From NCBI GenBank assembly GCA_015501585.1, contig JADNRY010000095.1, forward strand, positions 1-64,000: 64,000 bases of DNA, given 5' to 3'. A program made the translations under genes and the position numbers. The notes beneath the pieces were generated by a model. That model saw only the letters and a program-made list of their open reading frames with translations, did not search any database and had not been told where the DNA came from. Position 1 is the first letter of the stretch; each line of letters starts with the position of its first letter. This document shows positions 1 through 64,000 of this stretch, piece after piece. This DNA comes from Rhodocollybia butyracea. Lineage: Eukaryota > Basidiomycota > Agaricomycetes > Agaricales > Omphalotaceae.

Positions 1-108
1 TTTCAGACCTACTACGGCTGGAAAGTCGTTGTGAAATGCATCCAGTAGATCATCAACATCTCCTGCTCTCATCAACTCGCCATACGCTTCGTTGAGGCAA
101 ATCTTATC
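1..108 (-). CDS. partial exon of an unrecognised gene running off the left edge
   Basis: The minus strand is open for 36 codons, reading DKICLNEAYGELMRAGDVDD and onward through an acidic, helix-like stretch. It is preceded by a possible 3' splice site (GCACGTAG, just above 108). It ends only because the window ends. I do not recognise the family. The helical composition and the splice acceptor are the only support, so this is a tentative internal exon. Confidence 0.35.
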
Positions 109-3100
109 CTACGTGCAGTGGGATTGAGTTGAGTCATTTGGTAGCAAAACGAGACGACGAGGAGCGATGACCATGATTCAGAGTACTCGCAGTTCTAGCG
201 TGTATTCACCATCGCGCATCCAATCAAGAGGCACCCACAAGCGACAAAACTAAACATTTTATTTCGGACAAAAGTCAAGATGAGAATTGAATATATAAGG
301 TGGCTTTACTCAAACAACCACTTGTATTTTCTGAGTGAGCCGATCGCGCATCCAAAAGAGAGGAATTGATTATATAAGATGGGTCACAACTCAAACAGCC
401 ACGATCACATGAACGCGACATTAGTCATGTACCACGTCTTTCTGGGAGCACCGTCTGCTAAATCTCTTCTTCAGCAGCCTCAGGATGAGACACAACACAG
501 CTGGATAACAGTATCCTCTTCTAAAAACTTGCCTTCTACTGATTTTCTGCCTCCGGCTGCGACATTGGAGGCTGCAAGTCGTCGCATATCGTTAATGTAT
601 CAGAATGCATATTTCGGGACAACGAACAGGAGGAAGACCAGGAATATCAAAAGAATCACAGAAGAAGGTTATTGTCCTTGTTTTCGCCATAATACTCCTC
701 ATCGAGACTGATTTTAGACAAAACGCGGATTACTTGGCTCCCGACGCCTCTTGAAAGAGACAGAGATATATCTCATTCAAGACTAAACAACTCCAGGTCA
801 TTCTTCGCTACAACCCGGTTTGAATCCCAACTCGAAACCCAGGAAACTCAGGAATCCCAGTCCATGAACTATTCAGACTCGCTGTCTATCGCACGATTTC
901 CCAACTTTCACTTCAATCTCCACTCGTTGACTTCGCTAGCCACTATACGGAAATCAAACAAGCCCGATTTAGCAACAAGTTAACGTGCTTTTAGCCGTTT
1001 TGGAAGTCGAAGGTCCGATACGATTCGCACAAAGAAGGGTCCGGACGCAGGGAAGGAAATTTCGATTCTGAAGATGATACTCGGTGACGAAGATGGTCGT
1101 GCTGATCGAGAGTATGTCCATTTGCTCATCGCACTAAAGGAGCGAGTTCTAACCAATCCTCAACCTTCAAAAGCTTCAGATGTAACAACTATCCATGATC
1201 CTTCGACGTCGCCAACCCTAACTGCTTCGCCGAATCTCAAGTCCAAGCTCGAAATCTGCTACCGCGCCATGCCTTAATGCGCATGAAGATCTGCGTTTGA
1301 GACGGATTACGACTTGGCGGTAGCGATGTCGTGTTCGCAAAGTTGCTTCTGTTGTTAGATGGTTTGAACGAATGGCAGGGCTCTCCTGGGATAGGAGGCG
1401 TTTTGCGAGTAGTTTCGATATCGATATTTGTTCAAGTTGGAGCTCAATGTATGCTATTAGCCCAAGTTTTCGTCATATATGATTTCCACTGTTGTCAGAC
1501 TGGATTTCGTAGAAATTACAGTTCTTCCAGTGCGTCATTGACGCTCTTGCTCTGCTCAAAAACTAATCTCGTCATTGCTACAAGGCTTTCCTTCTACAAT
1601 TGTGGTGATTCTCTTTCGGTTTTCGGGGTTGGCACGGGTTATTGATTTGAGCTCCAACACATGGCTTATGGTACCTCATACACGCTGAAATACTTGTCAT
1701 CACTACAGTACGATGCAATATCCAGACGAGATCGACCCCATACCAATAACCCACTATTACTCACTCATTACTCGCACAAAAAGTAGTAGCCTAGCAATAA
1801 AAATGAGAAGAAAAATCCTTATTCAAAACCACCCAACATACTGTCCGATGCGTAACTTTCCTTATCATTCATCAGGCTCAGCCGATGCATTTCTGCCTCT
1901 TCCATGTCAATGTTCCTTCAGAAGCATACCCTCACATGGTATCAAGGAACTCTGGAGGGACAGCTCTTCCCCCAGTCAAACGCGCAGAGACCGCAGATAT
2001 TAAAGCAAACATCGTAGGCTCATTACATGTACGCATTTGGGGTGATACCTCAGAGGTTGTTAAGACATTCATATTTTTCAGGCCGCCAAGGTCGAACTCA
2101 GGATACCGGATCATCTGCTGATCTTGTGAAGTGTCGTCAACAAGGAAGAACGATATCTTGGGTTTCGTGAAAGTCCATAAGTTATATAATAAACGCGAAA
2201 GAAATCACTTACGGTTTTACTGCTCGCAACAGTCTCCATTGTTTTTGATTCGAGAAACCTTATGCTGAGTCGAAAAGGCGCTGCGTGAGTACTTAATGAA
2301 ATACCTAAGTAGCTAAAGGGGATACTACGAACCTGAAGCCAATTGGGGAACGAAAGCATTCTCCCGGTGCCATTGCGGCTGCAAGGACGTTGCTCGTCGG
2401 TATTGTGTCTAGCTTGATTAAAGACGGTATGCGGGTGGTCAGCGGGACGGGGCCAATTCTCCATCCGGCTTTCCACTTCGGGTAATTGTCTTTGAATGTA
2501 ACCTCATCCCATCTTCCTCTAAGATTGTAACCTAGAGGGTAGAATTCCTATCACAGATCCGAAAGTTTAAATGTGTATCCCGGGTATGAAGAGGGAACAG
2601 AAAAGCTCTACTTCGTTCGTATAATCGGTCTTGTAGTAGTAGGTGACAGATGCGACGATTCGCTCGTGGGGCTAGAGTAAGCTGTGAGACTCCACGAGCT
2701 GCGTAGAGAAGCAAGTTACTACATACCATTCCTTCCATATGTCACGACCCTTCGTACTCTTGTCCGGACATCAGGGTACTTACTAATAATTAGCTGCCTG
2801 AACACAAGACATTTTGGATTAGGCGAGCTACACTAAAGAGATTGAATCGAGTCCATAGAGAAACTTACTTACTTGAGTCTGAGACTCAAAGAGTAAATAG
2901 GCACAGAGAATCATTATTCATAAATCTGGTTACCAACTTGAGAACAGACACTGATACATCGATCAAAGAAAAGTAAGACTACTAGCAACTATCCATATGA
3001 GACATTGGTACGGTTTAGCAGCAGTACAAACATTCATGAAAGAATTCTTGGATAGACAATGTGTTGTACAGTTAGTCAAAGTGTTAGACAAGGAGAAGAA

Positions 3101-3900
3101 TACATGAAATTTGCAAACAGGAAAACCACAGCAGAAGAAAAAGTAATATGAGTTGAGTTTGAGAGGAATGAGGGCCAATTTTCGGATGGATGTAGAGACA
3201 AGTCCACTACCAACCTTTCAAGGGTGGCTTGGGCGGTTGCGGAATCCATGTACTCTAGTGCACGTTCTTGTCCCACACCATGCACCAGTAGTCGTTAGGA
3301 CTGTTGGTCCGGTCGAACGTCCACAGTGTGTCCAGCGTCTGGTGATCCGATGTCTATAGCCATTCTCGCAAGTGAGCAAGGAAGTGTGTGATTTTCCACA
3401 TAGGTGAACACGGACACGGTACATACACATCTGCAGTGATTCGATGGTGAGCAGTATAAAGTAGAGCAAACCAAGGTACAAACCGTCGAGCAGAAGCGAA
3501 GTGATATGGGGCCTATTAAGGTGCAAACATCGCTGCCTTTATATGTTTTTTTGGAATACTATTTGGGCCAGCCTCCGCTATGGGCCAGCCCATCTTGAAC
3601 TTGATCTTGAAAAAAGCACACTGCGAGCGCAGAATAGGAAATAGTAAGGGTGCCTAGGAGATGCGTAGATTTGTGCTCGATTCAATTCCGTATATAGTGC
3701 ATGCATACTGACTTAAAGTGACTAGAATTCTTATTTTGAACAAGGCTCTAATCTGGTTTAACTTACCATGTTTGATTGTCCAGTTCTCATGTCATTAGCT
3801 ATCAGGTGATTGCCGATTTGTGGGCAAGTTTGTGGGTCGCAAGTTACAAGTAAACTTCGTCCAGACGCTCACGCTGCACTGGCCTCCCCTCCCACCTAAA
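109..3900. other. unresolved region, no confident gene
   Basis: Several short frames on the minus strand look partly coding and have plausible splice signals. At about 2215-2425 one frame reads APGECFRSPIGF and then, across a possible 50-base intron, FRLSIRFLESKTMETVASSK. At about 3240-3340 one frame reads DTLWTFDRTNSPNDYWCMVW. They do not join into one convincing gene and I recognise no family. The 110-codon plus-strand frame at 379-711 has no visible domain. Confidence 0.3.
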
Positions 3901-5409
3901 ATGGTTGTTGCAAGATTTGAGCTAGAACCTGCCTTGCGAGCAAGAGCGATAGGTAAATCTTATCTCTAGTCCGCCACTGATACTGCTGATAATCACTTAG
4001 CAATCGCGAATCCAACACTCATCCAATGCGACGCTACCGTTGCTGCAGTGGAATGTTTATCTGTCCAGGAACTCGCAGATCAATCTGAAGGCGACGACGT
4101 CGACGTGGCTCCTAACGCAGGAATCACCGTATTTCTCATCAACTCAGACTATGCCAGCTACGATTCGGGTTGTATCGTAGTTGTGCGATATGACTTCAAT
4201 GACACTGTGGCACAGTGTCAGGAAAATGAGAATCTCAAAGCTGGACTTGAGGGAGGTGGGCTACCGAACGACTTTCTTGTGGAAAAGGTAATCATCAGGT
4301 TTTTGTCGAGTTTGTAGCTAATCGCTGATTTTTGTGTCACATAGATACTCCAAAGTTGGACCTAAACACGCTTGTACAACGCGTCACTATTGAAACGCAG
4401 AATAACGGGGACATTGCTCTAATTCCCGATGAGCATACTGCCGTCTCGGGTGCCCATTGCAGAGAACTTGAATTTGCCTCAAGTCGTCATCGATCAGTTG
4501 CGCCGACAGCCTTATCGCATCGACGGGAACGTCGACGTCGTAATATTGCTAAACGATCCGCCACCTCCATGTATTCAAATCTATCAATCTGATCGATACA
4601 GTCTCAGCATACCAGAGCTTTGAGGAACGAACCGTCGACCGTCTATTCTGGAAGCTAAATTTCTTGTCTACCTTGACTCCCCTTCTTTATACGCCGACTG
4701 CCTTAGTCATTGACTCTTATGGAGATTTTCGAGGGTACCTGATGCCATTTCATCCCGCTCAATCACTGAGCAAAGTAATGGAACGCTTGTGCGACTCAAA
4801 GGCTCAGATTATCTTGGAGCCCAAGGAAGGTGCTCAGTTACTGTGCATATCGCCGACCGCACTGGGGTATCTGAAGTTGTTGAACCTCAAGAATCCAGCT
4901 CCGTCAGTAACTCCCACACGGATACCAGGGCATAAATTTGGAATGGCGCCTCAAGCATACATGGCCATTGACATTGTCAGTGGTGTGGCTGCGTTGCATA
5001 ACAGAAACGAGTACTGTGGCGATATCAAGCGCAGCAATATTGTTCTGTGCACCGATGGTCACTGCAGGCTCATCGATTCTATGCCAGTTGGCAATGGATA
5101 TACCATTTCCTATCTGGCCCCGGAAACTGCAGATCTCGTGGTGACTTGGAAACTGATGGCAAAGAATTCCTGACGCGTGCCCGAGATGTATTTGCTCTTG
5201 GTCTTGTTCTGTGGGCTTTAGCAGAAGAAATCAATGAATTTGACCGTAGGGAATTTTTCATCACGCCTCGTCTCGTTTGGGTCTCTCGATCTACACCTCC
5301 ATGGTACTGTGAGCTTATCGAGACGTGTCTCGCTGATAGCCCAGAAGATCGCCCAAACACTAACTCTCTATTGGAAGCGATGATTGTACACTTTATGGAT
5401 AAATCGTAG
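3901..5409 (+). pseudogene. protein-kinase-like gene, frameshifted
   Basis: The start at 3901 gives 17 codons, then a 48-base GT-AG intron (3953-4000), then a 287-base exon. Downstream the reading frame changes repeatedly, near 4344, 4440, 4595 and 5140, with no intron between the pieces. The later pieces carry kinase landmarks in the right order: a catalytic-loop-like GDIKRSNIVL (about 5018-5047, with the usual HRD changed to YCGD), an APE motif (about 5118-5126), and DVFALGLVLWAL plus the C-lobe CLADSPEDRPN (about 5320-5355). The N-lobe is poorly conserved. The shift near 5140 lies just after APE and equals one lost or two gained bases. It resembles the short fungal kinase-like proteins common in Agaricomycetes. 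Several independent shifts argue for a pseudogene over sequencing error. Confidence 0.6.
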
Positions 5410-6007
5410 TGTTGCTTACACTTATCCAATAGTTATGAGTCATAGCTCATCTTTACATCTACCCATAATCCAAGCGGGACACAGTAGGCTGTATCCTCCG
5501 GTAACGCTAAAGATAAGTAGAGAGATGGGTATCTTTGTACTATGTCAATTAAATACAGGGCATCAAACGTATTCAGTCGCGTAGAAATTCTGCCAGCTCC
5601 TTCTGACATTTGTGCTCTTGGAAATGTCTGTGCTTGTGGCAGTCTCATTTCAACATCTCTTGATGGTTGAGGTAGCGTGTTGTTCACAGCCTTAATTGAA
5701 GACCACGGCAATCCGCCCGACGATCCATGTAACTTATCTGCACCTAGTCTCCTATAAGCAGACAGAACACGATGATCATGTGTGCCCATTTGCTATCCGA
5801 GAATCAGGAAGATTTCAGACTTTCGAGGCATTGAGCCATTGTTTAAAATAGTATCCTCCTTGATGATATATCAGTGCACCGAGTCGCCCTTGTTTTGAAC
5901 AGAGGTTAGTCTAGGTTAGTTGGCTGGCCTTGTGGTTTAGTTAGGTGGAGTGTCCCACTTAGGATTTGAGCCATAATTTCTATTGAAAATGAGCCATTAC
6001 ACTGAGA
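5410..6007. other. intergenic, nothing recognised
   Basis: It contains a 118-codon minus-strand frame (5433-5789) without recognisable domains and AT-rich sequence up to the retroelement boundary. I see no repeat or RNA structure I can name. Confidence 0.4.
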
Positions 6008-6358
6008 TATTGAAACTATTGAAATAAAAGAGAGTTCTCAGCGACAGTGGTAGAACGACGCTGTATTATGTACCTATTGAAATAAAAGAGAGTTCTAGGT
6101 ACACAGTCAGTAAATAGAGTAAAGAAACAAAGAATGTAAGTACTAACCTCAGCGACAGTGGTAGAACGATGCTGAGGTGCTAATATCTATGTAAAAACTA
6201 AAAGAATGTGATACACGTAATGTATGTAAGGTAACGTACATCTGAATTAGTGGTCAGGTGACATTTGGGAGCTGGATCCCAAATGTCATGTGCCCATGAG
6301 GTAAAAGTCCACAAACTATAGATAACATAAGTAGATAAGATATCATCAACTTTTAACA
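6008..6358 (-). repeat. 3' LTR of the minus-strand copia element
   Basis: It is about 351 bp and nearly identical to 9789-10140, with roughly half a dozen differences by eye. Near its end it holds a duplicated module: the sequence around CTCAGCGACAGTGGTAGAA occurs twice and GAAATAAAAGAGAGTTCT occurs twice. The first module is a hairpin whose arms are CCTCAGCG and CGCTGAGG. Confidence 0.9.
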
Positions 6359-8541
6359 CTCCCACTTGGGCGTGGCTTCATACCTAGCATGTGCACAAAT
6401 GCCAATGCTTCTCACCAGATAATCCCTTTGTAAATCCATCAGCAGCTTGTTGGGCAGTTGGAACATAGTCCAGATCAATCTGGCCATCAGAGATTGCAAA
6501 ACAAATAAAGTGGTGACAAAGTTGAATGTGCTTTGTACGGGATGATCAGCAGGGTTCTTGGAAAGAGCAATAGATGACATATTATCACCCAACAAGCGAG
6601 TAGGCTTGGTTTGCTGAAAGACCTAGCTGTTCAAGGAGTTGACAAAGCCAAATAGCTTCCTGTGCTGTACGAGTAAGAGCCATGTACTCAGCTTCAGTAG
6701 AAGAGAGTGCTGGGGAGGTTTGAAGTTTGCTGCTCCAACTAATAGCAGCTCCGCACATGAGGAAAACATATCCACTAGTGGATCGTCGAGTATCCACATC
6801 ACCAGCCCAATCCGAATCAGAATATCCAAGGATAAGGGAGATGAGTTCATCTATGATTGTGCCATCATACTCAATAACCCAGTCTTTGGTACCACCCAAG
6901 TAGCGAAGACAATGCAGAGCTTCATTTAAATGAATCTCACCTGGATTTGAGCAGTAGCGGCTCAAAATACCTACAGCAAAGGCAATATCTGGGCGTGAAG
7001 CAAGCATGGCATACATGAGAGTACCAATGAGAGCCTGGTATAGCGTGAGTCTGTCAGCCATAGCCTCTTTCTCGGCGTCTGTGGATGGGGAATCAGCTTT
7101 AGAAAGCTTAACTCCAGATGATAAGGGGGTGCGACGTATGATGCCATCATCACAGTGGAAACGTTTGAGTGATTCCTCAATGTATCTGGTCTGAGAGAGC
7201 CAAAGGACACGCTTTTCTTGGTCATAGTCAATGGCAATGCCAAGCAACTGTGAGATAACACCAAGATCCTTGATCTTAAAGCGTTGGCCAATCTGGTGCT
7301 TGATCTCCTGCATGAATTTGAGATCATCGCATAAAATCCCAATATCATCAACGTAAACAGCAATAAAGCAGATGGACTTGCCACATTGGAGGACGTAAAT
7401 GCAGTAGTCAGCATGGATACGACGGAAGCCAAGTTTCTCGAGCTCTGCATCAAGAAGTTTGTTCCAGACACGGGAGGCCTGCTTGAGGCCATAGATAGAG
7501 CAGCGGAGACAAACAATTTTACCAGAATGTTCACTAATGCCGTTCAGGAGGCGCATATAGAGCTCCTCTTCCAACTCACCATTGAGAAATGCAGTATCAA
7601 CATCGAGATGGTGGAAGTGAAGGCCTAGACGCATGGCGAGGGCGCAAAGGACACGAATGGAGGTAAGTTTGACCACAGGGGAAAAATACCTCATCAAAGT
7701 CTAAACCAGGCATCTGGGAGAAACCTCGAGCAACTAAGCGTGCCTTGTACCGCTCAATGGTCCCGTCAGGGAGGCGCTTAATCTTAAACACAAGCTTGGA
7801 GCTAATAGCACGGCGACCTTTAGGCAAATTGTCAATAAACTCGAAAGTTCCCATATCAATGAGAGACTTGAGCTCTTTGTCTACAGCTTTCAGCCAAGAG
7901 GCGGAGTCAGGACCGCGGAGTGCTTCCTGCAGAGTGCGGGGCTCTGAGGCTCCCTGAGCATGGACAGTGGCCACGAAGGCCATGGCAACACCTTCTGCAA
8001 CATCTGGTCTATCGCCTGGTGCAGGTTCTGGAGGATCTGGCGCAATGTCAGGTTCTTCACGGAAGCGGGCAGGTAGGCGACAAGCACGTGGACCATCTAC
8101 TTCTGGAACAGGCCCAAGAAGTTCAAGTTCTGTACGACGACGGCGAGCAGGTGGAGCCGGTGGAGGGTCATTGGGAGGAGGAAGATCAGGGGAGTATGGG
8201 CGAGAGTCACTGATGTTATCCTCAGAATCAACCTCAGAAGATGGAGCAGGAGGATGCGGAACCGCTGGAGTCACAGGGGGAGAGTTATCTTCCCACACAT
8301 CTCCCACTCGAGAAAAGCCAGGTAGGCCATCTCCAGGCACCTCACCATTGTAAAGGATCTGCGAAAGATCCGGAATGGGTAAAGGCGGGCCAGGAGGGTG
8401 AGGACGTTCATCAAAAATGACGTCTCGTGAAACAAAAGTTTTTCGCTTCTTCGGATCCCACAGAAGGTAACCCTTGGTGTACTCTTTGTAACCAAGAAAG
8501 ATGCACTTACAAGTTTTAAAGTCAAGCTTTGTACGCTTCAA
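6359..8541 (-). pseudogene. copia pol remnant (RT and RNase H, frameshifted)
   Basis: Three overlapping minus-strand frames make up the pol remnant. 8541-7597 holds the pre-RT proline-rich linker and the start of RT, up to FDEVF. 7697-6585 holds most of RT (HLDVDTAFLNGELEEELYM, YGLKQASRVWN, YVDDIGIL) and RNase H (SDSDWAGDVDTRRSTSGYV, SSTEAEYMAL). 6595-6353 holds the C-terminus. The first break is an extra T in the run after GAGGTA (five T against four in the plus-strand copy). The second is an extra C after CTAGGT. Integrase is absent. Residues around the catalytic YVDD are intact, so decay is recent. Confidence 0.88.
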
Positions 8542-9661
8542 TTTGACATGGACTTAGGTGGCGAGAGCACCCAGAGTCAATGTAACTCTCGTCGTTGCTT
8601 GTCTTGGCAAGGAAGGTGGCAACATCAGTGGAGATAAAGACATGGACAGAATCAGAACTTGAATGACGGACAGAGGGAAATTCTGAGTAGGTGGAAGCAA
8701 CTTTTGCACTGACCTCCTCATCCAATGAGCTATTGCTATCAGAGTGTTGGGCGGCAGCGGCAGTAGGCTTCCTACTAGATCTCCCACTGCTTCTAGGAGC
8801 GGACGCAGTGCGGCGGGATGCTTCCTCATCTCGCTTCTTGTGGTTACAGTCTTTGACAAGGTGAGGACCTTTGTGACAGTAGGAACAGAGCGGACCTTTC
8901 TTGGGTTTCTTCTTTGGTTTAGATTTCCCTCTAACAGCGGCAGCGTTAGCCGCCTCGGAAGAATCATCACCGGAAGTGAGACGTCGATACTCCGCAATGA
9001 GGCGGGAGGTGACAAAAGAAGAGGTGAGCTTGTTTGTTTCAGTAACGGCAGCAAGAGTGACCATGGTAAACGTCTCCCAAGTGTTAGGAGAGTCATCGAC
9101 AGTACGAGGAAGAGAAGTGAGCATAAGTTCCGCAAGGAACTGGTCTCCAAAAGCGTCAGTGTCAGAGAGCTTCTTGTTCTCGAGAGCATAGAAGTTAACG
9201 TGATCCTGCATGTTATCACCATGTTCATACCGTTTATCCATCATACCACGCTTGATATAGAAGGCTTCAAGACCAGCAGTGGTGCCAGCATGAGCTTCCT
9301 TAAGCTTAGTCCAGACGTCCTTGGCGGATTTGAGCTTTTCAATGAGAAGAAGCTGTTCTGGTGCAAGGTGCTCTTTGATGATCCCAATAGCCTTGTCATT
9401 ACGAGTAATTGATTCCTCGTAGGATCGCATATCCTCCCTGTGATCACATCTAACAGCAGCCCAGTCAACGGCAGAGGCGTCATTAGGCAATGGATGAGGA
9501 TCAGAAGGTTTAGGATAGACAGACATCTCTCCACTGCAGAATCTCCAGACCATAGCCCTCTGGAGCTTGCCAGAAATAGGGCCAACCCATCGAGAATAGG
9601 TCCTGTAGGTAAGGGTAGGGATTTGAATGGAATCTGATGATGTGGCAGATGTAGGGGACAT
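8522..9661 (-). CDS. gag: copia Gag with intact N-terminus, fused to start of protease
   Basis: 379 codons starting MSPTSATSSDSIQIPTL. The protein has the UBN2/Gag-like helical region, a basic linker (KSKPKKKPKKG), one CCHC zinc knuckle (CSYCHKGPHLVKDC, spacing C-x2-C-x4-H-x4-C), and the aspartic protease active-site motif YIDSGCSRHLSP near the C-terminus. The frame then ends in a few foreign codons because of the 1.1 kb deletion. It keeps the 112-base gag segment (plus coordinates 9296-9407) that the other copy has lost. It could in principle still make a Gag able to act in trans, which is inference. Confidence 0.85.
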   Translation of the reverse strand: MSPTSATSSDSIQIPTLTYRTYSRWVGPISGKLQRAMVWRFCSGEMSVYPKPSDPHPLPNDASAVDWAAVRCDHREDMRSYEESITRNDKAIGIIKEHLAPEQLLLIEKLKSAKDVWTKLKEAHAGTTAGLEAFYIKRGMMDKRYEHGDNMQDHVNFYALENKKLSDTDAFGDQFLAELMLTSLPRTVDDSPNTWETFTMVTLAAVTETNKLTSSFVTSRLIAEYRRLTSGDDSSEAANAAAVRGKSKPKKKPKKGPLCSYCHKGPHLVKDCNHKKRDEEASRRTASAPRSSGRSSRKPTAAAAQHSDSNSSLDEEVSAKVASTYSEFPSVRHSSSDSVHVFISTDVATFLAKTSNDESYIDSGCSRHLSPCQIEAYKA

Positions 9662-9776
9662 GTGGACGAATGTATGGGATGTGTAGGTGAATGAACGAGT
9701 GTGAGAGAGTGAAATGAGTGTGTTCCGAGGTCTTGTGCGCAGTAGAGAAGCTTCGTTAATTCAGTACAGGCTACCG

Positions 9777-9788
9777 GGGCCCATAACC
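9777..9788 (-). promoter_or_regulatory. primer-binding site, half-tRNA(iMet) type
   Basis: Directly inside the 5' LTR the minus strand reads GGTTATGGGCCC. This is the complement of the anticodon-loop region GGGCCCATAACC of initiator tRNA-Met. The copia retrotransposon of Drosophila is known to prime from the same internal tRNA site. Confidence 0.75.
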
Positions 9789-10140
9789 TATTGAAACTAT
9801 TGAAATAAAAGAGAGTTCTCAGCAACAGTGGTAGAACGACGCTGTATTATGTACCTATTGAAATAAAAGAGAGTTCTAGGTACACAGTCAGTAAATAGAG
9901 TAAAGAAACAAAGAATGTAAGTACTAACCTCAGCGACAGTGGTAGAATGACGCTGAGGTGCTAATATCTATGTAAAAACTAAAAGAATGTGATACACGTA
10001 ATGTATGTAAGGTAACGTACATCTGAATTAGTGGTCAGGTGACATTTGCGAGCTGGAGCGCAAATGTCATGTGCCAATGAGGTAAAAGTCCACGAACATA
10101 TAGATAACATAAGTAGATAAGATATCATCAACTTTTAACA
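9789..10140 (-). repeat. 5' LTR of the minus-strand copia element
   Basis: 352 bp. On the minus strand it starts TGTTAAAAGTTGATGATATC and ends TTTCAATA against the primer-binding site. The outer half (U3) differs strongly from the plus-strand element's LTR, including an inserted inverted repeat around GACATTTGCGCTCC. The inner half is closely related. Confidence 0.9.
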
Positions 10141-10229
10141 CAACCTTGGGGAGTGGTTTGGTGGGCTAATTGCAGGTACATGGGGCAGTGGGAAGAGAAG
10201 GGAAGCTGCTGGCTCATCCTGAGTTGGAT

Positions 10230-10352
10230 CTGGCCAAGGACAGCTTGGACATGACCAAGGTTAGATTGGACATGACCAAGGTTAGGTTGGACATGTCCAA
10301 GGTCAACTTGGACATGTCCAAGGTCAACTTGGACATGTCCAAGATTAGGTTG
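10230..10352 (+). repeat. short tandem repeat with a palindromic core
   Basis: About five tandem units of roughly 21 bases built on TTGGACATGACCAAGGTTAG. The later units carry the perfect 14-base palindrome TTGGACATGTCCAA. Whether it belongs to the hAT element or its host sequence is not clear. Confidence 0.75.
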
Positions 10353-10603
10353 TATGTACAAAGGAAAAGCTAGCTCAAGAACTACAAGTTAGTCTCCTGT
10401 CTTTACTCTGAGACTACAGAATGTACATACTAAATTTTATCAAGGATCAGGAAGGGGAAATCCCCACTGTTATTGACTGCTGAACATCACCAAACCATTG
10501 GTCCTGGATGAGTATTGCAACTTCAAGGACTCATACAGGGACAGATGGAAAGGAAGAGCTTGTTACACACCTAGTTGATTTTATTGAATTACTGTGTTCA
10601 CAC

Positions 10604-11910
10604 TAAGGATGGACACGAGTCCGGATCCCAGTAAACCCGGACCCGCCGCACAGGTACCTGCTGTTATGACCCGATTCCACACTATAGGCATATACACACT
10701 CTTTTTTCATTTATTAACAACCGCCACTATCATTAATATTTCACGACTTAACACTTATTACACACATGCATTACTTATTATTATCATCACTTGGAAGTTG
10801 GGACAATGTTGCACATTACCATGAAAGCTGTAAAGACCCTTCCACACAGTATTGACTCATTATTAGTCAATTCTGGTTCCACTAAACAACTCAACATCAG
10901 TCATCCATGGTTCCGCTTAAATGACTCAGTAACAGTCATTGCATGCCATTCCACAGTCATGCTGACTGATCTGCAGCATTTCTGCAGTTATGACTCAAAT
11001 CTAGTCATTCCGCAGCATTTCCTAACTAGTACATATTAAACAGTATATAAGGAGGCTAGATTTACCAATGTAGAGTAGATGTATTATTTTCTTAAATCCA
11101 AAACCCCCACTTGTTTGCTGTTATCACTTGTGTGAATCACCAGACCAATTCATTGTATCTTGTTGAGCTATCTCCAAGCTACAATACACATTTATACATC
11201 TTGTTGGGCTAACTCCAAGTTGTATCCACTAATATTCACCTGTTGAGCCATCTCCTAGTGAATACCTCTTTAATTGCCACTTGTTGAGCTATCTCTGAGT
11301 TGCAACTTCCTATTACTTGTTGAGCTATCTCTGAGTATTAGACATCACACTCACTACTACTTGTTTCTCTGAGTATTAGTTCTAATTCATATTACTGCTT
11401 GTTGAGCTACAAGGGTAATCTTATTATTATTTGTTGAGCTATCTCCAAATAATAAGTTCTGTGAGTTTCCTATTACAAACTAATTACTAACCATACTTGA
11501 GCCTAGTTGTTTGAGTATATATTTTTTGCCTAGCAGTTTTAATGAATGGAAAGGCCTGCTCTATAATCTCTATTAATTTCTCTTATCATTGCTACTACTG
11601 AGTTACATACTGTGAAAGTTTGGACGAGACTATTGATCAAGTCATAACACCTGCACCCAAAAAAAACATGACCTATGACCTGACCCGGACCTGGCGGATC
11701 CAGGTCATGCAGGTCAACCTGCAGGTATTTGTAGGTATTTGTACTTAAAATATACCTTATAAAGTCTGAAAATCCCCAAGGGCTGACCTGTGGCCTGACA
11801 CACACCCGTTGGAATGGGTACCTGGATCCGCCGGATCCGGGTCAGGCGGGTATTCCCACAGGTTAAATCTGCGGGTCACCCATAAAGAGCCGGACTTGTG
11901 TCCATCTTTA
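10604..11910 (+). mobile_element. hAT-type MITE (copy 1) split by a solo LTR
   Basis: It starts TAAGGATGGACACGAGTCC and ends GGACTTGTGTCCATCTTTA, imperfect terminal inverted repeats. It is flanked by a perfect 8-base duplication GTTCACAC (10596-10603 and 11911-11918), the usual hAT signature. Without the nested solo LTR it would be about 324 bp. It lies inside the hAT transposase frame. Interior sequence is rich in CAGGTACCTG-like palindromes. Confidence 0.88.
10672..11649. repeat. solo LTR, 978 bp
   Basis: It begins TGTTATGACCCG and ends AGTCATAACA, and is flanked by a perfect 5-base duplication CCTGC (10667-10671 and 11650-11654). No internal coding is present, so it is a solo LTR left by LTR-LTR recombination. 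Both ends are near-inverted TGTTATGAC, so orientation is uncertain. Its middle has tandem TTGTTGAGCTATCTC-like repeats (about 11160-11450). Confidence 0.85.
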
Positions 11911-13390
11911 GTTCACACTCTGCTGCTAATATGGCACAGGCACTTGCAGATGTCCCAAAAACATATGGAATTGAAGATAATGCCTCTGCAAACACGGCAA
12001 TGTTTGAAGACCTTGCAAAAATTCTGCCAACCTTTGCTGGGCTTAACACGCATGTTTGTTGCTTTGCCCACACAGTCAACCTGACTGCTAAATGTGTTCT
12101 CCATTCCTTTGAACCAAGAAAGCCTAAAACAGCTGAGTCCAACAATATTGAGGCTGCTGCACTGGCTGGACTTGGAGATCATATTGGTTTGGAGGAGCTT
12201 TGAACTGACCTTAAAGATCTGGAGGAGGGAATGCAAGACAGGGATAATCTCGAGGGGTTTGTAGATGTATTAGATGAGATGACTGATGGTGAACACAAGG
12301 AGTGGAATGAGGCAGTGCAGCCTCTCTGCAGTGCTTTATACAATATATGTGTCAAATAAAGTTTATTATTCGGGTTAAATTTTCACTCATTGGTGCTTAC
12401 AGTGTCGCCACATCTCATTCAAAATCATCAACTCGCCCACTCTACTGCTCCCTTGATGGCATGAAACTGTATCTGGTACCAAATTTAAGAATTGTGTCCT
12501 TCCTTGTGATGTCTCTACTCGCTGGAACTCAACCTACAACATGCTTGCAGCATTCATTGAAATGAAGACCATTGTGACACTCTTTCTGGACTGCGCATCA
12601 AATGGACTTGCAAGCTATACTCTGTCTCCAGAGGAATGGAATGCAATCTCTGACTTTGTAAAAGCATCAAAGGTATGTCTCAGAGTATATTTCACTGAGA
12701 CTCTGCCTACAGACTGTAACAGATACTCAAAGACACAACAATGTTCTTCTCTTCCAATTTGCCTAACATCTCTTCTGTCATTCCTGCTATGGATGGTACC
12801 AATGAAGCATTTGCTTCAGGCATCATTGATGACCATGAGCTATGTGCTCCACTCCGTCACGCACTTTTGATTGGGAAGAAGACCTTAAACAAGTATTATG
12901 CACTCACGGATGACTGACATTTACCGTATGGCTATGGGTATGTCTTCTTTTCATCTCACTCTGTTCTCAGCTAATCAAATGTATACTGTAGTACTGTAGT
13001 TCTTCATCCTTCATATAAATTGACATACTTCAAGAGTCTCAACTGGACCAATGAATGGATTAATGAAGCAGTCAACATCACCCGAGATGCCTGGACAACC
13101 CGTTACAAACCTTCAGTCACCTTAGCAAGTCCAGCAGCTTCTGCACCAACTACGGTATGTCTCATATGTTCACATTCACGTTGATACTCATTAATACACT
13201 CTTTTTTGTTATATTGCAGAATACCCACCCTTTGTCATCCAATTCATTCATCTCACTCATGACAAAACACTCACATGCAGCTACTCCGGCTGGTAACATG
13301 GATGAATTGGACCGCTACCTTGCTGACAGCTGCGTCCCCACTGACAATCCACTCCAATGGTGGATTATGAACCGAAAAGTGTATTCTAAT

Positions 13391-14464
13391 TAAAGATGTC
13401 CACGAGTCCAAGTGCCACGCAAGTACCCGCAGGTAGGAGCCGTGGGAATACTCGCAGGTATCACTACCCGCGGATCTGGGTATCTGTTTCCCACGGATCA
13501 CAGCGGGTCACGGGTATCACTTCAAAAAAATTAAGCTACTTGCAGGTACTTGCAGGTACTTGCAAGAAGCCAAAAGCACCTTATGGGAGGGCAAGAATAT
13601 TATTTTTCGCACAAATAAAGGCTGAAATATGCTCTCCTCTATGCAATAGACCTTGTTTGAGCAGCTCATATGTCCACCTAGCATGTAGCAAGTTATAAGT
13701 GGCTATATGCACTATAGTACACTATGATGAATATAGTCTCCCTTTAGCTTCTAGACTTGTATCAGTCAAGGACTACTGTTCTCTACCTACATCATGCTCT
13801 ATTCTATGCACAGGCACCTACTGAGTATCTCACACTCATACCTTGCATGTAGTAACCATTTTATTATTATTGTAAGTACTAAATACTTGCACATCAGGAA
13901 AAGCTGTTTTTTGCCTAGGTGACCCCAGAGTGGCCTAAAGCAAACTAGGTGACCTATGAATCCTATGGCATCCTAGGAATTTGGGCTCATCCCTTGCCAG
14001 TCAAGGCTCTTGAGGATTCCCTAGGGTATCCTAGGCAAACCCAGGGCAAGCCTAGGTTTGCCCAGGTTTGCCCAGGTGTTCCCCAGGTGTTCCCCAGGAG
14101 CACCTGGGCAAACCTGGGCAAACCTAGGCTTGCCTAGGGAATCCTCAAGAGCCTTGACTGGCAAGGGACGAGCCCAAATTCCTAGGATGCCATAGGATTC
14201 ATAGGTTACCTAGTTTGCTTTAGGCCACTCTGGGGTCACCTAGGCAAAAACGGCTTTTCCTGATGCAGATACTCAGAAGTATCTTGTGAGTACCTGTGTT
14301 GGCTGGGATCCACAAGTACCCGCAAGTACTTGTGTTTAACTACCTGCAGATCTGGGTATCCGTTTCCCACGGATATATACGGGTCACGGGTAGCCCCTTG
14401 AGGCCCACAAGTACCCGTGCAACAGATCCGGGTACTACTTGACCCGGACTTGTGGACATCTTTA
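13391..14464 (+). mobile_element. hAT-type MITE (copy 2) carrying a foldback MITE
   Basis: Terminal repeats are TAAAGATGTCCACGAGTCC and its inverse with one mismatch. They are flanked by the perfect 8-base duplication ATTCTAAT (13383-13390 and 14465-14472). It interrupts the hAT transposase exactly between WWIMNRKVYSN and LAKLAISIHSIP. Inside it a 374-bp foldback element is inserted. Confidence 0.9.
13892..14265. mobile_element. foldback MITE, copy F1
   Basis: 374 bp, almost a perfect hairpin over its full length. It starts CATCAGGAAAAGC and ends GCTTTTCCTGATG. The flanking 2-base duplication is CA (13890-13891 and 14266-14267). Similar copies lie at 26976, 59632 and 61897. No coding capacity. 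Confidence 0.9.
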
Positions 14465-14812
14465 ATTCTAATCTCGCCAAGTTGGCAATCTCAATTCACA
14501 GTATTCCCGGTATGTCTTATTTCCTGTGATCACTTGTAGCTCATCTCATAGTATTTCTGTTGTGTAGCCTCTGCAGTGTCTGTTGAACGTAGCTTCTCAC
14601 AAGGGCAAATCTTGATTAGCCATCTCCGAAACTGTCTTTGTGCATTTACAATACAGGCACTCATGTGTTTTGGAGACTGGTCCTGTGAGAATTTTGTGAT
14701 CAACAATGAGCTTTTAGGTTATCTGACAGATCCTTTACCAACGCTGCACAACAACAACGAGCTCAATAATCTTGTGGACACTGGTGACATTGGTGATGAT
14801 GAGAGTTTTTGA

Positions 14813-15016
14813 TTCTTTGTAGTTAAGCTCTTGTTTTACTTCCTTTATAAGTACTTATAGTAAATATAAAGAGATAATCCATACATTGTTTATCTGACAC
14901 AGTCCCAAACCCGAAAAACTTGGGAAATCCAAACCCGTACCATTAGCCAACTATGGCCACTATAGTTAATATTCCTACTTCACACTTATTACACACATTC
15001 ATTACCTATTTTCTCT
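14813..15016. other. LTR-like debris beside the NLR gene
   Basis: Sequence around 14945-15052 resembles the 978-bp solo LTR: CCACTAT-TTAATATT, then CACTTATTACACACAT, and at the end GAGTCATAACA. It appears internally rearranged and I cannot place its left end. Confidence 0.5.
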
Positions 15017-18000
15017 TCACACCACCTGGGACAAGGCTATTGATTGAGTCATAACAGCATCATTATATCTTACAACCTCAGAATGGCCCACTGACAGACT
15101 CTGTATTCTGCTAAGGGTGGCTGGGTGCTCTTCTCCCAACACCTTCTTTGAGAGTTCCACAAGAGGCTCAGCTAGTTGATATGCATCATTGTATCTTCCA
15201 GTCTGATAATAGCTGATTGACAAGTTCTGTATTCTGTTAAGGGTGTGTGGGTGCTCTGCTCCCAAAACCTTCTTTGAAAGCTCCACAAGAGACTCTTTTA
15301 GTTGCAATGCATCATTGTATCTTCCAACCTCAGAATAGCTGCTTGCCAAGTTCTGTATTCTGCTAAGGGTGTCTGGGTGTTCCTCTCCCAACACCTCCTT
15401 TGACACTTCCACAAGAGACTTGTTTAGTTGCAATGCATCATTGTATCTTCCAACCTGAGAATATCTGACTGTCAAGCTCTGTATTCTGCTAAGGGTGTCT
15501 GGGTGCTCTTGTCCTAAAACCTTCTTTGAGAGCTCCACAAGAGGTACTGCTAGTTGCAATGCATCATTGTATCTTCCAACTTTAGAATATCTGACTGTCA
15601 AGCTCTGTATTCTGGTCAGGGTGTGTGGGTGCTCTTCTCCTAAAACCTTCTTAGAGAGCTCTGCGAGATACTCTGCTAGTTGCAGTGCATCATTGTATCT
15701 TCCAACCTCAGAGTAGCTCATTGCCAAGTTCTGTATTCTGTTGAGGGTATCTGGGTGCTCTTCTCCTAAAACTGTCTTTGAGAGCTCTGCAAGAGGCTCT
15801 GCTAGTTGCAATGCATTATCATATCTCCCAAGCTCTAAATAACTGTTTGCCAAATTCTGTATTCTGTTGAGGGTGTCTGGGTGCTCTTTCCCCAAAACCT
15901 TCTTTGAAAGCTCAACAAGAGGCACTGCCAGTTGCAATGCATCATTGTATCTCCCAACCTCATAATAGCTGATTGCCAAGTTCTGTGTTCTGGTAAGGGT
16001 GTCTGGGTGCTCTTCTCCTAAAATCTTCTTTGAGAGTTCCAAAAGAGGCTTGTTTAGCTTCAATGCATCATTGTATCTTCCAACCTCAGAATAGCTGCTT
16101 GCCAAGCTCTGTATTCTGCCAAGGGTGTGTGGGTGCTCTTCTCCCAAAACCTTCTTTGAGAGCTCCACAAGAGACTCTTTTAGTTGTAAGGCATCATTGT
16201 ATCTTCCAACCTCAGAATAGCTCATTGCCAAGTTCTGTATTCTGCTAAGAGTGTCTGGATGCTCTTCTCCCAGAACCTTCTTTGAGAGTTCCACAAGAGG
16301 CTTGTTTAGTTCAAATGCATCATTGTATCTTCCAACCTGAGAATATCTGACTGTCAAGCTCTGTATTCTCCTAAGGGTGTCTGGGTGCTCTTCTCCCAAA
16401 ACTTTCTTTGAGAGCTCCACAAGAGGCTCTGATAGTTGCAATGCATTATCATATCTTCCAACCTCAGAATAGTTGATTGCCAAGTTCTGTATTCTATTGA
16501 GGGTATCAGGGTGCTCTTCTCCTAAAACCTTCTTTGAGAGCTCCACAAGAGGCTCCGCTAGTTGCAATGCATGATCATATCTTCCAACCTCAGAATAGCT
16601 GATTGCCAAGTTCTGGATTGTGTTGAGGCTATCTGGGTGCTTTTCTCCTAAAACCTTCTTTGAAAGTTCTGCAAGAGGCTCTTTTAGTTGCAATGCATCA
16701 TTGTATCTTCCAACCTCTGAATAGCTGTTTGCCAAGTTCTGTATTCTGCTGAGGCTGTCTGGGTGCTCTTCTCCTAAAACTTTCTTTGAGAGCTCCACAA
16801 GAGGCTCTTTTAGTTGCAATGCATCATTGTATCTTCCAAGCCTTGAATAGCTGTTTGCCAAGTTCTGTATTCTGCTGAGGGTGTCTGGGTGCTCCTCTCC
16901 CAACACCTCCTTTGAAACTTTTACAAGAGGCTCTTCAAGCTGGAGTGCATCAAAATACCTTCCAGAGCTACTATACATCTCCCCCACCTCTTGCATCAGT
17001 ACAAGTGTTTCTAGATGCTGCTCTCCTAAGGTGCACTTTGTTTCCCTTAACAATGGTTCCAATAGCTTTGATGCAACTCCATGATACCCACACATACACC
17101 ATAGCCTTGCAATAGCTTTGTTGGTATGTCTATTACTTCCGATATCAAACCCTCTGCAGTGTGATATCAATAATCTCATATATCCAATGTCAGTCCAGTC
17201 TGCATCCTCCACAGTGATTGCCACAATACTTTGAGCTCCTTCTTCAAGGATCCTTCTGCTGGACTTACCAGTACTATTCTTAATCCATCCATGGATCAAT
17301 GGATGGAGTGAATAGAATCCATCTCTTTCAACAGTCACAAGAGAATAGGACATCAACTCCTCACTCATTTTGTTCATTTCCATCTCATTCCAATCCAAAT
17401 CTGATGATGCCAGGGCCTCCAATTGAGCGTGTGCTGCCAATGGTGGCCAACCCCATATTTTCATTTTCTCAATTGCTTTTTGAAATAGATTGCATGGTAT
17501 CTTCTCATAATGATAGCAGGAACATATCCTCAAAAATGTTTTACTTTTCTCTGTCAACATCTGCCAGCTAATGTCCCATGTTGCATACACAGAAAGGTTG
17601 AAGTTGTCACTGCTTTGTGTGAGGTACTTGCTTAGCAAGCTTGACAGATGCTTTTCAAATGTCTGCAGATAGCTGCTAATGCAGTTGTGCCTGCAAATAT
17701 AAGATCCTGCATGGACAAGCGCCAGTGTAAAATAATGTACCCTGGCTGCAATCTGACAAGCAATTAATTTCTCCTTGTCATTGCTCTGACGTCCTTTGAC
17801 AGCATGCTTTAACAGAAGTTTGATCCCATCCTCGGGTAACATATCATTTACTTCTGCTAAATTTGGAGATAGTGCATCAAGATGGCGGTTGCGTGATGTA
17901 GTGATAATATTTCCTGTGTTTGTTTTCGGTAAAAATTGCCCAAGATTGATTTTAGGGTCATCAGCATTATCCATCACAACCAGCCATTCTTCCTTGTCCT

Positions 18001-18596
18001 TTGCTAACAAATGGAGCCCTACTCTCCAGCTATCAGGCTGCTGGAGTCCATTCTTGATTGCAATGTCATAATAACTTGCTTGTATAGATTCTTCAGAATG
18101 GGCTGAAATAAAGTAGCGCTTGGTGAATCTACAAGATCCAAATAAGTAGGCATATCCAATATGATGTAGTATCTCCTCATAGCAATGGTACCTTGTTTTT
18201 GATTGTCTTACGAACTCTAGAACACATTGTGTCTTTCCGGCCCCACCAATACCTAACAGGAGAAATATCTTCCTTTCTGTAGCCACAGGCCGAGCTCCAA
18301 AATAGGTGTCCATTTCCAACAAGATATCTTTCCGGCCTGTAAAGAAAAGTGTGGCTGCAGGGAAATCAGTCATTCCTGGTGTATATCCTGTCAATTTGCT
18401 CAGCTCAGGAAAGCAGGGAAGACCAAGCTATATTGTATACCTGGAGGAGCAGTATTTTTGACCTCTGCCCTTGAGTTCAAGTTCTCAGCGGGATATGTAA
18501 CTTGAAATGATGATCCCTGTATGATAAAGTTTGATGCCCCTGCAAAAAAGTTGCTTCTGTATGCCCACTGACTTTACCAATTATACCTCGAGTCAT
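15017..18596 (-). CDS. NLR-like STAND protein: NB-ARC plus about 16 TPR repeats
   Basis: Model complement(15017-18387, 18441-18539, 18587-18596), 1,159 residues, with 53- and 47-base GT-AG introns. The N-terminal leader has GASNFIIQGSSF, like the short leader motif I associate with Agaricomycete NLR-like proteins (from memory). NB-ARC follows: P-loop GIGGAGKTQ, Walker B WLVVMDNADDP and sensor TTSRN. A helical linker leads to kinesin-light-chain-type TPRs of exactly 42 residues (consensus YSEVGRYNDAL, then LSKKVLGEEHPDTL). The last, partial repeat ends in LTR-like sequence. No enzymatic effector domain is visible. Known fungal relatives act in non-self recognition or programmed cell death, so a sensor role is inference. 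The first exon is only ten bases and is the weakest part. Confidence 0.85.
15060..17000 (-). repeat. 126-bp tandem repeat array encoding TPRs
   Basis: About 16 head-to-tail units with a 126-base period. Neighbours are so similar in DNA that the block reads as recently amplified or homogenised. Variable positions concentrate in a few residues of each unit, for example before GRY and after ALQL. Confidence 0.9.
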
Positions 18597-19097
18597 ATTT
18601 AAATACTTACGTTGCAGACATTGCGACTTGTAGGTTGGGATCAAAAGACGTTCGATGGGTCTGCTTTATAACGAGTGGTTACAAGTCAGGTGCCGTGATT
18701 GATATCTTTTAAACTCCATATTGTAGTCACCAACCTGATCTCAACTCGGATATTCGCACATTATAATACAGTTCACGACTTGACAGATGAAAGTAGACAC
18801 CAACAGCAAGAACGAATCTCATTTGGTAGTATATTAATATGAGCATGATGCTACTCAATACTAATCCATCAAGCAATGAGCATCGCCCCCCAGGTTGTAA
18901 AACCAAAGATACCGGATAAGTGGAGTCCACGATGATGCCCAAAGTGGAATACATGAATACCGCATGCTGGTTGCGCATTGCATACATCTCATGTAGTACT
19001 ACCGAGTCTCTTTTGGAGAACTTCAAACAAGAAATGAATAATTTGTATTTACTATCGGGCATCAAGCCCATAGAGAACCAGATCTATCAGAGACAGG
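18597..19097. other. upstream region of the NLR gene, one uncertain frame
   Basis: The NLR promoter should lie here. A minus-strand frame (18727-19071, 114 codons) has hydrophobic stretches such as YSTLGIIVDSTYPVSLVL and could be a fragment of a membrane protein. I cannot assign a family. Confidence 0.25.
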
Positions 19098-19102
19098 CAT
19101 GG

Positions 19103-19654
19103 TGTTATGACCCCGCACCAATTTTCTAAACTTCCCAATACATGTACTACATAACATCTTTACAATCTAACAAGTATATCCGCGGGCTTACTACCGGCTA
19201 TAGTAACCCATAACCGGTAAGCACGACAATGGCAACCAACTGTAGAAACCGGACCGGGACTTTAGAATGTTCCCCAAGGCTCAAATCATCTTGGAGAACA
19301 TTCTCGAACTTGTCACGATTTATTTACCTTACTATAAATACTGTAAATACTTGGATGTACTTCTTCAGCTTGAATATTTTGTCAACACGACCGTATTTTA
19401 AGCTTTAAACTGCTATTGAACACTGAACTACTATCTCTTATCACTTTCTACATTGATTTGCGCACTTATCAACACTGAATCATCAACTCGATTGTGATCA
19501 ACGCCGATCATGATCAACTACTAACTCTTATCACAACCTTTGAACACTTATTATCACTTACCACCGTAGACTTTGTCTGCACAACTGAAGGACTGTACTA
19601 TAAATATATTTACAATCCTAAGATCTCATTGAGATAACGAACATGGTTCTAACA
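19103..19654. repeat. solo LTR, 552 bp
   Basis: It begins TGTTATGACCCC and ends GGTTCTAACA, with a perfect 5-base duplication CATGG (19098-19102 and 19655-19659). There is no coding content. It is distinct in sequence from the 978-bp solo LTR but shares the TGTTATGAC start. Confidence 0.82.
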
Positions 19655-19720
19655 CATGGGCAATAATAGATCTTTGTTGCTACACTGGGTTGGGACTCAT
19701 CATCTGAAAGGCCCACAAAT

Positions 19721-19992
19721 TAAGGATGGACATGAGTCCAGTTCCTAACAGGTGGCCTGCAGATTTGACCAATACCTCTCTGACCTGGATCCGCTGGTTC
19801 CAGGTACCCATTCCCATGGGTCTGGGTCAGTCACAGGTCATCCTTTGGGGACCTCCAGACCTAATAAAGTACCATTTTAAATACCTGCAGTTGACCAGCA
19901 TGACCCGGATTCAGCGGATCCAGATCAGTCACAGGTCAGGATTATTTTCTGCTGGTACCCGCGCAGCAGATCCGGACTTGTGTCCATCTCTA
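19721..19992 (+). mobile_element. hAT-type MITE (copy 3), 272 bp
   Basis: It starts TAAGGATGGACATGAGTCC and ends GGACTTGTGTCCATCTCTA. The perfect 8-base duplication is CCACAAAT (19713-19720 and 19993-20000). It is uninterrupted, so it shows the basic size of the family. Confidence 0.9.
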
Positions 19993-20039
19993 CCACAAAT
20001 TCAAGATCCAACTAACAACTTGAACATCCTAGCATCTGG

Positions 20040-20866
20040 TCCAAGCAATAACGCCCTTGCCACCAGTATAAAACGGAGTGGTGAAGCTTTGCCTCTTCAC
20101 CAACAAACAGGCTTCACTCTACATGTCACATCACCATGTATTAACCCAGCTAACAATAGTCTCCGTTACTATTCCTTCTGACTTGGCGAAACCTGGCTAC
20201 CTTGAGTGTTTGTTGTTGCCGACAATGCCCACACATGACATGCCTGTCTCTGGCAACACAGGCTATGCATTCAACGTACGTAGCCATTTTGCGTGTGTTA
20301 AATTGGAAAACACTGCTCATTTGGTACACCGACTTGTTTGTAAGTTGCGGGATCGTGGATGTGTGTGTGGATTCAATACTATGAACATCGGGACTTACCC
20401 TCACTTAGTGGACTCACATCGAGACTCACCCCCACTTGAGCCCACCAAGCCCACCAAAAACAAGAACAATACCGTTGCTGGAACAGTCGAAATCACACTG
20501 GGGGCCAGCCGACAGTGTCAGGGAAGGGATCCCGCGCCCCGGACTTTATTTAATGTTTGAACCAGCGGAGTCCAAGTCCGAGTCGAGTGGGATGCTTTCG
20601 CTGCTAGAGTCAGATTGGTTGGCCTTGCCACCAATTCTAAATTCTCTGTGCTGGGTGTCGGAATCTAATGACGCCAGATACAATGTTGATTGAAAATCCC
20701 GTTATTTTGCCTCGTTCATCATCGTTGCTGCTGTTGCCATCCATGCTACCCCCTCGATGCCAAATTCGGCCGCTAAAGTTTTCAGTCACTGCCACCACCT
20801 CCCACTGGAGGCGGTGCAAACGATGAATCCAATTTATTCAGCAATAGTGGGCGTACCTTTCTGTCA
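20040..20866 (+). repeat. diverged repeat unit, inverted partner at 25.6-26.3 kb
   Basis: Sequence from about 20130 onward matches the reverse complement of about 25600-26310 at moderate identity. Shared landmarks include TGGTACACCGAC, AACAATACCGTTGC, CGCGCCCCGGACTTT and TTCTCTGTGCTGG. The frames are broken in both copies and I recognise no domain. It could be a duplicated decayed gene or part of a transposon. The right end of this copy is cut by the helicase element. Confidence 0.6.
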
Positions 20867-20885
20867 ACATTTTCTTAGACTCGAA

Positions 20886-20940
20886 CCAGTCCCCTGCTAG
20901 AGTTGTGATGTGAAAATCACAGCCTCGGCAGAGGGACTGG
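20886..20940. repeat. left terminal hairpin of the helicase element
   Basis: Arms CCAGTCCC (20886-20893) and GGGACTGG (20933-20940) enclose an inner hairpin with arms TGTGAT and ATCACA. The same place at the right end (24205-24264) forms a hairpin with different arms, CCAGTCGTTTC and GAAACGACTGG. Confidence 0.8.
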
Positions 20941-21174
20941 AACTTAATCCGGCTGTTTTGGACGGTCGGATTTAAACCACGTGCTTCTTTGTACTTTGTC
21001 GTTTCTCTAAATCCATAGTGTCCTCAAACTCGTCGTATGAACTCATTAAGACGCTCAAAATCTTCGCCGATTTTCCACGAATAACATAGTGTTTTTATTT
21101 TTTTGAAATTCGCATTAGTTCTTCCGGTAGCGACGTCTCGATCGTCTGCGACACTTCGGTCTCACTTCCACCTT

Positions 21175-22962
21175 ATGCCTCCCAAATACCCACAAGCACT
21201 CGATGAAGGACGTCTGGAGAAAGCTGAAAGGGTTTTATGTAAGATTTTCGAAGTTTCAGAGCTTAGAGAGCACCAGAAACTCGCTGGAAGGAATATACTG
21301 CAAGGTAAAAGCACTGTCTATGATGTTCCTACTGGTGGCGGCAAAACTCTCGCATTCTGGTATCCTCTCGCTTACAACTGGGACTCGAAAGATGGCATTT
21401 CAGTCTCGCAAAAAGTTGCACTAGTTGTCAGCCCTTTGAATGCTCTCATGAACTCACAGGTAGAGGCTTTGCAGAAGAGAGGCATTCCAGCTCTGGCTGT
21501 GAACAACGAGAAGGGTACTGGGAGTATAGATGATATATTTGAGGTGTGTATCTATTCTTTCTATCTTGATACTCCTCTCTAATTGCTGGTGCCTTTAGAT
21601 AGACGAAGGTGGCCAAATTCGCGTGAAACATCGTGTTATATTTATATCACCTGAAACTGCTGTTTCAACACCTTTTCATGAGAAGGTGCTCAAGATTAGG
21701 ACATTCCGAGAGCACTGTATTGAGGTTGTCATTGACGAAGCTCACTGTGCTAGTGAATGGGGCAAAGAATTCCGTCCAGAATACGCACAACTCACAAAGC
21801 TTCTTGCACGACTTCCGAGTGGATTACCTGTACTTCTTGCCTCTGCCACCATGCCGGAGGATGTGGTTCATGATGTCTTATTCAAGGTTGGCCTTCCGCA
21901 GGACTCCGCACGCATAGCCGTCTCCAATGCAAAGTATAATATTGCACTGTCGGTCCGCATTCTTCAGCATCCCGGTTCTACTTACGCCGACCTCTTCACT
22001 CTGTTCCCAGTAGAACCCGATGCTGAATTCCCACAGACTCTCATATATGTCAACAACCGCAAAGAGGCTGAAGAAATACAAGATTTTCTTCGACGCCACT
22101 GCCCATCACACTTGCCCACCAGCTCAGTCGAGTTTTACCACCGGTTCCTTACAGACAAGCGCAAAGCAGAAATCGCGGAAGGTCTACGATCTGGGCGTCT
22201 TCATTGCGTGATTGCAACTGATGCTCTTGGTATGGTACGTGCTTGAATAATCTTATTCTTTCTCAGTTCTCATTATCATATAGGGTATGGACTTCCTCGG
22301 GATCATGCGTGTCATTCTATGGCATGAGCCGTTGACCTTTCTATCACTAATCCAGAAACTTGGACACGGTGTACGCCAACTCAGTGATCTTGGCGAGGCA
22401 ATTCTTTTCATTACGAAAGCTTCATACGCAAAACACCTTACCGATTTGGAATCCGAGAGGGATGAAGATGGAGATGGAGATCAGCCGGAATCCCCAAACA
22501 CTATGGAAGAGACTGGAGTAGACCGTATTGCTGCAATTGACCAGGAGGATCCAGAAATCAATGCTGGGCCGCGTGGCAAGAAGAAAAAAGCGCGCGACCA
22601 TAAGTATTTTTCCTTGTTCATAGCTGCCTCTGGTTGTCGACGAATCCCGTGGGACGAGTTTTTTAGTAACCGTGGCAAATGTAGGTGTCACCATTCAATA
22701 ACATCTTTCCACTAATACATTGCCAGTATCTCTCTTCGTTCCACCTGAAAATTCATGCTGCTGTGATAACTGCCAGCCTGAAGCTTTTCCCGTCGACACC
22801 ATCAAAATCTCATACCCATATCCCACTTGTGCTCCACGTACAGCATGGTTTTCCGAGGCTCTTTCTGCTGAAGTCACCGATGCATTACGCCGATGGCGTT
22901 CTGAAGCTATCCTCATCTACTACCCTGGTCAACTTTCCATTGTCAGGAGCGCACTAGGCTAA
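21175..22962 (+). CDS. RecQ-like DEAH-box DNA helicase, spliced
   Basis: Model 21175-21543, 21599-22234, 22284-22680, 22727-22962; introns of 55, 49 and 46 bases; 545 residues starting MPPKYPQALDEG. Helicase motifs in order: I PTGGGKTLAFWYPL, Ia VSPLNALMNSQVEAL, II VIDEAHCASEWG, III LLASATMP, IV TLIYVNNRKEAEEI, V CVIATDALGMGMDF. The C-terminus has a cysteine cluster like the RecQ zinc region (CRRIPWDEFF, then CCCDNC). Motif VI reads IQKLGHGVRQ where active RecQ proteins have Q-x-x-GR-x-GR, so the first arginine is lost. HRDC and WRN-type parts are absent. An upstream in-frame ATG at 21103 would add 24 residues. It lies inside the TIR element, so it is probably a transposon-borne helicase, not the host RecQ. 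Confidence 0.88.
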
Positions 22963-23023
22963 GCATAGTGCAAATAGCAGTAAAGACCTGCAAACATATA
23001 TGAGATTATACTAATAATAAGTA

Positions 23024-23951
23024 TTATATGAAAGTACATACAATTTCCTTTTCCTTTCTACTAGTAAGAATTTCCCATAGAGTAGGTGCGACTTCCTGGA
23101 GATCTTGACTGAGGCGCTGCATGGAGAAAGTGGCCAATAAATCACTCATGGACATATTGGATGGCCGAGTGAGAAGCTTTTGGATGGTTGCATAATTTTT
23201 CAGTGAAGGTTGGACTGGAAAGAAAATCTTCAAATGCTGGTGTTGAACGTTCAAAAATATGGGATACAAAATCCGCACCCTGATTATTGCACCACCGTGT
23301 TATATTTGCCTTCATCTGGTGGTCATCACCTGTGCCGAATAACCGCTCTGTAAAATGCTTCATGTTACAAAAACCAAAACCGCCCTCATTTTTTGGCCTA
23401 GTGATAGACCGAAAGATATCCTGAGCCTCAGTAGCTTCCTGCCGAGCCTCCAAATTGGTGTTGAATGCCTGAGAAGCGTGGGCAGTTGCTTTGCGCATCT
23501 CAAGTTCTGCCTGTCGGTCTTCCCACTGTATGGGTGCATAAAGGTCGGCATTGGCCAGAGGATTATGATGTGCGCGTCGTACGCGAGGACGGCCCCGCAA
23601 ATGGGCAGGAGTATTCAGTAGCATGGACATAGGGGTTGTTGGTTGACCAGGACTGACTTGGGCATGCCTGGGAGTAGTAGGTGTAATATCTGGGAGAGGC
23701 TGGAGGTTGAGCAAAGGAATGGGTGTATCTGGATCATCATTATCAAACTGTGGTGAGGCTGGAGCACTGCTGATAGGTATATCCAGAGTAGGAGTATCTG
23801 AGTCTGAGTTATTGCCCCTATCAGTGCCTGCTGGAGAAGATGTAGCTGGAATGGGTAGTGGAGATGGGCTTCTGTGCCTCAGCTTTTTTCGAACTGATCC
23901 AGAGGCTCTGTAGCCAGCATCCGAGAGGCGTCGCTTTTTTGTGAATGGCAT
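23024..23951 (-). pseudogene. truncated companion protein of the helicase element
   Basis: The frame 23951-23142 gives 269 residues: a basic, Ser/Pro-rich, probably nuclear N-terminus (MPFTKKRRLSDAG, then SVRKKLRHRSPSP) followed by a conserved-looking block (GGFGFCNMKHFTERLFGTGD, NITRWCNNQGADFVSHIFER). Just after this the natural continuation is in another frame (23278-23024: SMSDLLATFSMQRLSQ, VAPTLWEIL), so there is a frameshift near 23190. The gene ends only 60 bases from the helicase stop. From memory, this layout resembles the start of the large DUF6589-type proteins of Agaricomycetes. If so, the catalytic C-terminal part has been deleted. That assignment is inference. Confidence 0.6.
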
Positions 23952-24204
23952 AGCTGTTTAAGAACAAGTTGCGGAGGTATATTGCAAAATTTGACTCTCT
24001 GATAAAGATCATTGAATATCTTGATAACGAGTTTAGATATAAAAAATCGGAAAAATAGACGTTATCTTCGACTTGAAGCGCAACTTTTTCTCTATTTACA
24101 TTTGTGTTAAATACGTATTTGGGACCCTCTAGTTTTTCGAATTTCTCGAAGTCCAAAAAAGCATGTGACTTAATTCCGACCCGCTAAAACTGCCGGATTA
24201 AGTT

Positions 24205-24264
24205 CCAGTCGTTTCACGGACACGGCTGATCTCAGTCATCAAAGTGTCCAAAAGAAACGACTGG
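24205..24264. repeat. right terminal hairpin of the helicase element
   Basis: Arms CCAGTCGTTTC (24205-24215) and GAAACGACTGG (24254-24264), with a possible inner GGACAC/GTGTCC pair. Loop sequence is unrelated to the left end. Confidence 0.8.
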
Positions 24265-24283
24265 CTTGAGTCTAACATTTTCT

Positions 24284-25559
24284 CGAGTTTTTCACAAAGT
24301 CTTGACTCAAGCAATCTCGAGTCCTAGAGGTAATCCTCCTCCGAACCTCTCTGAAACCTATCGCGACATGTTTGGTGCAGAGCTCCAGGAGAACTACAGA
24401 AATAACGGTACCCATGATCTATTCTTGATGCACACTACACAAGCAGTTGAATATGACAGGATATCCAATGTGTTTCTTGCAGCCGGGGAGCGATATATGA
24501 GCTCAAGTGACAGCATGTGAGTTGTGTCACTCCTATGTTTCCATCTCATCATGCCGCCATTCCCAAGCGTAGGCTGCTTGTTTCCCAATTCAGGCTTCTA
24601 TACATATGGATCGTCAGTGTAACAAGTCCGCCTATGGGAGACTAATTCAAGCTGTAGCAGGCTGTAGCTGTCGATGCACGAATGTGCGTGCAAAGACTGT
24701 GTATTTTCAAGGGGACAGGGCAGAGAGAGAAGCAGTCCCAATGTTAATGTTTAACCCTGACTGGAGTCCTTTCGGTGGAAAAAAACGCGCTATTCAAAGA
24801 CAAGGGTCATAACCCAAATCGGGAAGTTTTGAATTAGCGCCAGTTCTCACGGTTCTTCTTCTCATCCATCTCGCAGCTTGTTTTTGTAGCTCTTTTTGCT
24901 CTTCTTCAACTTGGTCTTCTCTTCCTTTCTGGCCTCTTCAACTCCATCGCTCTGGTTGTGAACGCTGGACATTATGCAAGTTTGCAGGTTTTCAGAGGTC
25001 GATTACAGTAAATAATCCTGAATGATATTATGAGCAAAAAAAAGCAAGTTACAACAAAACGATGGGTGCAAATAACAAGGACTAGCATGGATAACATGGA
25101 AAATAGGATATGAACAAAGAAATGAGGTAAAGTCAGAAAAGCATCGAGAAAGACGTGGTTGAGGACTAATTGTGTTCTTCAGTTCCTCAATGAGCGTACG
25201 CACATCTTTTTTGCCAGACTGTGATATTCTGGAAGGGCTATTGATGGCCTCTTCATGCTCGTGCAGAACAATGGTGCGTGTTGTGTTGGTCTTCCAGAAC
25301 CAAATGGATCTAATAACTTACAAAGACAAAATGAACAATGGGATCTTGGTCATAGCAACTGGATTCGGCCGTGAAGTTGAGTTGAACAGTGGAAGAGGAA
25401 TCAACAACAGACTTGAATTCGGACGCAAATTGGGAATGAACGGACTGTGACTGCAGAGACAGTGATGGCAGGTTGATGGGCGAATCGCGTCCGCTGCATG
25501 TAATACCTGTGGTTGGATTTTTCATCCTGGAAATTACAATCTCGGTGTTAGGTACTGCG
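24284..25559. other. no confident gene
   Basis: A plus-strand frame (24266-24520) reads NPPPNLSETYRDMFGAELQE and could be an exon remnant. It partly overlaps the helicase element's end. The rest shows short frames only. Confidence 0.3.
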
Positions 25560-26340
25560 GATGAGAGGCACTTAGTAGGCTAAAAGGACATACCGTTAGA
25601 TGAGGATGGATGAAGCGGGATTTGGATTCAAGAGGATACTCGGTGACTGACATTCTATCACTGACGTTGAATGCCCATGGGTCTCTGATGACAAGAAGGT
25701 CCTCAGACGTGAGGGCAGAGGTGACAATGGTTGAAACTTTGAGGGTGGAATTTGGCGTCGAGACGGTGGCACAAACAGCAATAGCAACAATGGCGATGAA
25801 AGAGGCAAAATGGCAGGAGTTTCATTCAACATCGCATTGCACGTTGAAGATCCTGATGGCCAGCACAGAGAAGTTGGAACTGATGGCAAGGCTAACCAGC
25901 CTGACTTTAGCGGCAAAAGCAACCTCGAGGACTTGGACGCCGCCAGTTCACACATTAAACAAAGTCCGGGGCGCAGGACCTCTTCCCTGATACCGCCGGC
26001 TTGTCCCCAGTGTGATTCCTGTTCTGGCAACGGTATTGTTGTTCTTTTTGGAGGACTCCCTGGACTCGACAAGAGTGCTTCCGGATGTTCCTGGTATTGA
26101 CGCTGCATAAATATCTCCCCAGTTCCGCAACCTACAAACATGTCGGTGTACCAATCGGTTTTGTTTTCTGAACAGCACAACTGCAAAATGACTGCGTATG
26201 TTTAATGCGTAACTAGAGTCAGACAGGCAGTGTGCGGTTGCCACTGGCAACAACATAGCCAGGTACGTAGCTCGTCAAGTCAGAAGGAAAAGCGATGGAG
26301 ACCATTGTTATAGGCTGGGTAACAGTCTAAAGATGTAATA
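25560..26340 (-). repeat. inverted partner of the 20.0-20.9 kb repeat
   Basis: The reverse complement aligns with 20130-20866. The longest frame (26186-25596, 196 codons) includes WYTDMFVGCGTGEIF and GLCLMCELAASKSS, but competing frames are equally plausible. I would not call a protein. With its partner it brackets the helicase element. Confidence 0.55.
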
Positions 26341-26388
26341 CGTGTTCCCATCGTTGATAATTGATAAAGCTCAAGCTTCGGAGATCAA

Positions 26389-27877
26389 CCCCAGTGAAAA
26401 TTGACATGGTTTAAATGGTTGAGATTGAATGAAATTGGATGAAATTGAGTGAAATTGGACAAGATTGAGTGAAATTGGATGAAATTGGTAGCTGTCAATC
26501 CCTTACCCAAATCAATACATACTGAATCTGTTAGTTTTGAACCACATTGGTTCTACGCTGTTCTGAACAATCTAATCTATTAAAAAGTTGCCCCGTCAAC
26601 ATGTCAAGAGAACGCCGTGCCATAAAAATATTTTATGCAAGTCAAAACACTAAAGGCATTTCTCTTACAGACCACCACAATCACCCTTCTGTTATCTCTG
26701 TCCTTACTCTGTCTGAAGATATCTTACTAATTACTTCTGTCTCTTTGCTCAATCATCTGAAGATTCCAAAAACTATCCTTAACACATTTTGAACTGGTCA
26801 AGAACTGGTGTATAGACAGCAATTCAGGTGTGTTCTTCATTTGCTGTTCATTCAATTAACCTACTAATGACTGGTTTCACGCTTCACAGATAGCCAACAC
26901 ACCTGAAGCAGACTCAGTGAGTTCTACCTCATTCATTACATGTAACGAGGAGACGCCAATGAGACGGCGTGACAACATCAGGAAAAGCCGTTTTTGCCTA
27001 GGTGACCCCAGAGTGGCCTAAAGCAAACTAGGTGACCTATGAATCCTATGGCATCCTAGGAATTTGGGCTCGTCCCTTGCCAGTCAAGGCTCTTGAGGAT
27101 TCCCTAGGGTATCCTAGGCAAACCCAGGGCAAGCCTAGGTTTGCCCAGGTTTGCCCAGGTGTTCCCCAGGTGTTCCCCAGGAGCACCTGGGCAAACCTGG
27201 GCAGACCTAGGCTTGCCTAGGGAATCCTCAAGAGCCTTGATTGGCAAGGGACGAGCCCAAATTCCTAGGATGCCATAGGATTCATGGGTCACCTAGTTTG
27301 CTTTAGGCCACTCTGGGGTCACCTAAGCAAAAATGGCTTTTCCTGATGAAGCTTGCGGTCGTCATCCGCAATCGCTGTGCAATGTAGCGAGGAGACGCCG
27401 AGGCCACCGAACTGACTGCAAATACGCACTATTCAGTTTCAGATAACTCAAGAGATAACTAAGTCTTTTCAAACTTGCTTCAAAGGCAGCAATTTCTCTG
27501 ATTTGTTTGCTTGCAAGTATGGTGTGGCCTGGTGTGGTGTATATGTATATAGAATCGACGTACATAGATATGAACCATTTTGAACCAATGATAATGAACA
27601 TGAATTGATTTTAACAGATTTGAAAGCCAAAAAAAAACTGCAATAATAAGAACCAATTTCTTTCAATATGATACAATGTGAAACAATGGAAACCAATTCC
27701 ATCCAATCTTAATCAAAAAAAATCAGTTAAAGTCTCACTTTTCGAAGGAGATCGGTTCTCCTCGGTGACAAGTAAATACACCTGTCACTTGCTGACAGTT
27801 TCCAATCTGAACCGATATTGCTCAATTTGAACCAATATCACTCAATCTCACTCGATTTCAATCGATTTTCACTGGGG
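26389..27877. mobile_element. TIR element with subterminal repeats and a nested foldback MITE
   Basis: The ends are CCCCAGTGAAAATTGA on the left and its inverse with one mismatch on the right (27862-27877). A 5-base duplication ATCAA flanks it (26384-26388 and 27878-27882). Subterminal arrays of GAAATTGGATGAAATTGAGTG on the left face inverted counterparts on the right. No transposase is visible. Foldback copy F2 is inserted in it. Confidence 0.72.
26976..27348. mobile_element. foldback MITE, copy F2
   Basis: 373 bp, near-perfect hairpin, very similar to F1. It starts CATCAGGAAAAGCC and ends GGCTTTTCCTGATG. The 2-base duplication is AA (26974-26975 and 27349-27350). Confidence 0.9.
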
Positions 27878-27882
27878 ATCAA

Positions 27883-29690
27883 CTTTTGATACATGTGAAT
27901 TTTTGGCTGTTGCCAGACCTAAACTACAGGATCTTATTATCAATTGGGGATTTAAAGCTGGCGAGGACCAATCCCCTCTACTAGCCGATATTACATTTCT
28001 ATCCGTTTGAGCTTTCGACCATCATCCAAAACTATTGAGGTAATCCAGCCTCGTAGCACCGTCCGATTCCCCTGGAAATTGCCATATATGTGTGCATACC
28101 AAGTGTCTTGCTGCTCTCCAAGTTTAGCGGACAAAAGTACTGTTTTTCATTGTCGGCGTGGACAACGATGACGCTGCGCCATTCAGTCACAGCCTCCATC
28201 ACGGCCCGCTGCCGGACAGCCACATCTTTCTTGAGACGGTGTCGGTTTTATTTTATTTGTGTTTGCGTTGAAAACGACGACGAGATTAGCTGCTGCGCAC
28301 CATAGCCACGGCTTCCATCCTGCCAGGCCCGCTGCCAACAACCACACTTTTGTGTTGTTGCTTGAGCTTGAGACGGTGTCAGATTCTTCTATATATATCT
28401 GCCTCGCTTCGTTGTGCGAGTTTATTCTAAAGAGAACAAAGATCTGCTATTACTGCAATACTGTAGAGTGCCCAGAACCTGGCCACCTTAATGGTTTTCT
28501 CCTCTTAGCGTGGCCTAAGGCACCTATTATGTGTTTCAGTGCATTCAAAATCATTGTTTAGCATCTTACGCACATTTTGAGACTGGTTTGAAGAATTTAG
28601 CATTTGATCTGAGCTCATGGTGAGTTTATTTTGACGGCATCTCCCAAATTGGAAATGTCACCGAAGCTGGCCGGCAACGTTCAGCGCCAAGTAACAGGCC
28701 TTTCGAAGTCTGTAGCATTGAGAAACCTCAAACAGACTTAAGAAGACATATATTTCAAAAGCTATCTCATAGTTTAAAAGTACATTGCGAAGAATAATGA
28801 CTAGAATTTGCCTTGTTTGCGTCTCTCGGGTACGCAAACATAGTCAACCACAGGAAGTATGAAATGTATGGAATATGAAGCCAACAGGCTGCAGAAAGCT
28901 TTAAAGGATATCATATGAGATATTGAGCAAGCCAAAGTCCATGCAAATTTTTTTGAGAGGCATAGTTGCCACAGTATGGTCCTCTGAATAGGATTTGAAC
29001 ATAACAGGGTGTTCCAGGGAGCCAATATCAGGCGGAAATATCTCTCTTGAGTGTTCCTATGCACTTGAGGCACTTGAGCATAAGCAGCGGAGTGTCTAGC
29101 ACCCATGAAAGTGGCAGTCGAGAAACGGCGAACAAGGGTCAGCCGGAGCATCTGCCCAAATAAGAAAATCAGGATTTCCCACCGTTTTCGCCAAAGATCA
29201 ATTCATATCTCGGCAACTGCTTATCTGGCTGATGCCAAAGTTGGTGTCTAGCAAGATTACAATGTCTACCACATTATAAGACTCATAGAAGCGAGATACA
29301 ATAGCTCCTTCGCCTTCTATTCTCCAACTGGCCAGCTTCTTAGTTTGGCCAGCTTCTAGACACCCCACAGTATACTTCTCTCACAACTGCTTAACTATTT
29401 TTGATGAAGGCCCATTGTATGTCCCTGATGGGTATGAGCACAACATGTAGTCTAGTAAGTAGTAGGTAGATACTTATTAATTTAGTACTCTTGGTCTCTC
29501 TTGTGGCTCACGGATCTACCTCTACCAAGCATAGTGAGCTCGTCCAGACACCCGGGAGTTGGCCCCGAGACGATAATGTACATACATAGAAGTACATTAG
29601 GTAGCTTCTCAGATCCCGGCGTATCAGCACTTGGTCCCAAGCCGGCCCTAATAAACCTAACCTAACCTAACCTTCGGAATTCAGAGATTG
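27883..29690. other. intergenic, no recognised gene
   Basis: Two partly similar blocks around 28190-28240 and 28310-28380 share CCCGCTGCC and TTGAGACGGTGTC, suggesting a local duplication. A minus-strand frame at 28801-29151 has no domain. Near 29650 there is a short run of CCTAA repeats. Confidence 0.4.
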
Positions 29691-29692
29691 AT

Positions 29693-30160
29693 ATGGAGGG
29701 ATTAGTATCTTTGCCAATGGATCTCGATGAGCACCAGATTAGGTCGATATTTGAACCACTTTGGGAGCTTCATAGGGCTTACCACCGTGACCGTAACCTA
29801 CGGTCTATGGTAACCGTATCACGGTCATTCAAAGCCTTGAGAACCTCTATTATAACATTCCACTGCCCGTATCAGACCAGAAAACGGTTAAAATCGCTTC
29901 TGCATGGCCTCATCTCAAAGATTTATTGCCGAACCTTTAGGTTTGGCTCCTTAGATGAAAGTATTTCCAAACCATTCTCACGGTCCCGTTTTGGCAACCC
30001 TAACCTTAGAGCTAAAAGGTTCGGCCCTTTGCCGCTTGCGGTCAGCCCCCCCAGTCATATATATTCTCAGCTGATGGCTTATCATCCCTTGGATCCCTAG
30101 CGCATTTCGCTAGGCATTGCCCAGATTTGGAAATTATTAATCCAACTTCAGACAATTCCC
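29693..30160 (+). pseudogene. F-box/LRR family fragment (copy 0)
   Basis: DNA matches the C-terminal third of the intact gene at 30.6 kb: LDEHQIRSIFEPLWELHR corresponds to LDEQQLWSIFEPLLELKR. The frame is then lost through two small palindromic insertions. One, near 29780-29825, is built on ACCGTGA/TCACGGT. The other, about 29930-30030, has ends GCCGAACCTTTAGG and AAAAGGTTCGGC. Start, F-box and stop are missing. Confidence 0.65.
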
Positions 30161-30628
30161 TCAACCACAGTGATTCCTCCTACTACCAACCTACTACTCT
30201 CTCTTCGCATCCCTTACATATGCACTAGGTTCGTATCAGATTTTTCCGAACCTTGCGCAAGCTCGAGGCCGTGGCGTTGGTTGGAGGCTGGTGCAAAAAA
30301 AATTGGATTCATTCATCTTCCTTCGAAAGCAAAACCGTTATTACAAAGAGTATATGAAGGCAAACTTGTTTAGACTTGGTTTGTATTTTTCTTTCTCTTA
30401 TACATCATCGAGAGCCATCGAGCGATGACGACAACAACAAGTAGTGGAATGCAGCCAAGCAGAGGAACAATTGAAGAGAAGGATAATGGAGTCTATTGGA
30501 TCGGCAGTAGCTAGCTTTTGCGTATTAACGTCAGTGATCATCGATCATGTGCCCGTGGTGGCCTCGTTCCGTGACCACTGACCTTCCCAATCTTTCCCTT
30601 CAACTAGTCACTACTCTGTGCGGCGATT

Positions 30629-32128
30629 ATGCTCAACGATGATGTTATTAGAGCTATATGTGCAGAAATGGATTATGGGCGCCCACGGCGAAAAGATCTA
30701 ATGTCTCTGGGTCTTGCTTCGCAAATGTTTCTTGAACCTGCTTTGGATGTTCTGTGGAAGAGGATTTGTGGTATGGAGCCACTGTTGTCCGTTCTCCCGG
30801 AAACCACTCTAGTAAATGGGCAGAAGGTGCATGTAGAACAAACATTTTATTAGCTCAATATTCACTGATCAAGATAGATGTTTCTACGGCCAATCGCTCC
30901 ATCGTCTTGGGATCGTCTACAATTCTACACTTCCCGTGTCCGTGAATTTGATGACTGGGAACGTTTCAAGAAGCAGAGTGTACATGACTCTGTGTATGCA
31001 TACCTTGGCCAAGAAAAACCCATCTTCCCAAACCTTAGAATGCTTCGACTTACGGGTCATCGGTTATGCAACTCAGACTCATTCGCGTTCTTCTTGAATA
31101 CTGGTTTGCAGGCGGTTTTGTGGCTTTGTGACCCACTGGAGTCGCCAGTTGATGCGGGCTCTAACTTGGGTCCTTCCCTGGCTCTTCTTGTTTCGAAGAG
31201 TCCAGGACTGATGTCTCTGACCCTCAGCCAGTATACTTATTCTGGACTGTCACATTCACTGAGCTGTCTCCGTGATCTGGAGAAGCTCTCGGTTATTTTC
31301 TTGCCTCACTTGGAGATGGATTCCATCCAGGCCATAGCCTTGTTACCGAAATTAACCGATCTCCATTTGGCATTACCTGCCGGAATCCTGGTTCATTATA
31401 CAGGTGTTGAGAGTGGATTCCCATCATTGACAAAGATTTGGCTCTCAGGATCAACCTTCGACTTACGTGAATTTTTAGCGGTCGCTAGACCTAAAGCGCT
31501 ACGAAATCTGACCATTGACTGGAACTTCGAACCTATTGCGAACCAGTCTCCTCTAGCCGATATTGCAGCGATTACTCATTTCCTCCCATTCTTCCCTTCA
31601 CTTCGGAAATTGGAAATGAATGGGGATGCATTATCATCTTTAACAAAAGATCTTGATGAACAACAGCTGTGGTCGATATTTGAACCGCTGTTAGAGCTGA
31701 AAAGGCTCGAGAACCTCTTTTATAACATTCCACTACCTGTATCAGATCAGAAAACGGTTAGAATCGCTTGTGCATGGCCTAATCTCAGAGATCTATATTT
31801 GGATTCACCTGGTGGTTTATCGTCTCTTGAATCTCTGGTGCATTTTGCGAGACATTGTCCAGATTTGGAGAGTCTTTACTATCCAATCCAACTTCGGCCA
31901 ACCATCCCCTCAACCATTCCTCCTACTCTTTCTCCACATCCCTTACACACCTTTGAGACTCGGGGGGAGGCCAATGTAATGAATGCTCCCGCTATTGCGC
32001 TCGGTTTGCATCAGATCTTCCCGAACCTTGTAACAGTTGAAGGCGATGGCGATGGTTGGACGCTGGTGCAAGAAATTCTAGACTCGTTCATATTCATTTG
32101 GAAGCAAAATCGTTCCTTCGAAGAGTAG
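30629..32128 (+). CDS. F-box-like/LRR protein (copy 1, intact)
   Basis: Exons 30629-30826 and 30878-32128, one 51-base intron (AAG followed by GTGCAT, acceptor GATAG), about 482 residues. Exon 1 encodes an F-box-like helix set: MLNDDVIRAICAEM, DLMSLGLASQMFLEPALDVLWKR. Exon 2 starts MFLRPIAPSSWDRLQFYTSR and continues as irregular leucine-rich repeats (LPKLTDLHLALPAGI, GFPSLTKIWLSGSTFDLREF), ending in an acidic tail. Agaricomycete proteins of this shape are taken to be substrate adaptors of SCF ubiquitin ligases. The substrate is unknown. A second donor six bases downstream is possible. Confidence 0.8.
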
Positions 32129-32163
32129 GTGATTTGGTTTGATGAAACTCATTTCAATTTAAT

Positions 32164-32801
32164 TTCAATTACATCTAATGCTTTGCGTGTCGTATCAGAG
32201 CAAGGTGCCAGGCGTGCTTAGTGTACATATCAAAATGTTCGAAAATATCAAGGACAAAATGAATACTTGAGTGTTCAATGCCCCAGTGACTGCATAAAAA
32301 TGTTTAAAGCGACATGTACATATACCGAGGACGGAACGAATACTTGAGTGTTCGATACCTATCAAGCTTAAGAATAGACAATACTTCCGATTCGGTTAAA
32401 TACCAGTACCCACCTAGGTACGACTTTTGTACCTGTATTCCCACTGGCATACCTCCTTGACGTCCGCATACTTCAGTTGCACTATGGGTACTGAAGTACC
32501 GACTGCTATATGCCTGTAATGGGCCAGCTCCAACCCAAACCCGGTTCATTGTTCCACAACATCTGACTCTGCTGAGGCTCAGGCAGCTAGTAGTTTCGCT
32601 ACTAACCCTCAGGCATTAGAGGTCCATGCTGCTTTGGTCTGGCCCTGCAGGCTGCTATGCAGTCGCTGGGGTCAAGTAATCATTTTGTCCTTGATATAAG
32701 TATGTACATAGGTGTCGCTATGAACATTTTGATATGTACACTAAGCACTCCTGGCACTGTCTTGCTCTGATACGACACGCAAAGCATTAGATGTAATTGA
32801 A
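32164..32801. repeat. long inverted repeat, probably a foldback element
   Basis: The left arm (32164-about 32264, starting TTCAATTACATCTAATGC) is inverted at about 32680-32801. The arms share TTGCGTGTCGTATCAGAGCA, GTGTACATATCAAAATG and ATATCAAGGACAAAATG. The spacer holds a direct duplication of GAATACTTGAGTGTTC. I could not see a clear target duplication. It starts 36 bases after the stop of the F-box/LRR gene. Confidence 0.75.
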
Positions 32802-33093
32802 TATATACACAGTATCACAAAAAAAGCATCGGTAGGTATGTAGTACGTGAAAACAAGAAAGACACACTCAATAACAAATAACGTAGCAGGATATAGCACA
32901 AGTACCACAAGATGGGTACTCGTGTTTTGTCCTCCCTTGATGTAATCGCTCGATGAATCGATATACAGGTCCTCACCAAGTATATCCAACCGATATGTAA
33001 TCCAAAGTCAAAATCAGACAGTTCAGCTGTCGAATAGACTGGTTGATTCCTTCCACGCTCTAACGCAAGAGCACCTTCTCCGCCCAATTCACA

Positions 33094-34540
33094 TTACCTT
33101 ACACCAACAATCAGCCCCTCCACCGCCACTACCGCCTGCCACTTTCCTATCCTCCTACACACCCTCAACACAATCGGAGCTGGGACGACCAGAACAAGAA
33201 GTGGAACGCAAACGATGAGGAAAAACAAACTAAAGAAAAGAGTAATAGCTGGCTTGATGACGAGGAAGTAAAAGAGGGCTTGGAAAGAGGTCGAGTCGGT
33301 GAACTACGATATGAGATGCATTAGTATGATATCAATCGAAAGTGAAAGGGAAAACACCCACCATCGAGTACGTGTTTCTATAGAACGACGTTTCCATAAC
33401 TTCCTCGCCGATCACCGCATGCCCCGACTCGAGTTCAGACGCACTAGGCTGGCGGTAGCGAGTAAATATCCGATATTTTGCAATTAAATGGTTTATTGAG
33501 GGTGAGGACGACGATACAGTAGCGTGAAGAACAGTGATAGGATAATGGAGGGGACTATGGAATGTCGTTTGTAGGAATAACTATTAGTATCGTTAGTGAT
33601 AGACCGGTGAACCATTTACGACGGGCGTACCTCGGCACGAGAGAAAGCCCGTGCAGCAAGCAAGTTGAGGAAACACAGTATAGCGCCCAGCGGTAACGCA
33701 ATAAGCAGTGTTGTTCCCGTCTAGAATACAGCTGAGTCAAGGATCGGATAAGAATAGGTACACACGAGAATGACGTACCACCGTCAACACGAAGAGGCAA
33801 ACCCAAGCCGCCAGCGCAAAGGGAAAATTCACCAGGACCAGATGGGTGAGCGAGCGCCAGTAGACTACTCGAGAGAGAGGGCGGAAGTACCGTGCCCAAG
33901 CTTTCGTAGAGTAGAATCCTAGTTTCTGGTGACTATGCGGGCCTGAAACTGGACCAGCTTCATGCTCTCGAGGAGCAGCAGCAGAATGACCATTGCGTCT
34001 AGCATCATCTTCACCTTCAACATCTGACAGCTCTCTATGTCGCCCATTCTCCATCCGTGAATCCTCCTCGTCATCGGAATCACATTCCGAGAAAAAGACC
34101 CAAGCTGTTTGCGCCAACGACGCGAATGAAGGCGCAAAGCTGGTCATACTAGATTGTGATAACGACCGCGGACGAAGGATAGCAGATGGACCCGCAGTCC
34201 CCAGAAGAGGTGTACTTTCTGAATCTTCGGAGTTTTCCACGACAAGTGGATAGAGAGTAGTTCGTGGGGATCGTTGTGGTTCATGGTTGGCAGAATCGGT
34301 TGACGGTATTTGGACATGCTGTTGTTGTCTAGCTGACCGCTGTGAGTTGATGGATACACGTCTATTTGACGATGTCGTTCCTCGCGCACGTCGGACGCGG
34401 GGAGAAGGATATGGTGGTGGCGGGTCGTTTATTACTTCTGGAGAGACTATCGGCGGAAGCGAAGGAGCTTGGGATAATGGGTGATCAAGAGGAAGCGACG
34501 GAGCATCGATTGAAGGCGGTGGTGAAGGCATGCTGAGCAA
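33094..34540 (-). CDS. multi-pass membrane protein of a fungal sensor-domain-like family
   Basis: Model complement(33094-33303, 33362-33580, 33631-33720, 33779-34540); introns of 58, 50 and 58 bases; 426 residues; all phases agree. The N-terminal half is disordered, Pro/Ser-rich and then acidic (ECDSDDEEDSRMENG). The C-terminal half has hydrophobic segments: HLVLVNFPFALAAWVCLFVL, GTTLLIALPLGAILCFLNLL, and FYFLVIKPAITLFFSLFFLI followed by VCVPLLVLVVPAP. Aromatic/basic motifs sit between them (WARYFRPLSR, ETSFYRNTYSM). The end is VEGLIVGVR. From memory it matches a conserved fungal family with a putative sensor domain, so the family name is moderate confidence. Biochemical function is unknown. 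The start at 34540 could instead be 34531. Confidence 0.85.
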
Positions 34541-35295
34541 ACAGACGTACGCCTTGCTACGTGTAAGATACCAGTAACACCAATTCTGATTATTTGTCGC
34601 TGCGTAACGCTAAATCATTAGCACTGTGCCAACCAGACATCTCATCTACTCACCTTGAGAGATGCTTCTTCAAATTTCAACGATAACCGGTAGGCGAAAT
34701 TCAAAGTCGAAAAGTCGAATCTGTATCCTAGTCATCGCATGTTCACGCTGTATATTTCAGATTTTCTTACCTTTTATCGTGAATTAAATCCCAAGTTAAT
34801 GTACTTATTAGTTTTCCGGAGTTGTAGTGAACGAAGGATGGAAAGAAATAGTGAAATTAGACGCCTGACGTACATGGGCGCCAATCGTCCCTAAGTTCGG
34901 CCTCGGCCAAATCTAAATCTTGCCAGAAAACTCTGCTGTCGCTTCTCTGACGTTCCTCTGGAGATTCCGCTTCTGAAGGGGTGGAAAATTCTAGCTTGAC
35001 TCCCCTCTCGTGTCTGTTCAGTGCCCAGCCATGATGCCTGTTGAACTTGAACTGGAACATTTCGATACATTGTAAGCCTACTCCGCTACCCATTTGCTAC
35101 AAGGGATTCGATGGCGTAGTTATCCTACAACTGTATGAATGATGATCCCCGGTATACAGTTACTGTCCTTGAAAATTCAGTGATATCTCTAACTATATAG
35201 ATCAAAAAGAAACTGTTTCTAAATTAAATGCTTCGACACTGAGATCCATGAAGAGTAACTACTAGAACTCGTCAGCATGACTTCATCCCCTTCGC
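34541..35295. other. intergenic between the membrane protein and F-box copy 2
   Basis: It should hold the promoter of the minus-strand membrane protein gene. A minus-strand frame at 34857-35093 has no domain. Confidence 0.4.
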
Positions 35296-36790
35296 CTACT
35301 CCTGACATTGGCGATTTTGGTCACGAAGGAAAATAAACGACTTCAAATCATCTCGCACCTGGCTCCAACCAGAGCCAATCCCTGTACTTTCCGCAAGGTT
35401 TGGAAAAATCTGATGCAGACATAGCGCAATAGCTGGGGCCTCCATTGGATCAAGCTCCACGATGTTCCAAAAAAACTGTTTCACAGAGAATCGCCAGGGG
35501 GTTCCTGAGTGATGGTTGAGAGATCCGTGAAAGGAAATTTGCTTCAGATTCGGACAATGCTCAGCGAGATATATCGGAGATTGGGGAGATGTTGACTCGT
35601 CACCAGCTGACAAAAAATATAAATCTTCAAGATACGGCCATGCACAGGCGATTCTGGCCGCATTCTGGTCTGATAGGTGTAGTGGAAGGGAATAGTGGAG
35701 GTGCTCGAGCCTTTTCAGCTTCAGCAGTGGCTCGAATATCGACCAAAGCTGTAACTCATTGAGCTCCGGAAAGAGCTCCGGAAAAGATAATGTCTTGGTA
35801 ATCCTCAACCTCTGAAGGAAAGGAAAAGATGGGAGGATACGAGTAATAGCAGCATAGTAATCGGTTAGAGGAGGTTCGTCATCTTCCAATTTCCAGTCAA
35901 CGGTCAGAACCTGGAGTATTAGGTCTGATAGCTGCGAGAAATTTGCACAAGTCGAGAGTTGATCCCCCAACTCGAAGTTTCGTCAATGACGAGAACCCAC
36001 TCTCAACGCCCGTATAATCAAGAACAATTCCGGCAGGTAATGACAGCGAGAGATCGGTTAACTTAGGCAACGAGGCAAGAGCCTCAATGAAATCCATCTC
36101 AAGGTAAGAAGACTCCGACAGCATCGTCACCTCGAGGATTTCCAAAGCACGGAGACAACGTAGTGAACACAAGAGTCCAGAATAGGTATACCCGCCGAGA
36201 GTCAAATACTTCAGTTCTGGAACCTTGGAAACAAGAAAGGCAAAGGAAGGTCCCAGGTCAGGGTTCCGGTCGGCTTCCAGTGAACCCACCGAATAACAAG
36301 GCCATGAAACCTCTTGCAAAGTGGGAGCCAAGAAGAGCGTGTACGAGTTTGATCTGCATAGTTGATCAGTAGGCCGAAGCCTTCTGAGCTTTGGGAAGAC
36401 GATAGACATTTCTGGGTCAAGATAGGAGTAACGGAGTAATGTACAGTCGGCTTGTTTTCCGTGTAGGGTTCCCATTCATCAAATTCGCGGACACGAGAAG
36501 TGTAGAAACGGAGACGATCCCAAGACGAGGGAGCAATTGGCTGCAGAAACATCTACTATCATGATCAGCGAACTTCGAGCCAATAGGATGTTCGATAGAC
36601 ACACCTTCTGTCCATTGACCAGAGTGGTTTCTGGGAGAACCGACAACAACGGCTGTAAACTCGTCATCTTCTTCCACAAAACATCCAAGACGGGCTCAAG
36701 AAAAACTTTTGAAGTGAGGGCAAGGGATAGAAGATCTTGTTTGTTCGGGGTATTGGCGCAAATAATCATAATAACATCGTAGTTGAGCAT
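35296..36790 (-). pseudogene. F-box/LRR protein (copy 2, two frameshifts)
   Basis: Exon 1 (36790-36605) encodes MLNYDVIMIICAN and the F-box helices. A 52-base intron (AAG followed by GTGTGT) leads to MFLQPIAPSSWDRLRFYTSR at 36552. The frame changes once near 36425, before SIVFPKLRRLRP, and again near 35930, between FLAAIRPNT and LQVLTVDWKLED. The LRR region and the ending FIFLRDQNRQCQE are otherwise preserved. No splice sites explain the changes. It is either a young pseudogene or, less likely, has two sequencing errors. Confidence 0.75.
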
Positions 36791-37275
36791 AATGGCAGCT
36801 CAAACGAGTGTGCTATAATGGTGACAATTCGCAAGAGTATCTTGACAGCAATACGGTTTATATCAGGTAGATCGTGGTACGAGAAGAGCGTCGATAGGGG
36901 CGATATAGTCCGAATAAGGTGGCCCAAGTCAGCGTCTAACGCGGGCTCATGAACAAAAGTCATAAACGGAGCTGAAAGCGGATCGACTGTTTTCCCAAGC
37001 ACAGAATCGTCGTCAAGCGATACCACTCTAGTCCGGGTTCCACAGGACACCATGGGTTAAGTGTTTGGAAAAATCTTTCAAAAACTAAAAGCGCGATTGA
37101 AACGCCAGCCTGAGCGTCACACAATAAGTACACAGTCTTTGACCTCACATAAGTATAACAAAAAACATATCATTTCAAAATGCAACCTCAACGCTCGCCA
37201 CCAAGATACATCAAATGCGATTGTATGAACCGAGTCTAGAACTAGTCACAGGATCACTCCTTCTTCCCATTTCAT
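36791..37275. other. intergenic between F-box copies 2 and 3
   Basis: A 95-codon minus-strand frame (36766-37053) overlaps the start of copy 2 and shows no domain. Nothing else recognised. Confidence 0.35.
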
Positions 37276-39180
37276 CTACTCCTGGAGTTGACGGTCTCGA
37301 AGGAGAATGAACGAGTCTAAAATAGCTTCCACCTGGCGCCAGCCACTACCAGGGCCATGTAGATAGACAAGGTTCGGGAAGATCTGAAACAGAGCCAGCG
37401 CAATAGCAGGGGCATTTACTATATTAGTCTTTACATCACACCGAAAACTGGACAGTGGATGCTGAGAAAGAGCGGGAGGCATCTGAACTATAGCTAGAGG
37501 AGTTGTCTGATTTCTGAATTGGATAGGCAAGACTCTCCAAATTTGGACAATATCTGGCGAAATGCACTAGAGATTCAAGAGGTGGTAAGTCACCAACTGA
37601 TGACACAGATAAATTTTTGAGATGAGGCCATGCACAGGCAATTCTGGTGGTATTCTGGTCAGAGAGGGGTAGTGGAACGGAATAATGGAGGTGTTCAAGC
37701 CTTTTCAGCTCCAGCAGCGGTTTGAATATTGACCAAAGCTGTAGCTCATCGAGATCACTGGGAAAGAGAATAAAGAACATTTCCTTTCTATCTTCAAAAT
37801 CCGAAGGAAACAAAAGCACGGGAGGATATGGGTGATGGCTGCAATCTCCACTAGATGGGGGTCCTTGACATTTTCAAATTCCCAATCAATGGTCAGATCC
37901 TGTAGTGCTTCAGGTCGAGCCGCTGCTAGAAATCTACCTAAGTTGAGAGTTGATCCCTTGAGCTGCATTATCGTCAATGATGCAAATCCACTCTCAACCC
38001 CTGGGTAATTAAGGATTCCGACAGGTAATTTTACGAGTCCTGAATGTAAATGAAGGCTCGTCCTTATGGCCGGTTTCGCGTGGGAATTCTTTCCCGATTA
38101 GGGTTGAATTGTTTCCCCATATTTAGAAATGTCAAAGCGCTTGACATGTGACTTTCTGACCCAAAACTTTACCGCATCTGATACCTTTTTACTCTTGAAC
38201 TTCTTGCAATCAAACGTTGTTGTGGTTGCACCTCTAATGCGCAGATTATTGGTGCTGTACATTCTTTTCGCCACACGGCGTTTATCCATCTTAATAATAT
38301 TTCCATTTTTGTAGCCCCTGCACTTTACTTCCTCTGTTTTTTACGTTTCGTCAGTGGTCGTTGCAGTGCACAGTTCATAACTAGTGTCTTGCAGGACTCG
38401 TACCTGCCACATGCTTGGCGCGGTGGCCCACACTCGCAAGTCAAACGGAGATTGGTCAACTTGGGTAACAAGGCTATGGCTTGAATGGAATCCATCTCCA
38501 GGTGAGTTGAGGAATGCACCGAGAGGAAGTCCAGATCACAGAGACATCTTAGTGAAACCAACAGTCCAGAATAAGTCTTCTGGTCAAGAGTCAGAGACTT
38601 TAGTCCCGGATTTTTTGAAACAAGAAGGGCGAGGGAAGGTCCCAAGTCAGATTCCAAGCTTGGGGGACTTAATAGTGGCCACATCGACGAACGACCCCAC
38701 CACACCTTCTGCAAATTGGTAGCTAAGAATGGCATAAATAAGTTCAAAGTGCAGGTTCAATCGGTTACCTAAGCCTTGGGAAGATAGGGTTTCCTTGGCT
38801 AAGGCACATATACACAGAGTCATGTACATCCGGCTCATTCCAGATACACTCATAAAAACTGCGAACGCGGGACGCATAGAAGTGTAGACGATCCCAAGAC
38901 GACGGAGCGATTTGCCGTAGAAACATCTACCATCACGGTCAGCGAAAGTCATAGGAAAATAAGATTTTTAATCTACACATGCCTTTTGGCCATTGACCAG
39001 AGTGGTTTCCGGGAGAACTGACAACAGCGGTTTTATACTACTCATATCCTTCCACAAAATATCCAAAGCGGGTCCGAGAAACTTTTTCAAAGCAAGTCCC
39101 AAGGACAGAAGATCTCGTCTACTCGAGACTTCAGCGCATATGATTGCGATAACATCACAGTTAAGCATAATGCCGAGCAC
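37276..39180 (-). pseudogene. F-box/LRR protein (copy 3, insertion and frameshifts)
   Basis: Exon 1 (from 39180 or 39168) encodes MLNCDVIAIICAEVSSRRD and the F-box helices. The intron donor position reads AAG followed by GCATGT. Exon 2 pieces follow in different frames: FYGKSLRRLGIVY, then LESDLGPSLALLVSKNPG (38747 down), then LKGSTLNLGRFLAAARPEAL (about 37960-37900), then LDELQLWSIFKPLLELKRLE (37760 down), and the end ILDSFILLRDRQLQE. A 369-bp insertion splits the LRR region. It is clearly non-functional. Confidence 0.8.
38033..38401. mobile_element. 369-bp MITE inserted in F-box copy 3
   Basis: It is bounded by inverted ends ACGAGTCCTG and CAGGACTCGT. It interrupts the LRR coding after the segment equivalent to LPAGI. 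No coding content is recognised. A short TAC may be the duplicated target, but this is uncertain. Confidence 0.65.
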
Positions 39181-39419
39181 AGATGAGAAAGTAGCCTGGC
39201 CAGCCGTCTTGTAGTGAGCGAAGTTGTTCGTTCAAGAGAGTCAAGAGCGAAACTTTCTCGTCGGAGGGCATGTAAACTCAGATCAATTAGGAAGTCGTGA
39301 ATCAAGCCAAAATTAAATTTGCTTCAAGTTGTTTCTGTTTCATGCATAAGCTAGACGCTCTATACACACACATCCGTACATCAGTGTGTAACGAGCCTGC
39401 CTAGGGGAGACTAATACTC

Positions 39420-39739
39420 TGTTAAAAGTTGATGATCTTATCTTGTTATGTCATCTATACGTTCGTGGATTCATGCCGTAACGAAACCAGAAAATTTTCT
39501 GCTTTCATTACGTTACTTACATACGTCCCATGTGACACATTCTTTTAATTGTATTTTACATATATTGACACCTCAGCGTCGTTCTACCACTGTCGCTGAG
39601 GTTAGTACTCACGTTCTTTATTTCTTGTACTTATTACTGACTATGTACCTAGAACTCTCTTTTATTTCAATAGGTACATAATATAGCGTCGTTCTACCAC
39701 TGTCACTGAGAACTCTCTTTTATTTCAATAGTTTCAATA
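39420..39739 (+). repeat. 5' LTR of the plus-strand copia element
   Basis: 320 bp, TGTTAAAAG to TTTCAATA. It carries the same duplicated end-module as the other copy: AGCGTCGTTCTACCACTGTC twice and GAACTCTCTTTTATTTCAAT twice. A small hairpin has arms GTACCTA/TAGGTAC. Confidence 0.95.
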
Positions 39740-39751
39740 GGTTATGGGCCC
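39740..39751 (+). promoter_or_regulatory. primer-binding site, half-tRNA(iMet) type
   Basis: GGTTATGGGCCC is directly adjacent to the LTR end. It is complementary to the anticodon stem-loop of initiator tRNA-Met (GGGCCCATAACC), not to the tRNA 3' end. Its position independently fixes the LTR boundary. Confidence 0.8.
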
Positions 39752-39866
39752 CGGTAGCCTGTACTGAATTAACAAAGCTTCTCTACTGCGCACAAGACCT
39801 CGGAACACACTCATTTCACTCTCTCACACTCGTTCATTCACCTACACATCCCATACATTCGTCCAC

Positions 39867-40175
39867 ATGTCCCCTACATCTGCCACATCATCAGATTCCA
39901 TTCAAATCCCTACCCTTACCTACGGGACCTATTCTCGATGGGTTGGCCCTATTTCTGGCAAGCTCCAGAGGGCTATGGTCTGGAGATTCTGCAGTGGAGA
40001 GATGTCTGTCTATCCTATACCTTCTGATCCTCGTCCATTGCCTAATGACGCCTCTGCCGTTGACCGGGCTGCTGTTAGACGAGATCACAGGGAGGATATG
40101 CGATCCTACGAGGAATCAATGCTCATGCTGGCACCACCGCTGGTCTTGAAGCCTTCTATATCAAGCGTGGTATGA
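39867..40175 (+). pseudogene. gag: Gag N-terminal fragment, cut by a 112-base deletion
   Basis: It starts MSPTSATSSDSIQIPTL as in the other copy and runs to RSYEES. It then jumps over 112 bases that are present at 9296-9407 and continues out of frame to a stop at 40173-40175. That stop overlaps the ATG of the next frame as ATGA. Confidence 0.85.
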
Positions 40176-43100
40176 TGGATAAACGGTATGAACATGGTGA
40201 TAACATGCAGGATCACGTTAACTTCTATGCTCTCGAGAACAAGAAGCTCTCTGACACTGATGCTTTTGGAGACCAGTTCCTCGCGGAACTTATGCTCACT
40301 TCTCTTCCTCGTACTGTCAATGACTCTCCTAACACTTGGGAGACGTTTACCATCGTCACTCTTGCTGCCGTTACTGAAACAAACAAGCTCACCTCTTCTT
40401 TTGTCACCTCCCGCCTCATTGCGGAGTATCGACGTCTCACTTCTGGTGATGATTCTTCCGAGGCGGCTAACGCTGCCGCTGTTAGAGGGAAATCTAAACC
40501 AAAGAAGAAACCTAAGAAAGGTCCGCTCTGTTCCTACTGTCACAAAGGTCCTCACCTTGTTGAAGACTGTAACCACAAGAAGCGAGATGAGGAAGCATCC
40601 CGCCGCACTGCGTCCGCTCCTAGAAGCAGTGGGAGATCTAGTAGGAAGCCTACTGCCGCTGCCGCCCAACACTCTGATAGCGATAGCTCATCGGATGAGG
40701 AGGTCAGTGCAAAAGTCGCTTCCACCTACTCAGAATTTCCCTCCGTCCGTCATTCAAGTTCCGATTCTGTCCATGTCTTTATCTCCACTGATGTTGCCAC
40801 CTTCCTTGCCAAGACAAGCAACGACGAGAGTTACATTGACTCTGGGTGCTCTCGCCACCTAAGTCCACGTCGTGACTGGTTCGAAGACAGTTCGTACACC
40901 AAACTCGACAAACCCGTCCCCATTCATCTTGGAGATGCGTCTACCATTTACGCTGTTGGTAAGGGTACTCTTCAGTACCTCATGGATACACCGGATGGAA
41001 TCATCACTGGTTTTCTACCCAATACGCTACATGTCCCGGATCTTGCCGCCACTCTGATTTCTGTCTCTCAGCTCACTGACAAGCGCAAACACACCATTCT
41101 CTTTGATGGAGAGGAGTGCTTTGTCAAAGCTCGAAGCTCTGGTCGCAAGACCAAAGGAGGTCTTTACCTTCTTCACGCCCGTCCGCTGAAATCCCAAGAG
41201 TACGCAAATCTCGCTACCACATCCCGCTATATCGACATTAATCATGCTCACCGCTGCCTAGGTCATCTCGGTCAAGACAACATAAAATGTCTGATCGCAA
41301 AAGGCATGGTAACGGGCATTGATGAAGTGGGAGGTCGAATAGAGTTCTGCGAGTCGTGTACAGCCGGTAAACAGCATGTATTTCCGTTCCCATCATCCAA
41401 TAAAAGGGCCCGTCGGAAACTAGATTTAGTTCACTCTGATGTTTGTGGTCCATTACCCAACTCTATCAATGGTGGCTATAGGTATTTCATCACCTTCATA
41501 GATGATAACACCCACCACTGCTGGGTTTATTTCCTCCATCACAAATCGGAGGCGTACCGATGCTTCCGCGAATGGAAGGCTATGGTAGAGCTCGAGACTG
41601 GGCTTAAGCTCAAGGTTTTTCGTACAGATAACGGTGGAGAATATACCTCTGATCAGTTTGAGCATTATCTCCGTAACCTTGGTATTATCCATGAGACCAC
41701 AGTCCCTCACACCCCACAGCAAAATGGCATTGCTGAACGCTTCAACCGCACTATCGTTGAGCGTGCCAGATGCATGATGCATGATGCTAAATTTACTGCT
41801 GGGTTTTGGGTCTTCGCCGTCATTATTGCCGTCTATCTCATTAACCGCTCACCTACCTCATGGCTTCCTAATTCTACTCCACACGAAGCTTGGTCTGGCG
41901 TAAAGCCTTCACTCAAGGAACTCAAACCTTTTGGCTGTCCCACCTATGCTCACATCCCCAAATCAAAGTGTACAAAGCTTGACTTTAAAACTCGTAAGTG
42001 CATCTTTCTTGGTTACAAAGAGCACACCAAGGGTTACCTTCTGTGGGATCCAAAGAAGCGAAAAACTTTTGTTTCACGAGACGTCATTTTTGATGAACGT
42101 CCTCACCCTCCTGGCCCGCCTTTACCCATTCCGGATCTTTCGCAGATCCTTTACAATGGTGAGGTGCCTGGAGATGGCCTACCTGGCTTTTCTCGAGTGG
42201 GAGATGCGTGGGAAGATAACTCTCCCCCTGTGACTCCAGCGGTTCTGCATCCTCCTGCTCCATCTTCTGAGGTTGATTCTGAGGATAACGTCGGTGACTC
42301 TCGCCCATACTCCCCTGATCTTCCTCCTCCCAATGACCCTCCACCGGCTCCACCTGCTCGCCGTCGTCGTACAGAACTTGAACTTCTTGGGCCTGTTCCA
42401 GAAGTAGATGGTCCACGTGCTCGTTGCCTACCTGCCCGCTTCCGTGAAGAACCTGACATTGCGCCAGATCCTCCAGAACCTGCACCAGGCGATAGACCAG
42501 ATGTTGCAGAAGGTGTTGCCATGGCCTTTGTGGCCACTGTCCATGCTCAGGGAGCCTCAGAGCCCCGCACTCTGCAGGAAGCACTCCGCAGTCCTAACTC
42601 CGCCTCTTGGCTGAAAGCTGTAGACAAAGAGCTCAAGTCTCTCATTGATATGGGAACTTTCGAGTTTATTGACAATTTGCCTAAAGGTCGCCATGCTATT
42701 AGCTCCAAGCTTGTCTTTAAGATTAAGCGCCTCCCTGACGGGACCATTGAGCGGTACAAGGCACGCTTAGTTGCTCGAGGTTTCTCCCAGATGCCTGGTT
42801 TAGACTTTGATGAGGTATTTTCCCCTGTGGTCAAACTTACCTCCATTCGTGTCCTTTGCGCCCTCGCCGTGCATCTAGGCCTTCACTTCCACCATCTCGA
42901 TGTTGATACCGCATTTCTCAATGGTGAGTTGGAAGAGGAGCTCTATATGCGCCTCCCAAACGGCATTAGTGAACATTCTGGTAAAATTGTTCGTCTCCGC
43001 CGCTCTATCTATGGCCTCAAGCAGGCCTCCCGTGTCTGGAACAAACTTCTTGATGCAGAGCTTGAGAAACTTGGCTTCCGTCGTATCCATGCTGACTACT

Positions 43101-44158
43101 GCATTTACGTCCTCCAACATGGCAAGTCCATCTGCTTTATTGCTGTTTACGTTGATGATATTGGGATTTTATGCGATGATCTCAAATTCATGCAGGAGAT
43201 CAAGCACCGGATTGGCCAACGCTTTAAGATCAAGGATCTTGGTGTTATCTCACAGTTGCTTGGCATTGCCATTGACTATGACCAAGAAAAGCGTGTCCTT
43301 CGGCTCTCTCAGACCAGATACATTGAGGAATCACTCAAATGTTTCCACTGTGATGATGGCATCACACGTCGCACCCCCTTATCATCTGGAGTTAAGCTTT
43401 CTAAAGCTGATTCCCCATCCACAGACGCCGAGAAAGAGGCTATGGCTGACAGACTCACGCTATACCAGGCTCTCATTGGTACTCTCATGTATGCCATGCT
43501 TGCTTCACGCCCAGATATTGCCTTTGCTGTAGGTATTTTGAGCCGCTACTGCTCAAATCCAGGTGAGATTCATTTAAATGAAGCTCTGCATTGTCTTCGC
43601 TACTTGGGTGGTACCAAAGACTGGGTTATTGAGTATGATGGCACAATCATAGATGAACTCATCTCCCTTATCCTTGGATATTCTGATTCGGATTGGGCTG
43701 GTGATGTGGATACTCGACGATCCACCAGTGGATATGTTTTCCTCATGTGCAGAGCTGCTATTAGTTGGAGCAGCAAACTTCAAACCTCCCCAGCACTCTC
43801 TTCTACTGAAGCTGAGTACATGGCTCTTACTCATACAGCACAGGAAGCTATTTGGCTCCGTCAACTCCTTGAACAGCTAGGTTTTCAGCAAACCAAGCCT
43901 ACTCGCTTGTTGGGTGATAATATGTCATCTATTGCTCTTTCCAAGAACCCTGCTGATCATCCCCGTACGAAGCACATTCAACTTCGTCACCACTTTATTC
44001 GTTTTGCAATCTCTGATGGCCAGATTGATCTGGACTATGTTCCAACTGCCCAACAAGCTGCTGATGGATTTACAAAGGGATTATCTGGTGAGAAGCACTT
44101 GGCATTTGTGCGCATGCTAGGTATGAAGCCACGCCTGAGTGGGAGTGTTAAAAGTTGA
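40172..44158 (+). CDS. pol: copia Gag(C-terminal)-Pol polyprotein, 1,328 residues, open
   Basis: Residues from the start: C-terminal Gag with zinc knuckle CSYCHKGPHLVEDC; protease active site YIDSGCSRHLSP; integrase zinc finger (HAHRCLGHLG, then CESCTAGKQH); integrase core with D in DLVHSDVCGPLP, D in FRTDNGGEY and E in QQNGIAERFNR; proline-rich linker; RT with LDVDTAFLNGELEEELYM, YGLKQASRVWN and YVDDIGIL; RNase H with SDSDWAGDVDTRRSTSG, SSTEAEYMAL and LLGDNMSSIALSKNP. All catalytic residues I can check are present. The last five codons lie in the 3' LTR. Without the Gag N-terminus the element would need Gag from another copy. Confidence 0.92.
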   Translation: MMDKRYEHGDNMQDHVNFYALENKKLSDTDAFGDQFLAELMLTSLPRTVNDSPNTWETFTIVTLAAVTETNKLTSSFVTSRLIAEYRRLTSGDDSSEAANAAAVRGKSKPKKKPKKGPLCSYCHKGPHLVEDCNHKKRDEEASRRTASAPRSSGRSSRKPTAAAAQHSDSDSSSDEEVSAKVASTYSEFPSVRHSSSDSVHVFISTDVATFLAKTSNDESYIDSGCSRHLSPRRDWFEDSSYTKLDKPVPIHLGDASTIYAVGKGTLQYLMDTPDGIITGFLPNTLHVPDLAATLISVSQLTDKRKHTILFDGEECFVKARSSGRKTKGGLYLLHARPLKSQEYANLATTSRYIDINHAHRCLGHLGQDNIKCLIAKGMVTGIDEVGGRIEFCESCTAGKQHVFPFPSSNKRARRKLDLVHSDVCGPLPNSINGGYRYFITFIDDNTHHCWVYFLHHKSEAYRCFREWKAMVELETGLKLKVFRTDNGGEYTSDQFEHYLRNLGIIHETTVPHTPQQNGIAERFNRTIVERARCMMHDAKFTAGFWVFAVIIAVYLINRSPTSWLPNSTPHEAWSGVKPSLKELKPFGCPTYAHIPKSKCTKLDFKTRKCIFLGYKEHTKGYLLWDPKKRKTFVSRDVIFDERPHPPGPPLPIPDLSQILYNGEVPGDGLPGFSRVGDAWEDNSPPVTPAVLHPPAPSSEVDSEDNVGDSRPYSPDLPPPNDPPPAPPARRRRTELELLGPVPEVDGPRARCLPARFREEPDIAPDPPEPAPGDRPDVAEGVAMAFVATVHAQGASEPRTLQEALRSPNSASWLKAVDKELKSLIDMGTFEFIDNLPKGRHAISSKLVFKIKRLPDGTIERYKARLVARGFSQMPGLDFDEVFSPVVKLTSIRVLCALAVHLGLHFHHLDVDTAFLNGELEEELYMRLPNGISEHSGKIVRLRRSIYGLKQASRVWNKLLDAELEKLGFRRIHADYCIYVLQHGKSICFIAVYVDDIGILCDDLKFMQEIKHRIGQRFKIKDLGVISQLLGIAIDYDQEKRVLRLSQTRYIEESLKCFHCDDGITRRTPLSSGVKLSKADSPSTDAEKEAMADRLTLYQALIGTLMYAMLASRPDIAFAVGILSRYCSNPGEIHLNEALHCLRYLGGTKDWVIEYDGTIIDELISLILGYSDSDWAGDVDTRRSTSGYVFLMCRAAISWSSKLQTSPALSSTEAEYMALTHTAQEAIWLRQLLEQLGFQQTKPTRLLGDNMSSIALSKNPADHPRTKHIQLRHHFIRFAISDGQIDLDYVPTAQQAADGFTKGLSGEKHLAFVRMLGMKPRLSGSVKS

Positions 44159-44465
44159 TGATCTTATCTTGTTATGTCATCTATACGTTCGTGGATTCAT
44201 GCCGTAACGAAACCAGAAAATTTTCTGCTTTCCTTACGTTACTTACATACGTCCCATGTGACACATTCTTTTAATTGTATTTTACATATATTGACACCTC
44301 AGCGTCGTTCTACCACTGTCGCTGAGGTTAGTACTCACATTCTTTATTTCTTGTACTTATTACTGACTATGTACCTAGAACTCTCTTTTATTTCAATAGG
44401 TACATAATATAGCGTCGTTCTACCACTGTCGCTGAGAACTCTCTTTTATTTCAATAGTTTTAATA
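44146..44465 (+). repeat. 3' LTR of the plus-strand copia element
   Basis: 320 bp, matching 39420-39739 except for about four substitutions, including the last bases (GTTTTAATA against GTTTCAATA). Confidence 0.95.
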
Positions 44466-44768
44466 TACTCAACGGCTTACAGGGATCTTCATCGACATCA
44501 GCGGTAGTTCATTTCACAGCTTGAATCTTCGGTCTCAATCAACATGTTTAATTAATACTTACTACAGGATTATCATCCTGGTTTACCAGGTTCCGCGATA
44601 CGTCGAGAGCTGAAGTCCAGAAGCACGACGCAAACGCCAGCGCGAGACGATAGGATACAATATGCAGTTTTTCACCTCACTTTATAAGAACGACAATCTA
44701 TCGTTCAAGGCTCGAGCGCTCGTCACTGGTTGTGATTGTGTACTAGGCATTACATCATGCTCCGTCAT

Positions 44769-46296
44769 CTACTCCTGGAGTTGGCGGTTTTGGTTTCGAA
44801 GGAAAATAAAAGACTTCAAGATACCTTCAACCTCAGCCCAACCATCACCAGCACCTCCAGCTTGCACCAGGTTCGGAAAGATCTGATGTAGACCTAGTGC
44901 GATAGCTGTGGCATTCATTGTATCGTCCTCCACATCGCACCAAAAGTGAGTTAACGGATGCATTAAAACAGTAGGAGGGATCTGAATCACAGCTGAGAGA
45001 GTTGCCCCAAGTTGGATTGGATAGGAAAGAACCTTCAATTTGGGACAATGCCTAGCGAAATGTATGAGAGATTGAAGAGGTGGTAAGTCACCAATTGAAC
45101 ATAAATCTAAATCTAAGTCTTCAAGATGAGGCCATGCATGGGAAATTCTAGCTGTATTCTGGTCTGATAAGGGTAGTGGAGTGGAATAGTCGAGGTATTC
45201 AAGCCTTTTCAGCTCCAGCAGTGGCTCGAATATTGACCAAAGCTGTAGCTCATCGAGATCCCCCGGAGAGAACGAACGAGATTGCTGTACAATCCTCAAC
45301 CTCCGAAGGAAAGGAAAGGATGGGAGGATACAAGTAACGGCTGCAAAATCGGCTAGAGGAGGGTCTGCGACATCTTCAAATTCCCAATGAAGGGTCAGAT
45401 CCTGGAGTGCCTGAGGTCTGAGAGCCGCTAAGAGTTTGTGTAGGTCGAGAGGTGATCCTTTAAGCTGAAATTTTGTCAATGACGGGAATCCAATCTCAAC
45501 GCCCGTATAATCAAGAAAAATTCCGGCAGGTAAAGACAAAGAGAGATAGGTCAACCTTGGTAACAAGGCAACAGTCTGGATGAAACCCATCTCAAGGTGA
45601 GACAGCGCCATCACGTTGAGGTTTTCTAAAGCACGGAGACAGCTTAGTGAAAGCGACAGTCCGGAATAAGTATAACTCTTGAGAGTCAAGGATTTCAATC
45701 CTGGACTCTTTGAAACAAGAAGGGCGAGAGAAGACCCCAAATCAAATTCGGACCTCGAATCGGATTCAAATGAAAACCGCGGGAGATCGCAAGGCCATGA
45801 GACCACCTGCAAACTAGTAGCCAAGAACAGCGTGAATGAGCTCGAGTTGCATGACCGGTGGGTAAGCTGGAGCGTTCTAAGTCTTGGGAAAATGGGCTTT
45901 CCTTGGCCAAGGTATGCGTATACGGAGGGAGGTATAGTCCGCTCGTTTATCCAGCGAGGTTCATTGAATTCGCGGACACGGGAAGTGTAGAAATGTAGAC
46001 GATCCCAAGACGATGGAGCGATTGGCCGTAGAAACACCTACAACCATGGTCAGGACTCAGCGAACATAGGGCTAACAAAATGTTTAATCTACACGCGCCT
46101 TTTTCCCATTGACCAGAGTGGCTTCCGGGAGAACACACAACAGCGGCTTTATACTACTCATATTCTTCCACAAAACATCCAAAGCGGGTCCAAGAAATTT
46201 TTTTGAAGCGAGTCCTAAGGACAGAAGATCTTTTCTACTCGAGACTTCGGAGCATATGATCGCGATAACATCACAGTTTGAGCATAATGCCAGCAC
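44769..46296 (-). CDS. F-box-like/LRR protein (copy 4, intact)
   Basis: Exon 2 is open from 46037 to 44769 (FLRPIAPSSWDRLHFYTSR through LRR units such as LPRLTYLSLSLPAGIFLDY to FLRNQNRQLQE). Exon 1 (46296 down) encodes CDVIAIICSEVSSRKDLLSL and LDVLWKNMSSIKPLL. The ancestral ATG has been put out of frame by an extra A (ATGCTCAAACTG), but an ATG 13 bases upstream is in frame. The donor is either AAG followed by GCGCGT (exon 1 ends 46099) or GT six bases on (ends 46093). Both keep frame, giving about 488-490 residues. Function is as for copy 1. Confidence 0.78.
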
Positions 46297-46738
46297 AGAT
46301 GAGAAAGTATAGCCTGGCTAGCCGTCTTGACGTAGCTAGCGAAAAAAAATAATAATGTTAGCTCAAAGGCTAATGACCCCGAGAGACTGACAGTTGAGAG
46401 CTTATGAGCGAACGAGTATTCTCTTCGCAAAAGACTGGCTAGGCTAAGTTTTAGTTTTAACGAGGAGTGAGTCGAGCACGTGATCTTCGTCGAATCTCGC
46501 GGCATACTTAGTTCATTTACTTCAACTTTAACTTCAACTTGGATACAATGGAAGGTTAAAATGGGACTAAAGTTAGGTTCCCCATAAAAGTTGGGGTGAC
46601 GCAAACGCCAGCACGACACGATGCCGACCTTTGACCTAATTCTACAAGAATAAAAATTATCGTTTCAAGCGCTCGAATGTGCGTCATTAGTTGTAATTGT
46701 AAAGGAGTAAGCTCTCGTCGACCGTCCTCTGCCTCCAC
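46297..46738. other. intergenic between F-box copies 4 and 5
   Basis: It contains the presumed promoter of copy 4. A minus-strand frame at 46215-46619 overlaps exon 1 and is a shadow. Nothing else seen. Confidence 0.4.
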
Positions 46739-47325
46739 CTACTCCTGGACTCGGCGGTTTTGATCTCGAAGGAAGATAAACGAGTTCAAAACTGCTTGCA
46801 CCGGCGCAACCATTACCCCTACCTTCGGCCAACACAAGGTTTGGGAACATCTGATACAGACCTAGCGCAATAGCTAGAGCATTCATTACATCAGTCTCTA
46901 CAGCGCACCAAAAACTGCGTAACGGATGCATAGAAAGAGAAGGCATCCGAATCATGAGCGTGAGGGTGGTTGTCTGAAGTTGGATCGGATAGGAAAGAAT
47001 CTTCAAAGTTAGCGAAATGCATCAGAGATTGAAGAGACGGCAAGTCCCCGGCCACGGATAAATCCAAATCTTCGAGATGAGGCCATGCACACGCGATTTT
47101 AGCCGTATTCTGGTCAGATAAGGGTAGTGGAGTGTCATAGTGAAGGCATTCAAGCCTTTTCAGCTCGAAAAGCGGTTCGAACATCGACCAAAGCTGTAGC
47201 CCATCAAGATCCATTGGAAAAGATGATGGACCCCGCTTGCCAATCTTCAAACTACGAAGGAAAGGAAAAGATGGGAGGATACGAGTGATGGCAGTAAAAT
47301 TGGCTAGAGGAGGTTCCACTTCTAC
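46739..47325 (-). pseudogene. F-box/LRR protein C-terminal half (copy 5)
   Basis: It begins inside the LRR region (PPLANFTAITRILPSFPF) with no F-box or start. It has a deletion after SLMHFA that removes the segment equivalent to RHCPKL. It shifts frame again before the conserved ending FIFLRDQNRRVQE (stop at 46739-46741). The 5' truncation lies near 47325. Confidence 0.7.
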
Positions 47326-47956
47326 AGATGTCCAAAAATATGGTCAGCTGTCACGATTACAAAGTAGAAAAACCATCCGATAAAACACCTCCAGAACGCA
47401 TTTTACAGCACAAGGAATAATGGTATGGAATGGACGGTTGCAAGCTCTGTTCCATCTGTGTCGTGGAAGGCGATTTCCAACATCTGAACTTTGTCGACAA
47501 GCGACGGCTGGAGAGCCGTACATCGAATGAAAACAATGATTGGGTGAACTGGCGAAGTCGAAGACATGGTCGATGACGGTGAACGTTGGCTCTAGGCTGA
47601 AGTTACGAACGGGCTGGATAAAGACTTCGACCGACCACTTGATACTCCTATTCAGTATGAACGAACCGGCGACTGGGGGAAACATGAATGAGACTGTCGA
47701 CACCGGATACAAATTGAAAAATACACCAGAAACATTTTACACGCGCAGAAAATGAATTTAGCATTATGTGGGTACCACGAGAACGACAAAACAAGCGGAT
47801 AGATAGATATGTGGGGGGGGTCTGAGAGATGTAAGTTATGTATGTATGTAGGGATGGATGGCTGGATGTGAAAGTAAAGGATACAACGTACAACGGATAG
47901 TCGGGCAGGGCAAATCTAGTCCCGACTTCTCTTCTTTCGTCCTCCGCATGGTCTAT
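47326..47956. other. no recognised gene upstream of the RBR gene end
   Basis: A 122-codon minus-strand frame (47344-47712) shows no known domain. It may include the 3' untranslated region of the RBR gene. Confidence 0.35.
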
Positions 47957-50176
47957 TTAGTCCACTTTAGAGTCCTCAAGGGGGTCCTCGAACCCATCAA
48001 CAGTGATGTTCCATCTCCAGCGACCGTCCTGGAACCCAGTAGCCGTATCCTCTAAAACAATCTCGTTTCGTTTCTGGACGTAGACCTATCACGTAATCGA
48101 AACATCGTTAAGCTAGGCCGTAGTCTTCAAAGCGAAAAAAAAAGCAACACACCGTCTTGTCTGTAACCTTCTGCCTCAAAGTAGGGATGTTTTCCGTCTC
48201 GATCGGGCTTTCCAGCAGCTCGGATAGATCCTCGACCGCCTTCTCCAAGTCCCTCTGGTTATCCTCGAATAGATCCTTCTCGTTGCCCCTGGCGAGGTAA
48301 TACGCCATAGCGTACGTCCATTTCAGCGTCATGCGGCACTTCTCCACCTCCTCGACAGCCTTCTTCATGAACTGGACCTCGATCCACGTGAGCTCAGATG
48401 TGATCTGCATGTCCTCCATCTTTTTCTCGGTCTTGGCGTAAAGTTCGACGGAGAGCTTGGCGGATTGTTCGTGGTTGGCCCAGCGGTTGTAATACTAGAG
48501 GAGAGGAAGTAAATGATTAGCGATCGCAGCTGCGTAAGGAAACACTAACGTGAAGATATCGCTCCAGGGAAGCTCGGCTTCGACTTTGAGCATCCCGAGC
48601 ATCGATGCTGCCTTTTTCGTCGTAACGATTGCAAGAGTACCATGCTGTGCCGTGTTCGCTCCATGGGCCTAAAATAACAATATGAGGGTAACGTTATATT
48701 GATAAAGTTGAATAGACGTACCCATACAGACCCAGCAGAACTCGTACTTGCATTTCTTGCAGGTCATATGGCTATATCAAAACCTCATCAGACGACGTAT
48801 GACGCAGAAGAAAAAAGGAACGCACTTGCACCCTCCGTTCTTCTCAATCGTGCTCTGGCACTGGCTGCACTCCTTGGTATTACTCTTGATCCAGTTCGCC
48901 GTCTCGCTGTCATCCTCGCACTTCTGCAGCCACAACTTCGCAACCGCGCACACGACCGGCCGGTGATCGCTCTCGATGGTGCAGCCAAAGCAAAAGACAT
49001 GCTCCCTCGCCTGAAGAACACCGCTGGATGATGAGCCTGCTTTGTCCGAAGACGACCCTGGAATACCTCGTGCACCACAAGACACAGTTGGAACAATAGA
49101 AGTGATCACCGATTTTCCTGCCGCTGAAGGGCAAGAAACGGTGTTTGTGCAACCTGGGTAAGGGCAGAATTTGAGTTTCTGATTGGCCGCAACGAAATTG
49201 CGCACGAGCAGCTCCTGGAAACGACTCCATGCGACAGCATTCTCGTGCACATCGGTCCCGGCAGGAGCTGCGTCTGACAATATATTTCGGACAAAGTCAT
49301 CCGAAGCAACAAGGGCGCAGCCTTCTGTCATGCAGCGAATCGAGTGTTCGGCTTCATCGCGGATTTTGGAGGTGGTATAGGCGTTCCAGCACCCTGAGCA
49401 AGCAACGTGTCCGCAGTCGAGAGCGAGTTGCTTGAGGTCAGGCGAATCGTCAAAGCAGATGGGACAGACGAAAGATTCTGGTTCCTCTGATTTGGTGTCC
49501 TTGCGGGATTTGGACGGTGAAGCTGTCCCGGACGGAGAGATACTGTTAGATTTCTGGAAGGATAGGCGAGTGGGCGAAGTTAAAGACGATAAGAGTTTGG
49601 AGCTGGATCTGGTCGCGCGCCGCGATGATGACGGGCTTGCAGTGGACTTGTCCACAGAATGGGACCGTACCGGTGTTGGAGCAGCGACAGGCTCCGGAAC
49701 CGTTGCGCCAGATTCGACGAGGACCGTTGTAGGTGTTTCCATGTATTTCTCTATTAGGCGCTCTTTGTTCCAGGCCTGGTGGCGCAACAGCAGCGCTGCG
49801 ACAGGAGACTGTGCGCAAACAGCCTGTAAGCTCATGGAACTTCACGAAAAGACAAGAAAATACATACCTCAACGCCGAGAATTCCACATATATGGTCTAC
49901 ATCCTCCCTCATTGACTTCTCCACCGAGGTCTGGCTGAGAGATGAGTAATCAACTTCGTACGACTTGCGCTTTGGGCCGGTGTTGAGCTTAAAGTCATCG
50001 TTGTAGTCATCCATTTCCATATCATCGTCGTCCTGGTCTAGAAAGAACTTAGCACGCGCCCAATGCAAGCCGCGGTGAAGAAGGGGTGCTTTACCATCGT
50101 TTTGGACGTCGTCCATCATCTCATCTGAATCGTAATAGTCATTCTCATCGTCGGAGATATCGTAGTCAGAGGACAT
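47957..50176 (-). CDS. Ariadne-type RBR E3 ubiquitin ligase
   Basis: Model complement(47957-48085, 48153-48494, 48550-48668, 48722-48771, 48826-49823, 49868-50176), 648 residues; introns of 67, 55, 53, 54 and 44 bases; all phases agree. Order: acidic N-terminus ([19 protein letters not shown]), a helical UBA-like region, a Ser-rich linker, RING1 ([17 protein letters not shown], then CMTEGCALV), IBR (CPYPGCTN, then HVFCFGC) and RING2 with catalytic cysteine in [21 protein letters not shown]. The C-terminal Ariadne domain follows ([17 protein letters not shown], then helices). It should pass ubiquitin from an E2 through the RING2 cysteine to substrates. A long insert between RING1 and IBR cysteines is Ser/Gly-rich. 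This is a conserved host gene. Confidence 0.93.
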
Positions 50177-50386
50177 TGTGTGGCAGTTGGCTGGTAAAGA
50201 TCAAAGCGTTTGTCGTTCTCGTGGTAGGTTGAAGGTCCAGGAGCAAGCCGGCTTAAATTGGCTGACTCGGGGTCACCTGACTCGTGCTCAGCATTTGCGT
50301 CATGCCATTGAATACATACAACATAAAGATTTCCAGATAAGACGTCCATCCCGACACAAAAATATTCTAGATAATACCATAACGCG

Positions 50387-51783
50387 TCAATAAGGTGGTG
50401 GAGGATTCGTTGGTTCTTCTCCCTCCAAGGCGCCCCGATGCCCCGACACAAGAGCTTGATTGAGAATTACCATGCTTTCTAACGAACGTAGTCGTTGTTC
50501 CATTTCGTGTATCGGACTTGGTTCGACTCGAGGACCACCAGTTGCATCTGTCCCAGCGCCAGAATCAGTTCGAGGTCGTGAAGGAGCTGGAATTATAAAG
50601 GGTCAGTTTCGCTCTGCAGATCTATTCTTTGATAAAATCTAACCCGTGATATCAGGCTCACCCGATTCAGGTAATGTGCGATTGAGGCCAGCTTTAGGGT
50701 TTGATGATATCGTAGTTGTACTGGGTAACGACATTTCTCGAGCTATAGAAAACCCATCAGCCTGCGACTATGTATGAAGGAAGTGGTAAGCTGACCGGTG
50801 GGCACTCGAAAGGGAGCAATGTCATTTTCCGGCTTTATTGGACGCGCTTGAGGTTTCCGTCGCCGTATAAACCAAAGCAACGCTAGCGCTAGCAAAACTG
50901 CGCCTACAACACCACCCACTGTTCCACCAATTATCGCTGCCTTGTTAGAACCTAAAGTTGCGCTTCAACATAACCCTCTCAAACTTGAAAGCACCAACGC
51001 ACCACTATGACTCGTTCCACTTGCTAACCCTGCTGATCCTCCCGATGAGGGGGAGGAGGGGGAGGAAGAGGAGCCTGAAGAGGAAGATCCGTCCGTTGAA
51101 TTATCCACCGTCACAACAGCATAATCTACCAACACCGTCTGCGAGGCGTTCACCGCTAAAATCGAAGTAAACTCCAACGTATGTGACGTATTCTCCAGCC
51201 CCGACGCGCTGAAGAGCGAGAAATTGTAAACGTGATTTAGGGCTGGGATATCCACCGAGCCATTGAACGTCATCGCGCTCTTGCCATCGAGAGTGAATTC
51301 AATGGTGCCAGTAGCAGCGGCAGATGTTATCCCGAAAAGATACACGGCTGTACCTGAGGAATTCATCATGATTTATGATCCGTATGATAAGAGACTCTAC
51401 ATACCGTCAAAGTTAAGTGTGGCCATCGACCCATTGGCCGACCCCCCATCGTGCCAGGTTCCATCGAATGTCAAGCTCTGATTCAGCTGTGCCGCACAGA
51501 AATCGCAAGGACCAGCCGACCAACCAGTCCCCCAAGTAAACGCGGAATTGGTGTCGTCGATAGTGATATTCGTGGAAGAGGCTTCGACCGTCCAGACAAG
51601 GAGAATTAACAAGCAGAACCGGGACAAGTTGAAACGATCGAAATCGAAAGATGGAGACACATTTTTTTTAGGTACGTGGAGTATCAGAAACAACGTTGAA
51701 AGAAACGACGTTTTGAGAGTTTGAACAGGTTCAAATCCTGATACAGAGAACACAGATTTTGTTCGAGGAGAAAGGCTGTTCAT
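50387..51783 (-). CDS. single-pass membrane glycoprotein with PPPY C-terminus
   Basis: Model complement(50387-50586, 50662-50742, 50796-50951, 51003-51353, 51405-51783); introns of 75, 53, 51 and 51 bases; 388 residues. A hydrophobic segment (LSRFCLLILLVWTVEA) acts as signal or anchor. The ectodomain has N-glycosylation sites and Agaricomycete motifs (FTWGTGWSAGPCDFCAAQLN, GTAVYLFGIT). A Ser/Gly stalk leads to a transmembrane helix (GGTVGGVVGAVLLALALLWF) and an RRRK stop-transfer. The cytosolic tail has a short coiled coil (MEQRLRSLESMV) and ends NPPPY, a possible WW-domain ligand for Nedd4/Rsp5-type ligases. The start is uncertain, because about 75 residues precede the hydrophobic segment and a 5' exon may be missed. 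Probably a cell-surface or wall sensor, by analogy. Confidence 0.82.
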
Positions 51784-52215
51784 TGGTGGATGTGCATAGT
51801 CTTTGACAAGCGTTGATTGTGGAAGTGAAGGGAAGAGAACGCCCGGAGTGAATAAACAGCGAGTATCTTGGCGAGTATTCAATATCGAGTATTTTATTCG
51901 CGCATGTGCAGCGGGCAGCCAGTGCCACTGTTCGGGAGCAGCGATATCAAGCTTCTAAAGTGATAGATGTACCTGAAACAAGATTCTTATTAGTACTATT
52001 CTCACCCATTGTTCAAGAGCCTTATAACAAGCTATGATATTATAAGAAAACCTTTGAAATCCCAAGCACAACAATGGCTGGCGATCCAGTAGCAGAAAAA
52101 TCTGCATTTTTACGGATGTACATGTCCAATCACCCGGATACACTTGTGGCATACGCAAAATGGTATGGTCAAGTTTCGAAGCCCATAATCAGCGCAGAAA
52201 TGACCGCTATTGATA

Positions 52216-52925
52216 CCATATATTTTGCCGTGCACCCCATGCGTGGTGCGTGCTAGGTGCGTGCAATGCGTGCAAACGCGGTGCGTGGTGCGTGCAAGTG
52301 CGTGCATATTGACCGGGCCGAGCTACTCAGACTACCAATTCCACTTCATTGTTTGAAGTGGTGTAAATATTATCATTTCCTTGGATCATATACTTACAAG
52401 GCAGATAATACTATATATATTGTAAGTATCGGGCCCTCTAAGTACCTCAGGGTTTTTTCCTCACTCACAAGGTACTACTTGTAAGGAAAGAGTATAGATG
52501 CGTACCTGACAAGTGAGTATGTGCAGGTTGCAATTTGCACGCACCTGCCATCACTTGCACGCACCCGCCATCACAAGCTGCACGCACCCTCGCATCATTT
52601 CGAGGGGTGCGTGTTGGTGCGTGCTGGTGCGTGCCGATGCGTGCAAGTGGTGCCGTGCAAGTGATGCCAAGTGCGTGCGAGTGATGCCGGGTGCGTGCGA
52701 GTGTTTGCGTGAAGTGTGTAATTACTGTCCTAATCTTAATACAATTTGTGTAGAATTACCTTTAGGACTTCGTCAACTGCCACAAGCTCATTAATATTAC
52801 CGATGAATAGATATTTCTTGCTGAGTTTGGAGTTAAAAGTGAGTCTGCGATGTACATGTGCACGCACCGTGCGTAGGTGCGTGCACGCATCCGCACGCAC
52901 CACGCACCGGCTGCACGGCAAAATC
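52216..52925. mobile_element. GTGCGTGC-rich TIR element in the DUF2470/DUF4499-like gene
   Basis: The ends are TTTTGCCGTGCA and its inverse TGCACGGCAAAA. The interior has three blocks of GTGCGTGC repeats (near 52240-52310, 52530-52710, 52855-52915) in both orientations. No transposase. Exact boundaries and the target duplication are unclear. Confidence 0.6.
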
Positions 52926-53137
52926 ACCTAGCATAGCTTTGTTATCGTTGTTCCTTGAAAAACTTCGAGCTCATGCACTAAACATTTTCTACAGAGCATG
53001 ACGCTGGGCTGCAAAATGAAAGACAGAAAGATCAAGGAAGTACGGGTTCCCATCGACCCGCCGATGACTGGATACGACGACGTAAAACCTCGCTTACTAG
53101 AGATGAAAGCTATAGCACAAGAAGGCCTAGGAATGGT

Positions 53138-54422
53138 AAGAATCCGGATCTATGTTTTTTAATCATAGGCGGGCTTGTCCAACATCATTTAAACAAGTTT
53201 AAAACCTCATTTAAACAAGTTTAAAACCTCATTTAAACAAGCTTTTGCATTGTATTGTCATGGATAGCTAACAGGACGTTATTTACAGTACTTTTAGAGA
53301 TTAAACAGGTAGTATTTAAATCGGCAAATTAAACAAGCACTTGAAACGCTACACTGGTGAGATTTAAACATGATTCAAACACACAAAGACTCGATTTAAA
53401 TCCCATATTTAGACGACCTTGACATGTTTAATCAAATGAGGAAGATCAATGCAATGCCAGGACACAGAGTCGATTTCGAGAATGCCACTCTGCTTGTTGC
53501 TATGCTAGGTGGATATTGCTGCCCCTCTGCTGGTACCACTTTAGTGAATTTTTATGTTCTGAATCAGTGAGATGAATATTATCAAGCGACTCGGTTAACT
53601 CACCCTACTTTTCCAAAGGTTAGCTAGAGTCAGGCATGCGGCCTCGCAACTGATGTTGGTTAACTCAAGACAGTGGTGATGGACCATGGTGGGGTTAAGG
53701 AAAAAGAAGCAGGCAAAGTTTATCCATCACGTCCGTCGTCGGGTGGTTGGCCGTTGAACAATAGGCTTAAACAATAGGCCGGAAGGGCCCAAGCTTAAAG
53801 GACACATGACCGTGTAGTCAGAGTTAGGCCCTCCTGCCTATTGTTCACTGACCAACTGCCTGACGCGTCACCCAGGCGGGTAACCTTCGTTCACTTCTTT
53901 TTCCCTACCACCACTGACTCCACCATGACCCCTTGAGGTTACCTTGAGTTCATCGACTTCAATTGCGATGCTACAGGCCAAATAGCTTCCCTTCAGAGTT
54001 GGATACTATTATAAGGTGCGCTGATATTTCAACGTTGAATTATATACTTCGATAGGTAATTCTGTCTTAAAGTTTCGGTGAAGGAATGAATCCTGGTGAG
54101 CTGTGTGATTTCATAGATATTGTTTAACTCAGAGTCTTTGTTTAGCCTCTCGGTGGTTCAATATACTGTGTTTAAATCCAGGCGAATTCCTTATTTAAAC
54201 AACTTGTCCTTGGTTCAATATTCTATGTTTAAAGTTGTTGTTTACTATTCGATCTAATATACTTACTCTGTTTAAAATTGTTGAACTATCGGAAGTGGTT
54301 TGTTTAATCGATCCACGGTGCCTACTTGGTTTAATTATTTTGTATGCTAAACGATATAATTAAACCTGTTTAGACCAAGTTGGGCGTGTCCGCCCATGAT
54401 TAAAAAATATAGATCCGGTATC
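53138..54422. mobile_element. 1,285-bp TIR element with 9-bp duplication
   Basis: A perfect 9-base duplication AGGAATGGT lies at 53129-53137 and 54423-54431. The ends share, in inverse orientation, CCGGATCTAT followed by TTTTTTAATCAT and GGCGG. Interior sequence is full of ATTTAAAC/GTTTAAA motifs. A smaller foldback (about 53660-53950; arms AACTCAAG, GGACCATGGTGG, AACAATAGGC) is nested. It is noncoding. Removing it restores the host reading frame GLGM-VNSG. Confidence 0.8.
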
Positions 54423-54911
54423 AGGAATGGTGAATTCTGGTTCTGCGTTTTCGCCTGGTACTGCTTCTGACGCGACGAAATCAAGATAAAAACGCCGAAG
54501 ATTACCACTTTCCAATTTCCCATCGGCTCTTCAAGGTATTTTCATTATCCATCCCGTCCTCGCTTATTTTGCTTATGCTCCAGTCAACAACCCATCACCT
54601 TTTGTTCTGCCAGCCAGGATGCTTGCTACTTACCTAGGCTCGTCCGTTGGATATTGGATATACTGGGGTATGAATGTGATACATGCTTTTGAAGCGATGT
54701 ATACGTGGTCTTTATGCAGGAAACACCAGACGGGGTTCTCTGTCGGGGTGAGTTATACGTTTCTCGGGCAGATCGCCCGAAGCCGTGCTAATCCCTTCGC
54801 TCATAGACCGCCTATGTTTTTACAACCTTGATTTGTGGGTATCACATCTGGAAGGATTTACGGAAGAGGATACAGGGTGCTCGCATCGAGTCTGTTATGA
54901 AGATTGAGTGA

Positions 54912-55914
54912 AACAGATAATTCTACAGTGAGTCTGCATCTATGTATTAGAGAATTTTGTGAGTACTAGTACTATCAGAGTAACGACTTGATATTGCACT
55001 ACTACATAGTACCGAAGCCAAGTCGGACCCTGCATAGCGGCAAGAATATGCATATGTGATGCCATATTTGAAGGACGTTGATTCTTGAGGATCTATACAG
55101 TATGGTCCCGGTGCAGAACCCTCTGAGAAACTGCTGAGGATTCTGTTTCAGAATGAGGAACTGATTAATTTCCAGATTTGTGCCATATCAATACTAGTAG
55201 TCCGAGGTAGTACTAAGTATGCATAAGTTTACAAATTGGAAAAAACAATACCACACTGAGGAGGGAATTGTTGGGGAATTGCTGTGACTCGAAGTTAGAC
55301 AACATTTACACCGGCCACATACAAGATCTACACCCTGATTGGCATAGAGGGCATCGCAACGATTGTGCCATCATCAGATTCGACTTCAGCTTCTACAAAA
55401 GAGAGTTGAAAGTTGATTAGTTCAAGCTCATAAATATATTTCGGGCAGGCAATACTGGCGGACGAAGAAAAAATGTCCAACTTCAAATAAAGCATTGAAG
55501 ATGGTCATTCTATGGATGTTGCCGCCATGCTTTAGTGTGGCAATGAGCAATGAACATGATAATATGACCCAACTGAAGCATTGAACTTACCACCATGCGA
55601 AATTCCGTGCCATTCGTGACCATTTTGGGTGCGATAAACTTCTCGTGATATGAGGCGGGGAAGACAATAGGATTTTTCCCATCAGGTCCTATCATGTTGA
55701 TATCATTCGTGTAATCGATGGAATCTGCCAGAAGGTTACTGAAAATGGGGTTTCATTAGGGTCCGTTTGATAGTTCCTGCCCACCGTGGAAAGTGGGAAT
55801 CAGATGACGGTCCTAACTAACTATGAAATAATAGTACTAGACAGTTATAGTACAGTGTTTTAGTACAGTGTTTTATAACTGGTATGTATCATAAAACAGG
55901 TAAGTACTTGATTA
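54912..55914 (-). other. fragment of an unrecognised spliced gene
   Basis: Minus strand: a probable exon at about 55740-55603 encodes DYTNDINMIGPDGKNPIVFP and VTNGTEFRM. It is followed by a GTAAGT donor and, after an intron, a last exon (about 55395-55330) encoding EAEVESDDGTIVAMPSMP. The upstream part is missing or not found. I do not recognise the family. The rest of the stretch has no gene. Confidence 0.4.
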
Positions 55915-56076
55915 ATACTTATCTATTTGGCATAAATACACAAGTACCTGCAGGTAATTTACCCGCAAGTCAAAGATCCGTTTCCCACGGGTCTTTCACG
56001 GGTCACGGGTCAAGGCTTTTGGTCCACGGGTACTTGGGCTCCGGATCCAAGTATACTTGGATCGTGGACATCTCTA
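55915..56076 (+). mobile_element. hAT-type MITE remnant (right end only)
   Basis: It ends GGATCGTGGACATCTCTA and has internal CCGTTTCCCACGG and CACGGGTCACGGGT, like copy 2. The left terminus and target duplication are not found. Confidence 0.6.
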
Positions 56077-56095
56077 GGACACTCCTGGGCTGTGA

Positions 56096-56276
56096 AACGC
56101 GTATAAGCTTGACCTCAGAAGTGTGCAAGACAACGACTGGTATTGAGATCGGTAAGTACCTGTGAAACGTGTATAAGCTTAACTAAGTACATAAGCGTAA
56201 GTATGAGTATCACAGAAATATAAATAAAGTAGACGTACCCTCAGAAGTGTGCAAGACAACAACTGAGGGATAAGGA
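56096..56276 (+). repeat. local direct duplication
   Basis: AACGCGTATAAGCTTGACC and CTCAGAAGTGTGCAAGACAA are repeated (first copy about 56094-56136, second split at about 56166-56186 and 56231-56262). No function is suggested. Confidence 0.55.
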
Positions 56277-56420
56277 CAACATGACCTGTATATAAGTCAA
56301 TACACGAAACTGCCAAGTCAGAGATTGGCACTCGGATAAATGAAATAGGTAAGATAAATAATATAGAAATCAAGGAAAATAATACCCCCCTCCGGGAGGA
56401 TAAACCATACCCCAGGCAAA

Positions 56421-56673
56421 TGTAACGCCTCCGCCTCTCCATAATCACCACTGACCGTATCCGGCGATACGGTCATCCTAGACGCCGCCGATAGACCAAA
56501 CGGTCTATCTTATCATTCTATTTATTATTAATTATATAATAAATCTGTTACTATAAGTATCGTACGATTACTTAAGAGTCTAGCTAGTCTTTTACACTGT
56601 CGTACACACAATAGTATCCTATTTGTTGTGTTCACCAGTGTTCTTAAGGACTTTGCCCATAGGGCACGTTATA
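56421..56673 (+). repeat. 5' LTR of the gag-only element
   Basis: 253 bp. It includes an inverted repeat (CCGTATCCGGCGATACGG) and is the uninterrupted version of the 3' LTR. Confidence 0.9.
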
Positions 56674-56778
56674 CTTTTTTGAACATCAAAAAATTACTAT
56701 TGTGTGAATAACACAAAGCTATTAGTTTAACAAGCTAAAAACAGTTATACTACCAAGTATAACAACCATTATTCCAAC

Positions 56779-59161
56779 TTGCTACACAATCTATACAAAC
56801 CCGCTCCATTTTTCCTTCCCGCTATATCATTCACTGTCCCTATGACCTCTCAAAATCAATCAGAGAAGTCATATCAGAGTGTGCGCAATCGCGCACCTTC
56901 CATTCGTGGTGACGTGTCACCACACTCAATCTATTCAGTCGCATCAGCGACTCATTCCGTATGTGCGTCTGAAGGACGGCACTATAGGCAGGCCAAGAGT
57001 CCACCGAATGAACAGTCTATGACTATTCGTAAGAAACAGCCAACCCAAGAGGGTTTAAGTGAGATTTCTTCTGCGCTACAAGATGTAGCGGCATCACTTG
57101 ACAAGAGTACGCAAGTACTCAATTGTTTTCTCAATATAACTGAGAAATGGGATGCATCTAGCATCCGATCTGATGAAGAAAGATCTTCTTCATCAAGAAA
57201 CAGCAATAGAACCACTATTGCTGCACCCACACCGCCGGTATTGCACAATGCAGCACCATCTGTTCCTACCGAGGCAAACAACTCAGTACGCCAATGGCGT
57301 GAGACTGTGCCCAAGGCACCGTCAGTCCAACAATCACTGTTGGACAAACAGTATTCACAAGGGATGACCAAGTCACCCCGTCATGTTCCTGTATTCTGAC
57401 AGGAATACGCACCAGTGTCAGTAACTATACCGACACCCATCTACACATCCCGCATGAGACAGAGTCCCAATGCGGAGGCAGCGTCTCTGACACTGTGAGG
57501 TCCCAGGCCATTACCGGTGACCAAATCTTGCTCACCACAAAGCGCGGTGAACATTAAAAGTGAACCAAAGTTACCTCGTAACTTCAATCAGGTAGTAGCG
57601 ATACCACCACAGGAAAGTACAATGTACTTCCCTACTGCAAGGGCGCCAATGGTACCCAATATTATTACACCTCCAGTAGTTGTACCAAACACTACTGGAA
57701 ACCATTCCAGTAACGGACCGCAACACGGTACCCTTCCGGTAGTTCCTACTACCATATCCATCGCCCCAGCGACACAAAGTGTTGCCCCTCCGGTAGTACA
57801 CACTACCGTAAGACTGCCCAAATTGCCGCCCAGCAATGTGCCAGAGCCAAGTTCAATGCCAGTACCAACAGTATCGGCCGAGTTGCAACCACAGCCGCTT
57901 CCGTTGGGAGTAGCTAAAGATTGGATGAGTCACATAGCGATTCAACGCCAACACATAACACCAGTCTCCGAGATTTCGGATTCGCTCCATCTGGGCTTCC
58001 CAACCAAATGGTGGGATATAATGTCGATGGAATACCCGTTGATAAATTGACTACTCCCAGAGAAATCTGGGATCGATTTTACATTCCACCCGCTGAGTCC
58101 TTTCCAGGACCAAGCAATAATGCCGGAGTGAAAGCGCCTAGCAAAAAATCCGTGAAGGGGGGAGGAAGCACAAGAGTGCTAAATCCAAAGGCCGCAAACG
58201 CAGCCCATGGTCAGATGAATCATCGGACCCAAGTGACACTGAGTCAAATACTGACTCATCGTCTAATGCCTCTTGGCTAGACAAATTTGCTACCCGCAAG
58301 GGTAAAATTACTAAAAATGAGCAGCGTAAATTACTGCGCTCACTTGCATCTAAGATGCGAGAAACAACAGGTGACGACGAACGTCGTTCCCGATGGAAAC
58401 ACAAGGTACACAAAGTGTACCGTAAACAAATTCGAGATAAGGTAGGGAATCCTATCCCTCCCATTGAGAGCCGTAAAGCTCTTAAAGTTCCATCTCCGGA
58501 GGTCTATGACGGATCTCCGGATGTCGATGTCTTCGAGCGGTGGCTAATGTCACTTCTCCAATGGATGGTAGTCAACCGCATGTGCGGTGACAATTATGAT
58601 GCTACACGGACTGCTGTGCTTGGCATGTTTCTACAGGGCAAAGCCCTTGACTGGTATAACGACGAAGTCGCTGGTATACACCGCACTGTCCTTAAGTGGA
58701 CATTTGAAGGCGCCATTATTGGTGTCTTTGATTGTTGCATCCAAGCAACGACCATTCATCAAGCTGCACAGCAGTTTGACCTTATTGAGTATTCACCTGA
58801 TACGGGTGTGAGGGATTATTATTCCTCACTTACACGATGGGCATCACGGATGCTCCAAACACCGGATGATGCAACAATGCGGAAACGGTTCATTGAGGGA
58901 TTACCCTTCAATATTATCAGGCAACTCACAAACGAGGGGATTGTTCCGGAGTATGCCAAATTAGAAGTGATGGTCAGAGCCGTCGCACGCATTGAGGACC
59001 ACACGGCCCTCACTAACTATTATGTCTCATCTAGGAATAGAGATGACAAACAATCATCGGAATACCCCGATGAATCAGATACTGAGAACATTGGATATGT
59101 TCTTGAGCCTATTGAGGAGGACACCTCCTTAAAAATCGGAAAGGATAAACCTTCCGAATAA
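56779..59161 (+). pseudogene. gag: Ty3/gypsy-type Gag, decayed
   Basis: Frame 1 from about 56842 (MTSQNQSEKSYQSVRN, Ser/Pro-rich) meets TGA codons at 57397 and 57496, each one transition from CGA. It then continues Pro/Val-rich to about 57960, where the frame changes (YNVDGIPVDKLTTPREIWDR). It changes again at a G run near 58158. The C-terminal part, 58355-59161, is the retrotransposon Gag core: VPSPEVYDGSPDVDVFERWL, then GKALDWYNDEV, then FIEGLPFNIIRQL. No zinc knuckle follows; the end is acidic. Confidence 0.8.
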
Positions 59162-59501
59162 ATTATTATTGGATTCAGACGCCCAGGTAATATGCCTTAC
59201 CTGGGCATTGCTACTTATTCTCAAGTCAGATTCTCACTGAGAATTCCCCTCAAGCACTACTCGGAAACTTCTGAGTCTGCGCGTTGAACATTCGGACATT
59301 TCCGAATCAAATCATGCTCTAGTGGTACGCCCCACTATTGTTTGATTCAGACAAGTCCGAAAATCTGATGCGCCGCATCAATTAATCCCGTACTTGATGC
59401 GGGATCATTCTATGTTAAACCAAATTAAAAATGGTTTGGACGGTGATGATGTCATTACCATTTTTGATTCACATCCCTGATGTTAATCTGGTGAGGGAGG
59501 G

Positions 59502-59922
59502 TGTAACGCCTCCGCCTCTCCATAATCACCACTGACCATATCCGGCGATACGGTCATCCTAGACGCCGCCGATAGACCAAACGGTCTATCTTATCATTCT
59601 ACTTATTATTAATTATATAATAAATCTGTTACATCAGGAAAAGCCGTTTTTGCCTAGGTGACCCCAGAGTGGCCTAAAGCAAACTAGGTGACCTATGAAT
59701 CCTATGGCATCCTAGGAATTTGAGCTCGTCCCTTGCCAGTCAAGGCTCTTGAGGATTCCCTAGGCAAACCTGGGCAAACCTACGGCTTTTCCTGATGTAC
59801 TATAAGTATCGTACAATTACTTAAGAGTCTAGCTAGTCTTTTACACCGTCATACACACAATAGTATCCTATTTGTCGTGTTCACCGGTGTTCTTAAGGAC
59901 TTTGCCCATAGAGCACGTTATA
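59502..59922 (+). repeat. 3' LTR of the gag-only element, carrying a MITE
   Basis: 421 bp, which equals 253 plus a 166-bp foldback MITE plus a 2-base duplication. Confidence 0.9.
59632..59797. mobile_element. foldback MITE, copy F3 (internally deleted)
   Basis: 166 bp, CATCAGGAAAAGCC to GGCTTTTCCTGATG, with duplication TA (59630-59631 and 59798-59799). The other LTR shows the empty site CTGTTACTATAAG, so the insertion point and duplication are exact. Confidence 0.92.
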
Positions 59923-59959
59923 ACAAAACACGTCCCACCTACAACGGAAGCCGAAAGAG

Positions 59960-60285
59960 GCAAAGGGCGGGACTCCTTACTCCAAAGATACTCCCTTTGA
60001 CACTCTCCTAGTCCTGCTCACTGCCATCTCTCATTCCCATAAGATCCACGATACGCCTGTGAAGCATGGTCCCCAGCGGTTTGGTAAGGATATCCGCAAG
60101 ATTATCTCGGATGGGACATAATTAATCTTGATCTCCCTGACTCAACCAAGTCTCTGAGGAAATGAACAACCTCATCTCCCAGCTTGATCATGCACTTTCT
60201 GTCTCACAGGATGTGAATACAATGGTCTTACCTGCCAAGCAAAAAGTCCACCAAGCCATAATACAGCACTCAAGACAAGGGAAAC
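59960..60285 (-). pseudogene. remnant of a second copia pol (RNase H end)
   Basis: The minus strand reads NLADILTKPLGTMLH and HRRIVDLMGMRDGSEQD then stop (60008-60010), the typical copia C-terminus. Further up are KTIVFTSCETESA and broken frames. The hAT MITE at 60286 cuts it. It differs from the two copia elements above. Confidence 0.65.
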
Positions 60286-60956
60286 TAGGGTTTTAAAGTG
60301 CGGTGCGGTTCGGTTTTGTCAGCCATTTTGGGCAAACCGATAACTGCACCGGTGGTATATTTTTTAAATTTCAGCAAACCTTGCACTGAACTGATAAGAA
60401 CCGCCTCACCGGTGCCGGTTCAGTGCAGTTATGCGGTTTTGAACCGGTTTGGCAATAACCCGGTGCAAACTGGTGCAGAACCGGTGAAAACGGCGGTTAT
60501 ACCAGTTTCAAAACATCATATACCCTGTAGTGTTGCCTAATAAAATAATCTCTACTTATGAACAGTGTATAAAGGTATTCTTACATTAGTATAAAGTAAA
60601 TTTGATGTAGTCATCAAGATTTTGATTGTATACAGCTCACAGGCGCCCAAATCAAATGTGGCACATGGGCGTCTGTGAGCTGTATACAATTAAAAATTTG
60701 ATTACCAGATCACATCTACTTTACAATACATAAAGTCAGGCTTGAAAAACACAGTTAATAAATTATTTTCATTATGTAAATTGCACCAGTTGACCACTGG
60801 TTACCACCGGTTTTGATCAGTTATGCAAATTCTTCAATTTCCAAGAACCGGATGCAAACCGCTGCACCGGTGCAACCTTTATTTACCCTCACCGCGGTTC
60901 AGTGCAGTGCGGTTGTCAGTTATCCAACGGTTTGTGCACCGCACTTTAAAACCCTA
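60286..60956. mobile_element. hAT-type MITE, 671 bp
   Basis: Ends TAGGGTTTTAAAGTGCGGTG, and inverted on the right. Perfect 8-base duplication AGGGAAAC (60278-60285 and 60957-60964). The interior is rich in GAACCGGTT-like motifs and holds a nested hairpin (60628-60692, arms GTATACAGCTCACAGGCGCC and the near-inverse). Confidence 0.88.
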
Positions 60957-60964
60957 AGGGAAAC

Positions 60965-61435
60965 AATGCTGAGGCTCAAGAACAAACAGAAGATCAATGT
61001 CAACAGTGGGCCATATGGAGGTGGCAGGAATAGCGGGCAGAAAGCAATTGGTATGAAACAGATAAAGGCAGTTAATTTACCTATCTCTTAAGATTATGAT
61101 TACTATACAAATAATACGTTAATATTTGTGTAATGTATGAAGACATTGACATGACACTACGCATAAATTTCTGGGGCATGTGACCATTAATTTTGCAGTA
61201 TAAGTAGCTGCTTTGCCTTGATGCGCCTCTCTCTCTCAAACCATCACCTTCATTTGTTTTTATGATATCTCTTTGGTGAAACCTGTTTCTTTCTCTCCTT
61301 TATCATGACCCAATGACAGATCACAGATTCAGAATATCAGTGCGATGACTGCGGTTGTTGTTTGCTTTTGCAAAAGTTCAAATCTGGTCTAAACACTGGT
61401 TTCTGGGGTATACACATACATTTGCTAAGGATGGA
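60965..61435. other. no confident gene
   Basis: A short plus frame (60966-61091) has no domain. Near 61340 a frame reads CDDCGCCLLLQK, possibly a Cys-rich exon remnant upstream of the ORF at 62.2 kb. Confidence 0.3.
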
Positions 61436-62040
61436 CATGAGTCCAGATCCAGGTATACCTGGATCTGCCGCACAGGTATACCTGGATCTGCCGCACAGGT
61501 ATACCTGGATCTGCCGCACAGGTATACCTGGATCTGCCGCACAGGTACCTGCATGAAAAAATCACAACCTGTGACCTGACCCGGACCCATGGGAAACAGG
61601 TACCTGGATCCGCGGGTCCAGGTCATGCAGGTATTCCCACAGGTCTACCTACAGGTACTTGGCAGGTACCTGTACTTATCATTAATTTTATCTATTGTAA
61701 ACAGTAAATACAGTACATAAGAATCATATTAGTTTGAAAACCCTGAAAATATTGAGGTAAGTACAGGTCACCCCAGGTCCTGAAAATTTCCAAGGGGTGA
61801 CCTGTGGCCTGACCCAGACCCATGGGAACGGGTACCTGGATCCGGCGGGTCCAGGTCAGATGGGTATTCCCACGGGTCAAACCCGCAAGTCACCTGCATC
61901 GACTGGCAAGGGACGAGCCCAAATTCCTAGGATGCCATAGGATTCATAGGTCACCTAGTTTGCTTTAGGCCACTCTGGGGTCACCTAGGCAAAAACAGCT
62001 TTTCCTGATGTGTAAAGAGCCAGACTTGTGTCCATCCTTA
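61436..62040 (+). mobile_element. hAT-type MITE (copy 4) with internal repeats and a nested foldback piece
   Basis: It starts TAAGGATGGACATGAGTCC and ends AGACTTGTGTCCATCCTTA. The flanks ACATTTGC and ATGTTTGC agree at 6 of 8 positions. Four tandem 23-base units CAGGTATACCTGGATCTGCC lie at about 61456-61545, each containing the palindrome CAGGTATACCTG. A foldback MITE remnant is at 61897-62010. Confidence 0.8.
61897..62010. mobile_element. foldback MITE, copy F4 (one arm plus terminal CATC)
   Basis: Only the first four bases, CATC, of the left arm remain, followed by a full right arm ending CTTTTCCTGATG. Duplication TG (61895-61896 and 62011-62012). Confidence 0.8.
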
Positions 62041-62223
62041 ATGTTTGCCTGTTAATCTCTGATGTTCTGTGCTTAGCTTTGATTTTCTACTAGTCTGCAA
62101 ATTTACATTCACATTCATGCATAAAGCTGCAGAGACAGCAATCCAAACTGGCTGGACTCCACCTTCTTGCAGAGAGGACAACATCAAGAAGCTTGCTTGT
62201 CTTTGATGTGTTTCCTGTTGCCA

Positions 62224-63037
62224 AGTTGGCCGAAACACCTCTTGTACAAAGCAACGCTGTAAATGTTGCTGTCTGAATCGTGGAGGATGTTCAACACAAG
62301 CCCACCATGTCACATCCTCTGTGATGCAATCTGTTCCATCATCGCACTCGTCTGCCACGCAATCCACTACACCATTATCTCCAGTACCACCATCTCATTT
62401 GCTTGGACATAAGCATGAGCTGGCCTCTGCATCAGCCTCCACATTCCGTTTTCTCTCTTCATCTCCTCCCATACCTTTCTCCAAACCACATCACACCATT
62501 TCAATGATGTCGCAACAAATGTCAGCGTCAGTGGTTTGTTCACTGCCTCTTTGTCAAAGGCCTTGGTCCTCTCTACCCACAAGTCAGCCAAACACTTGGA
62601 ATGGTGCATCGCCGTTCATGCAGGGACCCGTCCATGTAATCCAAGCAGAAGACCTGGTATCCATTCCTCCTCAGCCACAGCCAACAGCCTCTCCAACAAC
62701 CTCATGCCAACTTGCTATGATAGATCAACTTCTTGAAACATATGACTTCTCCGATGATGAAGTAGACTGGAAGGCATTGGAGCAAGGATACCTTCGAAAG
62801 CCTCAGGATATTGACTCTGATTCTGATGTCGAGTTTGTCAAAGGTCCTGCTCTCAAAAAGCACAAGCGTTCATCTGCTGCCAGCATGTCTTCCTTGAGCT
62901 CTTCATCCTTACCCACTCATTGTTTGTATTTCCCTTATGCCTCGAGTTCATCCTCCTTAACTACACTTGCCTCTTGTGATACACCCGATGAACATGATGA
63001 TGAAGATATCCAGTTTATTGGCTTTGGCCATACTTAA
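62224..63037 (+). CDS. Cys-rich then acidic protein, partial model
   Basis: An open frame runs from a possible acceptor (GCCAAG, 62223) to the stop at 63035-63037. It begins GRNTSCTKQRCKCCCLNRGG followed by CSTQAHH, a compact Cys/His cluster that probably binds zinc. A long Ser/Pro-rich linker and an acidic block with a basic patch follow (DFSDDEVDWKALEQGYLRKP, then KKHKRSSAAS), ending DDEDIQFIGFGHT. Such proteins with a CKCC-GGC-H cluster occur in many Agaricomycete genomes with unknown function, some near transposons (from memory). The 5' part is not resolved and may be cut by the MITE at 61.4-62.0 kb. Confidence 0.5.
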
Positions 63038-63386
63038 TTACTGTAAATGTATTTTATTTACTTCTCGCTTTGTAGCATTCTTTGTTCTGTAATGACTTGT
63101 TTTATATTTTGTAGAATGAAAGGCGTGTTGTATTCTTACTCGTATACGCAAGAAAGTGTGGGAATCAATTCAAGAATTGAGGTCAGCAATGTAGCGCTCA
63201 TTATGGCGCTCGCACCACGTTTCGGTGGTAGGTGATCAAGTAACAACTCTTTCTTTCTTAGCTCGTGAAACCATCGGAGCGAAATATAGCCATAATCAAC
63301 CCGGCACATAACTGGCGCTGCAGGTGAACACTATACCTATGGTAAAAAACTAACCGATAGCAGACTAATTCATCAGTCGCAGGAAA
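63038..63386. other. intergenic, promoter region of the F-box gene
   Basis: AT-rich, no recognised motif or gene. Confidence 0.4.
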
Positions 63387-64000
63387 ATGGCCACCCTTGT
63401 GGACCTTCCCGAGGAGCTACTCTGCTCTATTTGCGAGAAAGCCGAGCCCTCGACCCTCCTTTCCTTAGCCGCATCATGTAAATTGCTCAACCGAATTTCT
63501 GGATCTCAGTACCTCCTTTTCATCTCTCGTGACAGCCAGGACCCATCCCTTTCGGTTGCAGATGAAGTTCGGATGTCTTTTGAAACGTCCTTTGAAACCT
63601 TGCGGAACATCATGAGTATTGCTGGAAGTATTTCCAGTGTAAGGTTTGTGTCATTTCAATTCTCGCCATCAGCGACGAAAACACTTCAGCAAATTCGCCT
63701 CGCGACACTGCTGTTGCAAAGAATCCATCATCCACTGCACTCCCTTGAAGTTAATTTTAATGGAGTGGAAAGTGATATACCTTGTTTTTCGCCCTCTTTC
63801 AACATGTTTCCTTCCTTCAATGGCGCATTCAATGGCTTACTTTGGGAAGCATATCGTTTGCGTTACTGCTCGCTCAGACTCGCCGGTATCATCCCTATAA
63901 CACAGGACTGCTTCAAATTCAGCCCCCCCATAAACACATCTCTTTCCCACATTACAGTCGACGCCACCTTCTTACTTTCCCGAGCACAACGAGAATGGCT
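63387..64000 (+). CDS. F-box protein, 5' part (runs off the window)
   Basis: The ATG at 63387 opens a frame that stays open for 204 codons to the window end. The first 40 residues are a typical F-box: LVDLPEELLCSICEKAEPST then LLSLAASCKLLNRISGSQYL. The rest (TLLLQRIHHPLHSLEVNFNG) looks like the start of an LRR-like region. It differs in sequence from the F-box/LRR cluster at 30-47 kb. Role as an SCF substrate adaptor is by family. Confidence 0.72.
   Translation, partial: MATLVDLPEELLCSICEKAEPSTLLSLAASCKLLNRISGSQYLLFISRDSQDPSLSVADEVRMSFETSFETLRNIMSIAGSISSVRFVSFQFSPSATKTLQQIRLATLLLQRIHHPLHSLEVNFNGVESDIPCFSPSFNMFPSFNGAFNGLLWEAYRLRYCSLRLAGIIPITQDCFKFSPPINTSLSHITVDATFLLSRAQREW

Follow-up and report, generated by a model that had tools for sequence, protein, structure and literature searches.

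A non-autonomous DNA transposon copy carrying a RecQ-type helicase gene in Rhodocollybia butyracea, very probably of the AcademH lineage

Within the stretch of Rhodocollybia butyracea DNA analyzed here (64,000 nucleotides, hereafter the window), a RecQ-like helicase gene lies in 3.4 kb bounded by a short duplication, raising the question of whether the helicase belongs to a DNA transposon and, if so, to one of which type. We conclude with good confidence that a DNA transposon, very probably of the AcademH lineage, has left here a non-autonomous copy with an internal deletion, and that the full form carries a predicted DUF6589 DDE transposase and a RecQ-type helicase. Directly observed are the element with its ends, the 9-bp duplications, the abundance of copies, and the presence of both genes in larger copies.

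Ends, duplications, and copies of the element

The element is 3399 bp long (20876 to 24274, by pairing of the ends in the R. butyracea window), and its long terminal inverted repeats start with TAGACTC. The boundary features are as follows.

20867 to 20875, unstranded: left copy of the target site duplication, ACATTTTCT (sequence reading, end pairing)
20876 to 20999, plus strand: left terminal inverted repeat, starting TAGACTCGAACCAGTC (end alignment)
24146 to 24274, minus strand: right terminal inverted repeat, its minus strand starting TAGACTCAAGCCAGTC (end alignment)
24275 to 24283, unstranded: right copy of the target site duplication, ACATTTTCT (sequence reading, end pairing)

The perfect 9-base duplication that was originally noted is present on both sides at exactly these coordinates, and the terminal inverted similarity, first put at ~110 bp, is real and extends over ~125 bp. 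Pairwise alignment of the 125-bp ends gives a local score of 98 over 129 gapped columns, a value reached by 2 of 5000 randomly drawn pairs of window segments and by none of 2000 shuffles (shuffle maximum, 38). An Rfam scan of window positions 20500 to 24700 returned no matches at the gathering threshold, and a search of the genome for the empty site, using the joined flanks, found only partial similarity of single flanks (on C454, C493, C1207, and C897).

Copies of the element are abundant in its own genome (95.6 Mb in 1381 contigs searched). The whole element as a query gives 134 matches, and the end motif TAGACTCRARCCAG occurs 207 times, compared with once for the reversed control. Paired ends were sought in 38 sequences (the window, 36 regions, and one more); both ends are present in 28, and a 9-bp duplication with at most one mismatch flanks 26 of these; the other 10 sequences gave no end pair. 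These counts follow removal of two false pairings from 30 rows (L031 3688-7459 and L035 1056-2667), and the two real elements that have no matching duplication (L036 and L041) are set apart from the 26 rows that remain. Merging repeats, and counting once a site read on both strands (L058 and L059; 23 to 22), leaves 22 distinct insertion sites, and at 21 of these the duplication is perfect. No fixed sequence is common to the duplications. The tenth base beside the duplication matches in 12 of 23 rows, but a 10-bp duplication is rejected, as these matches reflect an A preceding the duplication. We note that the insertion flanks have an A directly ahead of the duplication in 11 of the 22 sites and a C or T directly behind it in 18 of the 22, a weak target preference.

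The smallest family member is 94 bp long and the largest 6082 bp. Four copies of 771 to 772 bp are 99.7 to 100% identical and sit in four different duplications, and shorter copies on C483 and C1016 agree with the window element at 99.0% of the columns they share with it, each with its own duplication. Because near-identical copies occupy different duplications, deleted copies have moved, and recently; these copies have no transposase core, so the transposase presumably came from elsewhere. The window element is thus a member of a large, recently mobile family, and the DNA transposon reading is borne out by further copies with common ends and fresh 9-bp duplications of their own at the 22 sites. 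A host RecQ gene placed by chance between unrelated repeats is scarcely credible; taken alone, the window copy with no transposase core is what such an accident would look like, but copies, ends, and duplications recur, and neither the end motif frequency, the 22 duplicated sites, nor an end-alignment score above that of all shuffles agrees with chance placing.

The helicase gene and the companion remnant

As first proposed, a spliced RecQ-like helicase gene and an opposite-strand companion are both located between 20876 and 24274, together with the approximate junction of an internal deletion.

21175 to 21543, plus strand: helicase exon 1, holding PTGGGKT (splice model, Pfam)
21599 to 22234, plus strand: helicase exon 2, holding DEAH and SAT (splice model, Pfam, 1oyw match)
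22284 to 22680, plus strand: helicase exon 3, reading GHGVRQ (splice model, comparison with related copies)
22727 to 22962, plus strand: helicase exon 4, its last part past the deletion junction (splice model)
22908 to 22946, unstranded: approximate internal deletion junction (identity to the C633 copy, limit of helicase similarity)
23024 to 23278, minus strand: further part of the companion, in a second reading frame (frame change near 23175-23200)
23142 to 23951, minus strand: companion, N-terminal remnant of a DUF6589 protein (frame reading, match to the C823 companion)

The splice model of the helicase has four exons separated by GT-AG introns. We take PTGGGKT in exon 1 to be Walker A, DEAH and SAT in exon 2 presumably are the helicase motifs of those names, and GHGVRQ in exon 3 is at what we assume to be the place of motif VI. 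The first open frame matches Pfam DEAD at 2.7e-13 and the second does so at 1.6e-7; Helicase_C matches at 9.5e-4, below its cut-off. The solved RecQ structure 1oyw matches at 2e-26 and TIGR00614 (recQ_fam) at 1.1e-46, with 159.6 bits being less than the model cut-off of 219.8. Related copies read GRGVRQ (L031) or GRAVRQ (L036) where the window copy has GHGVRQ, and with this replacement the window helicase is probably not active.

The companion matches that of the C823 copy (L036), which extends further and matches Pfam DUF6589 at 3.4e-21. With the C823 companion as query, 76 proteins are found among the database candidates scored, and the named ones belong to mushrooms, among them Lentinula, Dendrothele, and Mycena. 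None of the 68 DUF6589 matches across the genome lies on the window contig (C1327), and the companion's core is therefore absent from the window copy. The junction of the responsible deletion is bracketed by two limits: helicase similarity to the C567 and C1335 copies ends at residue 528 (~22908), and from 22946 onward 115 bp of the window are 100% identical to the companion side of the C633 copy. The deletion has taken the end of the helicase, together with the companion from a point ahead of its catalytic core onward. Across the left 1.25 kb, the C633 copy and the window element are 97.8% identical; the C633 copy carries DUF6589 core sequence, although this core is split by an insertion and the copy runs off its contig. 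The insertion, at ~3122-8080 of L034 (C633), has a Ty1/copia-type retrotransposon frame (identified by eye); among the relatives with a helicase and a retained DUF6589 core, the copy that it interrupts is the closest. As a deletion derivative, the window copy is non-autonomous: with the catalytic part of the transposase lost, it could move only with transposase from elsewhere.

Full-length copies, a predicted transposase, and the AcademH lineage

Larger elements carrying both genes are found in a second, distant family, with copies on C656, C720, C401, C1310, and C875 that are 99.5 to 99.9% identical to C656 over 3.8 to 4.0 kb around the DUF6589 gene. The C656 copy is 7086 bp long with ends TAGGCTCGTGAACCAGCC and TAGACTCGCGTTGCCAGTCC of the TAGRCTC type, the first of which occurs 17 times with no more than two mismatches, compared with twice in the control. 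Identical 9-mers flank the copies on C401, C1310, and C720 (CATGGTACT, GGATGTAAG, and GTATAGAGG), and the C656 flanks have no shared 9-mer, such that duplications are present in three of the four copies checked. An open helicase model of 894 residues is on the C656 minus strand, and the DUF6589 gene is on the plus strand, with ~1150 and 1180 residues in looser splice models. The second-family helicase matches Pfam DEAD at 9e-22 and Helicase_C at 8.6e-19. One join in the looser splice models may be wrong and a stricter model stopped early; the annotated R. butyracea protein P0078 (1099 aa) was taken for fold prediction instead. Not every copy is intact, and the C401 helicase is more diverged (92 to 94%) with a stop in one stretch. 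In this family (L077, C656) and in L078 (C684) the helicase and DUF6589 genes diverge, whereas they converge in L036 (C823) and the window family; gene order has therefore changed within the lineage.

Across the genome, the 68 DUF6589 matches fall at 41 loci. A RecQ-type helicase match lies within 7 kb of 17 of these loci, compared with ~0.5 expected. This count used all 68 DUF6589 rows with 69 and 65 helicase-search rows, and a subset of 44 of the 65 gave the same 17 of 41. Because the pair recurs both at these loci and in the distant second family, the helicase belongs to the element type as such and is not a one-off capture, the outcome that had been named as fatal to the original prediction. 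The accompanying proposal that the many RecQ copies of mushroom genomes may be transposon genes holds in the narrower form that some RecQ-like helicase genes of this host genome belong to transposons, which is helpful for annotation. Subtelomeric RecQ-like helicases of fungi are described (PMC7473861) as having a helicase core only, with several copies in a mushroom; the window gene is likened to them by that description rather than by sequence, and differs in lying inside a transposon.

The companion, it was anticipated, might prove in more complete copies to have an RNase H-like core, and structure prediction agrees. Complete DUF6589 proteins are predicted to adopt a DDE transposase-like fold with such a core, and conserved D, D, and E residues are present in DUF6589 relatives and missing from the window copy. 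The predicted core resembles those of hAT (Hermes), the P element, and RAG1, with a helical insertion ahead of the last acidic residue. Foldseek alone gave no match at E <= 0.001 for the DUF6589 structure prediction, and the DUF6589 profile has no sequence matches to solved structures up to E 1. DUF6589 is the only Pfam family above cut-off in P0078 and P0001, and a database search gives 408 matching proteins, 120 of them among the matches listed. Pfam describes the function of DUF6589 as unknown, and a literature search for DUF6589, PF20231, and IPR046496 found none linking the family to transposons; within the literature searched, this annotation may be new. We regard the DUF6589 protein as likely to be a DDE transposase, which ties a Pfam family of unknown function to a transposase-like predicted fold.

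These domain assignments bear on the placement of the element. Mutator-like elements (MULEs) have ~9-bp duplications and long terminal repeats, and a MULE that acquired a RecQ gene would fit the window element in both respects. However, the transposase-side protein matches DUF6589, the Pfam scans show no MULE domain, and the same gene pair is present in a distant second family, making a MULE origin very remote. Membership in hAT is rejected, as the Pfam scan shows no hAT family up to E 1, and the Hermes fold match is a resemblance only; hAT duplications are usually 8 bp, compared with 9 bp here.

The element shares features with the AcademH lineage of the Academ superfamily, reportedly described by Kojima in 2020 (Mob DNA 11:15). 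According to PMC10045372, AcademH duplications are 9 or 10 bp and those of AcademX 3 or 4 bp, a difference related to the encoded helicase or nuclease, and helicase-encoding AcademH elements are known from animals and fungi (PMC10045372, PMC10799480). Low copy numbers of AcademH are reported from Basidiomycota, Ascomycota, and Mucoromycota, and DEAD and Helicase_C domains are ascribed to AcademH, KolobokH, or Helitron (PMC10799480). Academ is listed among the superfamilies with a DDD/E transposase (PMC9587614), and widespread putative nonautonomous Academ elements are described in Marasmius oreades (PMC8290104).

Set against these descriptions, the window family agrees in duplication length (22 distinct 9-bp sites, and three of four copies in the second family), in encoding a helicase (DEAD above and Helicase_C below cut-off in the window, both strong in the second family), and in its host, R. 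butyracea, being a basidiomycete. Terminal inverted repeats, another AcademH feature, are present in the window element. The family differs in that the window copy has no transposase core and in that short copies are numerous here. AcademX, of the same superfamily, is set apart by its reported 3- or 4-bp duplications, compared with 9 bp and a helicase here, and no XPG nuclease domain is present in the two second-family products scanned by Pfam (672 helicase residues covered). The helicase, the 9- to 10-bp duplications, and the occurrence in Basidiomycota are the features cited for AcademH, and the element is for these reasons very probably of that lineage, as judged from published descriptions of it. 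The element would work like AcademH, agreeing with it in the features open to comparison and having a predicted transposase activity. The type is thus very probably one already described, and the claim of a candidate new type gives way to helicase-encoding transposons with 9- or 10-bp duplications known as AcademH.

Other placements fare less well. That DUF6589 and RecQ define a separate new superfamily, unrelated to Academ and convergent in helicase and duplication length, is unlikely; the searched literature without a DUF6589-transposon link, the profile without a solved-structure match at E <= 1, and the Pfam listing as unknown function are in keeping with it, but helicase, 9- or 10-bp duplications, and Basidiomycota are together already cited for AcademH. 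KolobokH, a known fungal DNA transposon, likewise has a RecQ helicase, beside a DDD/E transposase and in fungi only (PMC9587614). It is of negligible probability here, because Kolobok is described in the same source as making TTAA duplications with 5'-RR..YY ends, whereas these elements have 9-bp duplications of no fixed sequence and TAG..CTA ends, with the helicase on the strand opposite the transposase-side gene. The KDZ elements (Kyakuja, Dileera, and Zisupton) are also set aside, with duplications of 7 bp in Kyakuja-1_LB and -2_LB and 8 bp in Zisupton-1_PGr of the Dileera lineage (PMC12730594), compared with 9 bp here.

Subterminal arms, mechanism, and surroundings

Both ends of the element have inverted arms just inside the termini.

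20886 to 20940, plus strand: subterminal inverted arms of the left end, CCAGTCCC / GGGACTGG (self-complementarity)
24205 to 24264, minus strand: subterminal inverted arms of the right end, CCAGTCGTTTC / GAAACGACTGG (self-complementarity)

The arms begin at base 11 to 14 of each end, and their sequences differ between ends and families while self-complementarity is kept; the window element and the second family have four ends between them, with 8, 11, 15, and 7 perfect pairs. In a test of 10 ends against shuffles, the observed value was reached by 0 to 4 per 1000 shuffles for five ends, 29 to 33 for two, and 97 to 301 for three; the arms are clear in five of the 10 and weak or absent in the other five. 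They hint weakly at a hairpin, and two inverted transposase binding sites would explain them equally well. It is a long shot that DUF6589 elements form their own superfamily in which RecQ melts the ends and exposes a subterminal hairpin read by the transposase; we know of no cut-and-paste transposon with such helicase-dependent recognition of its ends.

For the AcademH-like element that we favor, the steps beyond the 9-bp duplication are suggested by the predicted fold and the pairing of the two genes. The DUF6589 transposase would bind the TAGRCTC ends, excise the element, and join it to the target with a 9-bp stagger, which the host would fill in to give the duplication; the helicase may open the ends or resolve donor/target intermediates. 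The near-identical long copies provide material for probing what the helicase contributes to DNA transposition and how it is linked to the 9-bp stagger.

The surroundings of the element have repeats of their own. A diverged inverted duplication flanks the transposon (20151-20781 and 25734-26310, pieces 74 to 85% complementary), with the left end of the element ~100 bp from one arm. A 153-nt inverted repeat at 26976-27128 and 27196-27348 is 93% complementary with a 67-nt spacer and is rich in CCTAGG-like units. On the minus strand, positions 15017-18394 hold an open frame of 1125 aa in which Pfam NB-ARC matches weakly (2.2e-4, below cut-off); after this match come 15 tetratricopeptide stretches, nearly alike by look. 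The product is an NLR-like fungal protein, perhaps with recently homogenized repeats.
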